Part shown: in pieces, positions 1-64,000 of the stretch
How positions within the stretch are numbered: position 1 is the first letter of the stretch
Layout: each line of letters starts with the position of its first letter
NCBI RefSeq assembly: GCF_015354445.1
Contig: NZ_JADKYT010000001.1
Span: 1,612,001-1,676,000 of the forward strand
DNA length: 64,000 nt
Direction: 5' to 3'
Source: Methylophilus sp. QUAN
Lineage (GTDB): Bacteria; Pseudomonadota; Gammaproteobacteria; Burkholderiales; Methylophilaceae
Made by a program: the position numbers and the translations under genes
Notes under the pieces: model-generated
The model's input: the letters and a program-made list of their open reading frames with translations, nothing else
Told to the model about the DNA's origin: nothing
Databases searched by the model: none

Positions 1-1226
1 GCAATCAGAATGAATTGGTTTTTATCTTTTTGCGCCATCAATTCCGCTTTCAACACGGTACGCCATGTCTTAACGCGATACTCTTTGACGCGAGTGGAGT
101 CTTGAACCTCTGTATTTGGCTTTGCTGCGGCTTTGGGCTTATCGGTAGACTGATTCGCTTGTGGCTTGGCTTTATCCTGTACAGGGGCTTGTTGACTCTT
201 GATATGTGCAGCAACCTTTCTAGTGTTGCATGCTGTGTCGAAGCAATGGTCACGGTAAACGTTACCAATACTTCCGGGGATGCTTGATATTGCGGCACCA
301 AAGTTTGCACAACCTCGACATGCTTTAGCTTGTTCCTCACCCACCGCATTCTTGCCTTCGGCAACAATACGAATGACTGTGTGGTTCTCGCCTGGCTTCA
401 CAATTCTGACAACAGGATATTCTTCCTTCAACTTAACCACGCGAGCATCAAGCTCGGCCGTAGTCTTGTCGTCGTAACAAACACCATTTGTGCAGTGACC
501 AGAGTGAATCGACTCGCCAAATAATGAACCTTGATTTGATGAGTTGTACTGGCAACCGGCACAATCTGCTTTGTCGAAAATTGCTGCCTCGAGTGATTTT
601 GAGATTTGCTCCAGCTGGGCTTTAAATTCCTGAACCGTCGGTAACTTAGGCAAGGTCATGATTTTTGCTAAAACCTGATCTTGTTTTTCCTTTGTCGCCG
701 TGGCCAGTAACTCTGCGTGCCCAAGCAAGATTTTTCTCTCAACCAATGCTGTTCTAACATTTTCCGAGCAATTCATTAATGCTAATCGCTTTTCTAATGT
801 CGGTAGTTTCCAGCCAAGACGTAGTGCTGCTTCTTCTTTATCGCCGTTGCAATCACCTAAGACTTTTGCAGCCGCCTCAGCTTCTTCAGCTGGGCTCATG
901 TCCTCACGTATTACGTTCTCATTCGTTGAAGCAGCAAGTGCTTCTTCGTCTGACATATTCCGAATTAATACTGGAATTTCATACGCTTCAGAGATTAATT
1001 GGACTGCACGCCACCGGCGCTGCCCTGCAATAATTTCATACCCACCTTCAACTGGACGAACCAGAATAGGCGTCAATATGCCCTGGACTTTGATCGACTC
1101 CGCTAATTCTTGGAGTTTAACTGGATCTAGCCAACGACGAGGGTTATAAGACCCTAGTTTAAGCATATTTGCAGCAATGACTGAAGGTACATCCTGTTGA
1201 ACTGGTTGTTCTAAAACTGCTTCCAT
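1..1226 (-). CDS. PRTRC-type ParB-related protein (partial, 3' end outside window)
   Basis: About 408 codons are visible; the reading frame stays open to the left edge, so the C-terminus is missing. Residues ~18-110 form a ParB/Spo0J nuclease-like domain: YNPRRW, then an ELAESIKVQGILTPILVRP segment, the GQRRWRA box and a TNENVIREDMSPAEEA segment. A KorB-like helical part follows. The second half has paired cysteines (CAGC, HCTNGVC, CRGC, CFDTAC) and then a Lys/Ala/Pro-rich linker. This layout of ParB domain plus Cys-rich tail is that of the ParB of PRTRC cassettes on proteobacterial plasmids. The ATG follows a GGAGAG ribosome site. The leader at 1227-1345 can hide that site. The other PRTRC genes (ThiF-related and others) would be expected beyond the left edge; that is inference. 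Confidence 0.85.
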   Translation of the reverse strand, partial: MEAVLEQPVQQDVPSVIAANMLKLGSYNPRRWLDPVKLQELAESIKVQGILTPILVRPVEGGYEIIAGQRRWRAVQLISEAYEIPVLIRNMSDEEALAASTNENVIREDMSPAEEAEAAAKVLGDCNGDKEEAALRLGWKLPTLEKRLALMNCSENVRTALVERKILLGHAELLATATKEKQDQVLAKIMTLPKLPTVQEFKAQLEQISKSLEAAIFDKADCAGCQYNSSNQGSLFGESIHSGHCTNGVCYDDKTTAELDARVVKLKEEYPVVRIVKPGENHTVIRIVAEGKNAVGEEQAKACRGCANFGAAISSIPGSIGNVYRDHCFDTACNTRKVAAHIKSQQAPVQDKAKPQANQSTDKPKAAAKPNTEVQDSTRVKEYRVKTWRTVLKAELMAQKDKNQFILI

Positions 1227-1345
1227 AACACTCTCCAAATGAAATCGGGAGACGTGTTATTCCCTGGAGGAAATAACAACATCCCCCGGGGGTTAATAAT
1301 CACCTTTCGGTGCTGTCCTGTTCGGACTACTAAAAATGCAGAAGT
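1227..1345 (-). promoter_or_regulatory. Structured leader L1 of the parB-like gene, sequesters the ribosome site
   Basis: In sense direction it has three parts. First come two small hairpins: a GTCC/GGAC stem (1315-1327) and CACC-GAAA-GGTG with a GNRA loop (1301-1312). Next is a CCCCCGGGGG block (1283-1292). Last is a segment (1248-1258) that pairs with the GGAGAGTGTT Shine-Dalgarno region (1227-1236). The AACAC part of the anti-Shine-Dalgarno can also pair upstream with GTTATTTCC, so two exclusive folds are possible. The first two hairpins recur at 17092-17116. Confidence 0.65.
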
Positions 1346-1442
1346 CACCCTCCGCTAATTTTGGTTCGCACCAAAAATCTTTCCATATGACTCACTGGAG
1401 CCAAATGGAAAGACTGCTGTTGCAATCTTTCCGTCATCGACT

Positions 1443-1643
1443 TTAATTACCGGTAGCCGCCGCCCAAATCTCTTGCGCCGTGTCTTCACTGGACAATCCC
1501 CGTGACCAACACTGCGCCAATTTAAATGACTGGCTATCAATAATACCTTGTGCATCTGAACGGGTCGTTTCAAAGGTTTCCTCGATATGAGTAATGACCT
1601 CTTCTTCCCATTCTGAACGTGTTTGCTTTGTACGATCTGCCAT
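1443..1643 (-). CDS. Small acidic hypothetical protein (66 aa)
   Basis: The protein is hydrophilic and mostly helical in character, with no recognised domain or membrane segment. It starts 8 bases after the upstream gene ends (1652), with an AGGTGA ribosome site just before ATG. It therefore appears to be co-transcribed with that gene and to lie upstream of parB. A longer overlapping frame (1355-1651) was set aside because its composition is atypical. Function unknown. Confidence 0.6.
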   Translation of the reverse strand: MADRTKQTRSEWEEEVITHIEETFETTRSDAQGIIDSQSFKLAQCWSRGLSSEDTAQEIWAAATGN

Positions 1644-1651
1644 GGCATCAC

Positions 1652-1861
1652 CTACGCAGCAATTGGAAACACGTTACTAGGCTCATCCTGTTTTTCAACT
1701 TCGTTCACTTCGTAGTAATAGTCGCCAGTGTAGTTACTGTCAAACCCTTGAATGTGACCGTTTTGAATGTCCTTGATGATGGCTTCCAAAGCATCAACAA
1801 TATCAGTCGCGTTGCGACCATTAACTGTAGCTGTCAATGACAATCCTGTTTTATTCGACAT
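1652..1861 (-). CDS. Small hypothetical protein (69 aa)
   Basis: Short acidic soluble protein with no recognised family. It opens an apparent two-gene unit with the 66-aa gene, between primase and parB. Its start follows a GGAG site and the structured leader at 1862-1935. PRTRC cassettes do contain small proteins of about this size, but nothing in the sequence lets me assign it to one. Function unknown. Confidence 0.6.
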   Translation of the reverse strand: MSNKTGLSLTATVNGRNATDIVDALEAIIKDIQNGHIQGFDSNYTGDYYYEVNEVEKQDEPSNVFPIAA

Positions 1862-1935
1862 AGTAAAACTCCAAATTAAATGGCGAGATTCCCACCCCGG
1901 CTGGAGTGGTTACCCGCCTGGGTTGAAAATCCTCA
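1862..1935 (-). promoter_or_regulatory. Structured leader L2
   Basis: Just after the primase stop, in sense direction: a CCTC-TTAAAT-GAGG hairpin, an ATTTTCAACCCA run, then a GC-rich block in which CCCA pairs with TGGG around an inner GG/CC helix, a T-rich spacer and the GGAG ribosome site. CACTCC in the hairpin could pair with the GGAGT of that site. Same order of parts as the other leaders, but the anti-Shine-Dalgarno match is weaker. Confidence 0.5.
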
Positions 1936-1946
1936 TTTAAGAGGTG

Positions 1947-3008
1947 TCATGCTACTGAACGTGCCTTCAAAATCTCGTTGATATCTGAGTTTTCCGGCAA
2001 TACTTTACGAGAGTGTTTGAGATTGGCCATATTCATTGCTTCGACCAGTCTCTCCTGCCCTTTTTGTCCGGGATTTGTTTCAGAACTTGAATCGTTATCC
2101 AGCGCCAGGACATATTCTTCAATATGAAGCTTGTCCTTGATCTTGATAAACCACTCAATGTCCCAGTTATTACATCCAGGAAGTCCCACGATGTGACTCT
2201 TAGTACCTAACGCAACCATAGACAAAGTGTCGATGGCGCCTTCAACTACAGCTACCTTAGTCGATGGTGTTTTGGACCGCCATACGAAAGGGTATGGAAT
2301 GTTGGTACCAAAACGAATCGACTTCAGCATGCCAGGTTTAGGTTCACCAATAATACGAAACTCTGCAGAGGTCTCACCGGGCAAAATGAACACAATCGGC
2401 CGATAGCAAATTGATGGTCGTTTTGCGCCTTCTTTCCACATGCCTGCATCCTTCAGCAATTGTTCACCGCATGCTTTGATGATGCGAGATTCCGCATTTT
2501 TGACATTGCTTGGCATGAAAGCCAGCATCCCACGTTTTTGCGCTTCCCTTACCACTTCAAGTGGCAATTTCCGCACTTTCGTCAGGTACTGGATACACTT
2601 AAAATCATCCGCTGAATCAGCGAAAATTGGTTTCAGTCTTTTCAGGACTTCCGCAATTTTTTGATTTCTGAGAGTATCTTCTTTCTTTACCTTTTCCATA
2701 TCAACAGGCTTTGCTTTCACATCGCCTGAATGGTTACCAGCTAAACGATCAACGGCTTCACCGAAATCCATGCCCCATAACTTCATGGCTGCATCGATGA
2801 CAGTGCCTTTGTCGCGGCAACGATGACAGAAATAGTGCTTGTCATCGATTTGGATTTGTAACTTGTTGGGTTGGTGACCCTCATTTCCACAATCCGGGCA
2901 GTAATTAAAACGCGCGTGTCTGCCCATACGCTTAGCCTGAACCCCTAGCTCGCGCTCAAGGAAGGCTGTTAGCGATAAGTCACGCGCAATGTCTACATTT
3001 TTAGCCAT
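1947..3008 (-). CDS. DNA primase, zinc-finger plus Toprim domains
   Basis: 353 aa. An N-terminal zinc finger of CHC2/primase type is visible (C37-x2-C40, C61-x2-C64). A linker follows, then a Toprim region near residue 250: AVVEGAIDTLSM with the catalytic Glu, and LALDNDSSS with the acidic pair. It should make RNA primers, or be the primase part of a plasmid replicase. It is shorter than chromosomal DnaG (about 580 aa) and has no DnaB-binding tail, like phage and plasmid primases. The start has a strong AGGAGG site. The ~270-base leader is packed with hairpins (3040-3277). It sits upstream of the parB region on the same strand. Confidence 0.85.
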   Translation of the reverse strand: MAKNVDIARDLSLTAFLERELGVQAKRMGRHARFNYCPDCGNEGHQPNKLQIQIDDKHYFCHRCRDKGTVIDAAMKLWGMDFGEAVDRLAGNHSGDVKAKPVDMEKVKKEDTLRNQKIAEVLKRLKPIFADSADDFKCIQYLTKVRKLPLEVVREAQKRGMLAFMPSNVKNAESRIIKACGEQLLKDAGMWKEGAKRPSICYRPIVFILPGETSAEFRIIGEPKPGMLKSIRFGTNIPYPFVWRSKTPSTKVAVVEGAIDTLSMVALGTKSHIVGLPGCNNWDIEWFIKIKDKLHIEEYVLALDNDSSSETNPGQKGQERLVEAMNMANLKHSRKVLPENSDINEILKARSVA

Positions 3009-3039
3009 AACAGCCTCCTAGTAGGGGTATTGCGTGAAA

Positions 3040-3197
3040 ACCGTCAGAAACAAATGACGGAGCTAGAGCATTCCTGAGCTAAAAGCACAGGAAATTGGCA
3101 TAGAGCCAAATTCGATACGGGATATTTTTTGTGAAGATATCGTGCTTAGAACACGATGTGATCAAGGATCACTTTTGAAATGCACATAGGATGTGCT
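3040..3197. repeat. Array of consecutive short hairpins upstream of primase
   Basis: Seven inverted repeats stand nearly end to end: 3041-3060 (CCGTCA stem), 3073-3091 (CCTG), 3095-3109 (TTGGC), 3121-3141 (GATAT), 3139-3157 (ATCGTG), 3158-3172 (GTGATC), 3182-3196 (GCACAT). Five have perfect 5-6 bp stems with loops of 3-8 bases; the 3073-3091 and 3121-3141 pairs are weaker. It could be a folded 5' leader of the primase mRNA, or a structured DNA site for priming or single-strand initiation. No frame with coding character crosses it. Confidence 0.6.
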
Positions 3198-3233
3198 GTG
3201 TGGACTTTCGCCCAAAAAACTGCTGCGTGATTA

Positions 3234-3277
3234 CGCTTGAAAATAACTGTATATCAATACCTGAATATTTTCAAGCG
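3234..3277. repeat. 12-bp perfect inverted repeat
   Basis: CGCTTGAAAATA at 3234-3245 is exactly complementary to 3266-3277, with a 20-base loop. It lies 5 bases past the stop of the 3283-3741 gene and upstream of the primase leader. It may end transcription coming from the nuclease operon, but there is no strong T run on that strand. Confidence 0.5.
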
Positions 3278-3282
3278 TTTTA

Positions 3283-3741
3283 TTACTCTGGAATCGGATC
3301 TAACTGTTCTTTGTAATTGGCTCGGTAATCTTGAAGGTAATGTATTTCAAGATAGGTCAATCCCCTGCCCTGGGCCATCACAGCATCAACATAGTCACGC
3401 ACTTCTTGCATTTGAAGTGCCTGTTTAATTTTCTTGTAATACTTTTGAGGTGCAGGTGAAAAAAGTCTCTTGTAACGAATTTCCTCAAACACACGGCCAG
3501 TCTGCAGCATCTGGAAGAAAAGCCCGACCAATAATAAACAGATACTAGGCATGAATCTATTTTCTGCTGGAATGTTTACCAGGAATATTTCAATAATTTC
3601 ATGCCTGTAGGAATCATTAAAAACTAGGACGGCCAAGAATATCCACCCACCTAGCATGAGGTAGTAATCCCAACCACGGTAATATTTTAGCTGGTCAATG
3701 TCATCTTGCGACATTGGAGGTTTCTTCAAATCAATTTCCAT
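3283..3741 (-). CDS. Hypothetical membrane protein (152 aa)
   Basis: Two likely membrane segments: about residues 28-42 (LMLGGWIFLAVLVF) and 65-80 (MPSICLLLVGLFFQML). A basic cytoplasmic C-terminal part follows (YKRLFSP, KKIKQAL). No family recognised. It is the last gene of a three-gene minus-strand unit (nuclease, 135-aa membrane protein, this gene), 6 bases after the previous stop. Function unknown. Confidence 0.65.
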   Translation of the reverse strand: MEIDLKKPPMSQDDIDQLKYYRGWDYYLMLGGWIFLAVLVFNDSYRHEIIEIFLVNIPAENRFMPSICLLLVGLFFQMLQTGRVFEEIRYKRLFSPAPQKYYKKIKQALQMQEVRDYVDAVMAQGRGLTYLEIHYLQDYRANYKEQLDPIPE

Positions 3742-3747
3742 GTATGG

Positions 3748-4155
3748 CTACACCTTCCTCGTCACAAAACTGATTTCTTTTGGGTCTGGCTTATTTTCTC
3801 CATTAACTGCCACTGATTCTTTTTTCAACCATTCCAAGACAACTGATATTTGTAATTGACCGGCTTTCTTAGTTTCATCTTGTAGCCATTTAAAACTGAC
3901 TTTATCTTTTGGTTCGTAGGTTGAAAGCAAGGAATTGATATGTTCCTCATGTGTTTTAGCTGCATTACTTTTCAATGCTAAAACTAACGCAACTATTGCT
4001 GCAGATAAAAACCCTACTAATACATGACTCATCACCAAGCTTGTAATGATTATGGCTGTAGCAGAACAAGCAATTAGCACATGTTTTGGTGCCATAGCTC
4101 CCTTCTGCCACATCATAGCCGCCCGACTTATTTTTTTAAGGCTTTTTTGACTCAT
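3748..4155 (-). CDS. Hypothetical membrane protein (135 aa)
   Basis: A long hydrophobic stretch (about residues 25-62) can form two membrane passes; a soluble helical C-terminus (about 70 aa) follows, containing FKWLQDETKKAG. The chosen ATG has a GGGAG site 7 bases upstream and overlaps the nuclease gene by 20 bases. A frame extending to 4221 lacks its own site. The soluble part resembles a small winged-helix fold in length only. Function unknown. Confidence 0.65.
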   Translation of the reverse strand: MSQKSLKKISRAAMMWQKGAMAPKHVLIACSATAIIITSLVMSHVLVGFLSAAIVALVLALKSNAAKTHEEHINSLLSTYEPKDKVSFKWLQDETKKAGQLQISVVLEWLKKESVAVNGENKPDPKEISFVTRKV

Positions 4156-4687
4156 ATCTATACTCCCATGGTGGTAGTGGATTGCTGTATCGCCATAGCC
4201 CGATGCTCTTTTCACGCGCATGGGCTTCGGCCTCTTGGTATATCTTCAAAACGGTAGGATTCATTTTAGTAGCATACCTGGTGAAAACCCAAGCGAAACC
4301 CTCTTTTACTTGTTGAAGGTTTATATCTTGTTTACCCAGATATACAGTGCCAACCAGCCGTTTATATTTGTCAGTGTCTGAGACTAAGACATAGACCTCT
4401 TTGCCGTAAATCATCCGCACCAAATTATTCTTGGACTCTTTTCCTGCTTGTTGTGCGGTTTCTACACAGGCAAGGTCTTTGGATGTTGGTTTCGATAAAT
4501 GACAACTGGTCTCTGGAGCATCAACAGCGAACAACCTGATTTTATGCACCTGGTACTCTTTGTCTCGAATAGTAATGGTATCACCGTCAGTAACGCCCTC
4601 GACAATACCTGAAATGGTTTCAGCTTCAACAACCTGCGTGGACAGGCACAATAATAGCAACGCTTTAAATACAGACTTTGAATTCAT
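4136..4687 (-). CDS. Exported thermonuclease (SNase)-like nuclease
   Basis: 183 aa. A signal peptide (MNSKSVFKALLLLCLSTQ, cleavage near AEA) precedes one staphylococcal-nuclease OB-fold domain. DGDTITI and RLFAVDAPE carry the usual metal-binding Asp and catalytic Arg/Glu, and YKRLVG has the second catalytic Arg. Secreted or periplasmic SNase homologues are frequent on proteobacterial plasmids near transfer or partition genes. The start is fixed by an AGGAGG site before the ATG at 4687. The promoter is at 4709-4736. First gene of its unit, divergent from the RecE-like gene. Confidence 0.85.
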   Translation of the reverse strand: MNSKSVFKALLLLCLSTQVVEAETISGIVEGVTDGDTITIRDKEYQVHKIRLFAVDAPETSCHLSKPTSKDLACVETAQQAGKESKNNLVRMIYGKEVYVLVSDTDKYKRLVGTVYLGKQDINLQQVKEGFAWVFTRYATKMNPTVLKIYQEAEAHAREKSIGLWRYSNPLPPWEYRYESKKP

Positions 4688-4708
4688 AAATAGAACCTCC
4701 TGAATACA

Positions 4709-4736
4709 TCTTCTCAAAGAAACTTGTCAAATCAAG
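4709..4736 (-). promoter_or_regulatory. Promoter of the nuclease unit
   Basis: TTGATT -35 at 4731-4736, 16-bp spacer ending TGA, weaker -10 GAAGAT. Member of the shared promoter family. It is back to back with the plus-strand promoter at 4783. Confidence 0.5.
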
Positions 4737-4782
4737 AGGTAAATGACGTGTAATTTTTGAGTGCATACATGCTTGAAGCCTA

Positions 4783-4810
4783 TTGATTTCTGTGATTCGT
4801 GAGTTAAATT
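4783..4810 (+). promoter_or_regulatory. Promoter of the recE-like/uvrD-like pair
   Basis: TTGATT, 16 bp, TAAATT, followed by GAATTTG. The predicted transcript would begin after the TTG at 4809, which argues for the ATG at 4842 as the true start of the next gene. Confidence 0.65.
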
Positions 4811-4841
4811 GAATTTGAAAGAAATCAAAACAGAGGTTTAT

Positions 4842-5726
4842 ATGTCAGCCGTTTTAGAACAAACACCCATGATTATCCAGCCACTCAAAGCAGTGCAGCC
4901 TGTCATTGTCGCTGCCTCTAACACTGCTCCGGTCGCCAAACGGGTGAACATGAGTAATGAGGACTATCACGCTGATAAGTCTGCAATATCCAGCACTTCC
5001 TTGAAGGAACTGCTACGTTCACCAATGCACTTCTGGCATTCTCAGACGGCACCAAGGGTAGAAAAGGAACATTTCCGATTTGGGACAGCTATCCACGCTT
5101 ATCTGTTGGAGCAAGACCGCTTCTTGCAAGAGTATGTGGTGACCCCTGAAAAAGGTAAAACAAAAGCTTCAAAAGAAGCCTATGAAGAGTTTCTGAAGGC
5201 TCATCCAGACTGCCAGCACTTTGTGAGCGAGTCTGAAATGACCATGATTCTCGGTATTGCTGACCAGGTTGGCAATCACGCATCCGCAAGTGAACTCATT
5301 AAGCTTGGTCAGGCTGAGCAGAGTTTCTTTTGGACGGATGAAGAAACAGGAATTCTTTGCAAAGTCCGTACAGACTTGCTTTGCGTTCCATTCGCCATTC
5401 TCGACGTTAAATCCACAACTAACGCTTCACCTGAAGCCTTTCAACGGGACGTGGCCAAATTTAACTACGATTTGAGTGCAGCAATGTACCAAGAAGGCGT
5501 TTATCGGGTTACTGGCGAAAAGCTGGACTTTGCCTGGTTGGCTGTTGAAAAAGAAGCGCCACATGGGGTTGCGCTCTATAACGCCGAAGACTTCCTGGAA
5601 ACCGGTTACAAGAAATTCCGCAGAGCTTTGCGTTTGCTTAAGTCTTGTCGTGAGTCACTGCAATATCCGGGTTATCAGCCTGATGGCATCGCCGCAACAC
5701 TGCCTCGCCCGGGTTGGTACAAATAA
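4842..5726 (+). CDS. RecE/ExoVIII-like PD-(D/E)XK exonuclease
   Basis: 294 aa. The core resembles the C-terminal nuclease of RecE / exodeoxyribonuclease VIII (the DUF3799 group). It has the N-terminal YHADKSAISSTSLKELLRSP motif, HFRFGTAIHAYLLE, and the DLLCV...AILDVKST strand pair with the Asp and DxK active-site residues. These enzymes degrade one strand of double-stranded ends to expose single strands for annealing or recombination. No RecT-type annealing protein is visible next to it. The ATG was chosen for its GAGGTTT site and the promoter position. It overlaps the helicase start by one base (TAATG), so the two are translationally coupled. Confidence 0.8.
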   Translation: MSAVLEQTPMIIQPLKAVQPVIVAASNTAPVAKRVNMSNEDYHADKSAISSTSLKELLRSPMHFWHSQTAPRVEKEHFRFGTAIHAYLLEQDRFLQEYVVTPEKGKTKASKEAYEEFLKAHPDCQHFVSESEMTMILGIADQVGNHASASELIKLGQAEQSFFWTDEETGILCKVRTDLLCVPFAILDVKSTTNASPEAFQRDVAKFNYDLSAAMYQEGVYRVTGEKLDFAWLAVEKEAPHGVALYNAEDFLETGYKKFRRALRLLKSCRESLQYPGYQPDGIAATLPRPGWYK

Positions 5727-7810
5727 TGGCAGCAACTGCAGAACAATCCGCGGTAATCAACCATCGCGGTAGCCCACTTTTGATCCCCGCAGTACCTGGG
5801 AGTGGAAAAACTTTTTCTATGTGTCAGCGTTGCGTGTCCTTGCTACGTGAGGGGGTCAATCCTGAACGGATACTGGTCATGATGTTTAATGTATCTGCAC
5901 GTGAGGACTTTACGCGCCGGTTAAGCGTTGAGACAAAGAAGCATAATGTGAGCATGCCAGAGGTGCAGACCTTTCACGCCTTTGGCATGAAGCTATGCAA
6001 GGCCATGGAGCGCAAGGGAATGTTGCCAACCTACAGATTGGAAGATAAAAGCTGGGTCTTTACCAAGATGGCTAAGGCAGCTCTGGTGATGGCCAATGAG
6101 AGTTTGAACGACGATGATAAGATTGAGCTGGAGCATTCCAACGTTGAAGCATTGCTTGCCCACATAGAATTTGTGAAAAACGAATTCAAAGAGATCAGCA
6201 AACAGGCGCTGCCAGAGATTGAAGAAGGCTACGTCTACGCGATCAAGCACTTCGAGGATATGCGCCATGAAGCGCGGTTGAGGTCTTTCACGGACTTGAT
6301 ATATGACCCTGCGGTTAAGATTGCTTCAGATGAGGCAATTCAGCAATGGGTTGGTAACAGGTACGACCATATGATTGGCGATGAAGCCCAAGACATGAAT
6401 CAGCTGCAAATTATGCTGATGACCTGGATTGCTGGCAGTCGGGCCGAGGTTTGCATTGTGGGTGACGAAGATCAATCGGTCTATGCATGGCGCGGTGGCC
6501 GCCCGGAATACATGGTGCATCTCTTTGAAAAGCAGTTTCCAAACTGTAAGCGTCTACCACTGACTGCTACCTTCCGTTACGGACATCAAGTAGCACTGAT
6601 GGCTAACCACGTTATTTCAAAGAATCAGCTTAGAACTGAGAAGTTGTGTCTACCTCAGTCTAACCGTGATACCAAAGTCGAGTTTTATCGAACGGGGCAA
6701 GTCAAAGATGGACAGCATGTAGCCGATGCCATTCAAAAGTGGACGGCTTCAGGTCGGCGTCACAGTGAGACTGTTGTGCTGGTCCGCGAATATTCCCACA
6801 CGGTCAGTATCGAAGCAGAATTGCTTAATCGGAATATTCCGTACAAGATTGTCGGCGCCTCCCCTTTCTTTGAGCGAAAAGAGGCATTATCCATTCGCGG
6901 CCTTCTCTCTCTGGTTAAAGGTGGCTTTGCACAGATATTGGACATTGAGTCCCGCAAAGCGATGATCAAAGCTTTGCTCAGTGTGCCAACGTCATATCTT
7001 AAATCTGAGTTAATTGACCAGCTCGCAGATCAGCACTACCCCACGGCGGCCAGTTTTCTTAATGCGCTCAAATCTCTGTTGTCTTCTAAGCAAATTGGAC
7101 AGTCAGCCAAGCAGCTGCTGAATAAAAAAATCAACGCTATCGAATTTGCGCTTCGTGTTGGCTCCAATGGTAAGGCATCACTATTTCTTCGGTCCTATAT
7201 TGATGAAATCGACTTGAAGGCCGCATTGCTTAAAGAATCAGCCAAATATGAAAGCGCGATTGCCAAGTATTACACCATCAGTCAAATCGTAGAGCTGGCC
7301 GATTCCAGCAAAGTACCCACTCAGGAAATGCTTTTCTTCTTGGATGGACTGAAGGTTCGGTATGACGAAATGTCAAATACTGACCCAGTGTTGATAACTT
7401 CAGCGCACCGTTCCAAAGGGCTTGAGTGGCCCCACGTCATCCTCCCATTTCTGTCCGAGGGAACATTCCCAGCCTATGACCTGGATGAAGGAATCTCAGC
7501 TGATGAAATGGAATCAGAGCGTAGATTGTTTTTTGTGGCGATCACACGATGCACCGATTTATTGAGCCTCATTCACCCTACTGATCCCGTGTTAGAGACG
7601 CGAGCCAAAGGTGGCACCCACATATTGCCTGAGTTCAGCCAATACAACGCTAGTCGCTTCCTGTATGAATCCAATATGGCGTTTTCAATGTTCATTGCTG
7701 ACCATATACAGAGAGGAACCGACCAAGCAACTATCAGTCAGTTGGTTTCCAAAATGGACCCAAATCAGGCGCAATTACTAAAAACATATTTACAGCGATA
7801 TTTCGCATAG
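5726..7810 (+). CDS. UvrD/Rep-family superfamily 1 DNA helicase
   Basis: 694 aa with the full SF1A motif set: Walker A AVPGSGKT near residue 22, motif II GDEAQDMNQ, motif III VGDEDQSVYAWRG, motif V SAHRSKGLEW, and motif VI RRLFFVAITR. It should unwind DNA 3' to 5' using ATP. It starts inside the stop of the RecE-like gene, so nuclease and helicase are probably made in step and may act together on DNA ends. The typical C-terminal UvrD Tudor-like tail is absent. A terminator follows at 7900. Confidence 0.9.
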   Translation: MAATAEQSAVINHRGSPLLIPAVPGSGKTFSMCQRCVSLLREGVNPERILVMMFNVSAREDFTRRLSVETKKHNVSMPEVQTFHAFGMKLCKAMERKGMLPTYRLEDKSWVFTKMAKAALVMANESLNDDDKIELEHSNVEALLAHIEFVKNEFKEISKQALPEIEEGYVYAIKHFEDMRHEARLRSFTDLIYDPAVKIASDEAIQQWVGNRYDHMIGDEAQDMNQLQIMLMTWIAGSRAEVCIVGDEDQSVYAWRGGRPEYMVHLFEKQFPNCKRLPLTATFRYGHQVALMANHVISKNQLRTEKLCLPQSNRDTKVEFYRTGQVKDGQHVADAIQKWTASGRRHSETVVLVREYSHTVSIEAELLNRNIPYKIVGASPFFERKEALSIRGLLSLVKGGFAQILDIESRKAMIKALLSVPTSYLKSELIDQLADQHYPTAASFLNALKSLLSSKQIGQSAKQLLNKKINAIEFALRVGSNGKASLFLRSYIDEIDLKAALLKESAKYESAIAKYYTISQIVELADSSKVPTQEMLFFLDGLKVRYDEMSNTDPVLITSAHRSKGLEWPHVILPFLSEGTFPAYDLDEGISADEMESERRLFFVAITRCTDLLSLIHPTDPVLETRAKGGTHILPEFSQYNASRFLYESNMAFSMFIADHIQRGTDQATISQLVSKMDPNQAQLLKTYLQRYFA

Positions 7811-7899
7811 GGCTGCGAATTGATGTGTTTTCAACAACACCTAATTTCCAAAATCTCTTTATAGTTGATCCTGCTTAACAAGCACCCTAATCTTACCCC

Positions 7900-7925
7900 A
7901 CCCCGCTTTTGCGGGGTTTTTTTTG
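7900..7925 (+). terminator. Rho-independent terminator after the helicase
   Basis: CCCCGC-TTTT-GCGGGG stem (7901-7916) followed by eight T. Confidence 0.9.
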
Positions 7926-7936
7926 GCTTGTGCCTC

Positions 7937-7964
7937 TTGATTTCACGGACTTGTGCATTAGTCT
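7937..7964 (+). promoter_or_regulatory. Promoter of the RDF-like/DinG-like operon
   Basis: TTGATT, 16 bp, TAGTCT, then GAATTTG. Shared family layout. It is directly behind the previous terminator. Confidence 0.65.
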
Positions 7965-7974
7965 GAATTTGTAA

Positions 7975-7994
7975 CCGCACTATTTCTTGTGCGG
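7975..7994 (+). promoter_or_regulatory. Leader hairpin before the RDF-like gene
   Basis: CCGCAC (7975-7980) pairs with GTGCGG (7989-7994) over an 8-base loop, 8 bases before the AGGAGA ribosome site. It lies in the transcribed leader and may stabilise the mRNA or bind a regulator. Confidence 0.5.
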
Positions 7995-8012
7995 ATTTAA
8001 TCAGGAGACATC

Positions 8013-9119
8013 ATGACAACACCAAAGAATTTCTTTATCAAAGGCCTCGCAATTACCACCCCAATTCTTGGCCGAATTTCAATCGGTCATCGTGAAGAAA
8101 AGAATGGGAAGGTTCTGCCAGTGCGCGATGATGAAATCAGCATTACTAGCCAGGTGCGCCGTGGGATGGAGTACACACCACATCCAATCGAGGCTGAATT
8201 GCTGAATGCTGTTGAAGCAAAAGCAAATGCTGAAAAAAAACTGCGATCTATTCCAGTTAAGCTGATGTACAACAATCCAGAATTGAACATTCAGGCCGGA
8301 TACTCAGCTTTTGAATCCAGCACCGGTCGTCAATTGTGCGTTGGGGACGGTGTTAAAGCACGTCGATACTCCAAGCAGGATAACAAAACGAATGAAGTCG
8401 AGTGCAATGGTCCACAGTATTGCGAATTTGCTCAAACCTATCGTTGCAAACTCCATGCTCGATTGAATGTTCAGATTGACGGGCAGGACGATCCTATGGG
8501 TGCCTTTGTGTTCCGCACATCAGGCTATAACTCAGTCCGTACGCTGATCTACAAACTGCAAGGCTTCTACTCCCTGTTCAATGGCAAGTTGCGCGGCATC
8601 CCTTTGAGTTTGGTAATGCGTGCCAAAAGTACCGCTCAATCCATGGGGCAACCTGTTTACTATCTTGACCTGGTATTGCGTGGTAAAAGCCCTCAGGAAG
8701 CAATGCAGATTGCAAACGAGACGGCAAAGGCCGAGGCCGATGCTGGCATGTCACAGGCTGAGTTTGAAGACACAATGATGGCTGGTTTGAAAAACAGCGC
8801 GTTCCTGGAGACCGAGGAAGACGGTATCGATATTGTTGAAGAGTTCTTTAATGAAAACGATGACTATACGACACCTGCGGCGCCAGCTGCATCCTCAAAA
8901 TCTGGTGGACTCAACTCACTGCAAAAAGTATTGCCGAACAAAAACAATGAAGCCAAGCAGTCAGCAGGTCAAACACAGGCACAATCGGGTACACTCGAAC
9001 CCCAGCAAAGTCCGGTTGAAATCACGATGGTGAGCGATGTCAGCGAAATGTCACTGACTGGCTTCCAGTTACCGCCGGAAATTGCCGAACAATTCTCTAC
9101 GAATACTCAGGCATCATAG
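8013..9119 (+). CDS. Gp3-like / recombination-directionality-factor family protein
   Basis: 368 aa. The N-terminal two thirds resemble plasmid and integrative-element proteins annotated as hydrolase/metal-binding or Gp3-like recombination directionality factors. Visible parts are FFIKGLAITTPILGRISIG, the CNGPQYCEFA...YRCKLHARL cysteine group, and AFVFRTSGYNSVRTLIYKL. The last ~100 residues are low-complexity, acidic and Gln/Ser-rich. The start has an AGGAGA site. It is first in an operon with the next two genes. Homologues are usually found beside RecE/RecT-like and helicase genes, as here. Family assignment is from memory of sequence character; the molecular role is inferred. Confidence 0.55.
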   Translation: MTTPKNFFIKGLAITTPILGRISIGHREEKNGKVLPVRDDEISITSQVRRGMEYTPHPIEAELLNAVEAKANAEKKLRSIPVKLMYNNPELNIQAGYSAFESSTGRQLCVGDGVKARRYSKQDNKTNEVECNGPQYCEFAQTYRCKLHARLNVQIDGQDDPMGAFVFRTSGYNSVRTLIYKLQGFYSLFNGKLRGIPLSLVMRAKSTAQSMGQPVYYLDLVLRGKSPQEAMQIANETAKAEADAGMSQAEFEDTMMAGLKNSAFLETEEDGIDIVEEFFNENDDYTTPAAPAASSKSGGLNSLQKVLPNKNNEAKQSAGQTQAQSGTLEPQQSPVEITMVSDVSEMSLTGFQLPPEIAEQFSTNTQAS

Positions 9120-9133
9120 GCACAGGTGAAATT

Positions 9134-9919
9134 ATGGAAGATGGTATCAAAGGTAGCAAAGCGTTTATGTCGGTCGTTTGTGTGGCTACTGAGTCACCAA
9201 ATACCCGACTAGTACGCTGGCGCATCGGTATCAAGACACCAACCGGTGCATTGGAAACCCATAAACAAGGAATGATCACTGTTGCCCTTCCCTCTTTGGA
9301 GGGGTCACAGGGTGACCAGGTGGCCGAGTTGGCCGCATTACATGAGTTATTGGTGCTGAAGGAAATCTTAGGTCAGGCGCGACGTGGCAATGGTTTGATC
9401 ATTCACACCTCGCACGGTGCGATTCGCAAAATGACCTTGTGGCACAAGCAAGGACGTAGCAAGCCATTTAGTAGCGGCTACCTTGTCCCTTACGGTCGCT
9501 ATCTTTTTGGTCGCTTTGCAGATGCAGAGATTGCAGTCTCTAAGGATGTTTCATGGGTGCAGGATGTTATTACCTCTCCCAAGCTGGTCACAGAAATCAC
9601 AGTGAAAGACCGTCTGCCTGATTTTGTGCATGCCGGCAATGGGTTGGGCTTGGTAGAAATCACTACCCACGCTATCGAACGCGTATGCCAACGGAATAAC
9701 GGTTGGGATTATCCCGAAGCATGGCGGTTTATTGTGAATCAGCTTCGTGGAACCAGCATGTACCTGATCACGCCTGAACTCGCCAAGATCCAACGCATTA
9801 AATCCAGCTATGCGAACGGTGAGCGCTGGTTTAATCCGGCTGAAGGTTGGGTGTTTGCCTTTTCTAAAGAAGGCGATCACCAGGTGTTGAGCACCATGAT
9901 GGTTGCTGAGAGGGACTGA
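9134..9919 (+). CDS. Conserved-looking hypothetical protein (261 aa)
   Basis: Soluble, mixed alpha/beta protein, no family recognised. The first ~110 residues alternate strands with a helix AELAALHELLVLKEIL, a pattern compatible with an RNase H-like fold. The acidic catalytic residues of such enzymes are not obvious, so I do not call it one. It lies 14 bases after the RDF-like gene and overlaps the DinG-like gene by one base (TGATG), so it should be made with both and may assist them. Confidence 0.6.
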   Translation: MEDGIKGSKAFMSVVCVATESPNTRLVRWRIGIKTPTGALETHKQGMITVALPSLEGSQGDQVAELAALHELLVLKEILGQARRGNGLIIHTSHGAIRKMTLWHKQGRSKPFSSGYLVPYGRYLFGRFADAEIAVSKDVSWVQDVITSPKLVTEITVKDRLPDFVHAGNGLGLVEITTHAIERVCQRNNGWDYPEAWRFIVNQLRGTSMYLITPELAKIQRIKSSYANGERWFNPAEGWVFAFSKEGDHQVLSTMMVAERD

Positions 9920-12018
9920 TGACTACTGCAAAAGAAGAAATCCACAAAGTCCTGTCAACCCTTCAAGCAATCGTACCTGGGTATAAAAAACGGCAGTCGC
10001 AGTACACAATGATTGCAAGAGCAGCTACCCGTTTTGGGTTGGCCCGGACTGAATGCGCCGAGGGCGTACATGGACACATTATTGAAATAGACGCTCCAAC
10101 TGGTACTGGGAAAAGCCAAGGCTACTTAATTCCAGGCATTGTCATGAGTCGTCGCCTGAATAAAAAACTGGTTGTCTCCAGCTCGACCGTAGGTTTGCAG
10201 GAACAGCTGGTTACCAATGATTTGCCATTACTTAAGCAGTGCTTTGATAACGCATTGTCTTTTGTGATTGCCAAAGGTCGGACTCGCTATGTCTGTCCAT
10301 ACCGGTTGCAACAAAGCGCAGCGGATGCAGGCCAGTATTCCTTGCTAGACCAGTCGAATTTGGATGAGGCTGATGCAAGGAAACGCGACGAAGTAGTTAT
10401 AACCCTGCATGGCCGCTTTTCAAGCAAGAAATGGGATGGCAGCAAAGACAGTCTCGGTGATATTGTCGTTGATGAACCAACCTGGCGCACAATTTCAACT
10501 GACCGGCACGGATGCAGTGGCGCGTCATGCCCGAATATTTCAGAATGTCCTTTCTATAAAGCGCGTAGTGAGATGGAAACTGCGGACGTGATCGTGACGA
10601 ATCATGATTTGTTACTTGCCGATATCTCCCTTGGTGGCGGCATAATTCTTCCCCCCCCTGAAGAAACGATTTATTGCATAGATGAGGCGCATCACTTCCC
10701 CGAGAAGGCCGTTCAGAAGTTCTCAGCGTTCCACTCATTGAAAAACAGCATCTCAATTGCCGAGCGCATGATTGAGTTCTTTGGCGGCACATTCCCGATC
10801 CACGTGGACGATAATGAACGCCGGATGATTGTAGATTACGCACGGCTACTGATAACCAGCATGAATGAACTGAATGTTGTGTTGAATCAGGTGACCTGGA
10901 CTGAAGAGCGTGACGTGTTGCGCTTTCCATTTGGCGACGTGCCAGAGGCGTTTTACACCCTTGGTGCAAATATCACGTCATCAGCCAGCTTCATGTTTGG
11001 GGCTATGGTTAAGGTGAATGAAGCCTTGATGGAGGCCAAAGAGGAAGGACGATTTGCACCGGAAATGCTCGACCGCTATGTGAATGATATTTCACAACTC
11101 ACGGTACGGTTGGAAAGCATCAATGACGTTTGGACGCTGATGTTGTCCGACACACCAGAAAAGGCGCCACCTATCGCAAAATGGGTGAAGCATTCAGGCA
11201 ATGGCGATTACTTCGTTTGCGCGTCGCCAGTATCGTCTGCATCCATGCTCAAGAACCAGTTTTTCGATAAAGCTCACGCAGTGTTACTGACTTCTGCCAC
11301 TTTGACTACACTGGGCAAATTCAACTTATTCAATCATAAATCTGGTTTAGGCTTCATTCAGGACAAGGTTGAATCGTTGCAACTGGAGTCGCCGTTTGAT
11401 TTCAAGAAACAAGGGAAATTGATCGTGCCATCCATGCGCTCAGATCCAAAGAACGTGCGAGAACATACGCGTGAAGTCCTGGAGTTATTGCCAGCGTACA
11501 TTCCAGAAAACTTTACCGATGGCTGCCTTGTGTTATTTGCTTCACGCAAGCAGATGGATGATGTGTATGCCAGCATTGCGCCGCGCTTAAGAAAGCACAT
11601 CCTTTTACAAGGGCAAATGACAAAAGATGAGTTGATTCGCCAGCATAAGCAACGTGTGGACGCGGGCCGCCTGTCCATTTTGTTTGGTCTGGCCGGGCTT
11701 TCTGAGGGCGTGGATTTGCCAGGCAGGTATTGCTCCAAGGTGATCATTGCCAAATTGCCATTTAGCGTGCCCACAAACCCGATTGAAGCTGCTGAGGCAG
11801 AATGGCTTGAGTCTATCGGCAGAAATGCCTTTGCAGAGGTTACTGTACCTTCTGCAGGGATTAAACTTTCTCAATCAGTTGGCCGCTTGATCCGGACAGA
11901 ATCTGATTATGGCGAAGTGATTGTATTTGATACCCGTCTGACCAACACCAATTATGGGAAAATGCTGATTAAAGGCCTCCCGCCTTTTGATTTGGATATT
12001 CAACGCCGGGCAGCATAG
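9919..12018 (+). CDS. DinG/XPD-type superfamily 2 DNA helicase
   Basis: 699 aa. Walker A DAPTGTGKS near residue 57; DEAH box YCIDEAHHF near 254; TSATLTTLG; and motif VI QSVGRLIRTESDYG near the C-terminus. The cysteines in YVCPYR, HGC, ASCPN and SECPF sit where DinG and XPD hold a 4Fe-4S cluster. Such helicases move 5' to 3' and resolve R-loops, forks or damaged DNA. Last gene of a tight three-gene operon that ends at the terminator at 12034. Confidence 0.85.
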   Translation: MTTAKEEIHKVLSTLQAIVPGYKKRQSQYTMIARAATRFGLARTECAEGVHGHIIEIDAPTGTGKSQGYLIPGIVMSRRLNKKLVVSSSTVGLQEQLVTNDLPLLKQCFDNALSFVIAKGRTRYVCPYRLQQSAADAGQYSLLDQSNLDEADARKRDEVVITLHGRFSSKKWDGSKDSLGDIVVDEPTWRTISTDRHGCSGASCPNISECPFYKARSEMETADVIVTNHDLLLADISLGGGIILPPPEETIYCIDEAHHFPEKAVQKFSAFHSLKNSISIAERMIEFFGGTFPIHVDDNERRMIVDYARLLITSMNELNVVLNQVTWTEERDVLRFPFGDVPEAFYTLGANITSSASFMFGAMVKVNEALMEAKEEGRFAPEMLDRYVNDISQLTVRLESINDVWTLMLSDTPEKAPPIAKWVKHSGNGDYFVCASPVSSASMLKNQFFDKAHAVLLTSATLTTLGKFNLFNHKSGLGFIQDKVESLQLESPFDFKKQGKLIVPSMRSDPKNVREHTREVLELLPAYIPENFTDGCLVLFASRKQMDDVYASIAPRLRKHILLQGQMTKDELIRQHKQRVDAGRLSILFGLAGLSEGVDLPGRYCSKVIIAKLPFSVPTNPIEAAEAEWLESIGRNAFAEVTVPSAGIKLSQSVGRLIRTESDYGEVIVFDTRLTNTNYGKMLIKGLPPFDLDIQRRAA

Positions 12019-12033
12019 TTAGATATAGCCAAT

Positions 12034-12072
12034 AACCCCAAGTTATTTACAAATGGCTTGGGGTATTTTTTT
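12034..12072 (+). terminator. Rho-independent terminator
   Basis: ACCCCAAG pairs with CTTGGGGT over a 14-base loop, followed by a run of T. It ends the DinG-like operon. Confidence 0.8.
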
Positions 12073-12108
12073 GTCTATGATTCAATCATTTAATGATTGG
12101 ATGCCATT

Positions 12109-13062
12109 ATGGACAGCAAAATCCGCATTGGAACGCATCAACACCTTCGTAGCCATCTTGTCGACCGTGACAATCCGACCGGGCAACGCATCCTTGCTTT
12201 GGCCCGAGATAGCAAGGCAGAGGTGTTCTGCTTGTGCACTGGAACGCCCCAACGGATGTTCGTGCGCAAGATCGATACTGGCTTTACGCTGACCAAGCAA
12301 AAAGGCACCGGCCCCCTACATCACCCTGACTGCCCTTCTGTCCGAGAATACGATGGCTATGGCCTACCACCGAACGCCACCAATAAAATTGTTCGCACTA
12401 TAGATGGCGTCAGATCAAGACTGCAACTTGAAGCAAGTGACAATGAAGACTTGCAGTTTCTATTGCATCACCTTTGGTTAGAAGCAGGTTTTGGCCAGTG
12501 GGCCCCTCATTACCATGCTGACTACTATCTGACTAAGCACAAACTGAATTTAACGCTGGCTGCAGCCAAGATCCGATGGACAGAGCAAAACCTTGCAGAC
12601 TTGATTGTGATACCGGACATCTCTAGCGCCAAGACCAGAGAATCTAACCTGGCTGACAGAATAAAGGCCATGGTCCAGAAATACCAACGCAACCCTATTC
12701 TAATTGCTCGGATTGAATCAGTGACGGCCTCCCGCTACTCACGCAAGATTTCTCTGCGCGACATCAAGGAATCGCTGTGGATGCGCGACGATGAGTTTAA
12801 TGCGTTCAGCAATGTGTCTGGCTTCCAACTCGTTGAATCGGTCAAGCCTGGTGCGAACGTGTTTGGCATATTTGAGGTGTGGGTATCTGAAAAGGGAAAC
12901 ATCCAGTGCGCCACGGCAGGCTTGATGGCTTGTACAAGCAATGGAATCCCATATTTGTGCGAGGTTAATCTAAAAATGATTACAGCTCACATGATCGAGC
13001 GCAAATCTTTCTCAACCAGAATGGTAGGCTTCAAAGACATGGAGGTTTCCGTGAAAAAATAA
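12109..13062 (+). CDS. DUF1173 family protein
   Basis: 317 aa. It matches the layout of DUF1173 proteins of proteobacterial plasmids: an early CLCTGTPQRMFVRKI segment, HHPDCPS with a Cys/His group, LHHLWLEAGFGQW, and a C-terminal half with IARIES and LRDIKESLWM. The early Cys and His residues may bind a metal. Function unknown. The ATG at 12109 is preferred over a TTG at 12097; neither has a strong ribosome site. It stands alone between the DinG-like operon and HU. Confidence 0.75.
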   Translation: MDSKIRIGTHQHLRSHLVDRDNPTGQRILALARDSKAEVFCLCTGTPQRMFVRKIDTGFTLTKQKGTGPLHHPDCPSVREYDGYGLPPNATNKIVRTIDGVRSRLQLEASDNEDLQFLLHHLWLEAGFGQWAPHYHADYYLTKHKLNLTLAAAKIRWTEQNLADLIVIPDISSAKTRESNLADRIKAMVQKYQRNPILIARIESVTASRYSRKISLRDIKESLWMRDDEFNAFSNVSGFQLVESVKPGANVFGIFEVWVSEKGNIQCATAGLMACTSNGIPYLCEVNLKMITAHMIERKSFSTRMVGFKDMEVSVKK

Positions 13063-13176
13063 GCAGGAATGGCTTTAATATTGGGTTTACACCCCTTTAT
13101 TTATTGGAAGTCAGTGTTATATTGGTTTTAGCTACTGATAAATTTCAGTTTGCGACACACTTAATTAGGAGAAAAT

Positions 13177-13449
13177 ATGAACAAAACAGAATTGGTTTCA
13201 GCATTGGCAGAGAAATCCGGCGTTACTAAGGCTGACGCCGAACGTGTATTAAGCGCCTTCACTGAGACCGTGACAGAGCAAATGAAAAAAGGCGAAAAAG
13301 TTCAGTTGATTGGCTTCGGCACATTTGAAGCACCGATGAGCGCAGCGCGTACTTCACGTAACCCACGTAGCGGCGAAACTATTGATGTTCCGGCCAAGCG
13401 CAAGCCGAAGTTTTCAGCTGGTAAACCTCTGAAAGAGGCTGTTCTGTAA
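13177..13449 (+). CDS. HU-family DNA-binding protein
   Basis: 90 aa, full-length HU/IHF fold. The N-terminal helices read MNKTELVSALAEKSGVTKAD, then LIGFGTFE and the beta-arm with RNPRSGETIDVPAKR, whose Arg/Pro tip inserts in the minor groove. It bends and compacts DNA and would help plasmid packaging, replication or recombination. It has a strong AGGAG site and a likely promoter with TATATT after TGT just before 13130. As a single plasmid HU it probably acts as a homodimer or mixes with the host protein. Confidence 0.95.
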   Translation: MNKTELVSALAEKSGVTKADAERVLSAFTETVTEQMKKGEKVQLIGFGTFEAPMSAARTSRNPRSGETIDVPAKRKPKFSAGKPLKEAVL

Positions 13450-13460
13450 TTAATGACCGA

Positions 13461-13483
13461 ATGGGGCCAAGCGCCCCATTTTG
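13461..13483 (+). terminator. Weak terminator-like hairpin after HU
   Basis: ATGGGGC pairs with GCCCCAT over 5 bases, then TTTT. It lies 12 bases after the HU stop. Read-through into 13497 is likely. Confidence 0.5.
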
Positions 13484-13496
13484 ACATGGAGCATAT

Positions 13497-13721
13497 ATGA
13501 TTAAACGCATTTTATTCGCAGCTCGGTTTCATCCGGTACAGTTCATCGGTGGCATTGTTTTGGTGTTGTACTCGACTTATGCATTAAAGCAACCGGCAAT
13601 CGAAACTGAACACTTTTCCAGTGCTGTGTCTATTTTTGGTACACCCATGTACTGGGCAGGGTTGATTGCTGGATTTGGCATGCTGCTCTACAGTTTGTTC
13701 AATTCAGAAACGCATTCGTAA
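13497..13721 (+). CDS. Small two-pass membrane protein (74 aa)
   Basis: Two hydrophobic segments (FIGGIVLVLYSTYAL and MYWAGLIAGFGMLLYSLF) separated by a short polar loop. GGAGC site before the ATG. Probably transcribed from the HU promoter by read-through. No family recognised; function unknown. First of three small membrane proteins in a row. Confidence 0.65.
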   Translation: MIKRILFAARFHPVQFIGGIVLVLYSTYALKQPAIETEHFSSAVSIFGTPMYWAGLIAGFGMLLYSLFNSETHS

Positions 13722-13742
13722 TGTATAATCAAACCAACACGG

Positions 13743-13790
13743 CCTCTCTCGGTGATTTGCTTGCGAATACACTGCTGAGAGGTTTTTTTA
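13743..13790 (+). terminator. Terminator with long loop
   Basis: CCTCTC (13743-13748) pairs with GAGAGG (13777-13782), then seven T. Ends the 13497 transcript. Confidence 0.6.
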
Positions 13791-13812
13791 TGGTCGTCAC
13801 AATATCAATGAT

Positions 13813-14001
13813 ATGAAGATTAAGACTAAAGAGGTCTTCCCAAGGTGGAAGGATGTTGGTGCATTCGCATTAAGTGCGGTCACTATCATTTTACTGCTCC
13901 TGCTGTCTGGGAGAACTGAACAGTGCCTTTGGATGGGGGTGTGGCTTGGAGCTATATTATTGGTTCTCTTAGCTATTACTGTTTTCAGACAAAGACAATA
14001 A
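13813..14001 (+). CDS. Small two-pass membrane protein (62 aa)
   Basis: Basic N-terminus, then AFALSAVTIILLLLLSG and MGVWLGAILLVLLAITVF as membrane segments and a short basic tail. Clear membrane composition supports it as real, but there is no good ribosome site before the ATG. Function unknown. Confidence 0.45.
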   Translation: MKIKTKEVFPRWKDVGAFALSAVTIILLLLLSGRTEQCLWMGVWLGAILLVLLAITVFRQRQ

Positions 14002-14042
14002 GAATCTATCCCTTGAATACTTAGCGTTATAAGGACTTAAGT

Positions 14043-14297
14043 ATGAAAAATCTGCCATTTGTTTTATGGATGTTGTTATTTCCCTTAGTTATTTCCATTG
14101 GAAGTTATTTTGACTTCCTCAGCAACGGAAGCGTCATTAGCCACGCCTCAGAAAAAGCTGAATTGACTAACGGATTATTTATTTTTGTTGTTTGGATTTT
14201 TGTTGGCTACCTAACATATGAAGGCAGGGCTGCCCACAACAAGCCGGAAAAGAGCCAACATGCGGCATCAGGGACAACAGATTCAGCAATTTCATAA
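14043..14297 (+). CDS. Small two-pass membrane protein (84 aa)
   Basis: FVLWMLLFPLVISIGSYFDF and GLFIFVVWIFVGYLTY are the membrane segments; the ends are polar and the tail is Ser/His/Lys-rich. AAGGAC site 7 bases before the ATG. A two-way terminator follows. Function unknown. Confidence 0.6.
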   Translation: MKNLPFVLWMLLFPLVISIGSYFDFLSNGSVISHASEKAELTNGLFIFVVWIFVGYLTYEGRAAHNKPEKSQHAASGTTDSAIS

Positions 14298-14316
14298 ACT
14301 CTAGACATATAAAACA

Positions 14317-14350
14317 AAAAAGGGACCGTTTTTACACGGTCCCTTTTGTT
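14317..14350. terminator. Bidirectional terminator
   Basis: AAAAGGGACCGT pairs with ACGGTCCCTTTT over a 5-base loop, with A runs on one side and T runs on the other. It serves the plus-strand membrane genes and the minus-strand 34-aa gene. Confidence 0.85.
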
Positions 14351-14361
14351 TTTCCTACCAG

Positions 14362-14466
14362 TTAATTGTAATGCGGTTTGTTTTGATGCGATACGTACAC
14401 AAAGATACCTAGTGCTATTGCAGCTATGGTACCAATCGTGGCTAAGTAAATTGCAACATTCAACAT
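14362..14466 (-). CDS. Very small single-pass membrane protein (34 aa)
   Basis: Translation begins MLNVAIYLATIGTIAAIALG, forming one membrane helix with a short polar HQNKPHYN tail. A GGAG site lies 7 bases before the ATG and the two-way terminator is just beyond its stop. It is too short for standard gene callers. It follows the 79-aa membrane gene on the same strand. The hydrophobic pattern plus ribosome site support it; function unknown. Confidence 0.55.
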   Translation of the reverse strand: MLNVAIYLATIGTIAAIALGIFVYVSHQNKPHYN

Positions 14467-14516
14467 AACAAAACTCCTTTATCTAAAAATAATAGTAGTC
14501 CAAAGAATTAACTTTT

Positions 14517-14756
14517 TCAACCACTATCAGACTCAGAGTCTGCAACCGCATCACTTTGGTCGATTAAAAAGTAGGTGGTCAACCAGTACACGATGATAGC
14601 GACGAACAACAAATACACAGATAATCCGATGTAAGTGTAGTCAATCTTCGAGTCTCTATAAAGCAATGCAGCAGATGCAGAGAAGCAGCCGGCAGCGATT
14701 GTATTCATAAACAACTCCAACCTTCGCATAAAGATTTTTTTCTTTTTCAGGTTCAT
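14517..14756 (-). CDS. Small two-pass membrane protein (79 aa)
   Basis: Starts MNLKKKKIFMRRLELFM, a strongly basic N-terminus. AAGCFSASAALLY and YIGLSVYLLFVAIIVYWLTTYF are the membrane segments; the tail is acidic (SDAVADSESDSG). The ATG at 14756 is chosen because it follows AAGGAG and leader L3; an in-frame ATG at 14792 lies inside the leader. It is next to the GHKL ATPase gene on the same strand. Function unknown. Confidence 0.6.
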   Translation of the reverse strand: MNLKKKKIFMRRLELFMNTIAAGCFSASAALLYRDSKIDYTYIGLSVYLLFVAIIVYWLTTYFLIDQSDAVADSESDSG

Positions 14757-14838
14757 AAAATTCTCCTTATTAATTAAAAAAGGGGAATGCATGAACCCCC
14801 ACCGGGAGGTTCAAACACCCCCCGTGGGATTACTGGTT
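14757..14838 (-). promoter_or_regulatory. Structured leader L3
   Basis: In sense direction: CCCAC, an inner GGGGGGT/ACCTCCC helix, GTGGG, then ATTCCCCT, which can pair at 7 of 8 positions with the AGGAGAAT ribosome-site region, with a T/A-rich spacer between. Same part order as L4-L9. Confidence 0.6.
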
Positions 14839-14843
14839 AACGA

Positions 14844-16562
14844 TTAGTTACCCAGTTCTTGAGCTATCAAGCTGATTTCGCCAGTCTCCGAAATGCTGAT
14901 GACAAATGTTTTGCCATGCAACGTAGGATATTTTGAAATGCAACCATCAAGCACAACTTGTCGCAAAGTATCTTCCGGCTTGCCACCGCGCAAGGCAGTA
15001 ACAAGCGTGTTCAGATGACTTTCCTCTTCATCGCGGTCTGATTCATAAAAATCATGCTCACCTTGAAAATCAGCAATTTGCTCAATGATGTAGCCAGGGT
15101 AAACATCACCCTTTGGCACCACCAAGCAAAGTTCATCATTGACATAGCCACTAGTGGCAGAGTCGCTGATTTCTGCTGAATACAGGCCATCGGTCGTTTT
15201 CACAATATAGTGATCACACACGACGATTTTTGAGACATTATGAACCCAACCGGATTTCATTTCTTCAATAGCAATAATTGCCCCTGCTGGCTCAATTATC
15301 ACCTTCAACTCACTGGCATCTGAATCTGGATCGTGATGATGATTAAAGAGGCTGATGTATTTGTTTGCCCAGTGGCCAGAATGCAGGGCCTCAGACACGT
15401 TTAACCAACCTAGTGCATTCCCTAACACCCAAGGGGCGCCGGTATGCTCATCACAATCGAAATTTTCATAGCCAACCAACTTTACCTCACCTGACTCAAT
15501 CTCAGCCCGGGTGATATTCCGTGAACACTCTTCCAAGTTTCTTTCATTGCCATGAAAGTCCTGCAACTGAATCGGTGTCGCAAATGGAATAGATAAAACT
15601 TGTGCTGGTAACATTGGTATATCGTTGAAAATGTCATTGCACTTATATGTTTTGGCCAAGTACCAATACTTCATCATTTCTTCAGGTGAAACACTGGCCT
15701 TTAACTTCAACAACTCATTTCGAACAACACCGTTGATGATTTTCTTAAACGTCTTTTCGTGCAGAGCTTCATCAAACAGTTTGTCCCGATCCGGCATCCG
15801 CGGTATGAACTCATCGCTCAGCAAATGGAGAACTACATCATTTGTTGACGGGATTTTCTTACCAAAATCGTTACTGCAGTAAATTGGCAAGCCTTGGAGG
15901 TATGCAAATATTGTGTGCGCCGAATACGACTTGAAGTGCAGATTCGAAAAGAAATCTGCCCCGAGTGACACAAGCACGCCATCAACTTCATGGAGGTTTT
16001 CCAATACGTTTACGGCGAATTGGCGTTTAATTTCCAACTCATTCCAGTACACACCAATCGGGAATCCAGCAGCCAAGATACTCAGATGTTTACCCAGCAA
16101 CTTTTCAATGCCTTCCGGCGACTTGAAGTTTTTGAGCGTAATCTTTGTACCAGGTGTTGTATTGCCAGTGCTTTCAACCAATACGGCTTCTTGGTTGATT
16201 GCTTTTTGAGTATCAATGATAGTCCTTTGCCCGTTGCTTTCGACAATGACGATCTCGGCCGCAAACAGGCATGATAAAAAACCCATACCGAAAGGCTTAT
16301 CTTCTTTCTTGGTTGCTTCATCCCATCCAGAATCAGCCACATGTAGCAGCTTACTGAAGTCTTTCACACCTTCACCATTGTCGATGACCACAAGATCTTC
16401 GGACTCAGCTTCGGTATAAAAGCGCACCTCGGTAGCTTTTGCTCTTCGTGCATTTTGCATTAACTCGGAGATGACGGTTGATGAACCACTGAATGTTTGA
16501 CCAATGTTCTTGATCAGATTTTTTTCGTTAACTTGAATTGAAATCATATTGTTATTTTCCAT
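14844..16562 (-). CDS. GHKL (Hsp90/histidine-kinase/MutL-type) ATPase protein
   Basis: 572 aa. The Bergerat ATP-binding fold fills the first ~110 residues: SELMQNARRAKA (N-box with the Mg-binding Asn), VVIDNGEGV, and KPFGMGFLS (lid glycines). The rest has no recognised domain, and no kinase H-box, transducer motif or membrane segment is visible. Standalone proteins of this type on plasmids and phages are mostly unstudied. Some GHKL proteins act in anti-phage defence or DNA repair, but nothing here proves that. GGAGAA site; preceded by leader L4. Confidence 0.7.
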   Translation of the reverse strand: MENNNMISIQVNEKNLIKNIGQTFSGSSTVISELMQNARRAKATEVRFYTEAESEDLVVIDNGEGVKDFSKLLHVADSGWDEATKKEDKPFGMGFLSCLFAAEIVIVESNGQRTIIDTQKAINQEAVLVESTGNTTPGTKITLKNFKSPEGIEKLLGKHLSILAAGFPIGVYWNELEIKRQFAVNVLENLHEVDGVLVSLGADFFSNLHFKSYSAHTIFAYLQGLPIYCSNDFGKKIPSTNDVVLHLLSDEFIPRMPDRDKLFDEALHEKTFKKIINGVVRNELLKLKASVSPEEMMKYWYLAKTYKCNDIFNDIPMLPAQVLSIPFATPIQLQDFHGNERNLEECSRNITRAEIESGEVKLVGYENFDCDEHTGAPWVLGNALGWLNVSEALHSGHWANKYISLFNHHHDPDSDASELKVIIEPAGAIIAIEEMKSGWVHNVSKIVVCDHYIVKTTDGLYSAEISDSATSGYVNDELCLVVPKGDVYPGYIIEQIADFQGEHDFYESDRDEEESHLNTLVTALRGGKPEDTLRQVVLDGCISKYPTLHGKTFVISISETGEISLIAQELGN

Positions 16563-16635
16563 ATTGTTCTCCTATGGGAAAAATATGGAGGTCTCCATTA
16601 CCCATGACGGGGAATAGATCCCCCATGGGTTGGTT
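16563..16635 (-). promoter_or_regulatory. Structured leader L4
   Basis: CCCATG (sense) pairs with CATGGG around an inner GGGGA/TTCCCC helix (plus-strand 16601-16629). An ACCTCC segment follows, able to pair with the AGGAG ribosome site 14 bases downstream, with a T-rich spacer. Confidence 0.6.
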
Positions 16636-16642
16636 GAATGTT

Positions 16643-17023
16643 TTAGATTAAGGCTAATGCGTTAACTTCATCAGGCACAAACACTGTCTGGTCTGAGTCG
16701 TTAAGGCGATAATGGTTCATGATACTTACTCGCAAGACCGCTTCAATGGGAGTCTTTCCTATAACAGAAATAGACATTTTTTTAGCAATCCATGAGCCAT
16801 CACTTGAACCTCGTATTGGCTCTACACCGATTTTTTTCTCAGAGATGAGCTCTACGAATGTTTCTGCACAATCAGTTAAATCACGGCCAACATGCCCGTT
16901 CTTATGATCGTTCAGAACCCAGTCTTTTACATGTTTGCCATCAATTTTCATTTCGGCAAATCTGACTTCATTGACCGCCCAGGAAAGGTTTCTACCTGTA
17001 AGGTCTTTGATTTTTACTTGCAT
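16643..17023 (-). CDS. DUF2591 (NinX-like) protein
   Basis: 126 aa. The start MQVKIKDLTGRNLSWAVNEV and the later EPIRGSSDGSWIAKKM, GKTPIEAVLRVSIMN and VFVPDEV match the DUF2591/NinX pattern of phage and plasmid proteins: VKxxELTGxxLDWAV, then a TPLEAAMR helix. The biochemical role of the family is unknown. The ATG has a GGAGAA site, and the predicted leader helix of L5 reaches across this start codon. A longer frame to 17236 runs through the leader and is rejected. Confidence 0.7.
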   Translation of the reverse strand: MQVKIKDLTGRNLSWAVNEVRFAEMKIDGKHVKDWVLNDHKNGHVGRDLTDCAETFVELISEKKIGVEPIRGSSDGSWIAKKMSISVIGKTPIEAVLRVSIMNHYRLNDSDQTVFVPDEVNALALI

Positions 17024-17127
17024 ATCGTTCTCCAGACTAAAGTGAAGATATGCGTCCCGGAGGGATCGCAAAATCCCCACGGGTTTAAAATCACCTTTCG
17101 GTGTTGTCCAACGGACTACTTCGATGC
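17024..17127 (-). promoter_or_regulatory. Structured leader L5
   Basis: It repeats the double hairpin of L1: GTCC/GGAC (17106-17116) and CACC-GAAA-GGTG (17092-17103). Then come ATTTTAAACCCG, a CCCG/CGGG stem with an inner GGAT/ATCC helix, and GCATATC, which pairs exactly with GATATGC covering the start codon. Confidence 0.65.
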
Positions 17128-17213
17128 GTACAAGTACGCTAATTTGCCAGCGGCAAAAAGCTTTCCGGTTCCATTCCGAACTGGAAAGCCCACTCGCTAG
17201 AGTGAGCCTTGGC

Positions 17214-17522
17214 TTAAGGAAACAACAAATCATCAAAATCTATATTGCCAGCATAGAGATTGTGTTCAAGCAAAATCTCCTTAGCCATTTTGTACAGATC
17301 TATTCTGACTATCCCCTCTTTCCATAAGGACCAGAAAATTGCACCTTTAATGCGAATTAACGTGTCTCCAGGAGAATAAGGGGCTGCACAAGGCAGTTTT
17401 CTAATGCCATGCTCCATCTCAAACCTCTCAAAGCTGTGCAAGGACATTACTTGACTATTATTCAGCCGCGACCGAGGGATGACTTTGGATATTTTGTAAC
17501 GAACAACGTCTTTGACTCTCAT
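17214..17522 (-). CDS. Hypothetical protein (102 aa)
   Basis: Basic N-terminus and mixed alpha/beta character, with a C-terminal NIDFDDLLFP. No family recognised. GGAGGA site before the ATG, preceded by leader L6. It is in a row of small genes each with its own leader. Function unknown. Confidence 0.55.
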   Translation of the reverse strand: MRVKDVVRYKISKVIPRSRLNNSQVMSLHSFERFEMEHGIRKLPCAAPYSPGDTLIRIKGAIFWSLWKEGIVRIDLYKMAKEILLEHNLYAGNIDFDDLLFP

Positions 17523-17592
17523 GATTCCTCCAATTGATTAGATGGAGAACCACCCCGGAGGGTTTATCTCCGGGTGACTGACAGGGTGGCCG
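17523..17592 (-). promoter_or_regulatory. Structured leader L6
   Basis: CACCC pairs with GGGTG around an inner GGAG/CTCC helix. TTCTCCA follows and can pair with the TGGAGGAA ribosome-site region with one bulged G. Confidence 0.6.
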
Positions 17593-17598
17593 CCAGTT

Positions 17599-17931
17599 TT
17601 AGTCGTCTTGATTTTGCATAAGCCAAGCCTCTTCGGTTTCATCAATGCTTGGATCCCATTGATATGAGACTCCATCCGCACGATGTTGCGATGTTGAGGT
17701 GACTTTTTTTACCGTAAACAGCCGCTCAGTGATGTCGACAATGTACCCGTAGGCACACAGAAGCTTGGATGCCAGGCTCAGAAACATCTGATCAGGCATG
17801 TTCGCAGTTAAAAGCGTTGTGAAGGTGTTGTCGTTTGTCAGTTCTACCAGCTTTTGTACCAGATTAGCCTTGCGGTCATTTGCGAGGTTGTCTGATTGCC
17901 AATCGGTAGAAATTGCTAAGATTGTTTCCAT
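17599..17931 (-). CDS. Hypothetical protein (110 aa)
   Basis: Soluble protein, starting METILAISTDWQSDNLANDR; acidic C-terminus (DETEEAWLMQNQDD). The start was placed at the ATG with a GGAGGA site behind leader L7; a frame seven codons longer begins inside the leader. No family recognised; function unknown. Confidence 0.55.
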   Translation of the reverse strand: METILAISTDWQSDNLANDRKANLVQKLVELTNDNTFTTLLTANMPDQMFLSLASKLLCAYGYIVDITERLFTVKKVTSTSQHRADGVSYQWDPSIDETEEAWLMQNQDD

Positions 17932-17995
17932 AGTTCCTCCAATGAATTGCAAGAACCAGGATCCGCAGTGCGGGATCTAGTCCCGCATGGGTGTG
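17932..17995 (-). promoter_or_regulatory. Structured leader L7
   Basis: TGCGGGA pairs with TCCCGCA (plus-strand 17956-17988 region) over a short loop. A GGTTC segment follows that can pair with GAACT at the end of the ribosome-site region. Confidence 0.5.
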
Positions 17996-18059
17996 TTGAA
18001 ATGCTTAAATATAAGCTATGCAAAGTGCATAAGAACTATAATCTGCTTTTTACATAGCG

Positions 18060-18410
18060 TCAACTATTGAGATCCCGTACGACTTGAGCAATTGGTTTTA
18101 CCTGCTCCCACCATGGTCCTTGTGGTAACAATTGCACTTCGTAAGCCTCATCTCTGAATAGAACATTCATCGCGCAATCGAGAACAAATGCGTCATCATC
18201 AATACGACGCTCTGACTCCCCTATCGCCTCCAACATCAACAATGGGACTTCATCTCCAGCATCACTTTTTGTTGTGACCAGGTAGACCTTACGAATATTT
18301 TGTAGCATGGCCGCCAGTGAGCCCAGTTCATCAATGACTCTATCTGGATACTGATTTGCTCCATCCACTATTTTTATGCTGAGAAGCGCTCTTGCCTGAC
18401 TATTAACCAT
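18060..18410 (-). CDS. Hypothetical protein (116 aa)
   Basis: Soluble alpha/beta protein starting MVNSQARALLSIKIVDGANQ, with a DDDAFVLDCAMNVLF segment. The chosen ATG follows GGAAAG and overlaps the upstream NfeD-like gene by 8 bases, so it is likely translationally coupled. No family recognised; function unknown. Confidence 0.5.
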   Translation of the reverse strand: MVNSQARALLSIKIVDGANQYPDRVIDELGSLAAMLQNIRKVYLVTTKSDAGDEVPLLMLEAIGESERRIDDDAFVLDCAMNVLFRDEAYEVQLLPQGPWWEQVKPIAQVVRDLNS

Positions 18411-18663
18411 TAAATCTTTCCACAACTAGTGTGCTACCGCGCACTTCAATTACTTTAACCAATCGGCCCATACGAGATTGCTGCTGAGACTCAATCACCC
18501 ACCGGTCCTTTCCGGCGATTGCTTTCGTCAACCGCATCTCTCCAATAACGCCAGGCTGTACTCTCTGGGTGACAACACCCACCTGTCCGATTAGTTTTTT
18601 GCTCAGGTGTCTTTTCAGGACTTCATGAGCAACTGCTTTAATTTTGTTTGTAATTGATTTCAT
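18403..18663 (-). CDS. Small soluble NfeD-like OB-fold protein (start uncertain)
   Basis: 86 aa from the chosen ATG. The part LIGQVGVVTQRVQPGVIGEM, then RWVIES and GRLVKVIEVRGSTLVVE, has the spacing of the C-terminal OB-fold of NfeD proteins. Those normally sit behind membrane helices beside a stomatin/SPFH protein; here there are no membrane segments and no SPFH partner. The frame is open to a TTG at 18732 directly after the upstream stop, and no start has a strong ribosome site. Function unknown; assignment by pattern. Confidence 0.45.
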   Translation of the reverse strand: MKSITNKIKAVAHEVLKRHLSKKLIGQVGVVTQRVQPGVIGEMRLTKAIAGKDRWVIESQQQSRMGRLVKVIEVRGSTLVVERFNG

Positions 18664-18728
18664 GGGCCGATAATGCATCAGTGCTCTTGATTTGGCATGG
18701 TTAAATAAACGAGGTATTGGCTTCAAAT

Positions 18729-19025
18729 TCAACTATGGACTCGTTGGAGCACATCCTTAAACTCATCTACCAGGTTACCATCGTAATTGTCATCAAGCCA
18801 ATCACGGGCAGATAATGCGCCATTCATTGTCATGTCCGGGGCATGCAACTCCCGTTTAAGATATCGCTCCGGGATTTCATCCTCACTGATATTCCCGGTC
18901 AGAACCTCAACCATTGCGTCGACGACCCCTGCATAGGGTTCTCCCATGAGGGTGAATTCTGGCAAGTCTGGTTTGATCGCATTCAAGCTCTCTACCTGTT
19001 TTTCAATTTCCATTTGTGAACGCAT
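18729..19025 (-). CDS. Acidic hypothetical protein (98 aa)
   Basis: Starts MRSQMEIEKQVESLNAIKPD; acidic and helical, no recognised family. The ATG at 19025 follows AAAGGAAA. First gene of a three-gene unit with the NfeD-like and 116-aa genes, driven by the promoter at 19058. Function unknown. Confidence 0.55.
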   Translation of the reverse strand: MRSQMEIEKQVESLNAIKPDLPEFTLMGEPYAGVVDAMVEVLTGNISEDEIPERYLKRELHAPDMTMNGALSARDWLDDNYDGNLVDEFKDVLQRVHS

Positions 19026-19057
19026 AAAATTTCCTTTCATTTACTGTTCATATATCG

Positions 19058-19085
19058 AATTTACAGCAGAGTTTCGCGATGTAAA
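19058..19085 (-). promoter_or_regulatory. Promoter of the 98-aa/NfeD-like unit
   Basis: TTTACA, 16 bp, TAAATT on the minus strand. Shared spacer length; the -35 is closer to the sigma-70 consensus than to TTGATT. Confidence 0.5.
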
Positions 19086-19199
19086 GCCCAGGCATGCCAT
19101 ATTTGACACACTTTCTGAATAGAAATATGATAGCCATACAGTGCATTCGTGCATTATCGTGATTATTCACGAATCCAGAAGCTTTCAAGCATCCACCTT

Positions 19200-19272
19200 C
19201 GTGGAATCTTTTTAAACCCGTGCGGGGCATTCCCCAGCCGGGATTGCTCCGTTTTTTACATTAGGAGCAATC
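19200..19272 (+). promoter_or_regulatory. Structured leader L8
   Basis: TTTTTAAACCCG, a CCCG/CGGG stem with an inner GGGG/CCCC helix, then GATTGCTCC (19242-19250), exactly complementary over nine bases to GGAGCAATC (19264-19272), which is the ribosome site up to the ATG. A T-rich 13-base spacer is the loop. This is the clearest member of the leader family and lies on the plus strand. Confidence 0.75.
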
Positions 19273-19824
19273 ATGCCTTTACCAATTATTCAGCAAGACC
19301 CAAATCAAAACAGTCATTCTGCATGGACCCGTTTGGTTTCAGATGCAGCAAAGGCTTACGATTATTTTACTGATGACGAACTGGAGGTTGCAGCTGCAGA
19401 GTATCGCGGTGAGAAACCAATCACTGAATTATCACTTCCTATGTCATTTCAACATTGGGTTGTGAAATTCATGCCTGTGAAAAATCATTTTGACTTACAT
19501 GCGGATCACGATGGAATCTTATTCGAGGCCAAAGGTAAGCAAGGCGATTACGTCAGAACGTTGTTCGGAAAATATGTTTGGAGCTACATCGTTCGTGATG
19601 ACGGATCCGCGGTAATAATAAATGGGTTTCCTGAAGAGGAACCCTACGGTTATATCGTGACTGAACTGGCATTCGAAACGAAAGAGCGCTATGAAATCGT
19701 TATTTATACCAGTGGCAGTTACGCTGAATCATACGTCGACCAAGAAATTATTTGCGAGAATCGTAACATTGAGATCGCAGAAGAAATGGGGATCGCTGCA
19801 TTTGAGCAATCATTGAAGCAATAA
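19273..19824 (+). CDS. Hypothetical protein (183 aa)
   Basis: Soluble, acidic, largely beta in its middle (KYVWSYIVRDDGSAVIING). No family recognised. It and the next gene share the same type of leader and orientation, so they may be regulated together although separated by 69 bases. Function unknown. Confidence 0.65.
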   Translation: MPLPIIQQDPNQNSHSAWTRLVSDAAKAYDYFTDDELEVAAAEYRGEKPITELSLPMSFQHWVVKFMPVKNHFDLHADHDGILFEAKGKQGDYVRTLFGKYVWSYIVRDDGSAVIINGFPEEEPYGYIVTELAFETKERYEIVIYTSGSYAESYVDQEIICENRNIEIAEEMGIAAFEQSLKQ

Positions 19825-19841
19825 CCACTATTTTTAAATCC

Positions 19842-19893
19842 ACCCGGCGGGTTCCCATGTCGGGGACTCGCCTTTTTATTTAGGAGAGTCCAA
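19842..19893 (+). promoter_or_regulatory. Structured leader L9
   Basis: CCCG/CGGG stem, then GGACTC (19864-19869), which pairs exactly with GAGTCC (19886-19891) overlapping the AGGAGAG ribosome site, with a TTTTTATTTA spacer. Confidence 0.7.
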
Positions 19894-20985
19894 ATGTCAA
19901 CTACATACACTTCAGGCAAACAAGCAGGCGTTTTCTTTTTACCCAATGGAGAGCCCATCTACGCGCTGTTTGAAAAAACTCGCGAAAGTAATCTCTCCCC
20001 TTCAATTGCGAAATGGTCTTGTTTCGCAATCGGCAACTACTCTGATGCAATGAAAGCTATCATTTATTCAGCTAGCGCATGCGTTGGTGGTAGTCTGCAG
20101 GGTGAGGGACGGCGTTCTATTAAACCTGAAAATTATATTGCTGCCTGGCAAAAGGAATTGGCCAATCCGGTCAGGATCCTAACCGAGGGCAGAACAATCT
20201 CGGTCAACTTCAAGCGCGATAACAAGTGCTGGAGAAGTGAAGACGAGCCAAAGGTGATTGAAGAAACGAAAAAACTGTGTGAGCAGTTGAATCGAGCTGA
20301 TTTGATTAAGCCGCTACTTGAAGACAACAGTAATGTCACTCTCTCGTTTGATACAGAGGCCGAGGTCATTAGTGCTTTATTCAAAGTACGTGAAGGCGTT
20401 TTTTCAGCTTATAGACTCTTTAATCACTACGATTTAGGTTCTATGCATGTGCCTTTGGAGTTGCCAATCTCAGACAAGACCTTTATTCCCCCAACAGTGC
20501 AGGCATATCGCTTGCCATGTGAAGGGATGCTGGTTAAGTTCGGTGATGGTCCCTTCAAGGCATACGGTCGTTATGGTACATACCGCATTGATCAAACATT
20601 CATTCATGAGGTGGTTTTAACTGCCGAGCTTCACCGCCCGGGGGCTGCCAAATCTTTGATGAAAATTCTAAAAGATGCCATTTGTAACGCCACAGAACTT
20701 GATGAAAATACAGCGGTTGTAGTTCACCTACCCGAACAGATTAAGGGTTGTCTTCAATCTTATCTGAGTGAGGTAAATAAGGATGGTGGACTCATTGCTG
20801 ACGATGAAAAAACACTGACTATCAAGCTTTCCGAGTTTGAAAACTTCAGGACCGATGCTTATTACGTTTATGCCTTGCTAGACTTAGACGATTTGAGCGT
20901 GGAATGGCAATTTGCTAATACGGAAGCTGCTCCTGTGCAAAAAGTACAAGGCGCGACTGACTTGAATCAAATGTCATTCTTCTAA
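19894..20985 (+). CDS. Hypothetical protein (363 aa)
   Basis: Soluble mixed alpha/beta protein without membrane segments; the tail ends DLNQMSFF. Regions such as MLVKFGDGPFKAYGRYGTYR look globular. No family recognised. Preceded by leader L9 and followed by a strong terminator, so it ends the transcript. Function unknown. Confidence 0.7.
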   Translation: MSTTYTSGKQAGVFFLPNGEPIYALFEKTRESNLSPSIAKWSCFAIGNYSDAMKAIIYSASACVGGSLQGEGRRSIKPENYIAAWQKELANPVRILTEGRTISVNFKRDNKCWRSEDEPKVIEETKKLCEQLNRADLIKPLLEDNSNVTLSFDTEAEVISALFKVREGVFSAYRLFNHYDLGSMHVPLELPISDKTFIPPTVQAYRLPCEGMLVKFGDGPFKAYGRYGTYRIDQTFIHEVVLTAELHRPGAAKSLMKILKDAICNATELDENTAVVVHLPEQIKGCLQSYLSEVNKDGGLIADDEKTLTIKLSEFENFRTDAYYVYALLDLDDLSVEWQFANTEAAPVQKVQGATDLNQMSFF

Positions 20986-20990
20986 AAACA

Positions 20991-21018
20991 AAAAGGTGCC
21001 TTCGGGCACCTTTTTTTG
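20991..21018. terminator. Bidirectional terminator
   Basis: AAAAAGGTGCC-TTCG-GGCACCTTTTT with T runs on both strands. Ends the 19894 gene and the convergent ExoVII-like gene. Confidence 0.9.
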
Positions 21019-21103
21019 TTTCCACAAATTCTGTGGATAAAGCAGTGGATTGACGTTGATAGTCTATTTAAGACACTGAATTTTAATAACTTTAAATCAT
21101 TGC

Positions 21104-22156
21104 CTAAAAAATGCTCTTGTATGCGATGTGTGCAAGAACTGCTAGCGCTGACACCAGTATGAAAAAGATTATGCGCTGCTTAACCTTATCGTCATTGATT
21201 TTTTGGGTTTCTTCCCTGACTGGCGCCGTAATTGGTTCAGTAGCTTTAAGTCGTTCGTTTTCCTCAATTTCTTTTGTAAGGCGCTTGATCTCAGCATCTT
21301 GAGTTTTGATCTCAGCATCTTGAGCCTTGATCTTGGCCAACATTCTCAAGTAATCAATATATTTTTCCTTGATTTCTACGCCTAAATTGGCGGGTGTTGG
21401 TGCCGAAAAATCAGCAATGATATCCGCTAATGCATTGTCTGTAGTGTGTCCAATACCTATCATCCTATAACCTTGGAATTTCACCAGGGCTTCTAACACC
21501 TCTGGTTCATTGAATATTTTAAATTCGCTTTCACCGCCCCCACCGCGGATAACTGCCAGGATGTCTGATTTTGCCTGAGTGATTTCTTTGGCCAGCTCGA
21601 ATTTATCAAGGATGTTGACGTATTTTGTGCTGATCTGAAAATAATCACGAATAGGTTTTAAGCCGCCAACCAAGTCATCTTCTGTCTTTGCATTCTTAGC
21701 CGTGATGATCGTGATCGTTACATTATCTTTCAGTGGAAATGGGCGAGCGCCTGTTTTCAACCGAAGGATAGTTTGTACTCTGTCTAGGTTTTCTTTATAT
21801 TTATTGCTCTGCGATAATGATTCGGCTGCCTCTAAGTCAGAAACTTGTATTTTTAAAACCAACTTGTTCCTGGTGTTGGTATTAATTTCAGATTTCACGA
21901 CGCCGGTGACCTTAACGAATTGACCTGACGATATTTCTCGCTCTTTAATCAGGCTTTTAGGAATATCCATCAGGATCTGTTCCTTACCCTCATTGAGAGT
22001 CACACTGTAGAGTATCGGGTATTTGATGGTTTCGTCTATTGTCCCTATTTCACCTTGGACTTGTATCACCATTGATTGCTCATTTTTAATGAGATTAACG
22101 GCCTTGTCAGTGATTGACTGAAACAATTGTTGAATGGAGGTTACGGTATAAATCAT
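21104..22156 (-). CDS. Exonuclease VII large-subunit-like protein with C-terminal membrane anchor
   Basis: 350 aa, against about 400-460 for XseA. The N-terminal OB domain (YSVTLNEG, VKVTGVVKSE) is followed by the ExoVII catalytic region. That region keeps VIRGGGGESEF, IGIGHTTDNALAD and SAPTPAN, matching the conserved GRGGG, GHxxD and APTP motifs. The long coiled coil of XseA is cut to a short one with a repeated AQDAEIKTQDAEIK segment. The last ~23 residues (IIFFILVSALAVLAHIAYKS) form a membrane helix not found in XseA. No XseB-like small subunit is nearby. It may be a membrane-tethered single-strand nuclease; the reason for the anchor is unknown. Confidence 0.75.
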   Translation of the reverse strand: MIYTVTSIQQLFQSITDKAVNLIKNEQSMVIQVQGEIGTIDETIKYPILYSVTLNEGKEQILMDIPKSLIKEREISSGQFVKVTGVVKSEINTNTRNKLVLKIQVSDLEAAESLSQSNKYKENLDRVQTILRLKTGARPFPLKDNVTITIITAKNAKTEDDLVGGLKPIRDYFQISTKYVNILDKFELAKEITQAKSDILAVIRGGGGESEFKIFNEPEVLEALVKFQGYRMIGIGHTTDNALADIIADFSAPTPANLGVEIKEKYIDYLRMLAKIKAQDAEIKTQDAEIKRLTKEIEENERLKATEPITAPVREETQKINDDKVKQRIIFFILVSALAVLAHIAYKSIF

Positions 22157-22196
22157 TACATGCCTTATTTTTGTGTTTAGGCAATGATACCCAAAA

Positions 22197-22682
22197 TCAA
22201 GCTGCCATCATTTCCGGGGTGTAGAAATTTTTTTCCTGAATATTTTTGTTGATGATATCGATGGCATTGGCCAGATCATTACCGGTGATATTGTCTAGCA
22301 CATCGCTGAATATGGATATTGTGTCTTTCAATGCCTTCAGGCCCAGGCCATCCAAGCCAAATGCGCCACACTTTTCATAACGCTGTTTCGACCTGTATAG
22401 TCCGTTTTTGGCTTCAATTATAAATGGCTCATAGCTTTTCTCATGGAACACCCCTTTTACCATGATGGCGCATATTTCTACCATGGTGGCGAGCTTATGA
22501 AAGTGGTCAATGTTCGTAACGCCCCTGGACATAGCAAGTATTGAGACGTCCACATCGCTCAGAAATTTTGCTTTTACAGTTTCACTCAACGGTCGTGCCA
22601 TAACCAAGGCTTTAAAATGCGCGTTTGAACTCAGCTGCTTGGGCTTGTATGCCTTGCTACGCTTTCTAAGATTTTTACTCAT
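22197..22682 (-). CDS. Hypothetical protein upstream of the ExoVII-like gene (161 aa)
   Basis: Very basic N-terminus (MSKNLRKRSKAYKPK), then a helical body. No family recognised; it lies 40 bases before the ExoVII-like gene on the same strand, so the two are probably one transcript. The start at 22682 is preferred to a frame 12 codons longer, although neither has a clear ribosome site. It could be the partner of the nuclease, by context only. Confidence 0.55.
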   Translation of the reverse strand: MSKNLRKRSKAYKPKQLSSNAHFKALVMARPLSETVKAKFLSDVDVSILAMSRGVTNIDHFHKLATMVEICAIMVKGVFHEKSYEPFIIEAKNGLYRSKQRYEKCGAFGLDGLGLKALKDTISIFSDVLDNITGNDLANAIDIINKNIQEKNFYTPEMMAA

Positions 22683-22780
22683 GATTTGAATTTCACTCGA
22701 CTCGCAAAATAGTAACAAATTGCGACTGATTATGCAGTTTCTACGGGCACGTAATGGGCGCGTAGCGCGTTAAAATGACT

Positions 22781-22966
22781 TTATTGACCACTTGTGCCGT
22801 CAGAACTCTTTTCGTCGCCCACAAGGTAAAAATCCTCAAGGTTCTCACTACGCACGCTCCCTTCCGAGTTATCGCCTACGTAGTCTATGAATTCGTTGTC
22901 CATATTGGTCACAATCACTTCGTGGCCAAACTCCCTGCAAATTAATTTGGTACCTAATGCAATCAT
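22781..22966 (-). CDS. Small acidic hypothetical protein (61 aa)
   Basis: Begins MIALGTKLICREFGHEVIVT; the rest is acidic. The AGAGGTAAG site is well placed before the ATG. Last of a unit with the 66-aa, ASCH and DUF4942 genes. Function unknown. Confidence 0.55.
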   Translation of the reverse strand: MIALGTKLICREFGHEVIVTNMDNEFIDYVGDNSEGSVRSENLEDFYLVGDEKSSDGTSGQ

Positions 22967-22989
22967 TACAGCTTACCTCTTTTTTTTAC

Positions 22990-23190
22990 TTATTTCTGAC
23001 TGGCTGACAGTCTTGATATGATGCCCATGATGTCTACCACTGCAGACCGATAACCATGATCAAACTCATCTGCGGCATATGTTGATTCGAGCTTATTAAT
23101 CTCTTCGATCAGGGCATCTGGTTGAATTGCGAGCTGCACATTACTGATTTCCTCTTGCGACACTGTGATGCTTGGTGATTCCATTTGCAT
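22990..23190 (-). CDS. Small hypothetical protein (66 aa)
   Basis: Acidic and helical (ALIEEINKLESTYAADEFDH). The chosen ATG follows GGAAAGG and lies inside the 3' end of the ASCH gene (50-base overlap). Internal ATGs nearby are possible. Function unknown. Confidence 0.5.
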   Translation of the reverse strand: MQMESPSITVSQEEISNVQLAIQPDALIEEINKLESTYAADEFDHGYRSAVVDIMGIISRLSASQK

Positions 23191-23497
23191 TACCCTTTCC
23201 ATAATCAACATTTAAGACTTCGCCGAGGTTCAAATTAAACACATCTTTGTCAGGTGGAGCACCCCACTCTACTCTTCCCCGGCCCACACCAAGGCCTTGA
23301 TACTCTAAAAGCGCATTGGGATTACTACGGCCATATCCATTTCGGAAATGAACAGCGTCAAAATGCTTTGGAGTTCCATCTTTGTTGAGTAGCCGCTTGG
23401 CCCAATAAGGCTTAATTTCACGGTATTCAACGGTTTTGACTCCGGAAACAATCAAGTCAAACCACTCTTTCGTTAATGTCAGGTATAGAATTTTCAT
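23141..23497 (-). CDS. ASCH-domain protein
   Basis: 118 aa. The N-terminus MKILYLTLTKEWFDLIVSG, then KTVEYREIKPYW, is the ASCH signature. This PUA-like fold is thought to bind RNA or modified nucleosides, and some members hydrolyse N4-acetylcytidine. It overlaps the start of the methyltransferase stop by one base (TAATG), so it is coupled to it. Its C-terminus shares bases with the next gene. Confidence 0.75.
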   Translation of the reverse strand: MKILYLTLTKEWFDLIVSGVKTVEYREIKPYWAKRLLNKDGTPKHFDAVHFRNGYGRSNPNALLEYQGLGVGRGRVEWGAPPDKDVFNLNLGEVLNVDYGKGNANGITKHHSVARGNQ

Positions 23498-25227
23498 TAT
23501 GCGGTCAGCTGGAGTGGTTTGTTTTCAGTCAGCATGTTGTGGATGTTGTAGCCACGACGCTCTAGCACGACGCTTACGGCACCGGTGATGTAGTCATTGG
23601 CACGCTTACGGTCATGTTCATCCTTGGAGTCCAGGTAGTACGTGACATTCCCAAAGCGCCACTGGTCTTTTCTGTTTTTCAGTTCTGTCTGAATTTCTTT
23701 GTCGAATTTTTCAGCATCTTCGTAGTGGGCCATGAACTCATCATTGCCCGAGCCAAACTCAGGCAACCAGGCTTTCAATCGTCCAACGCGGATATTAAAT
23801 CTCTCAATTAGTTTTTTATCGGTCGGGAACAGGTGCATGGTTGCGCGTCCCGGGTAATAACGCACGTCGAAATATTTAGAAGAAACGCGTTCACCACTTC
23901 TTAACGCGTCAATTTGATTTTGAAACACATCTTCTAGGCCGCCCTCAACAAGAGGCTTGCCTTGTTCTACAGGCCCAACCACTTGTCCGTTTAAGAGTTC
24001 AAAAGTCTTGTCGTAGTCCCGGAGTTTCTGCATGGCTTCCCACTCCAGTTGGCCTGAGAAGCCTATCCTGAAATAAGGCAAAACAATTCGACTCATTTTG
24101 ATCCGCATGCCTGCAGTACGGTGCTTGTTGTTAGATAGCCAGCCAAGGTAGTAGACCGTATTTTGCGAGTGGTAGCGGGTGATCGATTCAAAGCAATTCA
24201 AGATCATTTCATTCTGGATATCGCCCTGTTTTTCCAAAATGCCCAACAAGAAACCATAGATATTGGCCTTACTAAATTCGAGTTTCTTGATGTTCTCAAA
24301 TTCTTTTTCTACTGTTTTTTGAGCGGATGATGAAAGTTTTGACAGAACGTCTGATGAGCGCAATACATTTGCCCAGGCCCTGTTCTTGAGATCGAGGTAC
24401 ATTTCATTGATGGTCTGGGTAACCCATTTAATCGTAGTTTCTTCGGTGCTGAAGTTAGAGTGCATGCGCTCCATCGTGCTGCCCAGAATGTTGCGATAGT
24501 ATGCAGCTCTGGCCATGGCAAAGACCTGCTGTCTGTTTGCAATCGTGGCGGCCTTAAAAGCGATCACCAAATTTTCAATGGTGGAATTTTTCAAAGCCAG
24601 CTGGTTTTCTTGTTCATATCCAAGCCCATGATCCTGCTCTTGCTCACTACGCAAGCCCTCCAGAATGTCTCCGGCCAGGTCTTCCATGAAAAGACTTTGC
24701 TTGCGCAGATAGACCATTGCGATTTCTACATTGGTTTTACGCAATGTGTCTTCGGACATGAATGCTTCTGTCATGAATTCAACCTCACCATGTCTTTCAA
24801 TGAGGTCTACCAGCATGCGACGTTCTTTGGTGTGAGGGTTGGTGATGGTTTCCTTGTTAAGGATAGCAACAATCTCGCCATCAAAGAGGATTTCCCATGC
24901 ACGCAGCACGTGTTGGGCACCCTGGGCGAACGGTGGATTCATGATGATATGTGAGTAATAAGAGCCACCTTCAAACTTCATAAAATCCAGACCAATCACA
25001 TTAAATCCCTTTTCACGCAACAAGGGGTGCTTGGACATATCGATTTCAACGACATCTACATTATCCATTCTGTAGCGAAGCCCTCTGTACTCGCTTTCAA
25101 GTAAAGCCCCATTGCCTGCCGATGGCTCAAGCACTTTAGTAATTGTGTTGTTTTTAAACTTTTTCCAAGCTTTCGTGGCAAGGCTTAAAGGGGTTGGATA
25201 AAATTGCCAGTTGTCTTCTGAATGCAT
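23497..25227 (-). CDS. Adenine-specific DNA methyltransferase with DUF4942 tail
   Basis: 576 aa. N-terminal Rossmann methylase: FYPTPLSLATKAW, LEPSAGNGALLE (SAM-binding motif I), and IIMNPPFAQGA (NPPF, catalytic motif IV of N6-adenine enzymes). The rest matches DUF4942 proteins of plasmids and phages. No restriction endonuclease or specificity subunit is next to it, so it is an orphan methylase. First gene of a four-gene unit; promoter at 25252. Confidence 0.8.
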   Translation of the reverse strand: MHSEDNWQFYPTPLSLATKAWKKFKNNTITKVLEPSAGNGALLESEYRGLRYRMDNVDVVEIDMSKHPLLREKGFNVIGLDFMKFEGGSYYSHIIMNPPFAQGAQHVLRAWEILFDGEIVAILNKETITNPHTKERRMLVDLIERHGEVEFMTEAFMSEDTLRKTNVEIAMVYLRKQSLFMEDLAGDILEGLRSEQEQDHGLGYEQENQLALKNSTIENLVIAFKAATIANRQQVFAMARAAYYRNILGSTMERMHSNFSTEETTIKWVTQTINEMYLDLKNRAWANVLRSSDVLSKLSSSAQKTVEKEFENIKKLEFSKANIYGFLLGILEKQGDIQNEMILNCFESITRYHSQNTVYYLGWLSNNKHRTAGMRIKMSRIVLPYFRIGFSGQLEWEAMQKLRDYDKTFELLNGQVVGPVEQGKPLVEGGLEDVFQNQIDALRSGERVSSKYFDVRYYPGRATMHLFPTDKKLIERFNIRVGRLKAWLPEFGSGNDEFMAHYEDAEKFDKEIQTELKNRKDQWRFGNVTYYLDSKDEHDRKRANDYITGAVSVVLERRGYNIHNMLTENKPLQLTA

Positions 25228-25251
25228 GATGTTTCCTTGTGTCTTGAATTA

Positions 25252-25279
25252 AATCTAAAACACAAAATCTGGAAATCAA
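25252..25279 (-). promoter_or_regulatory. Promoter of the DUF4942 methylase unit
   Basis: TTGATT, 16 bp, TAGATT, then TAATTC on the minus strand. Confidence 0.6.
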
Positions 25280-25411
25280 GAGCTGGCGGCGGCTATATCT
25301 CACTATCTTTATTGCACTCGCTTGGTGTCTTTAAGTGACTTAGAGTGTATGCAAGTTTGATATGGAATGCGTCGTCATAAACACGCATTTTCGTGGGGAT
25401 ATTCAGAATAG

Positions 25412-25436
25412 AAAAAGCCGGGGCTTTCCCCGGCTG
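25412..25436 (-). terminator. Rho-independent terminator
   Basis: AGCCGGGG-AAAG-CCCCGGCT followed by TTTTC, read on the minus strand. Ends the 25450-26039 gene pair. Confidence 0.85.
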
Positions 25437-25449
25437 TACCATCATCAAA

Positions 25450-25770
25450 CTACATTATTCGATGAATTCTCGTATGTCCTATTTCTTTTAGGATTCGGCC
25501 TTTTGCAATACGCCGTTCTACGACCTGTACTGCCTGATGCGCTAGGTTACCTGGTAACGGAGTATCAACAGCGTATGGCCCAGCTGCTTCATTCATGGTT
25601 TTGCAGATCCAAGACAGAATGCGTTTGCATTTGGTTGGACTCAGCCCCTCGCATTCGGCAATCCTTATCCGTAATGGACCGCAAATAATTTCATTTGCTT
25701 CGTAGCGCCATTTTCCCTTAATGACTGGCTCGGTATTGGACTCATGCCCATTGATCTCATTTTCTAGCAT
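25450..25770 (-). CDS. Hypothetical protein (106 aa)
   Basis: Small mixed protein with three cysteines (IICGPL, AECEGL, TKCKRILSWICK). No family recognised. It overlaps the stop of the preceding gene by 7 bases. Function unknown. Confidence 0.55.
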   Translation of the reverse strand: MLENEINGHESNTEPVIKGKWRYEANEIICGPLRIRIAECEGLSPTKCKRILSWICKTMNEAAGPYAVDTPLPGNLAHQAVQVVERRIAKGRILKEIGHTRIHRIM

Positions 25771-26039
25771 GTCACGCCCCCTTCCACCACACTTGGAATG
25801 ACTGCTTCCTGCGCGAGTCTTTCTTGCTCGATTGTCAGTTTGTATTCCACACTCTTACCGTCATTCAATTCAAAGCTTTTGCGAACGGAAATCAAATAAT
25901 CAGCGGCTGCCGCACTTTCAGCATCTTTTTTGGACATGCCAGACTGCATGAGTTTTTCAACATCATTCAGAAATTGCATTGATTTGGCATAACAATGTGC
26001 CAACTGGTCAAACACTGAAATCGTGGGTATCAAAAGCAT
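25764..26039 (-). CDS. Hypothetical protein (91 aa)
   Basis: Helical, with a stretch SGMSKKDAESAAAADYLISV. GGAGAATTC lies before the ATG. First of a two-gene unit with its promoter at 26064. No family recognised. Confidence 0.55.
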   Translation of the reverse strand: MLLIPTISVFDQLAHCYAKSMQFLNDVEKLMQSGMSKKDAESAAAADYLISVRKSFELNDGKSVEYKLTIEQERLAQEAVIPSVVEGGVTC

Positions 26040-26063
26040 TGAATTCTCCGTATCTTCAAATTC

Positions 26064-26091
26064 AATCTATCACCCGATTTTCGGATTTCAA
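26064..26091 (-). promoter_or_regulatory. Promoter of the 91-aa/106-aa pair
   Basis: TTGAAA, 16 bp ending TGA, TAGATT, then GAATTTG on the minus strand. Confidence 0.6.
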
Positions 26092-26162
26092 TACCCCAAC
26101 TTAATCATATTCGACCCGCATTACCTCATCATTACTCTGCCAGAGCATGCCAGCTGGCGCTC

Positions 26163-26190
26163 TTGAATAACTGACATTCGCTGATACGAT
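26163..26190 (+). promoter_or_regulatory. Promoter of the PP-loop gene
   Basis: TTGAAT, 16 bp ending TGA, TACGAT, then GAATTT. Divergent from the promoter at 26064. Confidence 0.65.
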
Positions 26191-26213
26191 GAATTTATTT
26201 AAGGGATACTTTC

Positions 26214-27344
26214 ATGAATCACCCCATTGTGTTTATGCCACGGCACGCCAATGCTGATTTATTCAATACGGATAACTATGAGGTCTCAACAAATGCCGAA
26301 GTGGATGCCATGCTGCAAGAAAACGCAGTAGTGGCAATCGGGGTGTCTGGCGGCAAGGACTCTCAAGCTGCTGCTATTCGATTAATTCAGTATCTTGATG
26401 AAATTGGACATACCGGCCCGCGTGTTGCTATCCACGCCGATTTAGGGTCGGTGGAATGGGTTGAGAGTTTGCCAGTTTGTGAGCGGCTATGTGAAAGGCT
26501 GGGGATCGAGCTGATTGTTGTGAAACGTGCTGCAGGAGGTTTGATGGAGCGTTGGGAGACGCGGTGGAAGAATAATCTGGCACGTTATGAGAGCTTAGAG
26601 TGTGTCAAATTAATCCTGCCGTGGAGTACGCCAGCGCTACGTTTCTGCACTAGTGAGACCAAGACAGCTACGATCTGTGCCGAATTAACCAAGCGTTACC
26701 CCGGCCATAAAATTCTTTCTGTCACTGGTGTACGCCATGCTGAAAGTTCTGCACGTGCACGTATGCCAATTTCTTCGCCACAACCCAAGCTATCGGCCAG
26801 GAAGTGTTACGGCATCAACTGGAATCCGATTATTACCTGGTCGACGCCAGCAGTATATCGGTATCTCGAATTGGAGAACGAGCCGCTTCATGAGGCTTAT
26901 ACGACCTACGGCACCAGTAGAGTTTCCTGTACTTTCTGCATCATGGGCTCAATCGGAGATCTGATTGCATCAGCCACTTGTCCTGATAATGCTGCTATTT
27001 ATCGCAGAATGGTCGATTTGGAAATTCAATCAACCTTTGCATTCCAGGGCAACCGGTGGCTTGGAGATGTAGCGCCACATTTACTTTCCCTCGAACAGGT
27101 GCATGGTCTTCAAGAAGCTAAGCGGCGTGCTGCTATCCGGCAGGAAGCTGAAGCTTTGTTGCCAGCGCATTTGATGTATAAAAAAGGATGGCCAGAAGCT
27201 ATTCCGACAAACAGTGAGGCCATGTTGATTGCTTCTGTGAGGCACACAGTTTCTGAGACCGTAGGGATCAAAGCTGATTATCTGGAGCCAACAGCAATCA
27301 TTCAACGCTATATCCAACTTATGAATGCAAAAAAAGCTGCTTAA
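26214..27344 (+). CDS. PAPS-reductase-like PP-loop ATP pyrophosphatase
   Basis: 376 aa. The PP-loop IGVSGGKDSQAA near residue 44 binds ATP. A PAPS-reductase-type body follows, with VAIHADLGSVEW, LRFCTSETKTATI, VTGVRHAESSARA and a SCTFCIMGS cysteine pair. Enzymes of this superfamily adenylate substrates, for example in sulfate assimilation or DNA phosphorothioation (DndC). No dnd partner genes are nearby, so the substrate is open. The AGGGATAC region before the ATG gives a plausible site. It stands alone. Confidence 0.75.
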   Translation: MNHPIVFMPRHANADLFNTDNYEVSTNAEVDAMLQENAVVAIGVSGGKDSQAAAIRLIQYLDEIGHTGPRVAIHADLGSVEWVESLPVCERLCERLGIELIVVKRAAGGLMERWETRWKNNLARYESLECVKLILPWSTPALRFCTSETKTATICAELTKRYPGHKILSVTGVRHAESSARARMPISSPQPKLSARKCYGINWNPIITWSTPAVYRYLELENEPLHEAYTTYGTSRVSCTFCIMGSIGDLIASATCPDNAAIYRRMVDLEIQSTFAFQGNRWLGDVAPHLLSLEQVHGLQEAKRRAAIRQEAEALLPAHLMYKKGWPEAIPTNSEAMLIASVRHTVSETVGIKADYLEPTAIIQRYIQLMNAKKAA

Positions 27345-27406
27345 ATTGCATAGGTGCCTGTTTATTAAGGCATTCAACAACACTTTCATTTTGTTGATTT
27401 GCTAAC

Positions 27407-27874
27407 ATGACATTCATACAGTCTTTAATTGGCATCATGGAAGAAAAGCAAGAAGTCTCAAAACCTGCTGTGAGTCACTTTGATCGATTGAGGATCAAGG
27501 CGGGGATATACTTTTTCTTGTTTGTAGGGCTTCCTGTTTTCACGTACGAGCTGATTGATAACGATGTCTCATTCAGTCTCGGTAAAGGTGTCTCATGGCA
27601 CCTTCATTCACTGGCGGCAATATTTGGCTACCTGGCCTACGTGTTTCTGATAATGATGATCGTCGTAATTGGAAATGCGGTGAGTAAGGAAACAACCAGG
27701 AGCGAGGATCAGGCAAACGAATCCAAAATAGTATTCTGCATCATTATGATTTTGATGTTTCTGAGCTTTGCCTACATCAATCAGGGTGATCCCGACATCA
27801 GAGATAGGCGAATTGGGAAAAATATCAAAGTGACCGAGACGGTCCAAAATGGTGTTTCAATTAAGAACACCTGA
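27407..27874 (+). CDS. Hypothetical membrane protein (155 aa)
   Basis: Three or four likely membrane segments: AGIYFFLFVGLPVF, LAAIFGYLAYVFLIMMIVVIG and IVFCIIMILMFLSFAY. Cytoplasmic N-terminus and polar C-terminus. It could start ten codons later at 27437; neither ATG has a strong site. Function unknown. Confidence 0.55.
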   Translation: MTFIQSLIGIMEEKQEVSKPAVSHFDRLRIKAGIYFFLFVGLPVFTYELIDNDVSFSLGKGVSWHLHSLAAIFGYLAYVFLIMMIVVIGNAVSKETTRSEDQANESKIVFCIIMILMFLSFAYINQGDPDIRDRRIGKNIKVTETVQNGVSIKNT

Positions 27875-27921
27875 AAATATATGCGGTATATACAGTATTA
27901 ACCATATATACTCTGCAAGCC

Positions 27922-28164
27922 TTATTCTTCCTCAATCGGCGTTACCGTTACAGACCTCCAGCCGTCGATTAAGCCAAGATTAGTCATTTCACTTATGATC
28001 GGTATCAACTCCGGCGCCAGCTGGTGCACTAAACGTTTTTGCTCCCTTGCACGCTCCATTTCACTCTTAGTCAGAGGCCGAGGAATTTTTTTAACGTATT
28101 CACCCTCCGGCTCAGTTGGCTGGCCGGGAACGGGGGGCGGCAAGTAGATGTTTTCGTCACCCAT
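27922..28164 (-). CDS. Small hypothetical protein (80 aa)
   Basis: Starts MGDENIYLPPPVPGQPTEPE, a Pro-rich head, then a charged helix and a short beta end. The ATG overlaps the stop of the HNH-like gene (ATGGGTGA), which sets this start against a longer TTG frame and implies coupling. Function unknown. Confidence 0.55.
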   Translation of the reverse strand: MGDENIYLPPPVPGQPTEPEGEYVKKIPRPLTKSEMERAREQKRLVHQLAPELIPIISEMTNLGLIDGWRSVTVTPIEEE

Positions 28165-29197
28165 TCGCTGAATTCCGGGAATTGTAACCCTTAGTGTCAA
28201 CGTGCCAGGCTTTGAAATCAAGGTTCTTGAGTAGGCTACCGCTTTTGGTCGCAGGTAGTTTTCTGGCCGTTACTAACAAAAAATCCTGAATCTGTTCATT
28301 TTCCAGACAATATTTCATGTAGAAGTTCTGAAATTTGTCGAAGAGATTTTGGTTGAACCAAATATCAAGCATATTGGGAGATCTCGTTCTGTCAAACACC
28401 TTCTGCGCTGTTTTCATAATCTGCAGCAAATCTGCCCTGCCCTTTGCATCGAAATACTGCATCAAGTCTTGCTGGACAAGTTTTGCCTCACGCAGGCCCG
28501 CAGAGCGGTATGCAATCAGTATTTGCATAACGTCCGATAACAAGGTGAAAATGCCATTAGGTGGAAAAATTACGCATGGTGCGAATGTGAAGACGAAGCC
28601 TGTTTCCGAAAACTCAGCATCCTCAACGCTATTCTTACGGTATTTAGCATTATTCTTGACGGCAGCAAACGGTATCACCTTAGCGCAAATTGACTGCCAG
28701 CGGATCCACTCAAAGAGGTTTAGTCCGTAATCATTCTCTGGAGATACGCGCAGCGTATCAATAATGGACAGTATCTGGTCATAAGTCATTGAACCCTTGG
28801 CCTTATTAGCTTTGGATGAAACTATGACCAAGTTGCCAACTGTATAACCTGAGTCGTTATGAATCCGGTCGACCGACCAGTCAGTTTCGGCGCCACTTCC
28901 ATGAGTGAGCGTTACTTTGGTAATTGGGCAAGTTGGCGTATCTATCTGTTTAAGGTAATCCGGCGTGATGTTCTCATCAAAGGCTTTGCCCCGGGTATAT
29001 GCATTTAAACGCAGCTGAAGGCATTTTCTTTCGTACCGGTCACTCTTGCGTTGATGAGCCCGAGAAGCAGCCTCCTGATAGCCTTTTACGATGTCCTGAT
29101 ACTCACTTGCATGTGGGGGCAATGTGGTCGAGTACACGTAATAGTCCCACCCGATGTGGAAGCCTATTTTTTGTATTGTTCCCTGATTCTCAATCAT
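28157..29197 (-). CDS. HNH-like endonuclease-related protein
   Basis: 346 aa. The segment TCPITKVTLTHG, then WSVDRIHNDSGYTVGNLVIV and NKAKG, has the spacing of HNH nuclease folds (Cys, D-R-I, GYxxGN, N near KG). The second metal Cys and the first His of classic HNH are unclear, so catalysis is uncertain. The other ~200 residues match nothing I know. Promoter at 29222. Could be a homing, repair or defence nuclease; inferred. Confidence 0.5.
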   Translation of the reverse strand: MIENQGTIQKIGFHIGWDYYVYSTTLPPHASEYQDIVKGYQEAASRAHQRKSDRYERKCLQLRLNAYTRGKAFDENITPDYLKQIDTPTCPITKVTLTHGSGAETDWSVDRIHNDSGYTVGNLVIVSSKANKAKGSMTYDQILSIIDTLRVSPENDYGLNLFEWIRWQSICAKVIPFAAVKNNAKYRKNSVEDAEFSETGFVFTFAPCVIFPPNGIFTLLSDVMQILIAYRSAGLREAKLVQQDLMQYFDAKGRADLLQIMKTAQKVFDRTRSPNMLDIWFNQNLFDKFQNFYMKYCLENEQIQDFLLVTARKLPATKSGSLLKNLDFKAWHVDTKGYNSRNSANG

Positions 29198-29221
29198 CTT
29201 TTTTTCTCAATCTTCAATACC

Positions 29222-29249
29222 AATTTATCACCAGGTGGCCCTCAATCAA
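29222..29249 (-). promoter_or_regulatory. Promoter of the HNH-like gene
   Basis: TTGATT, 16 bp ending TGA, TAAATT on the minus strand. Confidence 0.65.
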
Positions 29250-29359
29250 GAGGATTCATAGTGATAATTGTATTGGCTTAATCAAGCCACATTCTTGTTG
29301 AATGCACCACAAATCATCAGCGTATCCAGAAGTGGATCACGGTGGTCAATGCAATGATA

Positions 29360-29387
29360 TTGATTTTTAAGGCTTCCCTGATATTCT
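29360..29387 (+). promoter_or_regulatory. Promoter of the 93-aa gene
   Basis: TTGATT, 16 bp ending TGA, TATTCT, then GATTTT. Confidence 0.65.
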
Positions 29388-29411
29388 GATTTTGAGAATT
29401 AGGGCATTAGT

Positions 29412-29693
29412 ATGACAGAGCGTTCAGCAGGACCTTCACCAGTATGGACAAAGAGTTGTCTGGAGAAGGCGCAGCAACGATTTCCAGGTAGGGACATTGA
29501 GTCGCTTTATTACATCGCCAAACTGGTCCCACACAAAGGAAAAACCAGAAAGGCAATCAAGGCTAGATGCGCTAAAAAGGAATTATTCTGGATGAACCAT
29601 GGGTATGCTGGGCGCTACTATAAGATTACACCTGACCGAATTGTATTCGTGCTTGCAGCTCCAGAAACAGTTTTGACTGTTTTCCAGCTTTAG
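29412..29693 (+). CDS. Small basic protein, possibly of DUF4258/RelE-like fold
   Basis: 93 aa, basic. One helical stretch is followed by strands ending YYKITPDRIVFVLAAPETVLTVFQL in two pieces, a run that resembles the beta sheet of small RelE/DUF4258-type proteins. I cannot tell these apart by eye. It has its own promoter (29360) and a weak ribosome site. If a toxin, no antitoxin is obvious beside it. Confidence 0.45.
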   Translation: MTERSAGPSPVWTKSCLEKAQQRFPGRDIESLYYIAKLVPHKGKTRKAIKARCAKKELFWMNHGYAGRYYKITPDRIVFVLAAPETVLTVFQL

Positions 29694-29697
29694 TCCA

Positions 29698-29928
29698 TCA
29701 AGGAAATAGTTTCTTCGCAATGGCACTGCCGTCTTGAGTCAATGACCAGCCACCTTCGGTTTGCGCCAGTACGCCTTTTTTAATTAGCGATGTAATGGTG
29801 TCTATATTGCATATTTTTCGATTATCCACCACGACCGCCGAGCCCTTCCCTCGGTTCGCTTCAAATCCGCCGGCAATCAATCGCAAAATCTTCATTTGGG
29901 CTTGGGTGAGTTTTACTTCTTCAGTCAT
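29698..29928 (-). CDS. Small winged-helix-like protein (76 aa)
   Basis: LTQAQMKILRLIAGGFEANR, then ITSLIKKGVLAQTEGGWSLTQDG, reads as a helix-turn-helix followed by a wing, as in MarR-like or phage winged-helix proteins. Last gene of a unit that starts with the thymidylate-synthase-like gene; its start directly abuts the previous stop. Confidence 0.5.
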   Translation of the reverse strand: MTEEVKLTQAQMKILRLIAGGFEANRGKGSAVVVDNRKICNIDTITSLIKKGVLAQTEGGWSLTQDGSAIAKKLFP

Positions 29929-30345
29929 TTAAATTCCACACACTACAGTTCTAACCAGGACGTCATTCTCATAGTAATTGACGGTGACATTCCCCACGCA
30001 GCCTTTTTTCGCAAGGCGATTGACCACGGTGCCGCGATCTACTGTCCAGCCTTTCCTTAAAACCGTTACCGATTTCCCTGATCTATCTTCGGCAAAGAAT
30101 CCGACCTCCTGACGCACATGCTTGGCCTTATATTCCATGGCTTTGTCACGGCCGTACCACCAATCAATCAGGCGCTGGTTGTTTTTTGCTTCGGTGAAAA
30201 GATGTTCAGATGGCTGCCGCCGAGATAGTTTTTTGCCGACCCTGACCATTCCCAGCAGTCCAGCTGACCATCCGGCGTGAATGTCGGTGTTATACCGCCC
30301 ACAATGTTCCTTCACGACCTCAACCGAGTTATGGATACTTTTCAT
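29929..30345 (-). CDS. Hypothetical protein (138 aa)
   Basis: Basic soluble protein, with a C-terminal beta-like NVTVNYYENDVLVRTVV. No family recognised. Between the beta-class methylase (6 bases upstream) and the winged-helix protein, so part of the same transcript. Function unknown. Confidence 0.55.
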   Translation of the reverse strand: MKSIHNSVEVVKEHCGRYNTDIHAGWSAGLLGMVRVGKKLSRRQPSEHLFTEAKNNQRLIDWWYGRDKAMEYKAKHVRQEVGFFAEDRSGKSVTVLRKGWTVDRGTVVNRLAKKGCVGNVTVNYYENDVLVRTVVCGI

Positions 30346-30351
30346 TTTTAT

Positions 30352-31575
30352 TTAGTGAAAAATTTGCTCATTAAGAACCAGATCAGAATTGCCAGCAAAT
30401 CGCACTGCTGAGCCTTGCACATATTCAAGCATACATTCTGTCGACAGCCATCGCCTACCAGAATCTTCAGCCTGTTTTGGGATCACGGAAGATCCTGAAA
30501 ACAAATCAACCACTAGATCGTCCTTATCAGTTAGGAACTTGATTATTTTGAGTACCAAAGCTCCAGGCATCATAGCGCCATGAGTCGGCCAATTCCGATG
30601 TCTCAAAATCTTCAGCAGCTCCCTATTTTCTTTATCCGTGTGAGAGTATTCCAATACATTACGCGGTATTCTACCTTCAGTGATGTTTGAATAACTCCCA
30701 GGCTTCAGGATATAGGCGCCATCGTTATTTGATGCGAATTTCTTTGACCCGCCGTTCTCAATGTATTTTCTATGAGTTTCTGTGTGTGGTTCAAGAACGC
30801 GGCGATTATTGGATTTACAAGCCAATGGATCTACAGCAAACCAATAAATTGGTTCATAGGCAACATTGAGTTGCTGCCTTGTTTTCGAAGCCCATTGCAG
30901 CGGCCCTGGTGGCTTGGATTTATTGTGCCACACCCATCGATCCATCAAGGCCAAGTTAAATCTTTCGTTAATGGCGATAACCAATTTTTCCAGATACAGA
31001 TTGCGGGATGGCAGGCCCTCATTGAACACATCATTTGTCACATTGATTACCAAACTGCCTTCACGATGAAGGTTTTTTACAATAGGCTCCAAAGATTTGC
31101 AAATGAAATCGGTATATTCCTGCGCTGTAGGATTTCCATACGCCCTTGGCTTCCGTAATGGATATGGTGGTGATGTGAGGCAAAGCATGATTGGCTCATC
31201 CAGGTTTTTCAACGCTGTTTGGTTGTTGCCCCAAATAGCGATTCCCAGCTTTGTAGAATAGGCCACCATGGCCACATTATTCCTAATCTTGGTCAGCTTA
31301 CCCTTGCCTTCTTCGGTTAACTGCCAGATACCACGCTCTCCTTCAACCCGCTCAATCAGCCCGAGTTTCTTCATCGTTTGCTGATGCCACCGCACCTGGC
31401 GCTTAATCAGGTTTTGTTCTTGCCCACTCTGTCCAATTTTGACTTTTACATCAAGATCGGCATGGCTGATACCTGCTCTTTTGGCGACTTGCTCATATAA
31501 ATCATGAGTGGCCAAAGGGAATTCCGGACGTTGCGCAAAGGCTTCGGCAACGTGGTCAAATAGATGCATTTGCAT
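30352..31575 (-). CDS. Beta-class N4-cytosine/N6-adenine DNA methyltransferase
   Basis: 407 aa. An N-terminal winged-helix domain (~residues 15-95, Mrr-N-like) precedes the methylase. Motif IV LCLTSPPYPL (~134) comes before motif I VVDLFSGSSVIP (~360), the permuted order of beta-class enzymes. TSPPY is common in N4-cytosine methylases, but N6-adenine is not excluded. The fused reading domain resembles that of type IV/Mrr systems. No endonuclease is adjacent. One base separates it from the thymidylate-synthase-like gene, so they share a transcript. Confidence 0.8.
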   Translation of the reverse strand: MQMHLFDHVAEAFAQRPEFPLATHDLYEQVAKRAGISHADLDVKVKIGQSGQEQNLIKRQVRWHQQTMKKLGLIERVEGERGIWQLTEEGKGKLTKIRNNVAMVAYSTKLGIAIWGNNQTALKNLDEPIMLCLTSPPYPLRKPRAYGNPTAQEYTDFICKSLEPIVKNLHREGSLVINVTNDVFNEGLPSRNLYLEKLVIAINERFNLALMDRWVWHNKSKPPGPLQWASKTRQQLNVAYEPIYWFAVDPLACKSNNRRVLEPHTETHRKYIENGGSKKFASNNDGAYILKPGSYSNITEGRIPRNVLEYSHTDKENRELLKILRHRNWPTHGAMMPGALVLKIIKFLTDKDDLVVDLFSGSSVIPKQAEDSGRRWLSTECMLEYVQGSAVRFAGNSDLVLNEQIFH

Positions 31576-31576
31576 G

Positions 31577-32569
31577 CTATTTAACCATTTCAGTTTTTAT
31601 GGCCGCATGGCTCTGGTAATTCTCAAGCCAGATATCATCTGGTTCAATCCGGTCGAAAGCGCCCTTGTACGTTTCCAGGGTGACTCTCTGGATATTTTCA
31701 GACAAAACGAGCGTTGGCGCCTCGAAGTCATCACGGGTCAGAACTTCATCTACAGCTGCCAGTGATGACCCGTAAAGATGAGCATTTGTGGCGTTGATAC
31801 AAACCTTCCCGGGCGTCATCCCTACCAACCGGCACACAACACACAAGAACAAGTGTGTCAGTTGCAGGTTAAATGCGAGATGGCAATCCCAGGATCGCAT
31901 CGAACACTCGATATCCAATGAGTTATCAGCATTCCAAGTGAATGAATAAGTGTGGTGGCAAGGTGGCAGTGAGCACTTGTCAAATGTGCCCACATGCAGT
32001 GCCGTTACGATCATCCGGCGGTCAGTTGGGTTTGTAAGTAAGGTTTTAAGCAGATTGTCCAGCTGTCGAATAGGACGTGCCATACAGTATCTGCCGTCCT
32101 GGCCCTGTAGCTCAACTTCATACCCTTGCTGGATGTAAAAGTCTCGTTCAGCTTCTCCAGTGACCACACAACGGTCGATGACTTCCTTGAATTGATAAAT
32201 CAATCCATTATCGTTTTCCCCTTTGCGCCATGGGTTTTTGAGCCACGCTTCAGTACCATTGGCATTCGCATACCAGACTTTAGTGCCTACTTTCTCAAAG
32301 TCGGCCGCATTGGTGTAACCACGGAAAAAACCGAGTAATTCCCCGACCGGGCCACGAAGTCTGAATTTTGAAGGATCGTCCTTATCTTCAATCCCGATTT
32401 TTCTGCGAGTATTGGCAAGAAAGCCCTTTGAGCCATCAAACTCTAAATGGGCAGTGGATTTGTAATAACAAATTTCCCCGGTTCTCTGATTCTTGAGCTG
32501 CTTTCCGTTTGTCCGGAGTTCTGCCAATAAATCAAAATATGGCTTCATCAAGTTATTTGTGTTCGACAT
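31577..32569 (-). CDS. Thymidylate synthase / dCMP-hydroxymethylase family enzyme
   Basis: 330 aa. Catalytic Cys204 in SLPPCHHTYSF, the phosphate/nucleotide motif RSWDCHLAFN (225-234), ELLGFFRG and the late NAHLYGSS all match the ThyA fold. Asn234 stands where ThyA has the pyrimidine-reading Asn (phage dCMP hydroxymethylases have Asp), hinting at a uridylate substrate. The C-terminus is diverged from ThyA. It could methylate or hydroxymethylate dUMP, or feed a modified-base pathway. It is directly upstream of a DNA methylase. Promoter at 32595. Confidence 0.75.
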   Translation of the reverse strand: MSNTNNLMKPYFDLLAELRTNGKQLKNQRTGEICYYKSTAHLEFDGSKGFLANTRRKIGIEDKDDPSKFRLRGPVGELLGFFRGYTNAADFEKVGTKVWYANANGTEAWLKNPWRKGENDNGLIYQFKEVIDRCVVTGEAERDFYIQQGYEVELQGQDGRYCMARPIRQLDNLLKTLLTNPTDRRMIVTALHVGTFDKCSLPPCHHTYSFTWNADNSLDIECSMRSWDCHLAFNLQLTHLFLCVVCRLVGMTPGKVCINATNAHLYGSSLAAVDEVLTRDDFEAPTLVLSENIQRVTLETYKGAFDRIEPDDIWLENYQSHAAIKTEMVK

Positions 32570-32594
32570 TTAGCTTTCCTTGGTTATATCTTTA

Positions 32595-32622
32595 AGCTTA
32601 GCCTAACATTTCGCTAAATCAA
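32595..32622 (-). promoter_or_regulatory. Promoter of the thymidylate-synthase-like unit
   Basis: TTGATT, 16 bp, TAAGCT on the minus strand. Confidence 0.6.
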
Positions 32623-32665
32623 GGGTGCGAACATAAAAAGCAAGATGGCATTTAAATTCAATAAC

Positions 32666-32980
32666 CTACGCTTCTTTGTTAGGTATGAGTTCGTAACACT
32701 CTTCGAAGGCATCCTCCGGCATCCAAGTCTCATACTGACGACTGGTGCCTAATTTTCGAACAACCAACCATCCCATGAATTTATGTCTGCCTGCGCCAGG
32801 CGGCCTTTTCATGTTGTTCTTTCTGCCTAACCTGGCATACCTAGAGTTATATTCTGAGTTGCTAAGTTGCGTGGCAATCACGGTCTGCCCATATTTGGCA
32901 GCAACATCCTGATCAATAGCATTGAATTTTTGAAAGCTATCGTGGCTCACATAAGGCCGATCGTAGTCATATCCTGTCAT
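32666..32980 (-). CDS. Basic hypothetical protein (104 aa)
   Basis: Starts MTGYDYDRPYVSHDSFQKFN; centre very basic (RLGRKNNMKRPPGAGRHK); ends in an acidic helix. AAGGA site before the ATG. No family recognised. Confidence 0.55.
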   Translation of the reverse strand: MTGYDYDRPYVSHDSFQKFNAIDQDVAAKYGQTVIATQLSNSEYNSRYARLGRKNNMKRPPGAGRHKFMGWLVVRKLGTSRQYETWMPEDAFEECYELIPNKEA

Positions 32981-33059
32981 TTACTATCCTTACTCACATT
33001 CTTTGACGAATTGATTATTGATGATTTTAGGATAAGCAATCAATGGGCCAGAATACGGG

Positions 33060-34112
33060 CTACGCCCAGACATTCTCTTGCTTGGCTATTGGTATTACTT
33101 TTTTCCGGCGACTGTCATACGCATTATCATCCGAGCGTAATTCGTTGGCTCTGGTCATGAAATGCAGTGTCATGTCAGGACTGCGAATAACGTTGAAGTC
33201 TGCATCTACCACGCCATTTTGCACAGCCCACTGATTCCAGCTAAATGATCGGCCAAGGCCTACGGTCGTGGTGGTGCTCGGAAAGCGGTCGCCAGACCGT
33301 ACCATTTCTTCCCATTGCTTTCCGGTTGCCAGCTCATCAAATCGAGAATGCTTCCCTGTCAGGGCAACTCTTTCCATAATCAAAGCACGTTCAAGTAGGT
33401 CAGGCTCGTTGGCCGCCAGCCAGTACAGTTCCCATTCTTTGGATGCCGGACAGAAAAAGCACGCGGATTTCACTGGAACATAATCTTCACCCAGGACAGT
33501 GAAAATTGCTTCTACACACTCAGAGCGAGTCCATCCCAATGTCTGGAGCGGGTAGTAAAAATCGAAGTGAGGGTCATCTTGGATGATTTTGCTAGAACGC
33601 TTGAGGTCGGCTTTTCCGCAGTCATACCCGATCAATTTGACGATTCGTTGTCGTGTTTCCTGGGCCTCAATCCATACCGGATGCGCGGGCTGTTTATTCG
33701 GGCCACGGTTAACCCCTTTTATGAAGTTGTCCTGAACGCCTGATTTCCATTTCTGACTACAACTTTTAAGGCCAAACGCCAATGATGGTAGCGTTTCGTT
33801 TTTAATGCATTCTCCATATAGTTCATTGTAGCCTGTTGAATCCAAGGTCTTTTTCGTCACAACGCTGATTTCCGGCCATCCCCATCTTTTCATGACCTCC
33901 TGCATGCGATCAAGATGGTGATATGTTTGGGCCTTCTCAGCTTTAGTGTCCGCAAAAGAAATCAATTGTGGTGTTATTCCGGCCACTTTAAGCGCAACCA
34001 TCATTGCGGTCGAATCGACTCCGGCGCCGAAGCAAAGATTAATGAGCCGCCCTTCAAGTTGGCTACGCATAGCGATCATGGCTGACGGATTAAATAGCGC
34101 CTGATTATCCAT
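33060..34112 (-). CDS. Second PP-loop (PAPS-reductase-like) protein, variant loop
   Basis: 350 aa. NLCFGAGVDSTAMMVAL near residue 27 is a PP-loop in which SGGKDS is changed to GAGVDS. Then come QLISFADTKAEKAQTYHH and a CFFCPAS cysteine pair late in the domain. This matches the phosphoadenosine-phosphosulfate-reductase-like proteins often found in phage genomes, whose substrate is not settled. Its start overlaps the preceding stop by 8 bases. Together with the gene at 26214 it gives two distinct PP-loop enzymes 7 kb apart. Confidence 0.7.
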   Translation of the reverse strand: MDNQALFNPSAMIAMRSQLEGRLINLCFGAGVDSTAMMVALKVAGITPQLISFADTKAEKAQTYHHLDRMQEVMKRWGWPEISVVTKKTLDSTGYNELYGECIKNETLPSLAFGLKSCSQKWKSGVQDNFIKGVNRGPNKQPAHPVWIEAQETRQRIVKLIGYDCGKADLKRSSKIIQDDPHFDFYYPLQTLGWTRSECVEAIFTVLGEDYVPVKSACFFCPASKEWELYWLAANEPDLLERALIMERVALTGKHSRFDELATGKQWEEMVRSGDRFPSTTTTVGLGRSFSWNQWAVQNGVVDADFNVIRSPDMTLHFMTRANELRSDDNAYDSRRKKVIPIAKQENVWA

Positions 34113-34467
34113 TTAACACCTCATCAGGATTTAAAATCCATGACCTTAATGGACGTAGACTTTCTGCTAGTCTGGTTTTGAAGGTTGAAAGCTCTGACTC
34201 CGAGTTTGAATAGATCATCAGCATGAGGTCTACCTGGTGGCAGACATCAACCTCCATGGCCAGCTGGCTGGCAATGCTATCAACATGTTTTTTTACATGA
34301 TCTGAAAGAGCACCGTGACCGCAGCCAATCTCACCAAATGGCGCTGGGTAGGTGGCCGGGTAGCGTTGAGTTAGATTCGCGTGCTGCTCAGCCTTATCAA
34401 ACTCTAAAGATGAATCTTTGGCATAAGTTTCTTGTGCCAGCTTAATGATCAATATGGTTCTGTGCAT
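34105..34467 (-). CDS. Hypothetical protein (120 aa)
   Basis: Soluble, with FGEIGCGHGALSDHVKKHVD and a helical rest. Glycines near the middle resemble a SAM-binding loop superficially, but no other methylase motif fits. Coupled to the PP-loop gene by overlap; promoter at 34494. Function unknown. Confidence 0.55.
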   Translation of the reverse strand: MHRTILIIKLAQETYAKDSSLEFDKAEQHANLTQRYPATYPAPFGEIGCGHGALSDHVKKHVDSIASQLAMEVDVCHQVDLMLMIYSNSESELSTFKTRLAESLRPLRSWILNPDEVLNG

Positions 34468-34493
34468 TTCCGATATTCCGTATTAGTTATTTC

Positions 34494-34521
34494 AAACTAA
34501 CATGGAGAAACACGAAGTAAA
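34494..34521 (-). promoter_or_regulatory. Promoter of the 120-aa/PP-loop unit
   Basis: TTTACT, 16 bp ending TGT, TAGTTT on the minus strand. Confidence 0.55.
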
Positions 34522-34531
34522 TAGCGAGCAC

Positions 34532-34563
34532 AAAAAAGGCCAGTGTCTAAAAAGACCTGGCCT
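34532..34563 (-). terminator. Rho-independent terminator
   Basis: AGGCCAG (minus strand) pairs with CTGGCCT with an inner GTCT/AGAC helix, then TTTTT. Ends the zinc-ribbon gene transcript. Confidence 0.85.
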
Positions 34564-34567
34564 GGGT

Positions 34568-34810
34568 TCAATCATCTGTTACAAGTATATCCGTTAGTTG
34601 CTTGGCCCTTGGTTTCCAATAATGACCGCAATGATTACAACTACAATGCAGACTTATCACACCTCCAGGAATATGATCGTCTGCCCGGTCTGGCATAACC
34701 CCGTTGGTTACCGTTATGTGTACTACTTCTTCAAAAACTTCTTGTGTAGTGAAGTTTTGTTGTTTGCACTTCGGACATTTAATTTTCACTTTCCTTCCAG
34801 AAAAGTTCAT
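34568..34810 (-). CDS. Zinc-ribbon protein (80 aa)
   Basis: Two cysteine pairs, IKCPKCKQ and CSCNHCGHYW, form a treble-clef or zinc-ribbon fold with the middle segment as a loop. Its start overlaps the stop of the 117-aa membrane gene (TAATG). Similar small ribbons occur at 43759 and 53252. Likely nucleic-acid or protein binding; role unknown. Confidence 0.65.
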   Translation of the reverse strand: MNFSGRKVKIKCPKCKQQNFTTQEVFEEVVHITVTNGVMPDRADDHIPGGVISLHCSCNHCGHYWKPRAKQLTDILVTDD

Positions 34811-35163
34811 TAAAGCACTCTTCCCAATTCCGAGCGAAATTGTTCCGTCGACATAGACGTGATTGGTTTATTTTCACTCTCATGAGCTACGGGTGATTGC
34901 TGACTACCACAGATGCATGAATAGTATTCACACCCACATTTCTCGTGCCGTGGAGTGATTATTTCCCTAGAGCCAATAGTAAGGCCTGCCCCATAGAGAA
35001 ATAACGCTGCCAATGAAGCACAGGTGATTGAAATTTCATCCTGTAAAAGGAAGGCCTTTGGTAATAATCCGTTGTCGAGAAAAAACAAAGAAATAGCAAG
35101 CCAGGCCAATGTTAGCCAGCCTATCAATCGTAATGTCTTGCCAACCAGATACTGAATAGTCAT
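34810..35163 (-). CDS. Hypothetical membrane protein with Cys motif (117 aa)
   Basis: Two membrane segments (LIGWLTLAWLAISLFFL and ITCASLAALFLYGAGLTIG), then a soluble tail with CGCEYYSCICG. The ATG at 35163 has GGGAG at good spacing, while the next one upstream is too close. First gene of a coupled pair; promoter at 35193. Confidence 0.6.
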   Translation of the reverse strand: MTIQYLVGKTLRLIGWLTLAWLAISLFFLDNGLLPKAFLLQDEISITCASLAALFLYGAGLTIGSREIITPRHEKCGCEYYSCICGSQQSPVAHESENKPITSMSTEQFRSELGRVL

Positions 35164-35192
35164 GTGCATCTCCCAATGAAGTCCATGAATTC

Positions 35193-35220
35193 ACCCTAGC
35201 ATCCGAACTTCTGAATTCAA
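35193..35220 (-). promoter_or_regulatory. Promoter of the membrane/zinc-ribbon pair
   Basis: TTGAAT, 16 bp ending TGC, TAGGGT, then GAATTC on the minus strand. Confidence 0.65.
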
Positions 35221-35277
35221 GTGGAGAGGCAGTTTTTTTAATCGACTAAAAAGACGTGGAAAAATATTTCGAGCCTA

Positions 35278-35305
35278 TTGATTTCACAAAAACATCTGGT
35301 AATCT
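35278..35305 (+). promoter_or_regulatory. Promoter of the 468-aa gene
   Basis: TTGATT, 16 bp ending TGG, TAATCT. The transcript would start near 35312 and include the multi-hairpin leader. Confidence 0.65.
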
Positions 35306-35315
35306 GTAATTAAGT

Positions 35316-35428
35316 GGTTACCCGAACCAGCTGTGCGCACCTGAAATCAGGCGTAGCGAATCAGGGTCAGTAATACTGAGTTCCTTTTTTTAGTAGAAGG
35401 CCTACTCGGAAACGCGCACACCCGAATT
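35316..35428 (+). ncRNA. Multi-branched structured 5' leader of unknown class
   Basis: A closing stem TGTGCGC (35332-35338) with GCGCACA (35414-35420) encloses three hairpins: CCTGA-TCAGG (35340-35351), TCAGT-ACTGA (35367-35379) and AGTAG-CTACT (35392-35406). Before it lies GGTT-ACCCG-AACC (35316-35328); the loop motif ACCCGAA recurs after the closing stem. It is followed by an AT-rich link and an AAAGGAG ribosome site. The layout is like a riboswitch or protein-binding leader, but I recognise no known class. Confidence 0.5.
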
Positions 35429-35469
35429 GTTTTGGCCGTATTTATTTTCTACTTTTAAAAGGAGTATCT

Positions 35470-36876
35470 ATGTTTCATCCAAACTACACTGGCGCTGTTG
35501 CGCTTCTCAGTAAATCCCTCGCATCACGCGACATTCTGATTCCACCAGGCAAGCCGTTATATGACGCTTTCCTAAACTATTTTGAAGATAATGACATGTT
35601 CTTGGCCGCATCCATCATGGGTACGGTTGATACCAAGCGTGATTGGCATTACATCGAAATTGGTGCGAGCCGCGAGAATAAGGGGTCTTTAGAATTTATC
35701 AATCTCACTGACTCATTTGCTTCTGCAATTGCGACAGTTGTAGATGAAATTGACTCGACACATATTTATCCTGACGCTATTCGTGTCGTTGGCAATTCGT
35801 TGCAGTTCCATAAAAATGACGAATTAATGTACAAGGTTGGCAAGGTCGAGTTTGCATCCTTTGATCAGTCTCTTTCAGAGCGGTGCCGCGCACACTTTAA
35901 AGGTATCCGCAGCTATGGCGACAAGTCCAGACTGGTTAATCGACTACAATCCATTCCGAACTTAGAGAAACTTTCCTGTGAAGAAGAGCGCCCCCGTGAG
36001 GATCGGGGACACTCAATGGTGGCTATGGTTGAAAATTTCCCTATTTTTATGCGCTCTATGCTTGCCACTAGATTTAATATCGAAATCAAGCAATCGGTAG
36101 CATTGGAAATTGTCGCTGAAACCTTTGGTGCAAAATCATGGAATGTTTTTAAGGCAGCAGCAGATAAATTGTCATTTGATTCAAAACCTGTATTTATCTA
36201 CATGCCAAACACTCAGCCCAGCGCACAGTTGTTTTACAAAAATATTTTTGATGGATTAGCTGGACTGTCTAAAATCGTTGCTGGCTACCCAGGAAGAGAC
36301 AATTTAGTTATCGAGCTCTCCGGGGCAGCAACGGCAGATACAGTCTATGTGAATGCCTACAACCCAGCATTTGATAAGAAATTTGATTTCTACACCCAGC
36401 ATCAATCTGAACTTGAATTATTCGCTCCTGTAGAAGTGTCGTCTGATGAAGAAAGTACAGAATACTTCGCGTGGGTTAATGATGTAGCCTACGGAGAAGT
36501 CGCCTCGAAGCTTAACGATATTCTTTTGGTTTCATCGCCATTAAACTCTCGATTGGCCGCTACTAGTGTGCGCAAGAACCATCGTGTTCTCTCGATTGGT
36601 AAATACCTATTCACGGTTTTCGATGCAGGACAGGGCCGTGACTACCTTAAGGTTGAGTTGTTGGTGGCCGGTGGTGGTGAAGTAAATGCGATGGTTAAAC
36701 CAGCTGTTACGGCCATATACAAAGCTGAAATTGTTGTTCAAAGCGATGGCGTAATGATTCTGGGTGATTATGGTCATGACAAGATTGCGGCGTTAAATGA
36801 CTTTACGGACCTTGATATTAAACGCCTGACTGATTTCACAGGAATCAAAGCTGCTCGCGGAACCGTGTTTCAATAA
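35470..36876 (+). CDS. Large hypothetical protein with glyoxalase-superfamily-associated helical motif
   Basis: 468 aa, soluble. Residues ~190-230 read FPIFMRSMLATRFNIEIKQS, then ALEIVAETFGAKSWNVFKAA. This is a short helical unit common in plasmid proteins annotated as glyoxalase-superfamily. The remainder is unrecognised. A weaker copy of the same unit is in the 54496 gene. Strong AAAGGAG site; structured leader; terminator at 36902. Its single-gene transcript with a complex leader suggests tight control. Confidence 0.65.
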   Translation: MFHPNYTGAVALLSKSLASRDILIPPGKPLYDAFLNYFEDNDMFLAASIMGTVDTKRDWHYIEIGASRENKGSLEFINLTDSFASAIATVVDEIDSTHIYPDAIRVVGNSLQFHKNDELMYKVGKVEFASFDQSLSERCRAHFKGIRSYGDKSRLVNRLQSIPNLEKLSCEEERPREDRGHSMVAMVENFPIFMRSMLATRFNIEIKQSVALEIVAETFGAKSWNVFKAAADKLSFDSKPVFIYMPNTQPSAQLFYKNIFDGLAGLSKIVAGYPGRDNLVIELSGAATADTVYVNAYNPAFDKKFDFYTQHQSELELFAPVEVSSDEESTEYFAWVNDVAYGEVASKLNDILLVSSPLNSRLAATSVRKNHRVLSIGKYLFTVFDAGQGRDYLKVELLVAGGGEVNAMVKPAVTAIYKAEIVVQSDGVMILGDYGHDKIAALNDFTDLDIKRLTDFTGIKAARGTVFQ

Positions 36877-36901
36877 AGTTCATAGTTTAATGAGACGTAC
36901 A

Positions 36902-36938
36902 GGGGATATGCACCAAGGTGCTATCCCCTTTTTTATTT
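36902..36938 (+). terminator. Strong terminator
   Basis: GGGGATA and TATCCCC enclose an inner GCACC/GGTGC helix, then TTTTTT. Ends the 468-aa gene and lies at the 3' end of the convergent lipoprotein gene. Confidence 0.9.
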
Positions 36939-37394
36939 CAACCTTTTCTCAAGGTTATTGAGAATTACAACAGAGTGTGTGGCCTGGTGGTGTGTTTGAC
37001 CTGAAGTTATTCTTACCGTGGTATATCTAGTCAAATAATCAACCAGATTGTCTTTTGTGCACTTTACGTCGCAAGCAATTAAAGCAAAATCCAAAAGTTC
37101 TGCTGCGCCGATCGCAGCTCCATGCTGCTTTGCAACCTCATGAGCATTCACCACAAAGTCTGCAACTTGTTGTTTTGGTGTTGCATACACTTCTTCTGCT
37201 GCATTCAATAGGCCATTCACTCGCGCAATTGATAAGTCAGACTCCGGAAGAAATTTTCCTGCATCGATTGAGGCAACCTTGTATTCCAGGCTATTTGAAA
37301 TTTCAGTTTTTTTATCTTCAGGCTTTTTGCAGGCCGATAGAACGACAACAATCAAAACAGCGACAAGGTATTTTTTTCTCATAATAGGTTTCAT
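36933..37394 (-). CDS. Lipoprotein (153 aa)
   Basis: Signal peptide with lipobox VVLSAC ending at Cys22, followed by KKPEDKK; the mature part is helical and has a second cysteine pair (IACDVKC). The start could be four codons later at 37382. It should be anchored in the outer or inner membrane leaflet. No family recognised. Confidence 0.65.
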   Translation of the reverse strand: MKPIMRKKYLVAVLIVVVLSACKKPEDKKTEISNSLEYKVASIDAGKFLPESDLSIARVNGLLNAAEEVYATPKQQVADFVVNAHEVAKQHGAAIGAAELLDFALIACDVKCTKDNLVDYLTRYTTVRITSGQTHHQATHSVVILNNLEKRLK

Positions 37395-37494
37395 TTGTTG
37401 TGTTTGGATCTTTGATTATACATTTAATGAATTTTGGCATTAAACTGCGTTTTGATTGATAGAAAAATTTAATAAAACTATTCGGGGCTTTGAA

Positions 37495-37527
37495 TATCAT
37501 TTGATATATAATTAGTTATCATTTGAT
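37495..37527 (+). promoter_or_regulatory. Operator-like repeats of the toxin-antitoxin pair
   Basis: TATCATTTGAT occurs exactly twice (37495-37505, 37517-37527), 22 bp apart, around a TATAAT-like -10. Each holds an ATCA/TGAT dyad. Two turns of helix separate them, fitting cooperative binding by the antitoxin. Confidence 0.6.
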
Positions 37528-37552
37528 TAAATTTTTTAGACCGGAGTTTTTT

Positions 37553-38068
37553 ATGGTAGCAAAAGCCCAAAAACTAACTTCTCCTAAACTGGCTATGCCA
37601 AACGCAACTGTTAGAAAGGCTGGGAGTGTTCGTGTTAAGCGAACCTCAGTGCCGGCAATGATTGCCTATCAGAATTGGAATGAGGCTTTTGTTAAGGCCA
37701 ATCCTGGAGAGCGTATTGCTATCATCCGCGGCGGTGCCAAAGCCGAAATGCTTGCTGGCGGCAGTGAGTTCTTTAATATTTCAGCCAATAATTTTCAACG
37801 AATCATTGGTATACCCCCTGCAACCGCAAGCAGAAAAATCCGTACGAAAAGCTTGCTTGGACCAGCTGAGTCGGAGCGTCTGGCACGCGTTGCATTGATT
37901 GAGGCCGAGGCTGAAGAAGTGTTTGGATCTCAGGAGGTGGCCAAAGATTGGCTTCTTACCAAGAATAATGCCCTGGGTGATGTTCCACTTGAATTGTTGG
38001 ATACGGAAATTGGGGCAATGGAAGTGAAGAAGGTTCTTTCTGCTATCGCTTACGGCGGCGCAGTATAA
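37553..38068 (+). CDS. Xre/MbcA/ParS-family antitoxin (DUF2384)
   Basis: 171 aa. Residues ~75-165 match the ParS/MbcA pattern: IIGIPPATASRKIRTKSLLG, SERLARVALIEAEAEEVFG, and a WLLTKNNALGDVPLELLDT toxin-binding end. It neutralises the RES toxin and usually represses its own promoter. The start was set at the ATG with CGGAG; ten further codons upstream are in frame but overlap the operator. It overlaps the toxin gene by one base. Confidence 0.85.
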   Translation: MVAKAQKLTSPKLAMPNATVRKAGSVRVKRTSVPAMIAYQNWNEAFVKANPGERIAIIRGGAKAEMLAGGSEFFNISANNFQRIIGIPPATASRKIRTKSLLGPAESERLARVALIEAEAEEVFGSQEVAKDWLLTKNNALGDVPLELLDTEIGAMEVKKVLSAIAYGGAV

Positions 38069-38526
38069 TGCAGGCGTGGCGAATAGCAAAAGAGCGTTAT
38101 GCGCTTGATCGGGCCGGTACTGGTTCTCAGCGCACTGGCGGTCGGTGGAACTCCCAAGGGGTAGCAGTCATCTATGCGGGGCTTACCCCTGGAGTGTGTG
38201 CGCTGGAAAAGCTAGTTCATACCAGTGACCATCTCATCGCTGATCTTGTTTTGGTATCCATTCAGCTGCCTGACGAAGAATCCTTATACAAAAAGTATTT
38301 ACCGTCAGATTTACCTAAAGGCTGGAGCGCTGTACCGAGTTCAACCGCCTCGATTGAGTTTGGAGATAAGTTTGTCGCTGAACAAAAATATCTTGGGATC
38401 ATATTACCTTCAGCAGTAATGCCGGAAGAATTTAATTTGCTCATTAATCCTGGTCACCCGGCCTACCATCTGGTTTCATACAAGATTGAGCGACCTTTCA
38501 CTTTTGATGAACGATTAAGAGGTTAA
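38068..38526 (+). CDS. RES-domain toxin (NAD+ consuming)
   Basis: 152 aa, full RES domain: AWRIAKERYA, TGGRWNSQGVAVIYAG with the catalytic Arg and Tyr, and LEKLVH. RES toxins break down NAD+ or ADP-ribosylate a host enzyme; the antitoxin blocks the active site. Start coupled to the antitoxin stop (TAATG). Type II module, likely plasmid addiction. Confidence 0.9.
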   Translation: MQAWRIAKERYALDRAGTGSQRTGGRWNSQGVAVIYAGLTPGVCALEKLVHTSDHLIADLVLVSIQLPDEESLYKKYLPSDLPKGWSAVPSSTASIEFGDKFVAEQKYLGIILPSAVMPEEFNLLINPGHPAYHLVSYKIERPFTFDERLRG

Positions 38527-38612
38527 TAGTTAATCACAGATAGGAAGCATATTGTGTCATCAAGCCACAATATGCGGCGGGTTATGCTGTTAAATCCTTT
38601 AATTGTAGTTCT

Positions 38613-38984
38613 CTACTTTTTCAAACGGAGTACAGTTTCCGCAACGGCTCGGAAATGTTCAAAGAATTGCTCTGGCAATAAAGGTGAATTGTTAGGACTT
38701 GAATATGTACTCTGCACAAGCAAAAATGCTTGTTTCATGAGTTCCCAATCAATATCGGGTGTTAACCTTAATCCTGTAACAATAAAGCTTACATCTACCC
38801 CGTTCTTTCTTAAGCACTCTATGTATCCCATTGTTGGTGAGCACTTTCCTGTCTCATAGAACGACTGAGATGTTACTGATACGCCCCCAAGTTTGGCAAA
38901 CTCACTTTGTTTTAACTTCATATGCTTTCTAATCAGTTTTATACGCTCTGATACACTATCTGAACTATAGTTGTGATTAAGCAT
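38613..38984 (-). CDS. Xre-family helix-turn-helix regulator (123 aa)
   Basis: Residues ~14-65 read RIKLIRKHMKLKQSEFAKLG, then VTSQSFYETGKCSPTMGYIE, a lambda-repressor-type domain. The C-terminal ~55 residues are helical. No close partner gene faces it, so its target is unclear; it could act on one of the element's own promoters. Confidence 0.8.
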   Translation of the reverse strand: MLNHNYSSDSVSERIKLIRKHMKLKQSEFAKLGGVSVTSQSFYETGKCSPTMGYIECLRKNGVDVSFIVTGLRLTPDIDWELMKQAFLLVQSTYSSPNNSPLLPEQFFEHFRAVAETVLRLKK

Positions 38985-39029
38985 TGCAAGTCTTTCGAAT
39001 GTATAGGGCTAGATAAATTTTATCTTGCT

Positions 39030-39788
39030 CTAATGAAATCCTTTTTTCAGTTCAGACATCACTTTATTCAGATCTCCAAGTATATCTAATGACTGAATAA
39101 CTTCAGGTTGGCACATAATAAAGCTCCACTCCCCTTGATTCATTACTACATGTTTCTGAGGCTTATTAGCATCCAGATCGGCGCATAACTTGGCAAATCC
39201 TAATGCTAATGTTGCGTCTTCGTCTTCCCACTCAATTGAGGGGGTTGAAAAAGTAAAACCTGATTCTAATTGCTCAAAAATCTCATCAACGGATCGCATT
39301 CGGTGATTGATTGTAAATGGACTTATTTTTCCTTCCTTGCAAACATAGCCGCCAAAATTAAAATATGAGCCATTAACTTCTTTGAAGCAGATACTTCTAA
39401 AAAGCAAAATGCTTATTGGCTCATTTAGATTGAGCATGGCAGATTTAGCTTCATTTGCAAGATCATCTTCATTATCAAAAGGTTGGAAGTTATAGTTCTC
39501 CACCAAAACTGGAATCAATTTGTGGTGCTTTCTTGAGATTAAGCTGAAACATGGTTTAAGCCGAATATTAATGTCTTGGTAATTTTGTAACTCCCATTTC
39601 ATAGATGTTAAAACGTCATGCCAAATTGCATGGGCTTGAGGTCCAGGTGGCCCTTCAATACGCATTTGTTTTTGAAATTCTTCAGGATCCTCAATTCCCA
39701 ATTCATCTCTAATAAAATTGTTGATGTCTTCTGCGGAAACATCGTTGAATAATTTTGTTTTTCCTGAGTCTTGTGCCATTTGGCTCAC
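39030..39788 (-). CDS. Hypothetical protein (252 aa)
   Basis: Soluble, acidic. The N-terminus DVSAEDINNFIRDELGIEDP is helical and charged, the rest mixed. No family recognised. It is adjacent to the Xre regulator on the same strand. Function unknown. Confidence 0.6.
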   Translation of the reverse strand: MSQMAQDSGKTKLFNDVSAEDINNFIRDELGIEDPEEFQKQMRIEGPPGPQAHAIWHDVLTSMKWELQNYQDINIRLKPCFSLISRKHHKLIPVLVENYNFQPFDNEDDLANEAKSAMLNLNEPISILLFRSICFKEVNGSYFNFGGYVCKEGKISPFTINHRMRSVDEIFEQLESGFTFSTPSIEWEDEDATLALGFAKLCADLDANKPQKHVVMNQGEWSFIMCQPEVIQSLDILGDLNKVMSELKKGFH

Positions 39789-39831
39789 CTATAAATGAAT
39801 TTACTTTAAATAAATATACCGTGAAATATCT

Positions 39832-40350
39832 CTAAGCGTTAGATGTTTTGAATGGAATTTTGCGTATGGCCTTGGCGTTACACCAATCCAGCTTGTGCTG
39901 GGTTGTAACTGCACCATTGCCGAAGTTTTTTACTAACACATAATTTTCGTTGTTTTCACACTCATCACACGTAGTGTAAAAATCGGCTGTGAATTCTTCA
40001 CGGCAGTTTTTGAAGCATAATTCCAGCTCGACCATGTTTGGTATCAGCCCACCCTTGTTAATTGCCCAATCCAAACGCTGGTCAAAGAGCCGGTGGACGT
40101 CACCAGGTAGCAGGACAATGTAATTCCCCTCCCCTTGAGCATTAATCAGGCCGCCCACGAATACTTCACCTTCCTGCAATTCAACCTCGGCCGGCAGCTT
40201 TACCACGTTGATGCTGGCTAGCAAGCGTGATACCAATCTCTGATTCACTGCTATCTGTACCTTATGATCAAACGGATCGAGGGCCTGCGTTGATTGTCTC
40301 AGCGCACTAATCACATCCATCATGCTGACTGGTTCATATAGATTTTCCAT
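39832..40350 (-). CDS. Hypothetical protein with Cys motifs (172 aa)
   Basis: The C-terminal half has LELCFKNC and TTCDECENNEN, a likely zinc site. The N-terminal half is mixed alpha/beta. Promoter at 40380. No family recognised. Confidence 0.6.
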   Translation of the reverse strand: MENLYEPVSMMDVISALRQSTQALDPFDHKVQIAVNQRLVSRLLASINVVKLPAEVELQEGEVFVGGLINAQGEGNYIVLLPGDVHRLFDQRLDWAINKGGLIPNMVELELCFKNCREEFTADFYTTCDECENNENYVLVKNFGNGAVTTQHKLDWCNAKAIRKIPFKTSNA

Positions 40351-40379
40351 GCTCTTAACCGCTTAAATTGATTGCTTTA

Positions 40380-40407
40380 AGGTTAGCATCCGGTCACACA
40401 AAATCAA
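40380..40407 (-). promoter_or_regulatory. Promoter of the 172-aa gene
   Basis: TTGATT, 16 bp ending TGC, TAACCT on the minus strand. Confidence 0.65.
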
Positions 40408-40511
40408 TGGCGTAAAGAGCGCCAAACAAAGCCTATTCAACCATGCATTTAATGATTAATGTCTTAAATGGAATTTAAGCGGCTGGTATCATAGATGCCT
40501 ACTTTACTTTG

Positions 40512-40844
40512 ATGACCGCAGCAATGAGCCTTGATGAGCTGATAAATAGCCTTTTACAAGATTCCGGCTATCCACACCGGGTTACGAGGGAAAGCTTTGA
40601 AAATACCTACGTGCTGGCGTACTCTGAACCTGTAGAGGTCAAAGAGATCATTAAAAATAGGGTTTTCTCAGACCAGGTGAAGATGCTGGCCATACGTTCG
40701 AAGACTGAAATATCAGCCGCCAGATACGGCCGATATCTCAAAATTGTGAAAAACAAAATCGGTTACCAGGTAGTACGTAGTATCAACGTTCTGGTTACGG
40801 ACAATCTGTCCAATGTGGACCAGATTTTTTACGAAAACTTCTAA
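40512..40844 (+). CDS. Hypothetical protein (110 aa)
   Basis: Small basic alpha/beta protein, with DELINSLLQDSGYPHRV and a C-terminal beta end. TGG-TATCAT upstream (40484-40492) may be its extended -10. It ends 4 bases into the stop region of the convergent 84-aa gene. Function unknown. Confidence 0.5.
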   Translation: MTAAMSLDELINSLLQDSGYPHRVTRESFENTYVLAYSEPVEVKEIIKNRVFSDQVKMLAIRSKTEISAARYGRYLKIVKNKIGYQVVRSINVLVTDNLSNVDQIFYENF

Positions 40845-41095
40845 TACGGGCCGCCGCACAGGTAGCCGCTGGTCGTGGCCTCGCTCAACAACTTGCGAAT
40901 TGTTATTGTCTGTCCAGTTGGTTGCTCATTTTCATCAATATCTTGATACTCTTTGTCGAGTTCAGGATCCGTTAACAGTCGCGGGAAGCCATCTTCTGGC
41001 GTTTCACCTACGGTTTCAGTATAGATGGCAACGGCCTCTTCGGTTGAATGTGCAGCATAGACTTCATATTCTTCACTAACCCAAAATGCTTGCAT
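40841..41095 (-). CDS. Acidic hypothetical protein (84 aa)
   Basis: Begins MQAFWVSEEYEVYAAHSTEE; very acidic middle. AAAGGAAAAG site. Overlaps the preceding gene by 20 bases. Last gene of the seven-gene unit starting at 43601. Function unknown. Confidence 0.55.
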   Translation of the reverse strand: MQAFWVSEEYEVYAAHSTEEAVAIYTETVGETPEDGFPRLLTDPELDKEYQDIDENEQPTGQTITIRKLLSEATTSGYLCGGPY

Positions 41096-41279
41096 TGCTT
41101 TTCCTTTCGATTATTCCAGCTTCTTGAGCACATTGTCGACAATAAGGTTTGGCCCATTTATTCAAACTGCAAACTACAGCCACGCGGCCGCATTTAATCC
41201 ATGACTGGCCACCGATGTACCGCCCGAGGTAATTTTTGGCTACAGGTCGCCGAATAGTGCATTTTTCCTGGCTAGACAT
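41076..41279 (-). CDS. Small basic Cys-containing protein (67 aa)
   Basis: Basic, with cysteines in KCTI, IKCG, VVCS and CRQCAQ, possibly one metal site. Six bases after the HD gene. Function unknown. Confidence 0.5.
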   Translation of the reverse strand: MSSQEKCTIRRPVAKNYLGRYIGGQSWIKCGRVAVVCSLNKWAKPYCRQCAQEAGIIERKSNASILG

Positions 41280-41285
41280 CGGTCG

Positions 41286-41804
41286 TTATCCCTTTGCTGC
41301 CCTCAAGATATCGTTCGCCTGATTCCAAAGCGTTTGATCACCTTCCACGAGCACTTGCAAGAGCATTTCCTTTTCAGCCAGGTAGACGCGTGCAAATGTA
41401 GGGTCATGCGCGATAATGTTCTTAGAGTTGTCTATCAGGTCTGCCAGTTTGATTGTTTTGGCTTCAGGAGACGCGATTGCGGTGTGTTCCCTATCAATCC
41501 CCTTCCTGACCTTGCGATTGCCGTCCGTAGGCTTGCTAACATCGGTTAGTTGTTCAACCAATGCTGCCACTTCCGGGCCAAACTCAGATTCCACTTCAGA
41601 CAGAGTGACTGGCGTATCCTCAACGACATCATGTAACCATGCAGCGCACAGCATCGTTTCTGTATGAGGAACACTTCTTACTAGCTGCACTACCGCCGCC
41701 GGGTGAATGATGTACGGTTCCTCAGTGTATTTTCTGCGATGGTTGATGTTTCCGTGCGCCTCAGCTGCAAACTTTCTGGCTTTATCTTCTAATGAATTAA
41801 TCAT
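41286..41804 (-). CDS. HD-domain phosphohydrolase (RelA/SpoT hydrolase-like)
   Basis: 172 aa. YIIHPAAVVQLV, then AAWLHDVVEDTPVT (the HD pair) and KLADLIDN match the small alarmone hydrolase/SpoT-HD group, which remove pyrophosphate from (p)ppGpp-like nucleotides using Mn. No synthetase domain is attached. The ATG at 41804 has a GGGGG site and overlaps the upstream gene by 8 bases. Part of the 43601-40841 unit. Confidence 0.8.
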   Translation of the reverse strand: MINSLEDKARKFAAEAHGNINHRRKYTEEPYIIHPAAVVQLVRSVPHTETMLCAAWLHDVVEDTPVTLSEVESEFGPEVAALVEQLTDVSKPTDGNRKVRKGIDREHTAIASPEAKTIKLADLIDNSKNIIAHDPTFARVYLAEKEMLLQVLVEGDQTLWNQANDILRAAKG

Positions 41805-42372
41805 CTTGTGCCCCCGCCTCTGGAGACTCAATTCCTGGCCGCATTTCTAAGAATGCCCCAACTCTCGCTGCGTGCCAGTTCAAAAGAACTGCTGCCGTAG
41901 TGATGATATGGTGCAATTGCTTTTCTGGGCCTGCCTCCGGCCTGATTGCTTTACCAGCCAAATAACCTATAAGCCAGAACCAATCCGCATCACTCTTGCC
42001 TTCGTCGTGCTTACTACCCCAGCGATCACGCTGATGCAGTGCCTCATTTTTGACGGCCTGCAAGAAATCCTCAATTTCAGGTGTATTGATGGCATCAAAT
42101 GCCGCAGCCTTACGCTTGAGTTCTTCTAGCTCAGCGTTTGCCACCGGTGCCGGATAACAGCTGAAGGCAAATTTTTGCGAAAACTCAGCGCTCTCTCGGA
42201 CTAATAATTCTCCATCGCGAGTGTAAACAACCATTTTCTGCCCGTCATGTGCGTTTGTGCAATCCAATGCCCCACCGATCACTTGATACAGGTTGCCGGT
42301 TTTCAGATTTTTAGCCGTAATTTCTACACCATTGTGGCGTGCGGCTTCAGCAGCTTCAAAGTTTAATTCCAT
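41797..42372 (-). CDS. Hypothetical phage-type protein (191 aa)
   Basis: Two parts: residues 1-70 form a small beta region (YQVIGGALDCTNAHDGQKMV), and 105-175 hold RDRWGSKHDEGKSDADWFWL, GYLAGKA and HHIITTAAVLLNWH. The second part is common in phage-encoded proteins of unknown function and resembles a helical nucleotide pyrophosphohydrolase-like bundle. It is coupled to the HD gene. Confidence 0.6.
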   Translation of the reverse strand: MELNFEAAEAARHNGVEITAKNLKTGNLYQVIGGALDCTNAHDGQKMVVYTRDGELLVRESAEFSQKFAFSCYPAPVANAELEELKRKAAAFDAINTPEIEDFLQAVKNEALHQRDRWGSKHDEGKSDADWFWLIGYLAGKAIRPEAGPEKQLHHIITTAAVLLNWHAARVGAFLEMRPGIESPEAGAQDD

Positions 42373-42382
42373 ACTCAGTACC

Positions 42383-42673
42383 TTACCTTCGTTCCATGAC
42401 GGTTACCGGAAACGCGCCCCGCGAGTGCGGTTCAGCAAGGACATAAACAACATTGTATTCACCTGATCTATCAGGCACAGTGCGCCACCATTGGTGGCTT
42501 GGTGCAGACCAGTCTCCCAGTTCATCAAAGCCATACTCGCGCATAGAGTCCATGAAAGACTTGAAATCCTGATGCCCCTTGCTCATGTAGCATTCAGTGT
42601 CACCAGAGCAATTCACAATGGTTAAGGGGTAAATTGGAATCTGTTTATCTTCGATTACGACAGCTTCAGTCAT
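42383..42673 (-). CDS. Hypothetical protein (96 aa)
   Basis: Small mixed protein, with HQDFKSFMDSMREYGFDELG. AAGGGG site. Middle of the 43601-40841 unit. No family recognised. Confidence 0.55.
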   Translation of the reverse strand: MTEAVVIEDKQIPIYPLTIVNCSGDTECYMSKGHQDFKSFMDSMREYGFDELGDWSAPSHQWWRTVPDRSGEYNVVYVLAEPHSRGAFPVTVMERR

Positions 42674-42687
42674 AGCACACCCCTTCC

Positions 42688-43380
42688 CTAGTTATCGAAA
42701 ACAAGCTCACAGATCTCGCGGCACATATCGATGCTGAAATTGCCCTGCGCATCACGCACCCCGCTTTCCATGTCCAACCAGTAATTAGTCGACATCAAAC
42801 CGACCTGATTAACCACTGCAAGGATGTTTTCCTTGCGTAGACCGCCCGCGTAACCGCAGATGTCATGTTCTAATGGTTCTGGCCATGAATCAGGGGTAAT
42901 TCCTTCGCCGCCGGACACATCGTATAACCAGAGAACGTCTTTCACGTCCGGGAATGGGCCTCGGCATTGAAGAATCGGGAAAACGAAGTTTGAAACGGCC
43001 CAATCGTTCACCATACGGTAATCAATGTCTTGGGCAGTTGTATTGAGTTGAACACGGTCAAAGTACCAGCTCAGAATAAAGTCATGCTTGGATTTACCAG
43101 TTTCCAGCACCTCTTTACTGTCTCCCCCACACAAGTGGGCTGCCAGTGCCAAATTATCAGCGTTCGGGAAAACCTCACGTTCCAGCCATTCCAAAGATGG
43201 GTATCTGGCTGTGCCGGTGCGTTTTGGGGAGAACAGGATGCCAAACTCGACCATCGGGTAATCTTTGACCAGGGCCAGCATGTCTTGAATGCTAGTTTGA
43301 TCGTCAGCACCGGTGAAGGTGATCCTGAACGGTTTTGTAGGCTTAGGTTCGATTGCCAAGAGTGGGTGCCCCATTATCAT
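42688..43380 (-). CDS. TrpF-like TIM-barrel protein lacking the usual catalytic cysteine
   Basis: 230 aa. The C-terminal half fits phosphoribosylanthranilate isomerase: WLYDVSGGEG (TrpF Asp region), CGYAGGLRKENILAV, then LDMESGVRD and the last helix. The N-terminus FRITFTGADDQTS stands where TrpF has KICG, so the general-base Cys is missing. No trp gene is nearby. It is probably a barrel with a different small-molecule substrate. Overlaps the upstream stop (ATGA). Confidence 0.6.
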   Translation of the reverse strand: MIMGHPLLAIEPKPTKPFRITFTGADDQTSIQDMLALVKDYPMVEFGILFSPKRTGTARYPSLEWLEREVFPNADNLALAAHLCGGDSKEVLETGKSKHDFILSWYFDRVQLNTTAQDIDYRMVNDWAVSNFVFPILQCRGPFPDVKDVLWLYDVSGGEGITPDSWPEPLEHDICGYAGGLRKENILAVVNQVGLMSTNYWLDMESGVRDAQGNFSIDMCREICELVFDN

Positions 43381-43601
43381 TCCCCCACCTTACTAGACTT
43401 AAGAAATAGGCTACGCATCAGTCGGCATTCAACGTCCAGAATGTCAGCACCATCTTTCAATTGTTGAGCTGCATGCCGGACCTCTGCGATCACTGCGCTC
43501 AACTGTTTTAAATCATCGGTGGTTTGCTTGTCTGCAATCGGGTTAATTGCTGTGGCCAGACGGTTAAAAGTCTGTTCCAGCTTGACGTAATCTTGACTCA
43601 T
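43377..43601 (-). CDS. Small helical protein (74 aa)
   Basis: Probably all helix (VIAEVRHAAQQLKDGADIL). First gene of the unit; promoter at 43636. Coupled to the TrpF-like gene. Function unknown. Confidence 0.55.
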   Translation of the reverse strand: MSQDYVKLEQTFNRLATAINPIADKQTTDDLKQLSAVIAEVRHAAQQLKDGADILDVECRLMRSLFLKSSKVGE

Positions 43602-43635
43602 TTATTGTCCTTTTCATTAGGATTTACTTGAGTTC

Positions 43636-43663
43636 AGATTAGCACCGGGATACCCAAAATCAA
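43636..43663 (-). promoter_or_regulatory. Promoter of the TrpF-like/HD unit
   Basis: TTGATT, 16 bp ending TGC, TAATCT, then GAACTC on the minus strand. Confidence 0.65.
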
Positions 43664-43758
43664 GGCCACAAAGAGCCTAAAACGGGGCGATATTGAAAAT
43701 GATTTTTGGCGTCGGTTGTGGACTTTATAGGCGCTGGGCTTGCGCTATTATTGTTTGG

Positions 43759-44031
43759 CTATGCCGCTTGTTTTTCCTTGATAGAACCAAGCCTGCGTTT
43801 GCATGAGTCGCAAAAGACTGACATCTCATTAGCATTGTTTACGGGTAGATGCTGCCGGTTGATCACGGGTGCCTGGTTGTAGACATCCCGGCTTGTGAAC
43901 GTGATCTTCTGAAAGAACACCTCCCCACCACAATGAGGGCAACAATGCGGGGTGCCATCCGTTTTGAAATTCCACTTGATTCGAGAAAAAATATCGACTG
44001 CTACTTCTTGAGGGTTGCCCAGAGCTATCAT
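43759..44031 (-). CDS. Zinc-ribbon protein (90 aa)
   Basis: HCCPHCGGEVFF and FCDSCKRRLG give one two-knuckle zinc site around a polar loop. Similar size and layout to the ribbons at 34568 and 53252. Promoter at 44068. Role unknown. Confidence 0.6.
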   Translation of the reverse strand: MIALGNPQEVAVDIFSRIKWNFKTDGTPHCCPHCGGEVFFQKITFTSRDVYNQAPVINRQHLPVNNANEMSVFCDSCKRRLGSIKEKQAA

Positions 44032-44067
44032 TTAAAGCTGTATGCCAGAAAAATTAAGTTGGAGCAA

Positions 44068-44095
44068 AGATAAGCATCTGGCATCTCAAAATCAA
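44068..44095 (-). promoter_or_regulatory. Promoter of the zinc-ribbon gene
   Basis: TTGATT, 16 bp ending TGC, TTATCT on the minus strand. Confidence 0.6.
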
Positions 44096-44139
44096 GGTTG
44101 ATTACAAAGCAAAAACAGGTTTTATTAAGAACACTGCCC

Positions 44140-44427
44140 TTATTTGATGACACTGCGGCCGCCATTATTGGCACTTGGATGGTCAATTAAACGTCCCAAA
44201 GCGGCGCCAAGATTTGATAATGCCAATACCTGCCCACCCTCGACCGCGTTGCCTGCGGCAATGGCCCTATCAGATAACTGGTTTGCCAATGCCCAGGCTG
44301 TTTCTTGATCCAAATTTAGAGTGACGGAGCCGACTGCAATCGATGTGCCATTAGTGGCTTCGATATGCCCGTTGATATTCCCACGCCAGCCACTTTTAAT
44401 TGGTGACTTTATAGCTTCTTGTTCCAT
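44140..44427 (-). CDS. Hypothetical protein (95 aa)
   Basis: Starts MEQEAIKSPIKSGWRGNING; central beta strands with SVTLNLDQETAWALANQLSD. The ATG at 44427 has an AAGGAT site; a frame ten codons longer lacks one. Similar small proteins occur in phages. Function unknown. Confidence 0.5.
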   Translation of the reverse strand: MEQEAIKSPIKSGWRGNINGHIEATNGTSIAVGSVTLNLDQETAWALANQLSDRAIAAGNAVEGGQVLALSNLGAALGRLIDHPSANNGGRSVIK

Positions 44428-44480
44428 AAATATCCTTAATTTACTCAAATTGTACAACCATACTTGCTCTATTAATTAGG

Positions 44481-44663
44481 CTATATGCCCGATAGCGAAA
44501 CAACTGGCCTTCCTAACCCTAAAACAGGCTCCAGTTCCTCGACTTCGCGGGCCTCATGCACAATGCTGTTAAATTCTGAATAGGAATGATCGTGATCACG
44601 CCACACAACCTCTGCGTCCTGGGGAAGTTTCTTCAGTTTTTTGATTAAATCACTGACCTTCAA
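44481..44663 (-). CDS. Small phage-type protein starting at TTG (60 aa)
   Basis: KVSDLIKKLKKLPQDAEVVW begins the protein, a pattern common in small phage proteins of unknown role. The TTG at 44663 has GGGAGG 6 bases upstream; a longer frame without a site is rejected. It overlaps the end of the DUF5131 gene by 14 bases, so it is coupled to it. Confidence 0.55.
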   Translation of the reverse strand: MKVSDLIKKLKKLPQDAEVVWRDHDHSYSEFNSIVHEAREVEELEPVLGLGRPVVSLSGI

Positions 44664-45759
44664 GATGGGCCTCCCTTGGGAATTGGTTGTAAATCTTCCC
44701 GTCAAGCACTCGACCAGCCTCTTTTTTTCCGTAACGGACAAGAAATACTCCCTTGCCGCCATGGTCACTGGCACGCCCGTGTGCAATTGTTCCATCTGGC
44801 CAGGCAACCTCTGGGGCATCATCAACCTCACAGGATTCAACATTAGGTAGTATTTTTTCCGTTACCAGGTCATAAGCCAGCTTTGATGGCGCATATTCAC
44901 CCCATTGCTTGAAAAGAAACGGTACGCCAGCTGCTTCGCATTGATCCCGTAAGTCTTGTGCCCATTTAGGATGCATTGGACGCGCATGAGGTCCACTTTC
45001 ACCTCCCACGATGACCCAATCCAGTCTACGCAGACCGTCTAATTGATTAGTGACGCCATTACCATAAGGATTCTCGGCAGTTGCTGGAGCATTTTCTGGC
45101 CAAGCTGCAAGCCACCGTAAAGAAACTGGCCCTAACAGTGGCTCAACGCTCAAAAATCTTACTTTTGCATTGATAGCTAATAGTTTGGGAATATCTCGAT
45201 CAGCTTCTAACTGGTTGCAAATTGAAATTCCAAGCCAAACATTTTCAGGCCACTCTCCATGCCCCCACATTGAGTTCCTGCCGAGGTCGGTTGCATCCTC
45301 AATCATCGATACGACATTCCCGATGCGCTTTGTTAGCAATAGCCAATCAAGATTAGGCGTTGCCTCTATTAGCTTGATTAAGTCGGCACGCCATTCGTGG
45401 TCGACCTCTTTGTCAAACACATCTGCCAGACTGGCGCAAAACACACGTCTACGTGTTTTCTCCATGAGCCTAAAGCAATCGCAAATACTCTCATCCGTCT
45501 CGTATAGTTCAGCTTCAGTACCGCGTCTACCACATCCCGTGCACTGATAGAACGGCTCTGCATTCCATTGCAGAGGAAGCTTCCAGTTTTTTGCACTGGT
45601 CCGCTTGCGTGGCTGACCTTTACCCCATTGGACTGTGTGCATACGATTGTCCATTAGATTCTCGGCGTAACAGTGATCACAAGCCGGGGAAACCTTGGTA
45701 CAACCCATCCAAGGATTAAAAGTTGAATCCGTCCATTCAATTTTGCTATTTTCACTCAT
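44650..45759 (-). CDS. DUF5131 / phage Gp37-Gp68 family protein
   Basis: 369 aa. IEWTDSTFNPWMGCTKVSPA, then CDHCYAE, is the family signature, with cysteines at 20, 27 and 30 able to hold an iron-sulfur cluster. WLLLTKRI, VWLGISI and VGGESGPHARPMH follow. The fold is thought to be radical-SAM-related; substrate unknown. Common in phages and mobile elements. Promoter at 45793. Confidence 0.85.
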   Translation of the reverse strand: MSENSKIEWTDSTFNPWMGCTKVSPACDHCYAENLMDNRMHTVQWGKGQPRKRTSAKNWKLPLQWNAEPFYQCTGCGRRGTEAELYETDESICDCFRLMEKTRRRVFCASLADVFDKEVDHEWRADLIKLIEATPNLDWLLLTKRIGNVVSMIEDATDLGRNSMWGHGEWPENVWLGISICNQLEADRDIPKLLAINAKVRFLSVEPLLGPVSLRWLAAWPENAPATAENPYGNGVTNQLDGLRRLDWVIVGGESGPHARPMHPKWAQDLRDQCEAAGVPFLFKQWGEYAPSKLAYDLVTEKILPNVESCEVDDAPEVAWPDGTIAHGRASDHGGKGVFLVRYGKKEAGRVLDGKIYNQFPREAHLEGQ

Positions 45760-45792
45760 CTCAATATGCCTAAAGTTGTAGGTATTGAATTC

Positions 45793-45820
45793 AGCCTAGC
45801 ATTCAGATTGCTAAAATCAA
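45793..45820 (-). promoter_or_regulatory. Promoter of the DUF5131 gene
   Basis: TTGATT, 16 bp ending TGC, TAGGCT, then GAATTC on the minus strand. Confidence 0.65.
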
Positions 45821-45828
45821 GCTAACGG

Positions 45829-45907
45829 ACTGGCCACTTAATACTTCCGGCTCAATGCCAGGTTATGCGTCCGGCTTACTGCCAGCTTATTCTTCTGCAA
45901 GCAAGGC
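45829..45907 (-). repeat. Copy A of an ~80-bp repeat (relic of the C5-methylase 3' end)
   Basis: Similar to 46781-46860 over the whole length. Each copy holds 24-bp imperfect tandem units, TTCCGGCTNNNTGCCAG then TTATG. In copy B the end of the methylase gene lies in the repeat; in copy A the matching bases follow the stop of the 256-aa gene without belonging to it. Confidence 0.7.
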
Positions 45908-45926
45908 CCAGGTATTCAAAGCCTTA

Positions 45927-46697
45927 TTATCTGAGGTAACTTGGAGCATTTGCGGCCAGATCGTCTAGCCTTATGGCTTCAGCGACAATGCTAGAAATTT
46001 CGTGAGACTCATACCTGTCCAAGGATGACATGACTGAACGAAGCTTTAAGAGGCGTTTATTTAATTGGTCCGCTTCATAGAATTTATTACGAGCTTGGCT
46101 GGACCACTCCAAAGGATTGTCAATGCCATGCATTGCATTTACTGAATCAACAATCCTGGAAGCGTCGTCTAAAGTCTGAGTGACCTGTTCTGAACCAGTT
46201 ATGAACGATCCTTCTTGACCATCAACAGTGTTGGCTATGCAATACCTTCCGTCTGGTGCCTGAATAACAAACCAGGGTGTCTCAGACCATGGGGAGCGCG
46301 TTAATTGGATATTAGGCATGGCACCATCATCATCTGGCACATTTTCACTTCCATCTGCGCATTGACGCCCCTTTGCCAATGCTTCTGCATGAACGCGGAA
46401 CTTGGTAGCAGTGCTCTCGTAGTGGTTTTGTAAACCGCGTAGAGCCTTCGCGAGCGTTGTACTATCATGCTCTGACAACCAAGCTGAATGAGTACCAAAG
46501 CCTGAGCTTTTGGCCGTATAGATCACGTCACCTTCGTATTCACGTCTTTCGACGTACAGGGTAGACATGCGATTCATTCCACTGGACTGAATACCGGTTG
46601 CAGAAACAAACTCTTCTGGATCGCGAGACTTATGTACTGTCCAGTTATATCCTGGCATCAGTTTTTTTAACTCTTCTCGGAAGGATGATATTTTCAT
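45927..46697 (-). CDS. Hypothetical protein (256 aa)
   Basis: Soluble. Residues 10-60 look beta-rich and the C-terminal third helical (EADQLNKRLLKLRSVMSSLD). No family recognised. It lies between the two copies of an ~80-bp repeat, with its own promoter at 46728. Possibly an inserted single-gene cassette. Confidence 0.6.
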   Translation of the reverse strand: MKISSFREELKKLMPGYNWTVHKSRDPEEFVSATGIQSSGMNRMSTLYVERREYEGDVIYTAKSSGFGTHSAWLSEHDSTTLAKALRGLQNHYESTATKFRVHAEALAKGRQCADGSENVPDDDGAMPNIQLTRSPWSETPWFVIQAPDGRYCIANTVDGQEGSFITGSEQVTQTLDDASRIVDSVNAMHGIDNPLEWSSQARNKFYEADQLNKRLLKLRSVMSSLDRYESHEISSIVAEAIRLDDLAANAPSYLR

Positions 46698-46727
46698 TTT
46701 TTAATCCCATAATTTGTTGATAGCACC

Positions 46728-46755
46728 AAACTATCATTGGAATTCTGTAAATCAA
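46728..46755 (-). promoter_or_regulatory. Promoter of the 256-aa gene
   Basis: TTGATT, 16 bp ending TGA, TAGTTT on the minus strand. Confidence 0.65.
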
Positions 46756-46780
46756 TATCTCCAGCGAATCTCGCCACTCG

Positions 46781-46860
46781 AACCGGCCACTTAATACTTC
46801 CGTCTCAATGCCGGGTTATGCTTCCGGCTTACGGTCAGGTTATGCTGCTGCCCGCAAGGC
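46781..46860 (-). repeat. Copy B of the ~80-bp repeat, overlapping the methylase stop
   Basis: Holds the last codons of the C5-methylase and 60 bases after the stop. See copy A at 45829-45907. Confidence 0.7.
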
Positions 46861-47754
46861 GACTAGGATATCTCTCGCTTGTGGTGGACAAACAGCGTTG
46901 CCAAGCATGAACATTGCATCTTTATGAGTTCTCGGCAGCTTATACTCTGGCGAGAACCCCATAGCTAACTTGGCTTCAGGTATTTGTAGCATTCTCATGC
47001 GATCACCATCTACAACAGCCCATCTGTCGCGGGTGGTTATTGTCCCTATCGGACGGTGAATACTTCGACCAGTCAAACCGCTACCTTTTGAATAATATGG
47101 AGCTACAAATCTATCGCCAAATTTAGCTCGGCCAGCCGCGATACGCGACAAGGTGTTTTTACTTCTGCCTGGCTTTTCAATTGGCTTCCATTTTTCTGAA
47201 TCCCATTGAATTACCTCACCTATTGGGCGATGCTCACGTCTCTCCAGATTAAGTTCTAGCGGGTGTTTTGACTGTGTGCAAATTAAGAATAGGCGCTCTC
47301 GGTGTTGTGGCACGCCGTGATCTGCTGAATCCAGGATGTGTGGTGCAACTGCGTATCCAAGACTGTGCATTGCATGCAGCCACGCTGGGTACAACTGCCA
47401 CTCTGTAAATTGAGGCACATTCTCTACAACAATTGCCGGTGTTCGGTGGTATTCAGCGCAGGAAACGACTGCCCAAGCCGTTGATCGTAATGCGTCATGG
47501 TGTGGGCGCTCTTTTCCCCTGGCAGGACTGTGCCCTTGACATGCAGGGGATGCCAGAATGACATCATGTTTCGGCACTAACCTCCAGTCCGCTTGCTGAA
47601 GATCCTGGCAAGCATGCTCCGTCTCTGGATGGTTCTCACTATGAATGTCTACAGCTTGGCGCCAATGATTGGCAGCCCATTTAACAGTGACATTCGCTTG
47701 TCTAGCACCTTCGCTGAATCCTCCAGCTCCGGCAAATAAATCAATCGCAATCAT
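46840..47754 (-). CDS. C5-cytosine DNA methyltransferase
   Basis: 304 aa, shorter than most Dcm-type enzymes (about 330-470). Motif I IDLFAGAGGFSEGA at the very start, motif IV ILASPACQGHS with the catalytic Cys (Pro-Cys changed to Ala-Cys), motif VI VVENVPQF, motif VIII QHRERLFLI, and final GNAVCPPQA. The target-recognition part is small. No cognate endonuclease is beside it, so an orphan methylase is likely. It lies 14 bases after the macrodomain gene. Confidence 0.85.
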   Translation of the reverse strand: MIAIDLFAGAGGFSEGARQANVTVKWAANHWRQAVDIHSENHPETEHACQDLQQADWRLVPKHDVILASPACQGHSPARGKERPHHDALRSTAWAVVSCAEYHRTPAIVVENVPQFTEWQLYPAWLHAMHSLGYAVAPHILDSADHGVPQHRERLFLICTQSKHPLELNLERREHRPIGEVIQWDSEKWKPIEKPGRSKNTLSRIAAGRAKFGDRFVAPYYSKGSGLTGRSIHRPIGTITTRDRWAVVDGDRMRMLQIPEAKLAMGFSPEYKLPRTHKDAMFMLGNAVCPPQARDILVALRAAA

Positions 47755-47768
47755 GTTGATGCGGGGCC

Positions 47769-48257
47769 TTAAAAATCATAGACACACACATTGATACCCT
47801 GTTCTATCAGGGTTTCAATGATGATTGGTTCTATTACTTCCCAGCGCCCACCAGCCAGTCCACACCCAATGCGTGGCATGTGCACGGAAGCATTTTCCTG
47901 TTTGGCGAATTCTGCAACCTCCTGAAGTCCCTTTCTGACGGCAGCATACCGAATCGGCGCCGGTGATTTTGTATCGCTAGGGGTACGAATCCCCGACTGG
48001 CCAATAATATTCGCCACAACTAAATTCACGTCGACAGTAATAAATTGGACTTCACCCAAGCCAGGATTTTGGCGTGAAGAAAATGCTGCTCGATATACAG
48101 CCTCCGGTGACTTCCAGCGCTTGCTAATAGCCAGCACAAAGCCTTTTCCCCATTTGCCGATATCGTTGCATATGTGAACGATTATCCGTGGGTCATTACC
48201 CTTTGGGTTTGTTGCATCTCCCTTTAAGTAAGTGATGCAGTTTTGATTGCCTGTCAT
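47769..48257 (-). CDS. Macrodomain protein (ADP-ribose binding)
   Basis: 162 aa, one macrodomain: CITYLKGDATNPKG, IIVHICNDIGKWGKGFVLAI (substrate loop), and MPRIGCGLAGGRWEVIEPII (phosphate loop). It is similar in layout to ADP-ribose-1''-phosphatase and TARG1-like enzymes that remove ADP-ribose. No DarT-like ADP-ribosyltransferase is next to it; the RES toxin is 9 kb away. Promoter at 48284; shares a transcript with the C5 methylase. Confidence 0.85.
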   Translation of the reverse strand: MTGNQNCITYLKGDATNPKGNDPRIIVHICNDIGKWGKGFVLAISKRWKSPEAVYRAAFSSRQNPGLGEVQFITVDVNLVVANIIGQSGIRTPSDTKSPAPIRYAAVRKGLQEVAEFAKQENASVHMPRIGCGLAGGRWEVIEPIIIETLIEQGINVCVYDF

Positions 48258-48283
48258 ATCTACTCCAAATTAGCTATGAATTA

Positions 48284-48311
48284 AGAGTAGCATCCGTATT
48301 TGCAAAAGCAA
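48284..48311 (-). promoter_or_regulatory. Promoter of the macrodomain/C5-methylase unit
   Basis: TTGCTT, 16 bp ending TGC, TACTCT, then TAATTC on the minus strand. Confidence 0.6.
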
Positions 48312-48380
48312 TGTCACAAAGCAAATGAAAAAAGGCTTAACTAGTAAGCCTTTAGTCAAACAAACTTTGTATTTTTTGAC

Positions 48381-48716
48381 TTAGTGTTTAGTCAACTCTT
48401 CCAGCCCGGTCTGGTCCATGAAACACTTAATTCCAAACGTAGTATCTTCAAACCCTACGTTTATGTTTTGAACAAACCGGACATTATCTGCCTTGCTTCT
48501 TAACTGCATGGTGACCTGATATTCACCAGTGACAGCGCAAATTCTTTCCACATTACCATTGCGCTGGGGTAGAGCGACAAATAAATTGGACGGCTCCATT
48601 TTTTTAGTATCTATGCCGCAACAATTTGCAATTAGAGTTTGGCCATTGGTATTTGCTTTGGGCCAGGCAATTTTTTGTGAATGCTTTACTTGAATACTCG
48701 GGTGGAATACTGACAT
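48381..48716 (-). CDS. Hypothetical protein (111 aa)
   Basis: Starts MSVFHPSIQVKHSQKIAWPK; beta-rich with four cysteines spread out. CAGGAG site before the ATG; promoter at 48744. No family recognised. Confidence 0.55.
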   Translation of the reverse strand: MSVFHPSIQVKHSQKIAWPKANTNGQTLIANCCGIDTKKMEPSNLFVALPQRNGNVERICAVTGEYQVTMQLRSKADNVRFVQNINVGFEDTTFGIKCFMDQTGLEELTKH

Positions 48717-48743
48717 TTACTTTCTCCTGATAAAAATGAATTT

Positions 48744-48771
48744 ACCTTATCAGTAAAATTCTCATCTTCAA
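48744..48771 (-). promoter_or_regulatory. Promoter of the 111-aa gene
   Basis: TTGAAG, 16 bp ending TGA, TAAGGT on the minus strand. Confidence 0.55.
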
Positions 48772-48780
48772 GATACTGCC

Positions 48781-48999
48781 TTAACTAATTCCATTTACAA
48801 CGGTGTAGCCTTTATTCAAATATGGGGTGTCCCCACTGGATAAATGGTCAATTTCAATATCTGTTAAATCATCGACATGAATTATTTGTATTTCCCCATA
48901 CAAGCCATCGGTTATGCTGCCTCCAATAAGAGCTACATTATGTTTTTTGCAAATAGCCTCAATTTCGTCAACCACTTCCTGAGCTTTGAATTTATCCAT
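48781..48999 (-). CDS. Small acidic hypothetical protein (72 aa)
   Basis: Two alpha/beta units, with VVDEIEAICKKHNVALIGGS. The ATG at 48999 has GGAG at proper spacing; the frame extends to an upstream TTG. It directly follows the SRAP-like gene (about 19 bases). Function unknown. Confidence 0.55.
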   Translation of the reverse strand: MDKFKAQEVVDEIEAICKKHNVALIGGSITDGLYGEIQIIHVDDLTDIEIDHLSSGDTPYLNKGYTVVNGIS

Positions 49000-49017
49000 C
49001 ATCTTCTCCGTCAAAAT

Positions 49018-49482
49018 TTACAGCCGCACAACCTTTGGCCAACGCTCATGCTCTATCAGCTCAAAATATTCAGCCGGCGTGGGCACTGTTACGACATAAA
49101 CTCTTTCTTCACCCTGTGGCGTGCGCACAAGCAAGGCTTCGATAGCTTCACCGTCTTTCAAATCAAACCAATATGACTTTCTGCTTGGTTTCCTTTTTGG
49201 ATGTTCTGGATCAATCGTTTCATGGGCAGCCTTTTCCATGAACTTATCAACTTCCAGATAAGCAATCGTTGGGTTAAAACGGTCCCATTTGTGATGATCT
49301 ATTGAATCTTGACGTGCCCAGCCGGTGACTGGCAAAGGACTACCATCAATTTCACCCTGGCGACGCCCCCATACCACAGGCTGATCTCTACCTTGGATTG
49401 GCAGTCGTGCCAAAGGAACTGGAAAGTAGGTCCGGACTGGTTCTACTTTACCGGGAACCCTGAATTCAACGCCACCGCACAT
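49018..49482 (-). CDS. SRAP/HMCES-like protein (short variant)
   Basis: 154 aa. With the ATG at 49482 (AAAGG site) the protein begins MCGGVEF, placing Cys at position 2. SRAP enzymes use that cysteine, after Met removal, to link covalently to abasic DNA. PVVWGRRQGE, GWARQDSI and YWFDLKDGEAIEAL follow. It is shorter than YedK (about 220 aa), so this is a family resemblance rather than a firm call. It is divergent from umuDC with a shared 57-base gap, which fits a DNA-damage role. Confidence 0.55.
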   Translation of the reverse strand: MCGGVEFRVPGKVEPVRTYFPVPLARLPIQGRDQPVVWGRRQGEIDGSPLPVTGWARQDSIDHHKWDRFNPTIAYLEVDKFMEKAAHETIDPEHPKRKPSRKSYWFDLKDGEAIEALLVRTPQGEERVYVVTVPTPAEYFELIEHERWPKVVRL

Positions 49483-49539
49483 AGGCACATCCTTTCTCTC
49501 TTACAGACAGACAATTTCAACTGCGGTAAAATCCTCACC

Positions 49540-50037
49540 ATGGATTCCAAGCTGAACAATATAGTCGATTTTGAAGCTGCAAGGGCTGAGAAACTTGCCG
49601 ATGTGTCATTGAACAATGTCAGCGCGATATACAACCTTGTAGCAGGCAAACCTGTCAAACTTCCTTTGTACGCGTCCGCTGTGCGGGCCGGAGGCTTTGA
49701 AAACCCAGCCAGCGACTATATTGAAAGTGACATCGACCCCACCGAATACCTAATTGATAATCCAAATGCGGCCATGCTGTTGCGCGTCAAGGGCGACAGT
49801 ATGATTGAAGCGGAAATCTTCGATGGAGACATCATCGTTGCCGATACCAAAATCGAAGCTCATGTTGGGGATATCGTTGTCGCTGAAACCGACGAAGGTT
49901 ATACCGTAAAGTACCTTGGAAAGCATTGTCTTATTCCTGGCAACCCAAACTACCCCACCATGTACTTTAAGGACATGCAGGAGTTGCGATTGGTTGGGGT
50001 TGTCATAAGCAAGATGAAACGCTTGAAAAGACGATGA
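49540..50037 (+). CDS. umuD: UmuD/MucA-type translesion polymerase subunit
   Basis: 165 aa. The self-cleavage site is Ala-Gly in [10 protein letters not shown]; the catalytic Ser is in [17 protein letters not shown] and the Lys in GYTVKYLG, as in LexA/UmuD peptidases. RecA-DNA filaments trigger trimming to the active form. A leading extension of the frame to 49309 overlaps the SRAP-like gene and is rejected. I found no clear LexA box in the gap. Overlaps umuC by 4 bases. Confidence 0.9.
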
Positions 50038-51302
50038 AGAAAAGCTATTACTTAATTGATGGCAACTCGTTTTATGTATCAGCGCACACTGCTTTTGATC
50101 CTACACTGAGGGGGAAACCTGTAGTCGTTCTTTCCAATAATGACGGATGTGTGGTGGCTTTAAATGCAGAAGCAAAACACAAGATAAAACGTGGAACGCC
50201 TTTTTTCCAAATCAAAAACGATCCTGAACTCAGAGATGTGGTGGCACTGAGTAGCAACTATGCGCTCTATGCTTCAGTAAGCACCAAGTTCATGAATCTC
50301 ATAGGTGAATATTCACCAAACCAATTTTTATACAGCATTGACGAAAGTTTCCTCGATTGCACAGGCATACCAGGCCGCCATGTAACGCGTGCAATGGAGA
50401 TCAAGCACAGATGTAAGAAAGAATTGCGATTGCCCGTTTGCGTTGGAATAGGAGAAACCCTTACCCTGGCCAAGTTAGCAAATCACATCGCCAAAAAAGA
50501 TGCCAATTTTGAAGGCGTAGTTGATTTAAACGAGTGGGAACCTCATCGATTAATCGAAAAGTTCAGCTTAACTGATGTTTCAGAAATTTGGGGCGTCGGA
50601 AAGCGTTACGCTTTACGCCTCAATAAGCTGGGAATACTGTCTGTTCAAGACCTCAAAAATGCCGATCCTGAGTTTATCAGGCAACAGTTCTCAGTCGTTC
50701 TGGAGAAAACAGTACGCGAGCTAAATGGCGTCGCATGTATAGAGTTTGAAGAAGACCGAGCGGAAAAAAAGCAAATCATGAGCTCCCGATCCTTTGGTCA
50801 CGCAGTAAGAAGCCTGTCCAGTTTGCAGGAAGCCGTGTCTACCTTTTTAAGCCGAGCTGCAGAGAAATTGAGAGCGCAAGGATCTCATGCGCGTGTATTG
50901 ACTGTTCACATATCTACCAGTCAATTTGGCGACGGTCCTAAATATGGCGAAAGTATTACCGTCCGGCTGCCTTCGCCTACCAACGACATCCTACAGCTGA
51001 ATGTTGTGGCCATGAGGCTGCTCAAAAAGATTTATCGAAGCGGATATGAATATCGACGCGCTGGAGTCATGCTGGACGACATTACACCGCCAGGATACAT
51101 TCAATCCGACCTACTTGGTATTGTCCCTTCAGACGGCAAACGCCAGGCATTGATGTCTACCCTCGACAAGATAAACGCAAAGCTGGGTAAGAACGTAGTG
51201 CATGTGGGGACGCTTGGAAATAGTCCCGACTGGAAAATGCGCCAAGATTATCCCAGCCCTCGCTTTACGACTCAAATATCAGACATCCCAATAGCGCGCT
51301 AG
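50034..51302 (+). CDS. umuC: UmuC-type Y-family DNA polymerase
   Basis: 422 aa, full length. Palm motifs [17 protein letters not shown] and YSIDESFLD carry the catalytic acidic residues. The HhH region [18 protein letters not shown] and the little-finger domain follow; the tail has the DUF4113-like end with VVHVGTLG. With UmuD' it forms a Pol V-like enzyme that copies past lesions. ATGA coupling to umuD. Confidence 0.95.
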
Positions 51303-51350
51303 GAGCCGTTTAAATTAACTGGCCCAACCGTTACCATTGGCTTACTTTTT

Positions 51351-51602
51351 TTATTCAGTCTGATTTAAGAAATCGTAGCCAACTCTGTCGAAATAATCAT
51401 TTGCCAACCGTGATTCATCAGATCCATGCCGAGATAAATTATCTGGACGCGGGTCGGCCACCGTATTTTGCAAATAGCAAAGGTCAGCAATAAATCCATG
51501 CAGGACTTCAACCGGCGTTGTGTTAATTTCCTTGCACATATCGAGAAATTCCTGCGGCAGGCCTAATTCAATGTACTGTGGAAAAATACTACTCTCACTC
51601 AT
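51351..51602 (-). CDS. Hypothetical protein (83 aa)
   Basis: Starts MSESSIFPQYIELGLPQEFL; acidic, helical. Overlaps the upstream membrane gene by 8 bases. No family recognised. Confidence 0.55.
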   Translation of the reverse strand: MSESSIFPQYIELGLPQEFLDMCKEINTTPVEVLHGFIADLCYLQNTVADPRPDNLSRHGSDESRLANDYFDRVGYDFLNQTE

Positions 51603-51831
51603 AACTCTTAACCCTATCTATTGTCATGATGACTAATCTCCATAAAAGAATAGCAATCATTAATATAAAACCGCTCATAATCATGCTCACGGCCAGTGAC
51701 AATGGGTAGGCCAGCATCTCCCCGCCAAAGGTGCCCTTGCCCAGGAGGACTTCCGCCGGCTGAAGCAGCTGAGTCGATATAACGATGCTCAGCAACAGTA
51801 CAATTAAAGTCAGGTTGTTCTTGTTGATCAT
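51595..51831 (-). CDS. Small two-pass membrane protein (78 aa)
   Basis: LTLIVLLLSIVISTQLL and LAVSMIMSGFILMIAILLW form membrane helices around a short exposed loop. First of a coupled pair with the 83-aa gene. Function unknown. Confidence 0.6.
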   Translation of the reverse strand: MINKNNLTLIVLLLSIVISTQLLQPAEVLLGKGTFGGEMLAYPLSLAVSMIMSGFILMIAILLWRLVIMTIDRVKSYE

Positions 51832-51888
51832 AATTATCCTGTCAAGACATTGGCCATGTGTAACCAGATCATTTAATTCTGGGCAAGC

Positions 51889-52236
51889 TTAATTATTATC
51901 CTGTTGTTCTGCACTAAACAACGGAGCTACCAACATCATAATAAACAATAACCACATACTTCCGGCCATCCACCACCATCCAAATTTGTCGAATTGGAGG
52001 ATTATGTGTGCCGCGGGTGCGCCTAAACAAGTTCCACAGTCTCCCATTTCATTGGCGATCGCTACCAACGTTGGAGAAAACAACGCGTATAGTGTTGCCA
52101 GGCATGCAACAAGACCCGCAAGAACGTGAATGCCATATCGATACCCAATATAAAATGGCAACAGAATAAATCCAGCCAATCCAATACCAGCGATCATACC
52201 GCTGATTAAACCACCACCGCTGTTTTCGTCACTCAT
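51889..52236 (-). CDS. Hypothetical membrane protein (115 aa)
   Basis: Three or four membrane segments, Gly-rich at the start (LISGMIAGIGLAGFILLPF), then VLAGLVACLATLYAL and a final WWWMAGSMWLLFIMMLV. Two cysteines in DCGTCLG face a loop. No family recognised. Confidence 0.6.
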   Translation of the reverse strand: MSDENSGGGLISGMIAGIGLAGFILLPFYIGYRYGIHVLAGLVACLATLYALFSPTLVAIANEMGDCGTCLGAPAAHIILQFDKFGWWWMAGSMWLLFIMMLVAPLFSAEQQDNN

Positions 52237-52320
52237 ACTATCCCCATCTATTGAAGCAAGTTTTTATCAATCGTGATTGAGTAATGCCTGGTACTGGCTT
52301 AGAGCTTAATATCGGTTTGT

Positions 52321-52668
52321 TCAAACAGGGCATTTAACTTCTTTGCGATTCGAACTAATATTAGGTAAATCAGTTGCTTTTTCACCAGTACGCATTTTAT
52401 TAAAATCAACCAGTCTCATTTCGTCTCGGTAACAAGTATCACCGACCTTAACAAGCTTCCAGCCAGTCTGAAATGATCCTTTTTTAATTTCGCAGTCACC
52501 CTTTTTAGGAGTTCCTAAATTCACTGGCATCTTGCAATTAGGTGAGCCAATAATAGTGGCCGTATATTCGGTGTCCTTAATTTCTGAATCTAAGACTACT
52601 TCTGTAGCTTCTCCAGCATGGGCTATTGTTGAAGCAGCAATCAATATTGATAAGAATCGTTTTTTCAT
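52321..52668 (-). CDS. Secreted or periplasmic hypothetical protein (115 aa)
   Basis: Signal peptide MKKRFLSILIAASTIAHA with AHA-G cleavage. The mature part has four cysteines (PNCKM, KGDCEI, DTCYR, VKCPV), likely two disulfides. No family recognised. Confidence 0.65.
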   Translation of the reverse strand: MKKRFLSILIAASTIAHAGEATEVVLDSEIKDTEYTATIIGSPNCKMPVNLGTPKKGDCEIKKGSFQTGWKLVKVGDTCYRDEMRLVDFNKMRTGEKATDLPNISSNRKEVKCPV

Positions 52669-52678
52669 GGTTTCCCCT

Positions 52679-53011
52679 TTATTGTTTCAACCTTTTCATA
52701 ACCGGCATTACTTCATATCGAGATTGATCGTAGCCCAAAACAAGCATAACGCTGGTACCCAACGAACTAACATCCTCGATATCAACAGTGCCACCTTCAT
52801 ATTTGTAGAATTTATCCTCAAGCCAGCTTTTAAAGTCAGGCTGGATATCAATACACAGCTTGATGATGCCCAAGCCTCTCACATCATTTTTTGCAGTTCC
52901 ATAAAGGCCATCCAGTACGTTGCACACCTTTTCATAAAAGGCTTTGTCCGAAGCCTCAAAGTTTGCTTTTAAAGCTTGATTGGCGCTGTACGCCTCAATT
53001 AAGTCAGTCAT
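52679..53011 (-). CDS. Hypothetical protein (110 aa)
   Basis: Acidic, helical; starts MTDLIEAYSANQALKANFEA. The ATG has an AAGG site; a frame nine codons longer begins in the gap. It is 10 bases before the secreted-protein gene. Function unknown. Confidence 0.55.
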   Translation of the reverse strand: MTDLIEAYSANQALKANFEASDKAFYEKVCNVLDGLYGTAKNDVRGLGIIKLCIDIQPDFKSWLEDKFYKYEGGTVDIEDVSSLGTSVMLVLGYDQSRYEVMPVMKRLKQ

Positions 53012-53058
53012 TTTCGTACCTTGTTTGGCTAGACGCAAATCGCGTTCTAGTTTTTGTA

Positions 53059-53268
53059 TTAGTCATTGTATGCAATGTTCTCACATACACCAGACTCGTT
53101 CTTGCACTGGTCACATGATTTGCAATCGAAGCAATAAGGGCACCCGCAATCCGCTCCACCACAGTGACAGCAATCGAATAAATAGGCACAGTCTTTCTTT
53201 TGTTCTTTAAATGTCATTGCCTTAGTCCCTTCAGCCCGTGCGGCCGATTGTTCAACTCTGGATTTCAT
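53059..53268 (-). CDS. Cysteine-rich small protein (69 aa)
   Basis: Eleven cysteines in the last ~40 residues, largely as CxC and CxxC steps: CCHCGGADCGCPYC, FDCKSCDQCKN, then GVC. Density and spacing suggest several zinc or iron sites, like ferredoxin-type or metallothionein-like proteins, though no 4Fe-4S signature is complete. Overlaps the zinc-ribbon gene by 17 bases. Function unknown. Confidence 0.55.
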   Translation of the reverse strand: MKSRVEQSAARAEGTKAMTFKEQKKDCAYLFDCCHCGGADCGCPYCFDCKSCDQCKNESGVCENIAYND

Positions 53269-53485
53269 CATTCCAGCTTGTAACGGCTTTAACTTTGACA
53301 ACCTTATTCAATGGCTCACCACAATCACTGCACTTGGGTTTACTTTCACTGGTGATTCTGAAATTATCTGTATCGATCTCATTCCCGTTCCATTGATAAG
53401 ACCGATTACAGGAGCTGATCATGTTTGTGTAGAATCCGCTTCGTCCACCACAGTGTGGGCATTTGTCTGCCAGTATCTTCATCAT
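53252..53485 (-). CDS. Zinc-ribbon protein (77 aa)
   Basis: KCPHCGGRSGFY near the start and KCSDCGEPL near the end form one zinc site. Same build as the ribbons at 34568 and 43759. Promoter at 53515. Coupled to the Cys-rich gene. Confidence 0.6.
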   Translation of the reverse strand: MMKILADKCPHCGGRSGFYTNMISSCNRSYQWNGNEIDTDNFRITSESKPKCSDCGEPLNKVVKVKAVTSWNDEIQS

Positions 53486-53514
53486 TAACCGCTTACATAT
53501 TGATTGATAACTTC

Positions 53515-53542
53515 AATCTAACATGGCGCATTTAGAAAGCAA
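53515..53542 (-). promoter_or_regulatory. Promoter of the zinc-ribbon/Cys-rich unit
   Basis: TTGCTT, 16 bp ending TGT, TAGATT, then GAAGTT on the minus strand. Confidence 0.6.
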
Positions 53543-53591
53543 CACGCATCCTCAGCATGAATAAAACTTAATAATCACTTTTTCTACCTTC

Positions 53592-53861
53592 TCATTTACG
53601 TGCATTCCAAGCAATTTCTGCCTTTGGCCCAATAACAATCTTTACACGACTATTAGCCTTTTTCATAATGGTATCAGCTTGCTCACGAGACCTTGCCAAT
53701 GCCAATTCAATTGGGTCGGACTCATTGAGAATTGAAACTGAAACATCAAACTTTCTGCCTTGGTCTCTATAGAAGTTCAATATAGCTTGCTCTTCCTCAG
53801 TCAACATGGCAAAGATTCGGCCATCGAGTGCTTTGATTGCATCAAGAGTTGGGATTGTCAT
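53592..53861 (-). CDS. Hypothetical protein (89 aa)
   Basis: Starts MTIPTLDAIKALDGRIFAML; helical, basic end. TAGGAG site before the ATG. No family recognised. Confidence 0.55.
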   Translation of the reverse strand: MTIPTLDAIKALDGRIFAMLTEEEQAILNFYRDQGRKFDVSVSILNESDPIELALARSREQADTIMKKANSRVKIVIGPKAEIAWNARK

Positions 53862-53900
53862 TTAAAGGCTCCTAGCAACAAATTGTTAAGCGTTAAATTT

Positions 53901-54332
53901 TCATGACTTTTCATGAAAACAACGGACGTTCTTTATTCCACTGCAGTCCACGTCCGGCGGCACTTTAGTATAGACAACGGTAATTTTTCCGGCTTGGCTC
54001 ATTATTCTAACCAACCCGCCATAACTATTTCTAATAACATTTTCAGCATAATCTGGAGAAATGAGATGTATTGCATCATTATTTCTAATAGTTTCGAAAG
54101 ATTGCTCTTTTAAGGAATCATCATCAGTTCTATAGACCATGCGAGCCAACACAATATTTTTTGTTAGCTCACCATCTGGGATAGAAGGCTCATCCATATA
54201 AAGTATACGGGCCGATTTGATAAGCTGGTCAGCCTGGTACGCAATAGCTTCTTCTGGACTCATTTTGTTGAAATTGCAGCTTGCTAAAAGTGTGCCGCAT
54301 ATCACCACTGCAGCGACAGTTAATTTATACAT
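53901..54332 (-). CDS. Lipoprotein (143 aa)
   Basis: Signal peptide with lipobox TLLASC (Cys19), mature part acidic, with a C-terminal cysteine pair (VDCSGIKNVRC). No family recognised. Repeat R1 at 54378 lies upstream of it. Confidence 0.65.
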   Translation of the reverse strand: MYKLTVAAVVICGTLLASCNFNKMSPEEAIAYQADQLIKSARILYMDEPSIPDGELTKNIVLARMVYRTDDDSLKEQSFETIRNNDAIHLISPDYAENVIRNSYGGLVRIMSQAGKITVVYTKVPPDVDCSGIKNVRCFHEKS

Positions 54333-54377
54333 TCGGATGGTCCTTTTTTATACACACGGCATCCCAGTTTTTAGGGA

Positions 54378-54455
54378 TTGGCCCAAGTAGTCCAAATCTA
54401 CCCGGGCCGGTACAACGTTTATCTAGAAGAGAGAGGAATCTAGATAATTTAATCC
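54378..54455. repeat. Repeat R1 of a ~75-bp hairpin element
   Basis: Two inverted repeats, GGCCC/GGGCC and TTATCTAG/CTAGATAA. About 43 of the first 48 bases equal those at 57910. It lies between the lipoprotein gene and the stop of the 301-aa gene. Confidence 0.75.
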
Positions 54456-54495
54456 TATAACAAGATTTAGGGTAATCAAGAAGGATGGTCTAAAT

Positions 54496-55401
54496 TTATT
54501 TATCTTCTTGCTCTGTTAGTAAGCTAAATGCCTTAGATCCAGCCTCCATAAAGCCTTGATGATTTTCTATATATAGTTCTTTTATTTCCTCAATTGGATA
54601 GACTTCAAAATAATTAATCGCTAAATTAAGTTGCGCTTCTATCCAGGGAGATATTAATTTCTTGAAATCATCTTCAGAACAATTTTCCAATTTTTCTGAT
54701 AAAAATTGCTGGAAATCATCCCTTTCGTAGAGCTCAAGCATGGCAAATCGTTGGCCTAAAATATAAGCAATGCCAAAGGTAAGCACCATCGGTATCACTT
54801 GAGCATACGCTTTACAGAGAGCGCCCCAATACTGACCTAATCTCAAGATACTGGTTTTACGATCAACGTTTAATTTAAATCCCTCCAGGGTGTCTGCCAC
54901 AATTGTTTGATCTTCCACATTTAGCCTCCACCACTTTGCCAGTCGCTGAGGCAGCGTTGACATCCATTTACTATTTGGACTAACTAAAAAAATTTCTTCA
55001 CCAATTTTTCTAGTGACGGCTTTCCTGGCAGTAGGGGAAACTTCATATATGGCTTCTACCGCTAGTTTAATGCTCCACTTGAAACCGGTGCTATCTGTAT
55101 CAGGGTTGTGCCGATCATTAAAAGGAAGTGGCTTATGCATCTGAAGGAAAAGAATTTCGGACTGTTCTCTTACTCTTTCTTTAAGTTCACCTTCTGAGAT
55201 ATCTTCATCAAAAGGTCCAGGGATTAGGTCGGATTTTACTGCATTGGTTAGTGCATGCCAGTCATCCCAAAACATAAGTTTGGCTGTGACTTCCTGTAAT
55301 TTTGATAATTGAAAATGTGGATAGATTTCGTGTAGCTGCTTGGCAACTTTTTTTGCACGATCAATAGATGGTGGGACTACTGGAGATATTGGAAATGCCA
55401 T
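54496..55401 (-). CDS. Hypothetical protein with glyoxalase-superfamily-associated motif (301 aa)
   Basis: Residues 13-55 read AKKVAKQLHEIYPHFQLSKL, then QEVTAKLMFWDDWHALTNAV, the same kind of helical unit as in the 35470 gene and in many plasmid proteins. The rest is soluble and unrecognised, with one weak hydrophobic patch (VIPMVLTFGIAYILG). First in a block bounded by repeats R1 and R2. Confidence 0.55.
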   Translation of the reverse strand: MAFPISPVVPPSIDRAKKVAKQLHEIYPHFQLSKLQEVTAKLMFWDDWHALTNAVKSDLIPGPFDEDISEGELKERVREQSEILFLQMHKPLPFNDRHNPDTDSTGFKWSIKLAVEAIYEVSPTARKAVTRKIGEEIFLVSPNSKWMSTLPQRLAKWWRLNVEDQTIVADTLEGFKLNVDRKTSILRLGQYWGALCKAYAQVIPMVLTFGIAYILGQRFAMLELYERDDFQQFLSEKLENCSEDDFKKLISPWIEAQLNLAINYFEVYPIEEIKELYIENHQGFMEAGSKAFSLLTEQEDK

Positions 55402-55610
55402 GGTTTTTCCTTGTTAAAGGCAACTATCCCGCTTCATTGCATTCTTCAAGAAAAAAATTGGACACAATTCAATTCACAACTCGATGTTAGTTAACTTCGC
55501 CAGTGCGGGAGGCGCGGTGTCGGTCACCACGCAACAATTTTACCAGATTTACTCTGGTCTGACAGGTATCTTAGTTTCGATAGTTATATAGATTGTACGC
55601 ATCCATTCTT

Positions 55611-56705
55611 TTAGGCTTCCAAATCCAGGATGGTCTTTATTTGTTCATCTGTTAGCCGTCTTTTTGACTTAGGCAATACAATCAATACGCTCAGTATCAG
55701 ATCACCAGATTCACCCAGGTTATTCACCAATCCCATTCCTGATAATCTTATTTTTTTACCTGAATTTGTCCTTGGCTGAATATTAACAAGTGCCTTTTTA
55801 CCAGTCGGTAGATCTATTTCCGTAGACCCACCTAGTAAAGCTAAACTGTATGGCACTTTTAAGCTGCCAGTTACATCCATACCGGTAAACTTAAATCCAT
55901 CCTTTGATTTAATAGTTATTTTTATTTCAAGGTCACCATTTACGCCACCAGATTCAAAGTATTTACTTTGTTTACCCAGTTTCTTAACCACTAGAACACT
56001 GCCATCAACTACACCTTTTGGTATGTTAATTTGATTGGTGATCGTTTCGTAAACGAGGCCATCGCCATCACATTTTTTACAATATTGATGAGTCTGACCA
56101 AACCCATTGCAAAACCTACAATATGATCTACCACTCCGGCTTGTCGATCCGCAATGTTTACATCCAACCAGATAAGTACCTACACCATCACAATCAGGAC
56201 AAATTCTCACTTCTTTTCTTGTGTAGCTTATTTTTCCGCCATTCAATGCAACATCTAAGGTGATGGTTGTTTTCCATTTTACATTGCCACCTCTTGGATA
56301 ATATCGCTCACGCCATGAATCAAATTCTTCATCCTCTCGTTCTTGCTCTCTTGGACTTTGATGTGTTCCGTGATTGCATTGCAATCTATCATATCTATCT
56401 CGCAATATCTGATTACTGAGCGTGTTGTATGCCTGCTGAATTTCCTTGAATTTAATCTCAGCCTCATTTTTATCAATAGATTCCCTGTGGCGGTCCGGAT
56501 GCCATTGCATCGCGGCTCTTTTGTAGGCAATCCGAATCTCTTCATCTGTTGCATCAACAGAAACGCTCAACACATTGTAATAATCCAAACACAACCCCCT
56601 ATCTGTAACCAGTTGATATGCACGTATTGCATTTGCACATCTGGCTGGCACGAACATTATCCATGGCGTCTTGGATTGTAACAAATCCCCTGACGTGTTC
56701 ACCAT
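55611..56705 (-). CDS. DnaJ-like co-chaperone with N-terminal extension (start uncertain)
   Basis: 364 aa. The J-domain is at ~41-108 with HPDRH (HPD at 69-71). It has four zinc-finger repeats in DnaJ order (CPDCDGVG, CKHCGS, CRFCNGFG, CKKCDGDG), then the two substrate-binding beta domains. It differs from DnaJ in a ~40-residue extension before the J-domain and a short link in place of the Gly/Phe region. The second finger repeat is degenerate. It would stimulate the host DnaK. Starts at 56705 or 56657 are both possible. Confidence 0.85.
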   Translation of the reverse strand: MVNTSGDLLQSKTPWIMFVPARCANAIRAYQLVTDRGLCLDYYNVLSVSVDATDEEIRIAYKRAAMQWHPDRHRESIDKNEAEIKFKEIQQAYNTLSNQILRDRYDRLQCNHGTHQSPREQEREDEEFDSWRERYYPRGGNVKWKTTITLDVALNGGKISYTRKEVRICPDCDGVGTYLVGCKHCGSTSRSGRSYCRFCNGFGQTHQYCKKCDGDGLVYETITNQINIPKGVVDGSVLVVKKLGKQSKYFESGGVNGDLEIKITIKSKDGFKFTGMDVTGSLKVPYSLALLGGSTEIDLPTGKKALVNIQPRTNSGKKIRLSGMGLVNNLGESGDLILSVLIVLPKSKRRLTDEQIKTILDLEA

Positions 56706-56776
56706 CCTCGGGAAAACGGCACCCTTTCTTCAGGGTAACAATCAGGGAATGGCGCTTTTGGAAATCAACACTCGTC

Positions 56777-57523
56777 CTAAACATGAATGAAAATCGGTCG
56801 CTCTACCTCGGACTTTCTTAGGTTTCCTATAAGGAAGGGTTGGCCTTCCTGGATTTCGTAAAGTTTAATAATGAAATCATGCATGGCGTTTTCGTCAATC
56901 TGCAGATCATTAATCTCTAGGAAGCGATGCACATCCATATTATTCATTGGCCGTGAATGGCGATGAACTTCCAAAATGTCCAGGGCATAGAAAATATCGT
57001 GATCGATATTGAATTTTCGTTGGCTTTTTGGCTTCTGTACGTCCCACCGCTTAAATATCAACAGGCTTAACAAATCCTGAACGAATTGCCTGAACATGTC
57101 TTTATGCATACCCTCTTTAAATTCGAAAGAGAAATAAAGCAGCTGACGTGACCAAGCGGTTACATGACCACTCATATTTGCCATACTTTTTGGCGCCGCC
57201 AGTATCTCTATAGGGCCTTTACTAACAAGTTTTTCAATTTCCATTTCGGAAATTGAACTGACTGATTTTGCAAGGTAAAGAGTATTTGGGCGCCCTTGAA
57301 ATAGGCAGTAATCCTTTTTTGCCCAGGCCCGCTCTAAAAATGACGCCAGAGTGTCGGTTTCGTCCAGTATTGGTTCGACGTACATGACATTTGTGAGCAC
57401 TTCAATAATCAAACGCCAGCGAACACGCTCTTTCTGTCCTGGGTACGATTCATTGACAATCAATCCTTCAGGCGTAATGAAGTTGAAGTCATTTCCAGTG
57501 CTTTCAATTACGAAGTGCTGCAT
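56777..57523 (-). CDS. Hypothetical protein upstream of the DnaJ-like gene (248 aa)
   Basis: Soluble mixed protein, starting MQHFVIESTGNDFNFITPEG; no family recognised. GGGGGAAG site. Same strand as and 71 bases before the DnaJ-like gene, so probably co-transcribed; it could be a client or partner, by context only. Confidence 0.6.
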   Translation of the reverse strand: MQHFVIESTGNDFNFITPEGLIVNESYPGQKERVRWRLIIEVLTNVMYVEPILDETDTLASFLERAWAKKDYCLFQGRPNTLYLAKSVSSISEMEIEKLVSKGPIEILAAPKSMANMSGHVTAWSRQLLYFSFEFKEGMHKDMFRQFVQDLLSLLIFKRWDVQKPKSQRKFNIDHDIFYALDILEVHRHSRPMNNMDVHRFLEINDLQIDENAMHDFIIKLYEIQEGQPFLIGNLRKSEVERPIFIHV

Positions 57524-57556
57524 GCTTCCCCCGGTTAAATTAGCTTGCAGTATAAA

Positions 57557-57572
57557 TTATCCTGAAGGATAA
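57557..57572. promoter_or_regulatory. 16-bp inverted repeat before the 248-aa gene
   Basis: TTATCCT and AGGATAA flank two bases. It stands between the MazG-like stop and the 248-aa gene; could be an operator or small hairpin. Confidence 0.4.
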
Positions 57573-57578
57573 CTCTGG

Positions 57579-57881
57579 TCAGACTACCTGGCCCAGCTGC
57601 TTACTGTACTCTTTGTACTTTTCAACTTTCGCCACCTTCATGGTGATCGCCGCGATGTCCGGCTTCAACTCAATGCCTCGGCTGGCCAGCACTTGCAGTG
57701 AGCCGAGTAAGTCATTCCATTCAGCGGAAATCCGGTCACGGTTGCTTGTCGGCAAGTCGCGCTGTTCATCAATGCCAAAGCGTATGGCCTTCGACACATG
57801 GTTTTGCAGTGCCAATAACTCCAAGGCGAGTTCGCCCAGCTCTTCGGAAAACACAAGTAATGCATTTTGGTCTTCAGTCAT
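57579..57881 (-). CDS. MazG-like nucleotide pyrophosphohydrolase-related protein
   Basis: 100 aa. LLVFSEELGELALELLALQN has the EExxE-type helix of MazG folds; the second acidic helix with EWNDLLGSLQVL follows. Such proteins break non-canonical dNTPs or NTPs. The start at MTEDQNA is preferred over a frame eight codons longer. It lies inside the R1-R2 block. Confidence 0.6.
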   Translation of the reverse strand: MTEDQNALLVFSEELGELALELLALQNHVSKAIRFGIDEQRDLPTSNRDRISAEWNDLLGSLQVLASRGIELKPDIAAITMKVAKVEKYKEYSKQLGQVV

Positions 57882-57909
57882 ATTATGCCTTTCAGTCAAT
57901 ATCAAAAGA

Positions 57910-57981
57910 TTGGCCCGAGCAGTGCAAATCTACCCGGGCCGTTACAACGCTTATCTAGGAGACTAATCTAGATAATTTCAT
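57910..57981. repeat. Repeat R2 of the ~75-bp hairpin element
   Basis: Same two inverted repeats as R1, slightly shorter in the centre of the second. R1 and R2 are direct repeats that bound the block 54496-57881 (301-aa, DnaJ-like, 248-aa, MazG-like). Confidence 0.75.
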
Positions 57982-58018
57982 CATATGGCGTAATAACTGA
58001 TAGTCAATAGCTGGCATC

Positions 58019-58327
58019 TTACAAAGTGCTGTATGCCTTCTCTTTCCTGAATTTATCCATTTCGGTGGTTAAATGTTTCCTGGCTTCATTAGCGTTTTCC
58101 AACTGGACAGTGAATAACATGTTCCCCCATAACGGGCCTTGCCAGTCGTTATAGTCCCTAAACTCGTACTCAAGCCGTTTTGCTTCAATCTTTGCATCTT
58201 CATATGGCAGATTATCAATAAACGCGCCATATTTAACCCATTTGTACTGCATCTGTATGCTGTACCTTGCGACCTCATTGAAGGTGCTTGTGTATTTTTC
58301 TAATAAATCATCTTCTTTGCTGGCCAT
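58019..58327 (-). CDS. Hypothetical protein (102 aa)
   Basis: Helical, charged, starting MASKEDDLLEKYTSTFNEVA. AAGGATAGG site. Last gene of the unit from the integrase region. No family recognised. Confidence 0.55.
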   Translation of the reverse strand: MASKEDDLLEKYTSTFNEVARYSIQMQYKWVKYGAFIDNLPYEDAKIEAKRLEYEFRDYNDWQGPLWGNMLFTVQLENANEARKHLTTEMDKFRKEKAYSTL

Positions 58328-58329
58328 AC

Positions 58330-58515
58330 CTATCCTTTGTATTCGCCACAAACACCATGCCGGTTGCCTGTTTTCACGTCAGTGAATACGCCAAGTCGAC
58401 CTGACAGCCAGGCTCGATGGAATTCTGTCCCTGCAAAAATGCGTCGTAGGCGTCGAGGAAAGTCTTTATGTGAATAGCCATGTGCGAAACACAACCAAAG
58501 TAGTTTTTTGATCAT
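58330..58515 (-). CDS. Small basic hypothetical protein (61 aa)
   Basis: Basic, with FAHGYSHKDFPRRLRRIFAG and two cysteines. ATGA overlap with the upstream nuclease-like gene. Function unknown. Confidence 0.5.
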   Translation of the reverse strand: MIKKLLWLCFAHGYSHKDFPRRLRRIFAGTEFHRAWLSGRLGVFTDVKTGNRHGVCGEYKG

Positions 58516-59186
58516 GAGGCTTTTTCTTCACGCTCATGTCTTTTAAGGACACCACGTTCGTTAAACATAGTAGGGTCTTTCTGGCTCAGCTTCAGTTGCA
58601 TCAACTCCAGGTTTCTGTTTTTTAAATCTTCTTTAAGCTTGATGTTCTCGGTCAGGTAGCGGGTGGCCTGGCGCTTGGACTCTTTAATCCACTCGTTCAT
58701 TTGCTCGACATCGCCCACTCTGGACAGCAACCGTACAAGCAACCATTGCTCACGGTCGCAGTCTGGCTCGAACATATCCGCACGCAGCGCCTCATTGTAT
58801 TTGACGTAGCCATCCTTGATCTTACTGGCTGGCCCGGCAACAACTTTCAGGTGGCCACGCTCATTGGCATAGATTAAGCCCCACTTCTCAGGCAACTCTT
58901 CCGGCTTGATCAAATCAGTCGGGCAGATGTAATAGCGATATCGCCCCATGCCAGCCGTCCGGTGCTTTTTATGCTTGTCGGCCAGAAAGTCTGCCCGGGT
59001 GGCCTTGGCCTCCAGGACAATACTGATGACCGCATTGGCATTAATTCTGAAGCCGATGGCATCCGGTATCTCGCCATCCCACCCACTGCGCAACTCACGC
59101 GCCGCCACGATACAGCCATGGCCGCCTTGAGAGTTTGGCCGCTTGAGCCACTTCACGCCCAATTCAGTTAACGTTTTGTGATCCAT
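58512..59186 (-). CDS. PD-(D/E)XK-like nuclease (MmcB/VRR-NUC-like) protein
   Basis: 224 aa. IPDAIGFRINANAVISIVLE, then AKATRADFLADKHKKHR, gives the D...E-x-K active-site order of PD-(D/E)XK folds. RYRYYICPTDLI and WGLIYAN are further shared strands. A C-terminal coiled part (~155-224) is rich in Lys and Glu. It could be a repair nuclease; sequence specificity unknown. It lies 15 bases after the SprT-like gene. Confidence 0.65.
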   Translation of the reverse strand: MDHKTLTELGVKWLKRPNSQGGHGCIVAARELRSGWDGEIPDAIGFRINANAVISIVLEAKATRADFLADKHKKHRTAGMGRYRYYICPTDLIKPEELPEKWGLIYANERGHLKVVAGPASKIKDGYVKYNEALRADMFEPDCDREQWLLVRLLSRVGDVEQMNEWIKESKRQATRYLTENIKLKEDLKNRNLELMQLKLSQKDPTMFNERGVLKRHEREEKAS

Positions 59187-59201
59187 ACCTAAATAAGTCC
59201 T

Positions 59202-60353
59202 TTATGATTTATCCAGACTATCATCGGCATCCGCTAAATCAACGTCATCCTCAGTGTCCATTTCGGAATCGCTCAATTCCTTCGCATCGACAAACTTGGC
59301 GTGACCGCAACCATCGCGTCCGCAGATAAGTACCATTTCGGACTTTCCCCATGCGCTGTCGTGACAGGATGGGCAGGTATACTTCACGCGCTTACCGGAC
59401 TTGGCCCGGGCGACTTGCCTCTTTACCAGTCTTGCCGCGACTTTGGTGTGCATGTCGGGGTTGCTCAACACTTCGACTGGATCCACGTGCACGATGTCGG
59501 CGCCAATCGCAGCAGACAGTTGTTTCTCTACGATGATGGCAGGGGTACTCACGGCGGCTGGCTGAATGTTCAATACGGGCGTTTTTTTTCGCCCTCTGGT
59601 ACTCTTACCCTTACCCGACTCGTTTTTTAGCCTCTCAACCTCTGCCTCAACTTCTTTTCTCTGATCTTCAGCATGCTTAATGTCATCAATGGACGGCGCA
59701 CGCATTAAAGTCAGGTTTGGATACCTGTCATACCAGAGCAATCCAAAATCGCTCTCTAGCAGCTCGCGGGTGGCCATGATAAACTTGCCGTTCTCAGCGA
59801 TGTAGTGCGACATGCGCTCACCTACCCTATCGCCGCCCGGGAAACCAGTGCTACTGGTAATCAGGCCGATCTCATACATCATCTCCGAAAACTCTTTATC
59901 GTGGTAACCAGAGCGAACGTCACGGCCAAAATGGTACTGAAGGCTATGTACCATTTCGTGACTTAGTGTGCTGAGCACTTCTTCCACCGACCGAACGGCA
60001 AAGAACTCAGGGTTCAGTGAAATCTCATCCGCTGGCACCCCATCTTTGTTGGTATATCTTCCAGGAGAGTAATGACCACGACTGGTTTTCTTTCTGGACA
60101 TGACAATCAGAGCGCCCGGGAGCTTACCGTCAAACAGGCGTTCGTTGTAAAAGTCATAGGCACGCTGCAAGGCATCGTAGATTTCCTTTGTGGCATTCAC
60201 CTTTTCTGGTACTTTATGGACTTGCTCTGTTTTACCTTCAACGCCCGCATCCTCCGTGGGCGTTTTTTCTGGAATGTACACTCCAGATAATTCAGAGGCG
60301 ACCTGTGTCACCGTTCCATCTTCCGCAAACAGGCTTGGGGTGATTTGATCCAT
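59202..60353 (-). CDS. SprT-like zinc metalloprotease-domain protein
   Basis: 383 aa. The SprT domain (~55-200) contains RAYDFYNERLFDGKLPGALI and the catalytic STLSHEMVHSLQ (HExxH-type), followed by a third metal ligand region. The C-terminus has a zinc ribbon (YTCPSCHDSAWG, LICGRDGCGH) and an acidic tail. SprT/Spartan proteins digest proteins crosslinked to DNA. Three bases after the integrase stop. Confidence 0.8.
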   Translation of the reverse strand: MDQITPSLFAEDGTVTQVASELSGVYIPEKTPTEDAGVEGKTEQVHKVPEKVNATKEIYDALQRAYDFYNERLFDGKLPGALIVMSRKKTSRGHYSPGRYTNKDGVPADEISLNPEFFAVRSVEEVLSTLSHEMVHSLQYHFGRDVRSGYHDKEFSEMMYEIGLITSSTGFPGGDRVGERMSHYIAENGKFIMATRELLESDFGLLWYDRYPNLTLMRAPSIDDIKHAEDQRKEVEAEVERLKNESGKGKSTRGRKKTPVLNIQPAAVSTPAIIVEKQLSAAIGADIVHVDPVEVLSNPDMHTKVAARLVKRQVARAKSGKRVKYTCPSCHDSAWGKSEMVLICGRDGCGHAKFVDAKELSDSEMDTEDDVDLADADDSLDKS

Positions 60354-60355
60354 GC

Positions 60356-61525
60356 TTAGTTACCTCCGAATAAACCAAGTAAGCCCTGACGACCATCCTC
60401 AATTGTTTTCTTCACTCTTGAGGTCTTTTTCGGACTTGGTGTATTTGTTGCCGCCTTAACCGCCGCCGCCCTCACCTTCTCTTGTTGCTTGAGGTGCCGG
60501 TCATTGCCAATATAGGCAGCCGTGATGGTTGTCCTGCTATGACCCAGTTCCTCACTCACCCGCGCCTTGGCATATTGAACGTCAGCTTCAGCCGCCGGAC
60601 TCGTAGGCACAGGCAGTTCTTGAGCACGCACTGGCGACTCTCTACCCGATAACTCTTCAAACCTGTTATTGGCGTATTGGTGACGCAGCCCATGTCCTGT
60701 TACGCCCAGGTCTTTCTTGGTCAGCCCAAACTTGCGCAACACATAGTTGTAGTGCTGGCAGGACTGCTCCAGTGTCATATACGGATAGCCAATGGTCGCA
60801 GTCGGTTTCGCCCCGGCCACGGCCTTTGCATACTGGAGTGCATTGATCTGCGCTTGGGTACGGACAACGATAATCCGCTCACGCCCACCCTTCGTACCAT
60901 CCCGCACGCGGATAGCGCCATGCTCAGTGCCCTCGACGGACTCCCAGTTACGGTTAGGCTTGAAGCTCAATGCTTCCATACGGCGTAACCCGAAAGCCTG
61001 AATCATGAGCAGCTGCGCGGCGGCATGCTTGGAGTACGCCTCGATCTCTTGCAGCTTCTGCACGACATCAAAGCCAGCGGCCGTCCATGACATATCCCGT
61101 TGCGCAACCTGGCTACGCTTTACCTTGGCCGGGTCACTGACGTATAACTCGCTTGGCTTAATCATGCCCTTTTTGCCAATCCACTCGGCAAACGTGCGGA
61201 ACACGGAGATACGGTTCTGAATCGTAGACGCGCTCAAGCCCTTGCCTTCCCAATGGGACGCCAAAGCTCGCATATGCTTCTCAGTGAAGTTGCGCGGGTT
61301 CTGCACCTTGTACCCCAGCTCGATCAACTCACTAAAGCCTTGATAGAGTTTTTCTATCCTTGCCTGCTTGGTCAACCGCCCTACACGTCTATCTCCATTC
61401 ACGGACATGTGGTTACTGCTATCTATGATTTCTTGCAGTTCTGTCTTCCACCCATAGCGGTGACTGCCCTTCCCTTTTACAGGGCTAGGCGCAGATTTGG
61501 TTTTCGTCTGATGTAGGTCTTGCAT
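60356..61525 (-). CDS. Tyrosine recombinase (integrase)
   Basis: 389 aa. A core-binding domain (~75-150, RNFTEKHMRALASHWEGKG) precedes the catalytic domain. The first Arg is in FGLRRMEALSF, GHGLRHQYANN gives H-x-x-R, ELGHSRTTITAAYIG the His and the nucleophile Tyr. It could resolve multimers or integrate/excise an element. The ATG at 61525 has AGAGG 8 bases upstream. First gene of a unit with SprT-like and nuclease genes; promoter at 61541. No att site is recognised. Confidence 0.85.
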   Translation of the reverse strand: MQDLHQTKTKSAPSPVKGKGSHRYGWKTELQEIIDSSNHMSVNGDRRVGRLTKQARIEKLYQGFSELIELGYKVQNPRNFTEKHMRALASHWEGKGLSASTIQNRISVFRTFAEWIGKKGMIKPSELYVSDPAKVKRSQVAQRDMSWTAAGFDVVQKLQEIEAYSKHAAAQLLMIQAFGLRRMEALSFKPNRNWESVEGTEHGAIRVRDGTKGGRERIIVVRTQAQINALQYAKAVAGAKPTATIGYPYMTLEQSCQHYNYVLRKFGLTKKDLGVTGHGLRHQYANNRFEELSGRESPVRAQELPVPTSPAAEADVQYAKARVSEELGHSRTTITAAYIGNDRHLKQQEKVRAAAVKAATNTPSPKKTSRVKKTIEDGRQGLLGLFGGN

Positions 61526-61540
61526 GTACATCACCTCTTA

Positions 61541-61568
61541 ATAGTATTCGTTGGCATTGATGTCGCAA
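61541..61568 (-). promoter_or_regulatory. Promoter of the integrase unit
   Basis: TTGCGA, 16 bp, TACTAT on the minus strand. Overlaps the divergent 53-aa frame. Confidence 0.5.
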
Positions 61569-61721
61569 CTGGACACCGATGATTTAGCCTTCATCAAGGC
61601 CGGGCAATTAAGCGTTTACCGTAAGGATCTGGCTCGCAATCATATCTGCCGTTTCTGGCTCAATACGAATCCGGATGTACCAATTACAATTCATCCAGGC
61701 ACCCAACACATCGTTGAGTGA
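61560..61721 (+). CDS. Possible small protein divergent from the integrase (53 aa)
   Basis: Reads MSQLDTDDLAFIKAGQLSVY at the start, then RKDLARNHICRFWL and PITIHPGTQHIVE. Composition is protein-like, but the ribosome site is weak and the frame overlaps the integrase promoter. Perhaps a small regulator or the remnant of a larger gene. Confidence 0.35.
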   Translation: MSQLDTDDLAFIKAGQLSVYRKDLARNHICRFWLNTNPDVPITIHPGTQHIVE

Positions 61722-62342
61722 GCATCGCTAGTTTTTATCGTCAAAACTAGGAAAACAACCAAATTAAGTGACCACCACACAGCTAATCGCCCTCCCGCTC
61801 TGCTAACAAGCAGGGACTAGCCTTACATCTTCGTACGCATGCTTAAACGATCTATCATCGTTGCCCAATTTTTTATAGGGCAGCCCTGCGTAAGCCAGCC
61901 ATACGCGCAATGGTATGCACCGGTTCGTGAGTGTGGTTAAGAAGTGTTCTGTGCCATTAGATCAATGGCGAGTTCAGCAAAGCCCTATAGCGTTCAGTGC
62001 TGATTGATTTTGGACAGTGAATGTCCTGAATGGTAATCGTGGGATTACGGGGTATTACTTTGGATGGCAACTCAAGCGATATATCCCCTGAGTCGCTGGC
62101 TGTCCATATCGGAATCAGCGCATTTTGGAATGCTGGTATTTTTAAGCGCATCAGCTATGCACTAGTTCATATCGGGAGAACTACGCCACTGAGAGCAAGA
62201 ATACACAAAAAAACCGCAGAGTGTCAAATATTTAAAACAGGTCTTATCTGGACATTCACTATTGAAAAGTCTTTTGGAGACCGCATGGGTATTGGATTTG
62301 GTGGTCACTCTCTGTTGAACTCTAATAGAGAAAATATTGCTA
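61722..62342. other. Mostly non-coding stretch between integrase and partition locus
   Basis: No supported gene. It holds small hairpins (CTGCT/AGCAG near 61800, GGACA/TGTCC near 62015). A 107-codon frame at 62030-62353 has no ribosome site and ends inside the palindromic repeats. Together with the repeats that follow it may be part of an origin or centromere region. Confidence 0.5.
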
Positions 62343-62493
62343 AACGCTTGTAAGCGTCAAAGAATTTGAAGTGCAACAATTTAAGGTGGTTTTCATACAG
62401 TTAACGCTTACATGACGCTTATACGCGTCAACTAAAATGGAGACCCAATTCAAGGCACCCTTTAACGCTTATATGACGTTTATAAGCGTTAAC
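62343..62493. repeat. Palindromic repeats upstream of the parM-like gene (candidate centromere/operator)
   Basis: 62401-62432 and 62462-62493 are 32-bp repeats identical at 28 positions; 62343-62360 is a half copy. Each centres on ACGCTTATANGCGT-type palindromes with an added TTAACGCTTA half site. Start-to-start spacing of the full copies is 61 bp, near six helical turns. In ParMR systems such repeats upstream of parM are the ParR-bound centromere and the operator. Confidence 0.7.
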
Positions 62494-62589
62494 TGTGTTG
62501 GATAGGCGCTCAATTGCTCGGTTATCTAACAACACATCAAAAAATGCTCTCCATTACCATCTGAGTACCATTTTTATGAGGGAAATGTC

Positions 62590-63663
62590 ATGGATAGTAT
62601 TGTTAGAGCACTCGATGTTGGTTACGGGAATGTGAAGTTCGTTAAAAAACATAGCAGCATGGCAGTGCGGCCGATCTGCGATAAATTTGCATCACGCGCA
62701 GTGATTTCAAACGAAGTGGATATTTCGGGTGGCTTTATGTCTCGCCGTCGTACAGTGCACGTTGAAGTAGACGGAACCTCTTATGAGGTTGGTTACGATG
62801 TAGCTCTTGCTCAAGGCACCTATGATGAAACAACAAACTTGGATAAGGACTTCTGCAAAACGCCTCCATATATGGCCAGAGTATTAGGCGCCTTGAACTA
62901 TATGTATGACGACCTGGGCGACCGCAAAGAAATTGATTTGTTGGTTTGTGGTCTGCCGGTTAGCACCTATATGCTCTACCGTGAAGATATGCAGGCTTTG
63001 CTGACCAAGACGTTTAACCTACCAGGTGGAAAAACTATCAAGGTAAACCGCGTTAGCGTTATTCCACAGCCATTGGGTGCCTACTTTAACTACGTTTATC
63101 CAGATACGATTACAAGCGCCTCAACCGCAGCCAGCGACCAATTCAAAAAACAGAACAACTTGGTAATAGATCCAGGCTTCTTTACTTTTGACTGGTTGGT
63201 TTCCAAAGGGATGATGCCAAACACTAACCGGTCAGGATCAGCATTCCGAGGCATGTCTGCAGTAATTCGCGCCATGGCTGAATCAATTTCTGCCAAGGAA
63301 AAGGTTGATATTAATGGTGTATTTAAGATTCTGGACGATGCTCTCCGTGAAGGCACAGCACCGCGGATATTCGGAAAAGAAATTGATTTGTCCTTGTATA
63401 AGGATCGCGCAAACGGTGTTGTAAACGAAGCTGTTGGCAATTTGCTCAATAGCGTTGGCGACGGCGCCGACATTGATAACATCATGGTGGCAGGAGGTGG
63501 GACACCATTTTTCATTGATATTATCCGCGACAGGTTTCCCCGTCATAACGTACTAACATCAGATGAACCTGTTTTCGCAAATGTTATGGGTTTCCAGAAA
63601 GCTGGTATCAGGCAAATGATGAAAGCAGCTAAGCCTCAAAATCAAAATCGAAGCCTGGTGTAA
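62590..63663 (+). CDS. ParM/StbA-like actin-family plasmid segregation protein
   Basis: 357 aa. Phosphate-1 motif ALDVGYGNVKFV at the start; phosphate-2 NNLVIDPGFFTFDWLV near 200; adenosine motif IMVAGGGTPFF near 300. These place it in the ParM/StbA actin-like group, which forms ATP-driven filaments that push plasmid copies apart. Length is close to ParM (about 320). GAGGGAAATG region before the ATG. It lies behind the palindromic repeats and three bases ahead of the parR-like gene. Confidence 0.85.
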   Translation: MDSIVRALDVGYGNVKFVKKHSSMAVRPICDKFASRAVISNEVDISGGFMSRRRTVHVEVDGTSYEVGYDVALAQGTYDETTNLDKDFCKTPPYMARVLGALNYMYDDLGDRKEIDLLVCGLPVSTYMLYREDMQALLTKTFNLPGGKTIKVNRVSVIPQPLGAYFNYVYPDTITSASTAASDQFKKQNNLVIDPGFFTFDWLVSKGMMPNTNRSGSAFRGMSAVIRAMAESISAKEKVDINGVFKILDDALREGTAPRIFGKEIDLSLYKDRANGVVNEAVGNLLNSVGDGADIDNIMVAGGGTPFFIDIIRDRFPRHNVLTSDEPVFANVMGFQKAGIRQMMKAAKPQNQNRSLV

Positions 63664-63666
63664 ATT

Positions 63667-63987
63667 ATGGCCGAGTCATTACGTATCAACATTCTTATAG
63701 ACCCGGATTTATTTCCGGACATCTATGAAGATTACATGAGGATGAAAAAGACCAAAAAGCGTGTGGATGGCTCAAGGATACTGCATCTAGCAACAATTGG
63801 CTTAATGATGACTCGCCAAAACGGTATCGATGCAGCGCCGGCATTTGCGAAAAGTCCAGATATTGAGCCTCCTGTTACAAAGGTCGATGTAGTTAAATCT
63901 CTTGCTGTCGACGTGGGTGAAGTTCAGGTCATAGATGATGATGAAGCCGATGCTTTGAACAATGTTTTTTCTGGCAACTTTTCTTAA
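63667..63987 (+). CDS. ParR/StbB-like small DNA-binding adaptor
   Basis: 106 aa. The N-terminal ESLRINILIDPDLFPDIYED, then RVDGSRILHLATIGLMMT, fits a ribbon-helix-helix-like strand and helices; the C-terminal half is acidic. Position just after the ParM-like gene is that of ParR, which ties centromere repeats to the filament. Call rests on context and size more than on sequence. Confidence 0.65.
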   Translation: MAESLRINILIDPDLFPDIYEDYMRMKKTKKRVDGSRILHLATIGLMMTRQNGIDAAPAFAKSPDIEPPVTKVDVVKSLAVDVGEVQVIDDDEADALNNVFSGNFS

Positions 63988-64000
63988 TTTGCCTCTTGAT

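Follow-up and report, generated by a model that had tools for sequence, protein, structure and literature searches.

The window (the whole 64,000-nucleotide stretch of DNA that was analysed) resembles a mobile element, with genes for an integrase, a Gp3-like recombination directionality factor, a ParM-like protein, a UmuC-type polymerase, UvrD and DEAD-type helicases, and DNA methylases. A thymidylate synthase-like protein, a DNA methylase with an Mrr N-terminal domain and two PAPS-reductase-like proteins are encoded close together (31577-32569 -, 30352-31575 -, 26214-27344 + and 33060-34112 -), a group reminiscent of DNA-modification cassettes. Two pairs of intergenic-looking direct repeats were also observed, one at 45826-45907 and 46779-46860 (82 nt, 85% identity) and the other at 54376-54430 and 57908-57962 (55 nt, 89% identity). 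A 28-nt promoter-like block (TTGATTT-N15-TANNCT or close) occurs eight times (7937+, 29360+, 35278+, 59242-, 45820-, 43663-, 40407- and 32622-), as though a single regulator or sigma factor acted on the whole element, and by eye the blocks other than that at 35278 mostly have an ATG within about 50 nt after them.

The block at 35278 precedes the leader of a gene for a 468-aa protein (Table 1). A preliminary description of this DNA had proposed a multi-branched structured leader between a clear promoter at this position and the ribosome site. The promoter-like block does start there, but it was absent from the results of a sigma-70 consensus scan. The promoter region of the leader recurs at the right edge of the window (63991-64032; L002 1501-1542; 42 bases, 81% identity), before another small gene and without the structured leader.

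Table 1. Features of the leader and of the downstream gene (positions in the window)
Feature	Position	Strand	Remarks
Promoter-like block TTGATTT-N15-TAATCT	35278..35305	+	28 nt; regular-expression match; common to seven other places in the window
Hairpin P0, GGTT-ACCCG-AACC	35316..35328	+	35316-35319 pairs with 35325-35328
PKa 5' strand ACCC, in the P0 loop	35320..35323	+	Pairs with GGGT, 35364-35367
PKb 5' strand TGTGCGC	35332..35338	+	Left side of the closing stem of the preliminary description; conserved part 35333-35338
Hairpin P2, CCTG/CAGG	35340..35351	+	Complementarity judged by eye
Conserved linker, AGCGAATCAGGGT in the window, class GGYRAA...	35355..35367	+	PKa 3' strand at its end
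P4 lower stem, 5' side	35382..35402	+	35382-35388/35457-35463; 35392-35398/35447-35453; 35399-35402/35434-35437
P4 apical stem, 5' side, UCGG	35406..35409	+	Pairs with 35422-35425
PKb 3' strand GCGCACA, within the P4 apical loop	35414..35420	+	
P4 apical stem, 3' side, CCGA	35422..35425	+	
P4 lower stem, 3' side	35447..35464	+	Includes the Shine-Dalgarno sequence AAAAGGAG, 35457-35464
Gene for the 468-aa protein	35470..36876	+	Putatively controlled by the leader
PF20066-like segment	36076..36168	+	Codons 203-233 of the 468-aa protein; E 0.00047, 20.7 bits, curated cut-off 23.7

All sequence elements of the preliminary description are present: the P0 hairpin, a perfectly complementary 7-bp stem, three hairpins inside it (P2, TCAGT/ACTGA at 35367-35379 and AGTAG/CTACT at 35392-35406) and the repeat ACCCGAA, found at 35320 and 35420. 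P0, PKb and the linker lie in this order a short distance 5' of the start codon. The folding stability of 35290-35460 did not stand out from that of shuffled sequences (z -0.69), of which 41 of 200 were at least as stable, and the fold exactly as first described had an energy of -25.5 kcal/mol versus -31.9 kcal/mol for the minimum-energy fold, which also holds six pairs of the long-range stem. Folding of a single sequence gave the leader no support, and the matter could be decided only through comparison.

Close homologues of the 468-aa protein are absent from the collections searched. None besides the protein itself was detected in plasmid DNA, 149 related genomes, genome contigs or viral contigs, nor in a tblastn search of plasmids and phages, and its predicted structure (mean pLDDT 62.6) matched nothing in the PDB at E 0.001. 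Among 399 genomes of the same order, one distant homologue was found in genome G227 (24% identity over residues 12-240), and 369 genomes of the class gave two weak matches (L025 and L026). A tblastn search with the G227 piece led to Cupriavidus plasmids and a Teredinibacter plasmid, and the same leader was present 5' of each of the G227, Cupriavidus and Teredinibacter homologues. The window and G227 leaders both read GGTT-loop-ACC, GTGCGC, hairpin, GCGAATCAGG, and GCGCACACC. The leaders of distant homologues again contain P0, P2, the long-range stem and the linker; the leader-bearing homologues of the 468-aa protein are 16-24% identical. The G227 homologue (L024 777-2259) spans two overlapping reading frames, through an assembly error or a real break, while L056 and others have one long frame. 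In addition, Pseudomonas megaplasmids (L033-L036) encode the C-terminal domain of the Cupriavidus homologue as a stand-alone protein of ~140 aa, sometimes unannotated and without the leader; in L033-L038, the loci retrieved for this domain, the leader model gave no match at E 1.

The leader could also be reached from its RNA features alone. These were written as a DNA pattern from three seeds (the window, G227 and Cupriavidus), and the scan of a genome collection that comprises 84,980 species by its description yielded 32 matching loci. In 11 of them a relative of the 468-aa family begins just downstream, as detected by tblastn; they belong to Dechloromonas (2), Azonexus, Zoogloea, Oryzomicrobium, Undibacterium, Rubrivivax, Variovorax, Cupriavidus pauculus and two unclassified Proteobacteria MAGs. 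Two of the 11 go back to the seeds (L066 is the G227 seed itself, and L081 encodes a protein identical to that of the Cupriavidus seed), which leaves nine new loci. L058, L070 and L078 have one leader in common, as do L061 and L068. No relative was present among the tblastn results listed, obtained with five query pieces, for the other 21 loci and four matches in viral contigs. Because the pattern fixes parts of PKb and of the linker, the independent evidence from these loci consists of P0, P2, the P0-loop side of PKa, and P4. A second RNA-only pattern had one match in viral contigs (L105), located 5' of a gene for a PF20066-type segment plus pentapeptide repeats. The single match of a third pattern (L106) lies inside an unrelated open reading frame.

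When the leader DNA was compared with 150 genomes of the family, seven genomes matched, but only with pieces of 22-35 bases outside its own genome, and in plasmids there were two records with a 41-base piece under a glycerate kinase. Model R1 had matches in 11 of 300 genomes, two of which were seeds; the other nine were judged by eye, from their sequence, to be chance. Model R2, run on 229 genomes, found the window's own genome and L089, the latter rejected because it falls in a coding region. Model R3 gave one convincing copy in its own genome (that of the window) and one in G492 (at the place of L094), both of which were training rows, and no copy in a same-genus genome or in G364.

The proteins downstream have one short part in common. 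A protein-family profile had five matches in the 399 genomes: the 468-aa protein itself, the G227 homologue and three proteins sharing only a short segment. In L094, model R2 placed a leader (E 2.6e-5) just 5' of a gene that begins with a match to the N-terminal part of PF20066; L092 and L093 carry the segment and had no leader match. A tblastn search with the L094 protein retrieved 55 plasmid records. Nine were fetched, hand-picked for different annotation, and all nine genes carry the leader, with about 30-50 nt between the end of the PKb strand and the start codon. Co-occurrence with the segment partly guided the choice of relatives. Model R2, trained on the 468-aa-family group only, detected four of these leaders (E 4.5e-5 to 0.03), and the other five were recognised by eye and then aligned. 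The segment has ~50 aa and is joined, under the same leader, to LON-substrate-binding, pentapeptide, Glyoxalase_7 or DUF3471 domains, or to a region with no Pfam match. It is clear in L094, L097-L099, L101-L103 and L105. A BLAST search with the L099 leader identified 17 plasmids of Agrobacterium, Rhizobium and Phyllobacterium (87.5-100% identity), in which the gene at the leader end is annotated as LON-substrate-binding in 14 and as endopeptidase La in one, with two records lacking annotation. A weak leader match in the right place (E 0.18 or 0.03) was seen in L039 from Methylibium, whose protein has no Pfam match and a segment recognised by eye. Within the 468-aa family, Pfam found PF20066 in two of seven scanned proteins (those of the window and Teredinibacter), both below the cut-off, and not in the five others; for these the link rests on alignment.

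The model and its statistics are based on 19 distinct leaders, i.e., 21 aligned leaders minus L058 and L061, which are near-copies of L056. The arrangement that very likely describes them has two pseudoknots and comprises P0, P2, PKa, PKb and a long hairpin, P4. For P0 and PKb together, 95.9% of cells were paired versus 80.1% after shuffling (0/500) and 22-46% with slid partners, and double-change cells numbered 32 versus 9.9 (0/500); the number of pairs with a double change (88/500) and that of pair types (356/500) showed no excess over shuffles. The two strands of each pseudoknot matched each other better than strands swapped among the 19 leaders, shared ancestry not being removed from these comparisons or from those with shuffles: PKa had 4.68 bp with its own versus 2.72 bp with swapped partners, and PKb 5.89 versus 3.31 bp (both 0/2000). 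Under the same terms, own partners also exceeded swapped ones in the P4 apical stem (3.95 versus 3.11 bp, 0/2000) and the P4/Shine-Dalgarno duplex (28.1 versus 18.0 kcal/mol, 0/500). PKb variants include GTGCGC/GCGCAC, GTGCAC/GTGCAC, GCTCGC/GCGAGC, GCTTGC/GCAAGC, GCTCAC/GTGAGC and GGTTGC/GCAACC, with five pairs in Ter and L100. PKa is ACCC/GGGT in the window and GTCC/GGAC, GCCC/GGGC, GATGCT/AGCATC, GATACA/TGTATC, GATACG/CGTATC, GGAGGCG/CGCCTCC or GGTGCC/GGCACC elsewhere; a strict PKa was not convincing in L062, Ter and L104. In all leaders the two sides of P2 are complementary, judged by eye alone.

The tetrads just outside the PKb 3' strand are themselves complementary (UCGG/CCGA in the window; UCAG/CUGA, CUGG/CCAG, GCGG/CCGC and GAGG/CCUC elsewhere, with only two apical P4 pairs in L097). 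They turn this strand into the apical loop of P4, and PKb is therefore read as a pseudoknot. Below the apical stem, UCCUUUU (35382-35388) pairs with AAAAGGA (35457-35463) and AGUAGAA (35392-35398) with UUCUACU (35447-35453) in the window, and this arm is present in the unconstrained minimum-energy fold of 35307-35475. The window P4 duplex has an energy of -28.1 kcal/mol versus -15.4 kcal/mol for shuffled arms (z -4.03, 0/200). In 15 of the 19 leaders at most two of 200 shuffles were as good; the exceptions were L102 (3), L105 (10), L097 (11) and L100 (42). With the PKb strand kept free, at least five of the ten positions upstream of the AUG were paired in 19 of 19 leaders, a raw count that has no shuffled control. 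Folding revealed no open state of the window leader. When the first-described stem, P2 and the local hairpin were forced, the structure was 4.1 kcal/mol weaker and most of the Shine-Dalgarno sequence was still locally paired. The leader appears, in these folding predictions, to hide the ribosome-binding site of the downstream genes.

Comparison of the sequences supports the helices and their covariation, and the leader is almost certainly a genuine conserved RNA, though not a simple multi-branched junction. The preliminary description had named homologues without the fold, or an absence of covariation, as what would speak against it; this comparison was run and came out in its favour, with a structured leader between the promoter-like block and the ribosome site that recurs and covaries in distant homologues. 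Its 7-bp closing stem is conserved as six pairs and is best read as PKb, reaching into the apical loop of the longer hairpin P4. Among the three enclosed hairpins, P2 is conserved, whereas relatives do not preserve TCAGT/ACTGA and AGTAG/CTACT as local hairpins. Its extent, 35316-35428, was too short, as the functional structure reaches the Shine-Dalgarno site beyond 35428. The exact ACCCGAA repeat is present in the window but not conserved among relatives, and the model accounts for it: the first copy is the P0 loop that forms PKa, and the second includes CCGA (35422-35425), which forms the 3' half of the P4 apical stem.

The leader probably controls how much of the downstream protein is made, and such control is likely to act through the ribosome site. 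In the proposed mechanism, PKa would form by docking of the P0 loop onto the conserved linker, and PKb by docking of the strand that separates P0 from P2 into the P4 apical loop. The stretch after the linker is predicted by folding to pair with the Shine-Dalgarno region as the P4 lower stem, which would close the ribosome site. The PF20066-type segment, the one part common to the downstream proteins, may then bind the pseudoknotted core and lock or release P4, resulting in autogenous control. As a whole, a cis-acting RNA that controls translation, keeps the ribosome site closed when folded and has the PF20066-type segment as effector is the best explanation, to which we give an even chance. 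Autogenous control through the shared segment, suggested by co-occurrence and domain shuffling, falls a little short of that. More tentative is the broader possibility of an uncatalogued RNA class with a dedicated ~50-aa PF20066-type module that recognises the two-pseudoknot leader, such that, on plasmids and other mobile elements, any domain joined to the module is subject to autogenous control of its translation.

The main rival is a small-molecule riboswitch. The core with its two pseudoknots would then serve as an aptamer, and binding of a ligand would open or lock P4 and so regulate proteins that resemble ligand-binding or detoxification proteins. The compact pseudoknotted core, the conserved unpaired letters (linker GGYRAA and AA before the PKb 3' strand), the arm that sequesters the Shine-Dalgarno site, and the occurrence of Glyoxalase_7 and pentapeptide repeats among the downstream domains would all suit this reading. 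However, transporters and enzymes would also be expected under such an RNA, and every leader-bearing gene seen encodes the segment or a 468-aa-family protein, a weak argument since the RNA-only scans are subfamily-specific; we consider a riboswitch unlikely. A constitutive damper or thermosensor, whose fold lowers translation without an effector, is less probable again: nearly all leaders have a strong sequestering hairpin, but such a device has no need for two conserved pseudoknots or a conserved linker at this divergence of the proteins. It is very improbable that a separate functional RNA, such as an RNA antitoxin or sRNA, is processed from the leader, which is compact and found on mobile elements but forms a single unit, has no terminator-like site on the plus strand between it and the gene, and pairs into the gene's own Shine-Dalgarno region. 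A DNA element such as an operator or recombination site, to which the near-palindromic PKb strands of some members might point, can practically be dismissed given the sense orientation to the gene in the loci examined, the long-range compensatory changes and the coupling to each gene's own Shine-Dalgarno region.

Returning to translational control with the segment as putative effector, the analysis describes an RNA family that has no Rfam entry, sets out its base pairs explicitly, with covariation, and names a candidate protein partner. It suggests RNA recognition as the function of a segment that Pfam labels only as glyoxalase superfamily. If true, it would show how one leader-plus-segment cassette can bring unrelated proteins under one control.

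The preliminary description had recognised no known riboswitch, and this holds for Rfam 15, which gave no match over the leader (the window at the gathering threshold; 35170-35500 and 18 loci by E-value). The same search identified a ZMP-ZTP riboswitch (RF01750) in L101, at 1814-1895 and 5' of folD on an Agrobacterium vitis plasmid, and so works on these loci. ARAGORN detected no tRNA or tRNA-like structure. A literature search, with most subscription journals and preprints outside its scope, brought up no paper on the leader or on PF20066. In type III RNA antitoxin loci the toxin gene is preceded by a pseudoknot unit repeated in tandem and by a terminator; the window does not show this arrangement, with one R3 match and no plus-strand terminator-like site in 34700-37000. 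As to the protein, PF20066 Glyoxalase_8 proteins have the shared segment as their N-terminal ~50 residues, whereas the 468-aa protein has it mid-protein, with a sub-threshold match only.

Among known leader RNAs, the ZMP-ZTP riboswitch is also pseudoknotted, but in L101 it precedes folD, and the leader described here ends about 800 nt upstream and is unrecognised by Rfam. The preQ1-type pseudoknot riboswitches acting on the Shine-Dalgarno site likewise couple a pseudoknotted leader to access to the ribosome site; they differ in size and topology from our leader, which has no Rfam match. Autogenous ribosomal-protein leaders such as that of S15 resemble it in being structured and partly pseudoknotted, in preceding the gene of a protein that may bind them, and in translational control, whereas here the fold and the protein are different, the binding is putative, and the proteins encoded behind one leader have unrelated C-terminal domains.
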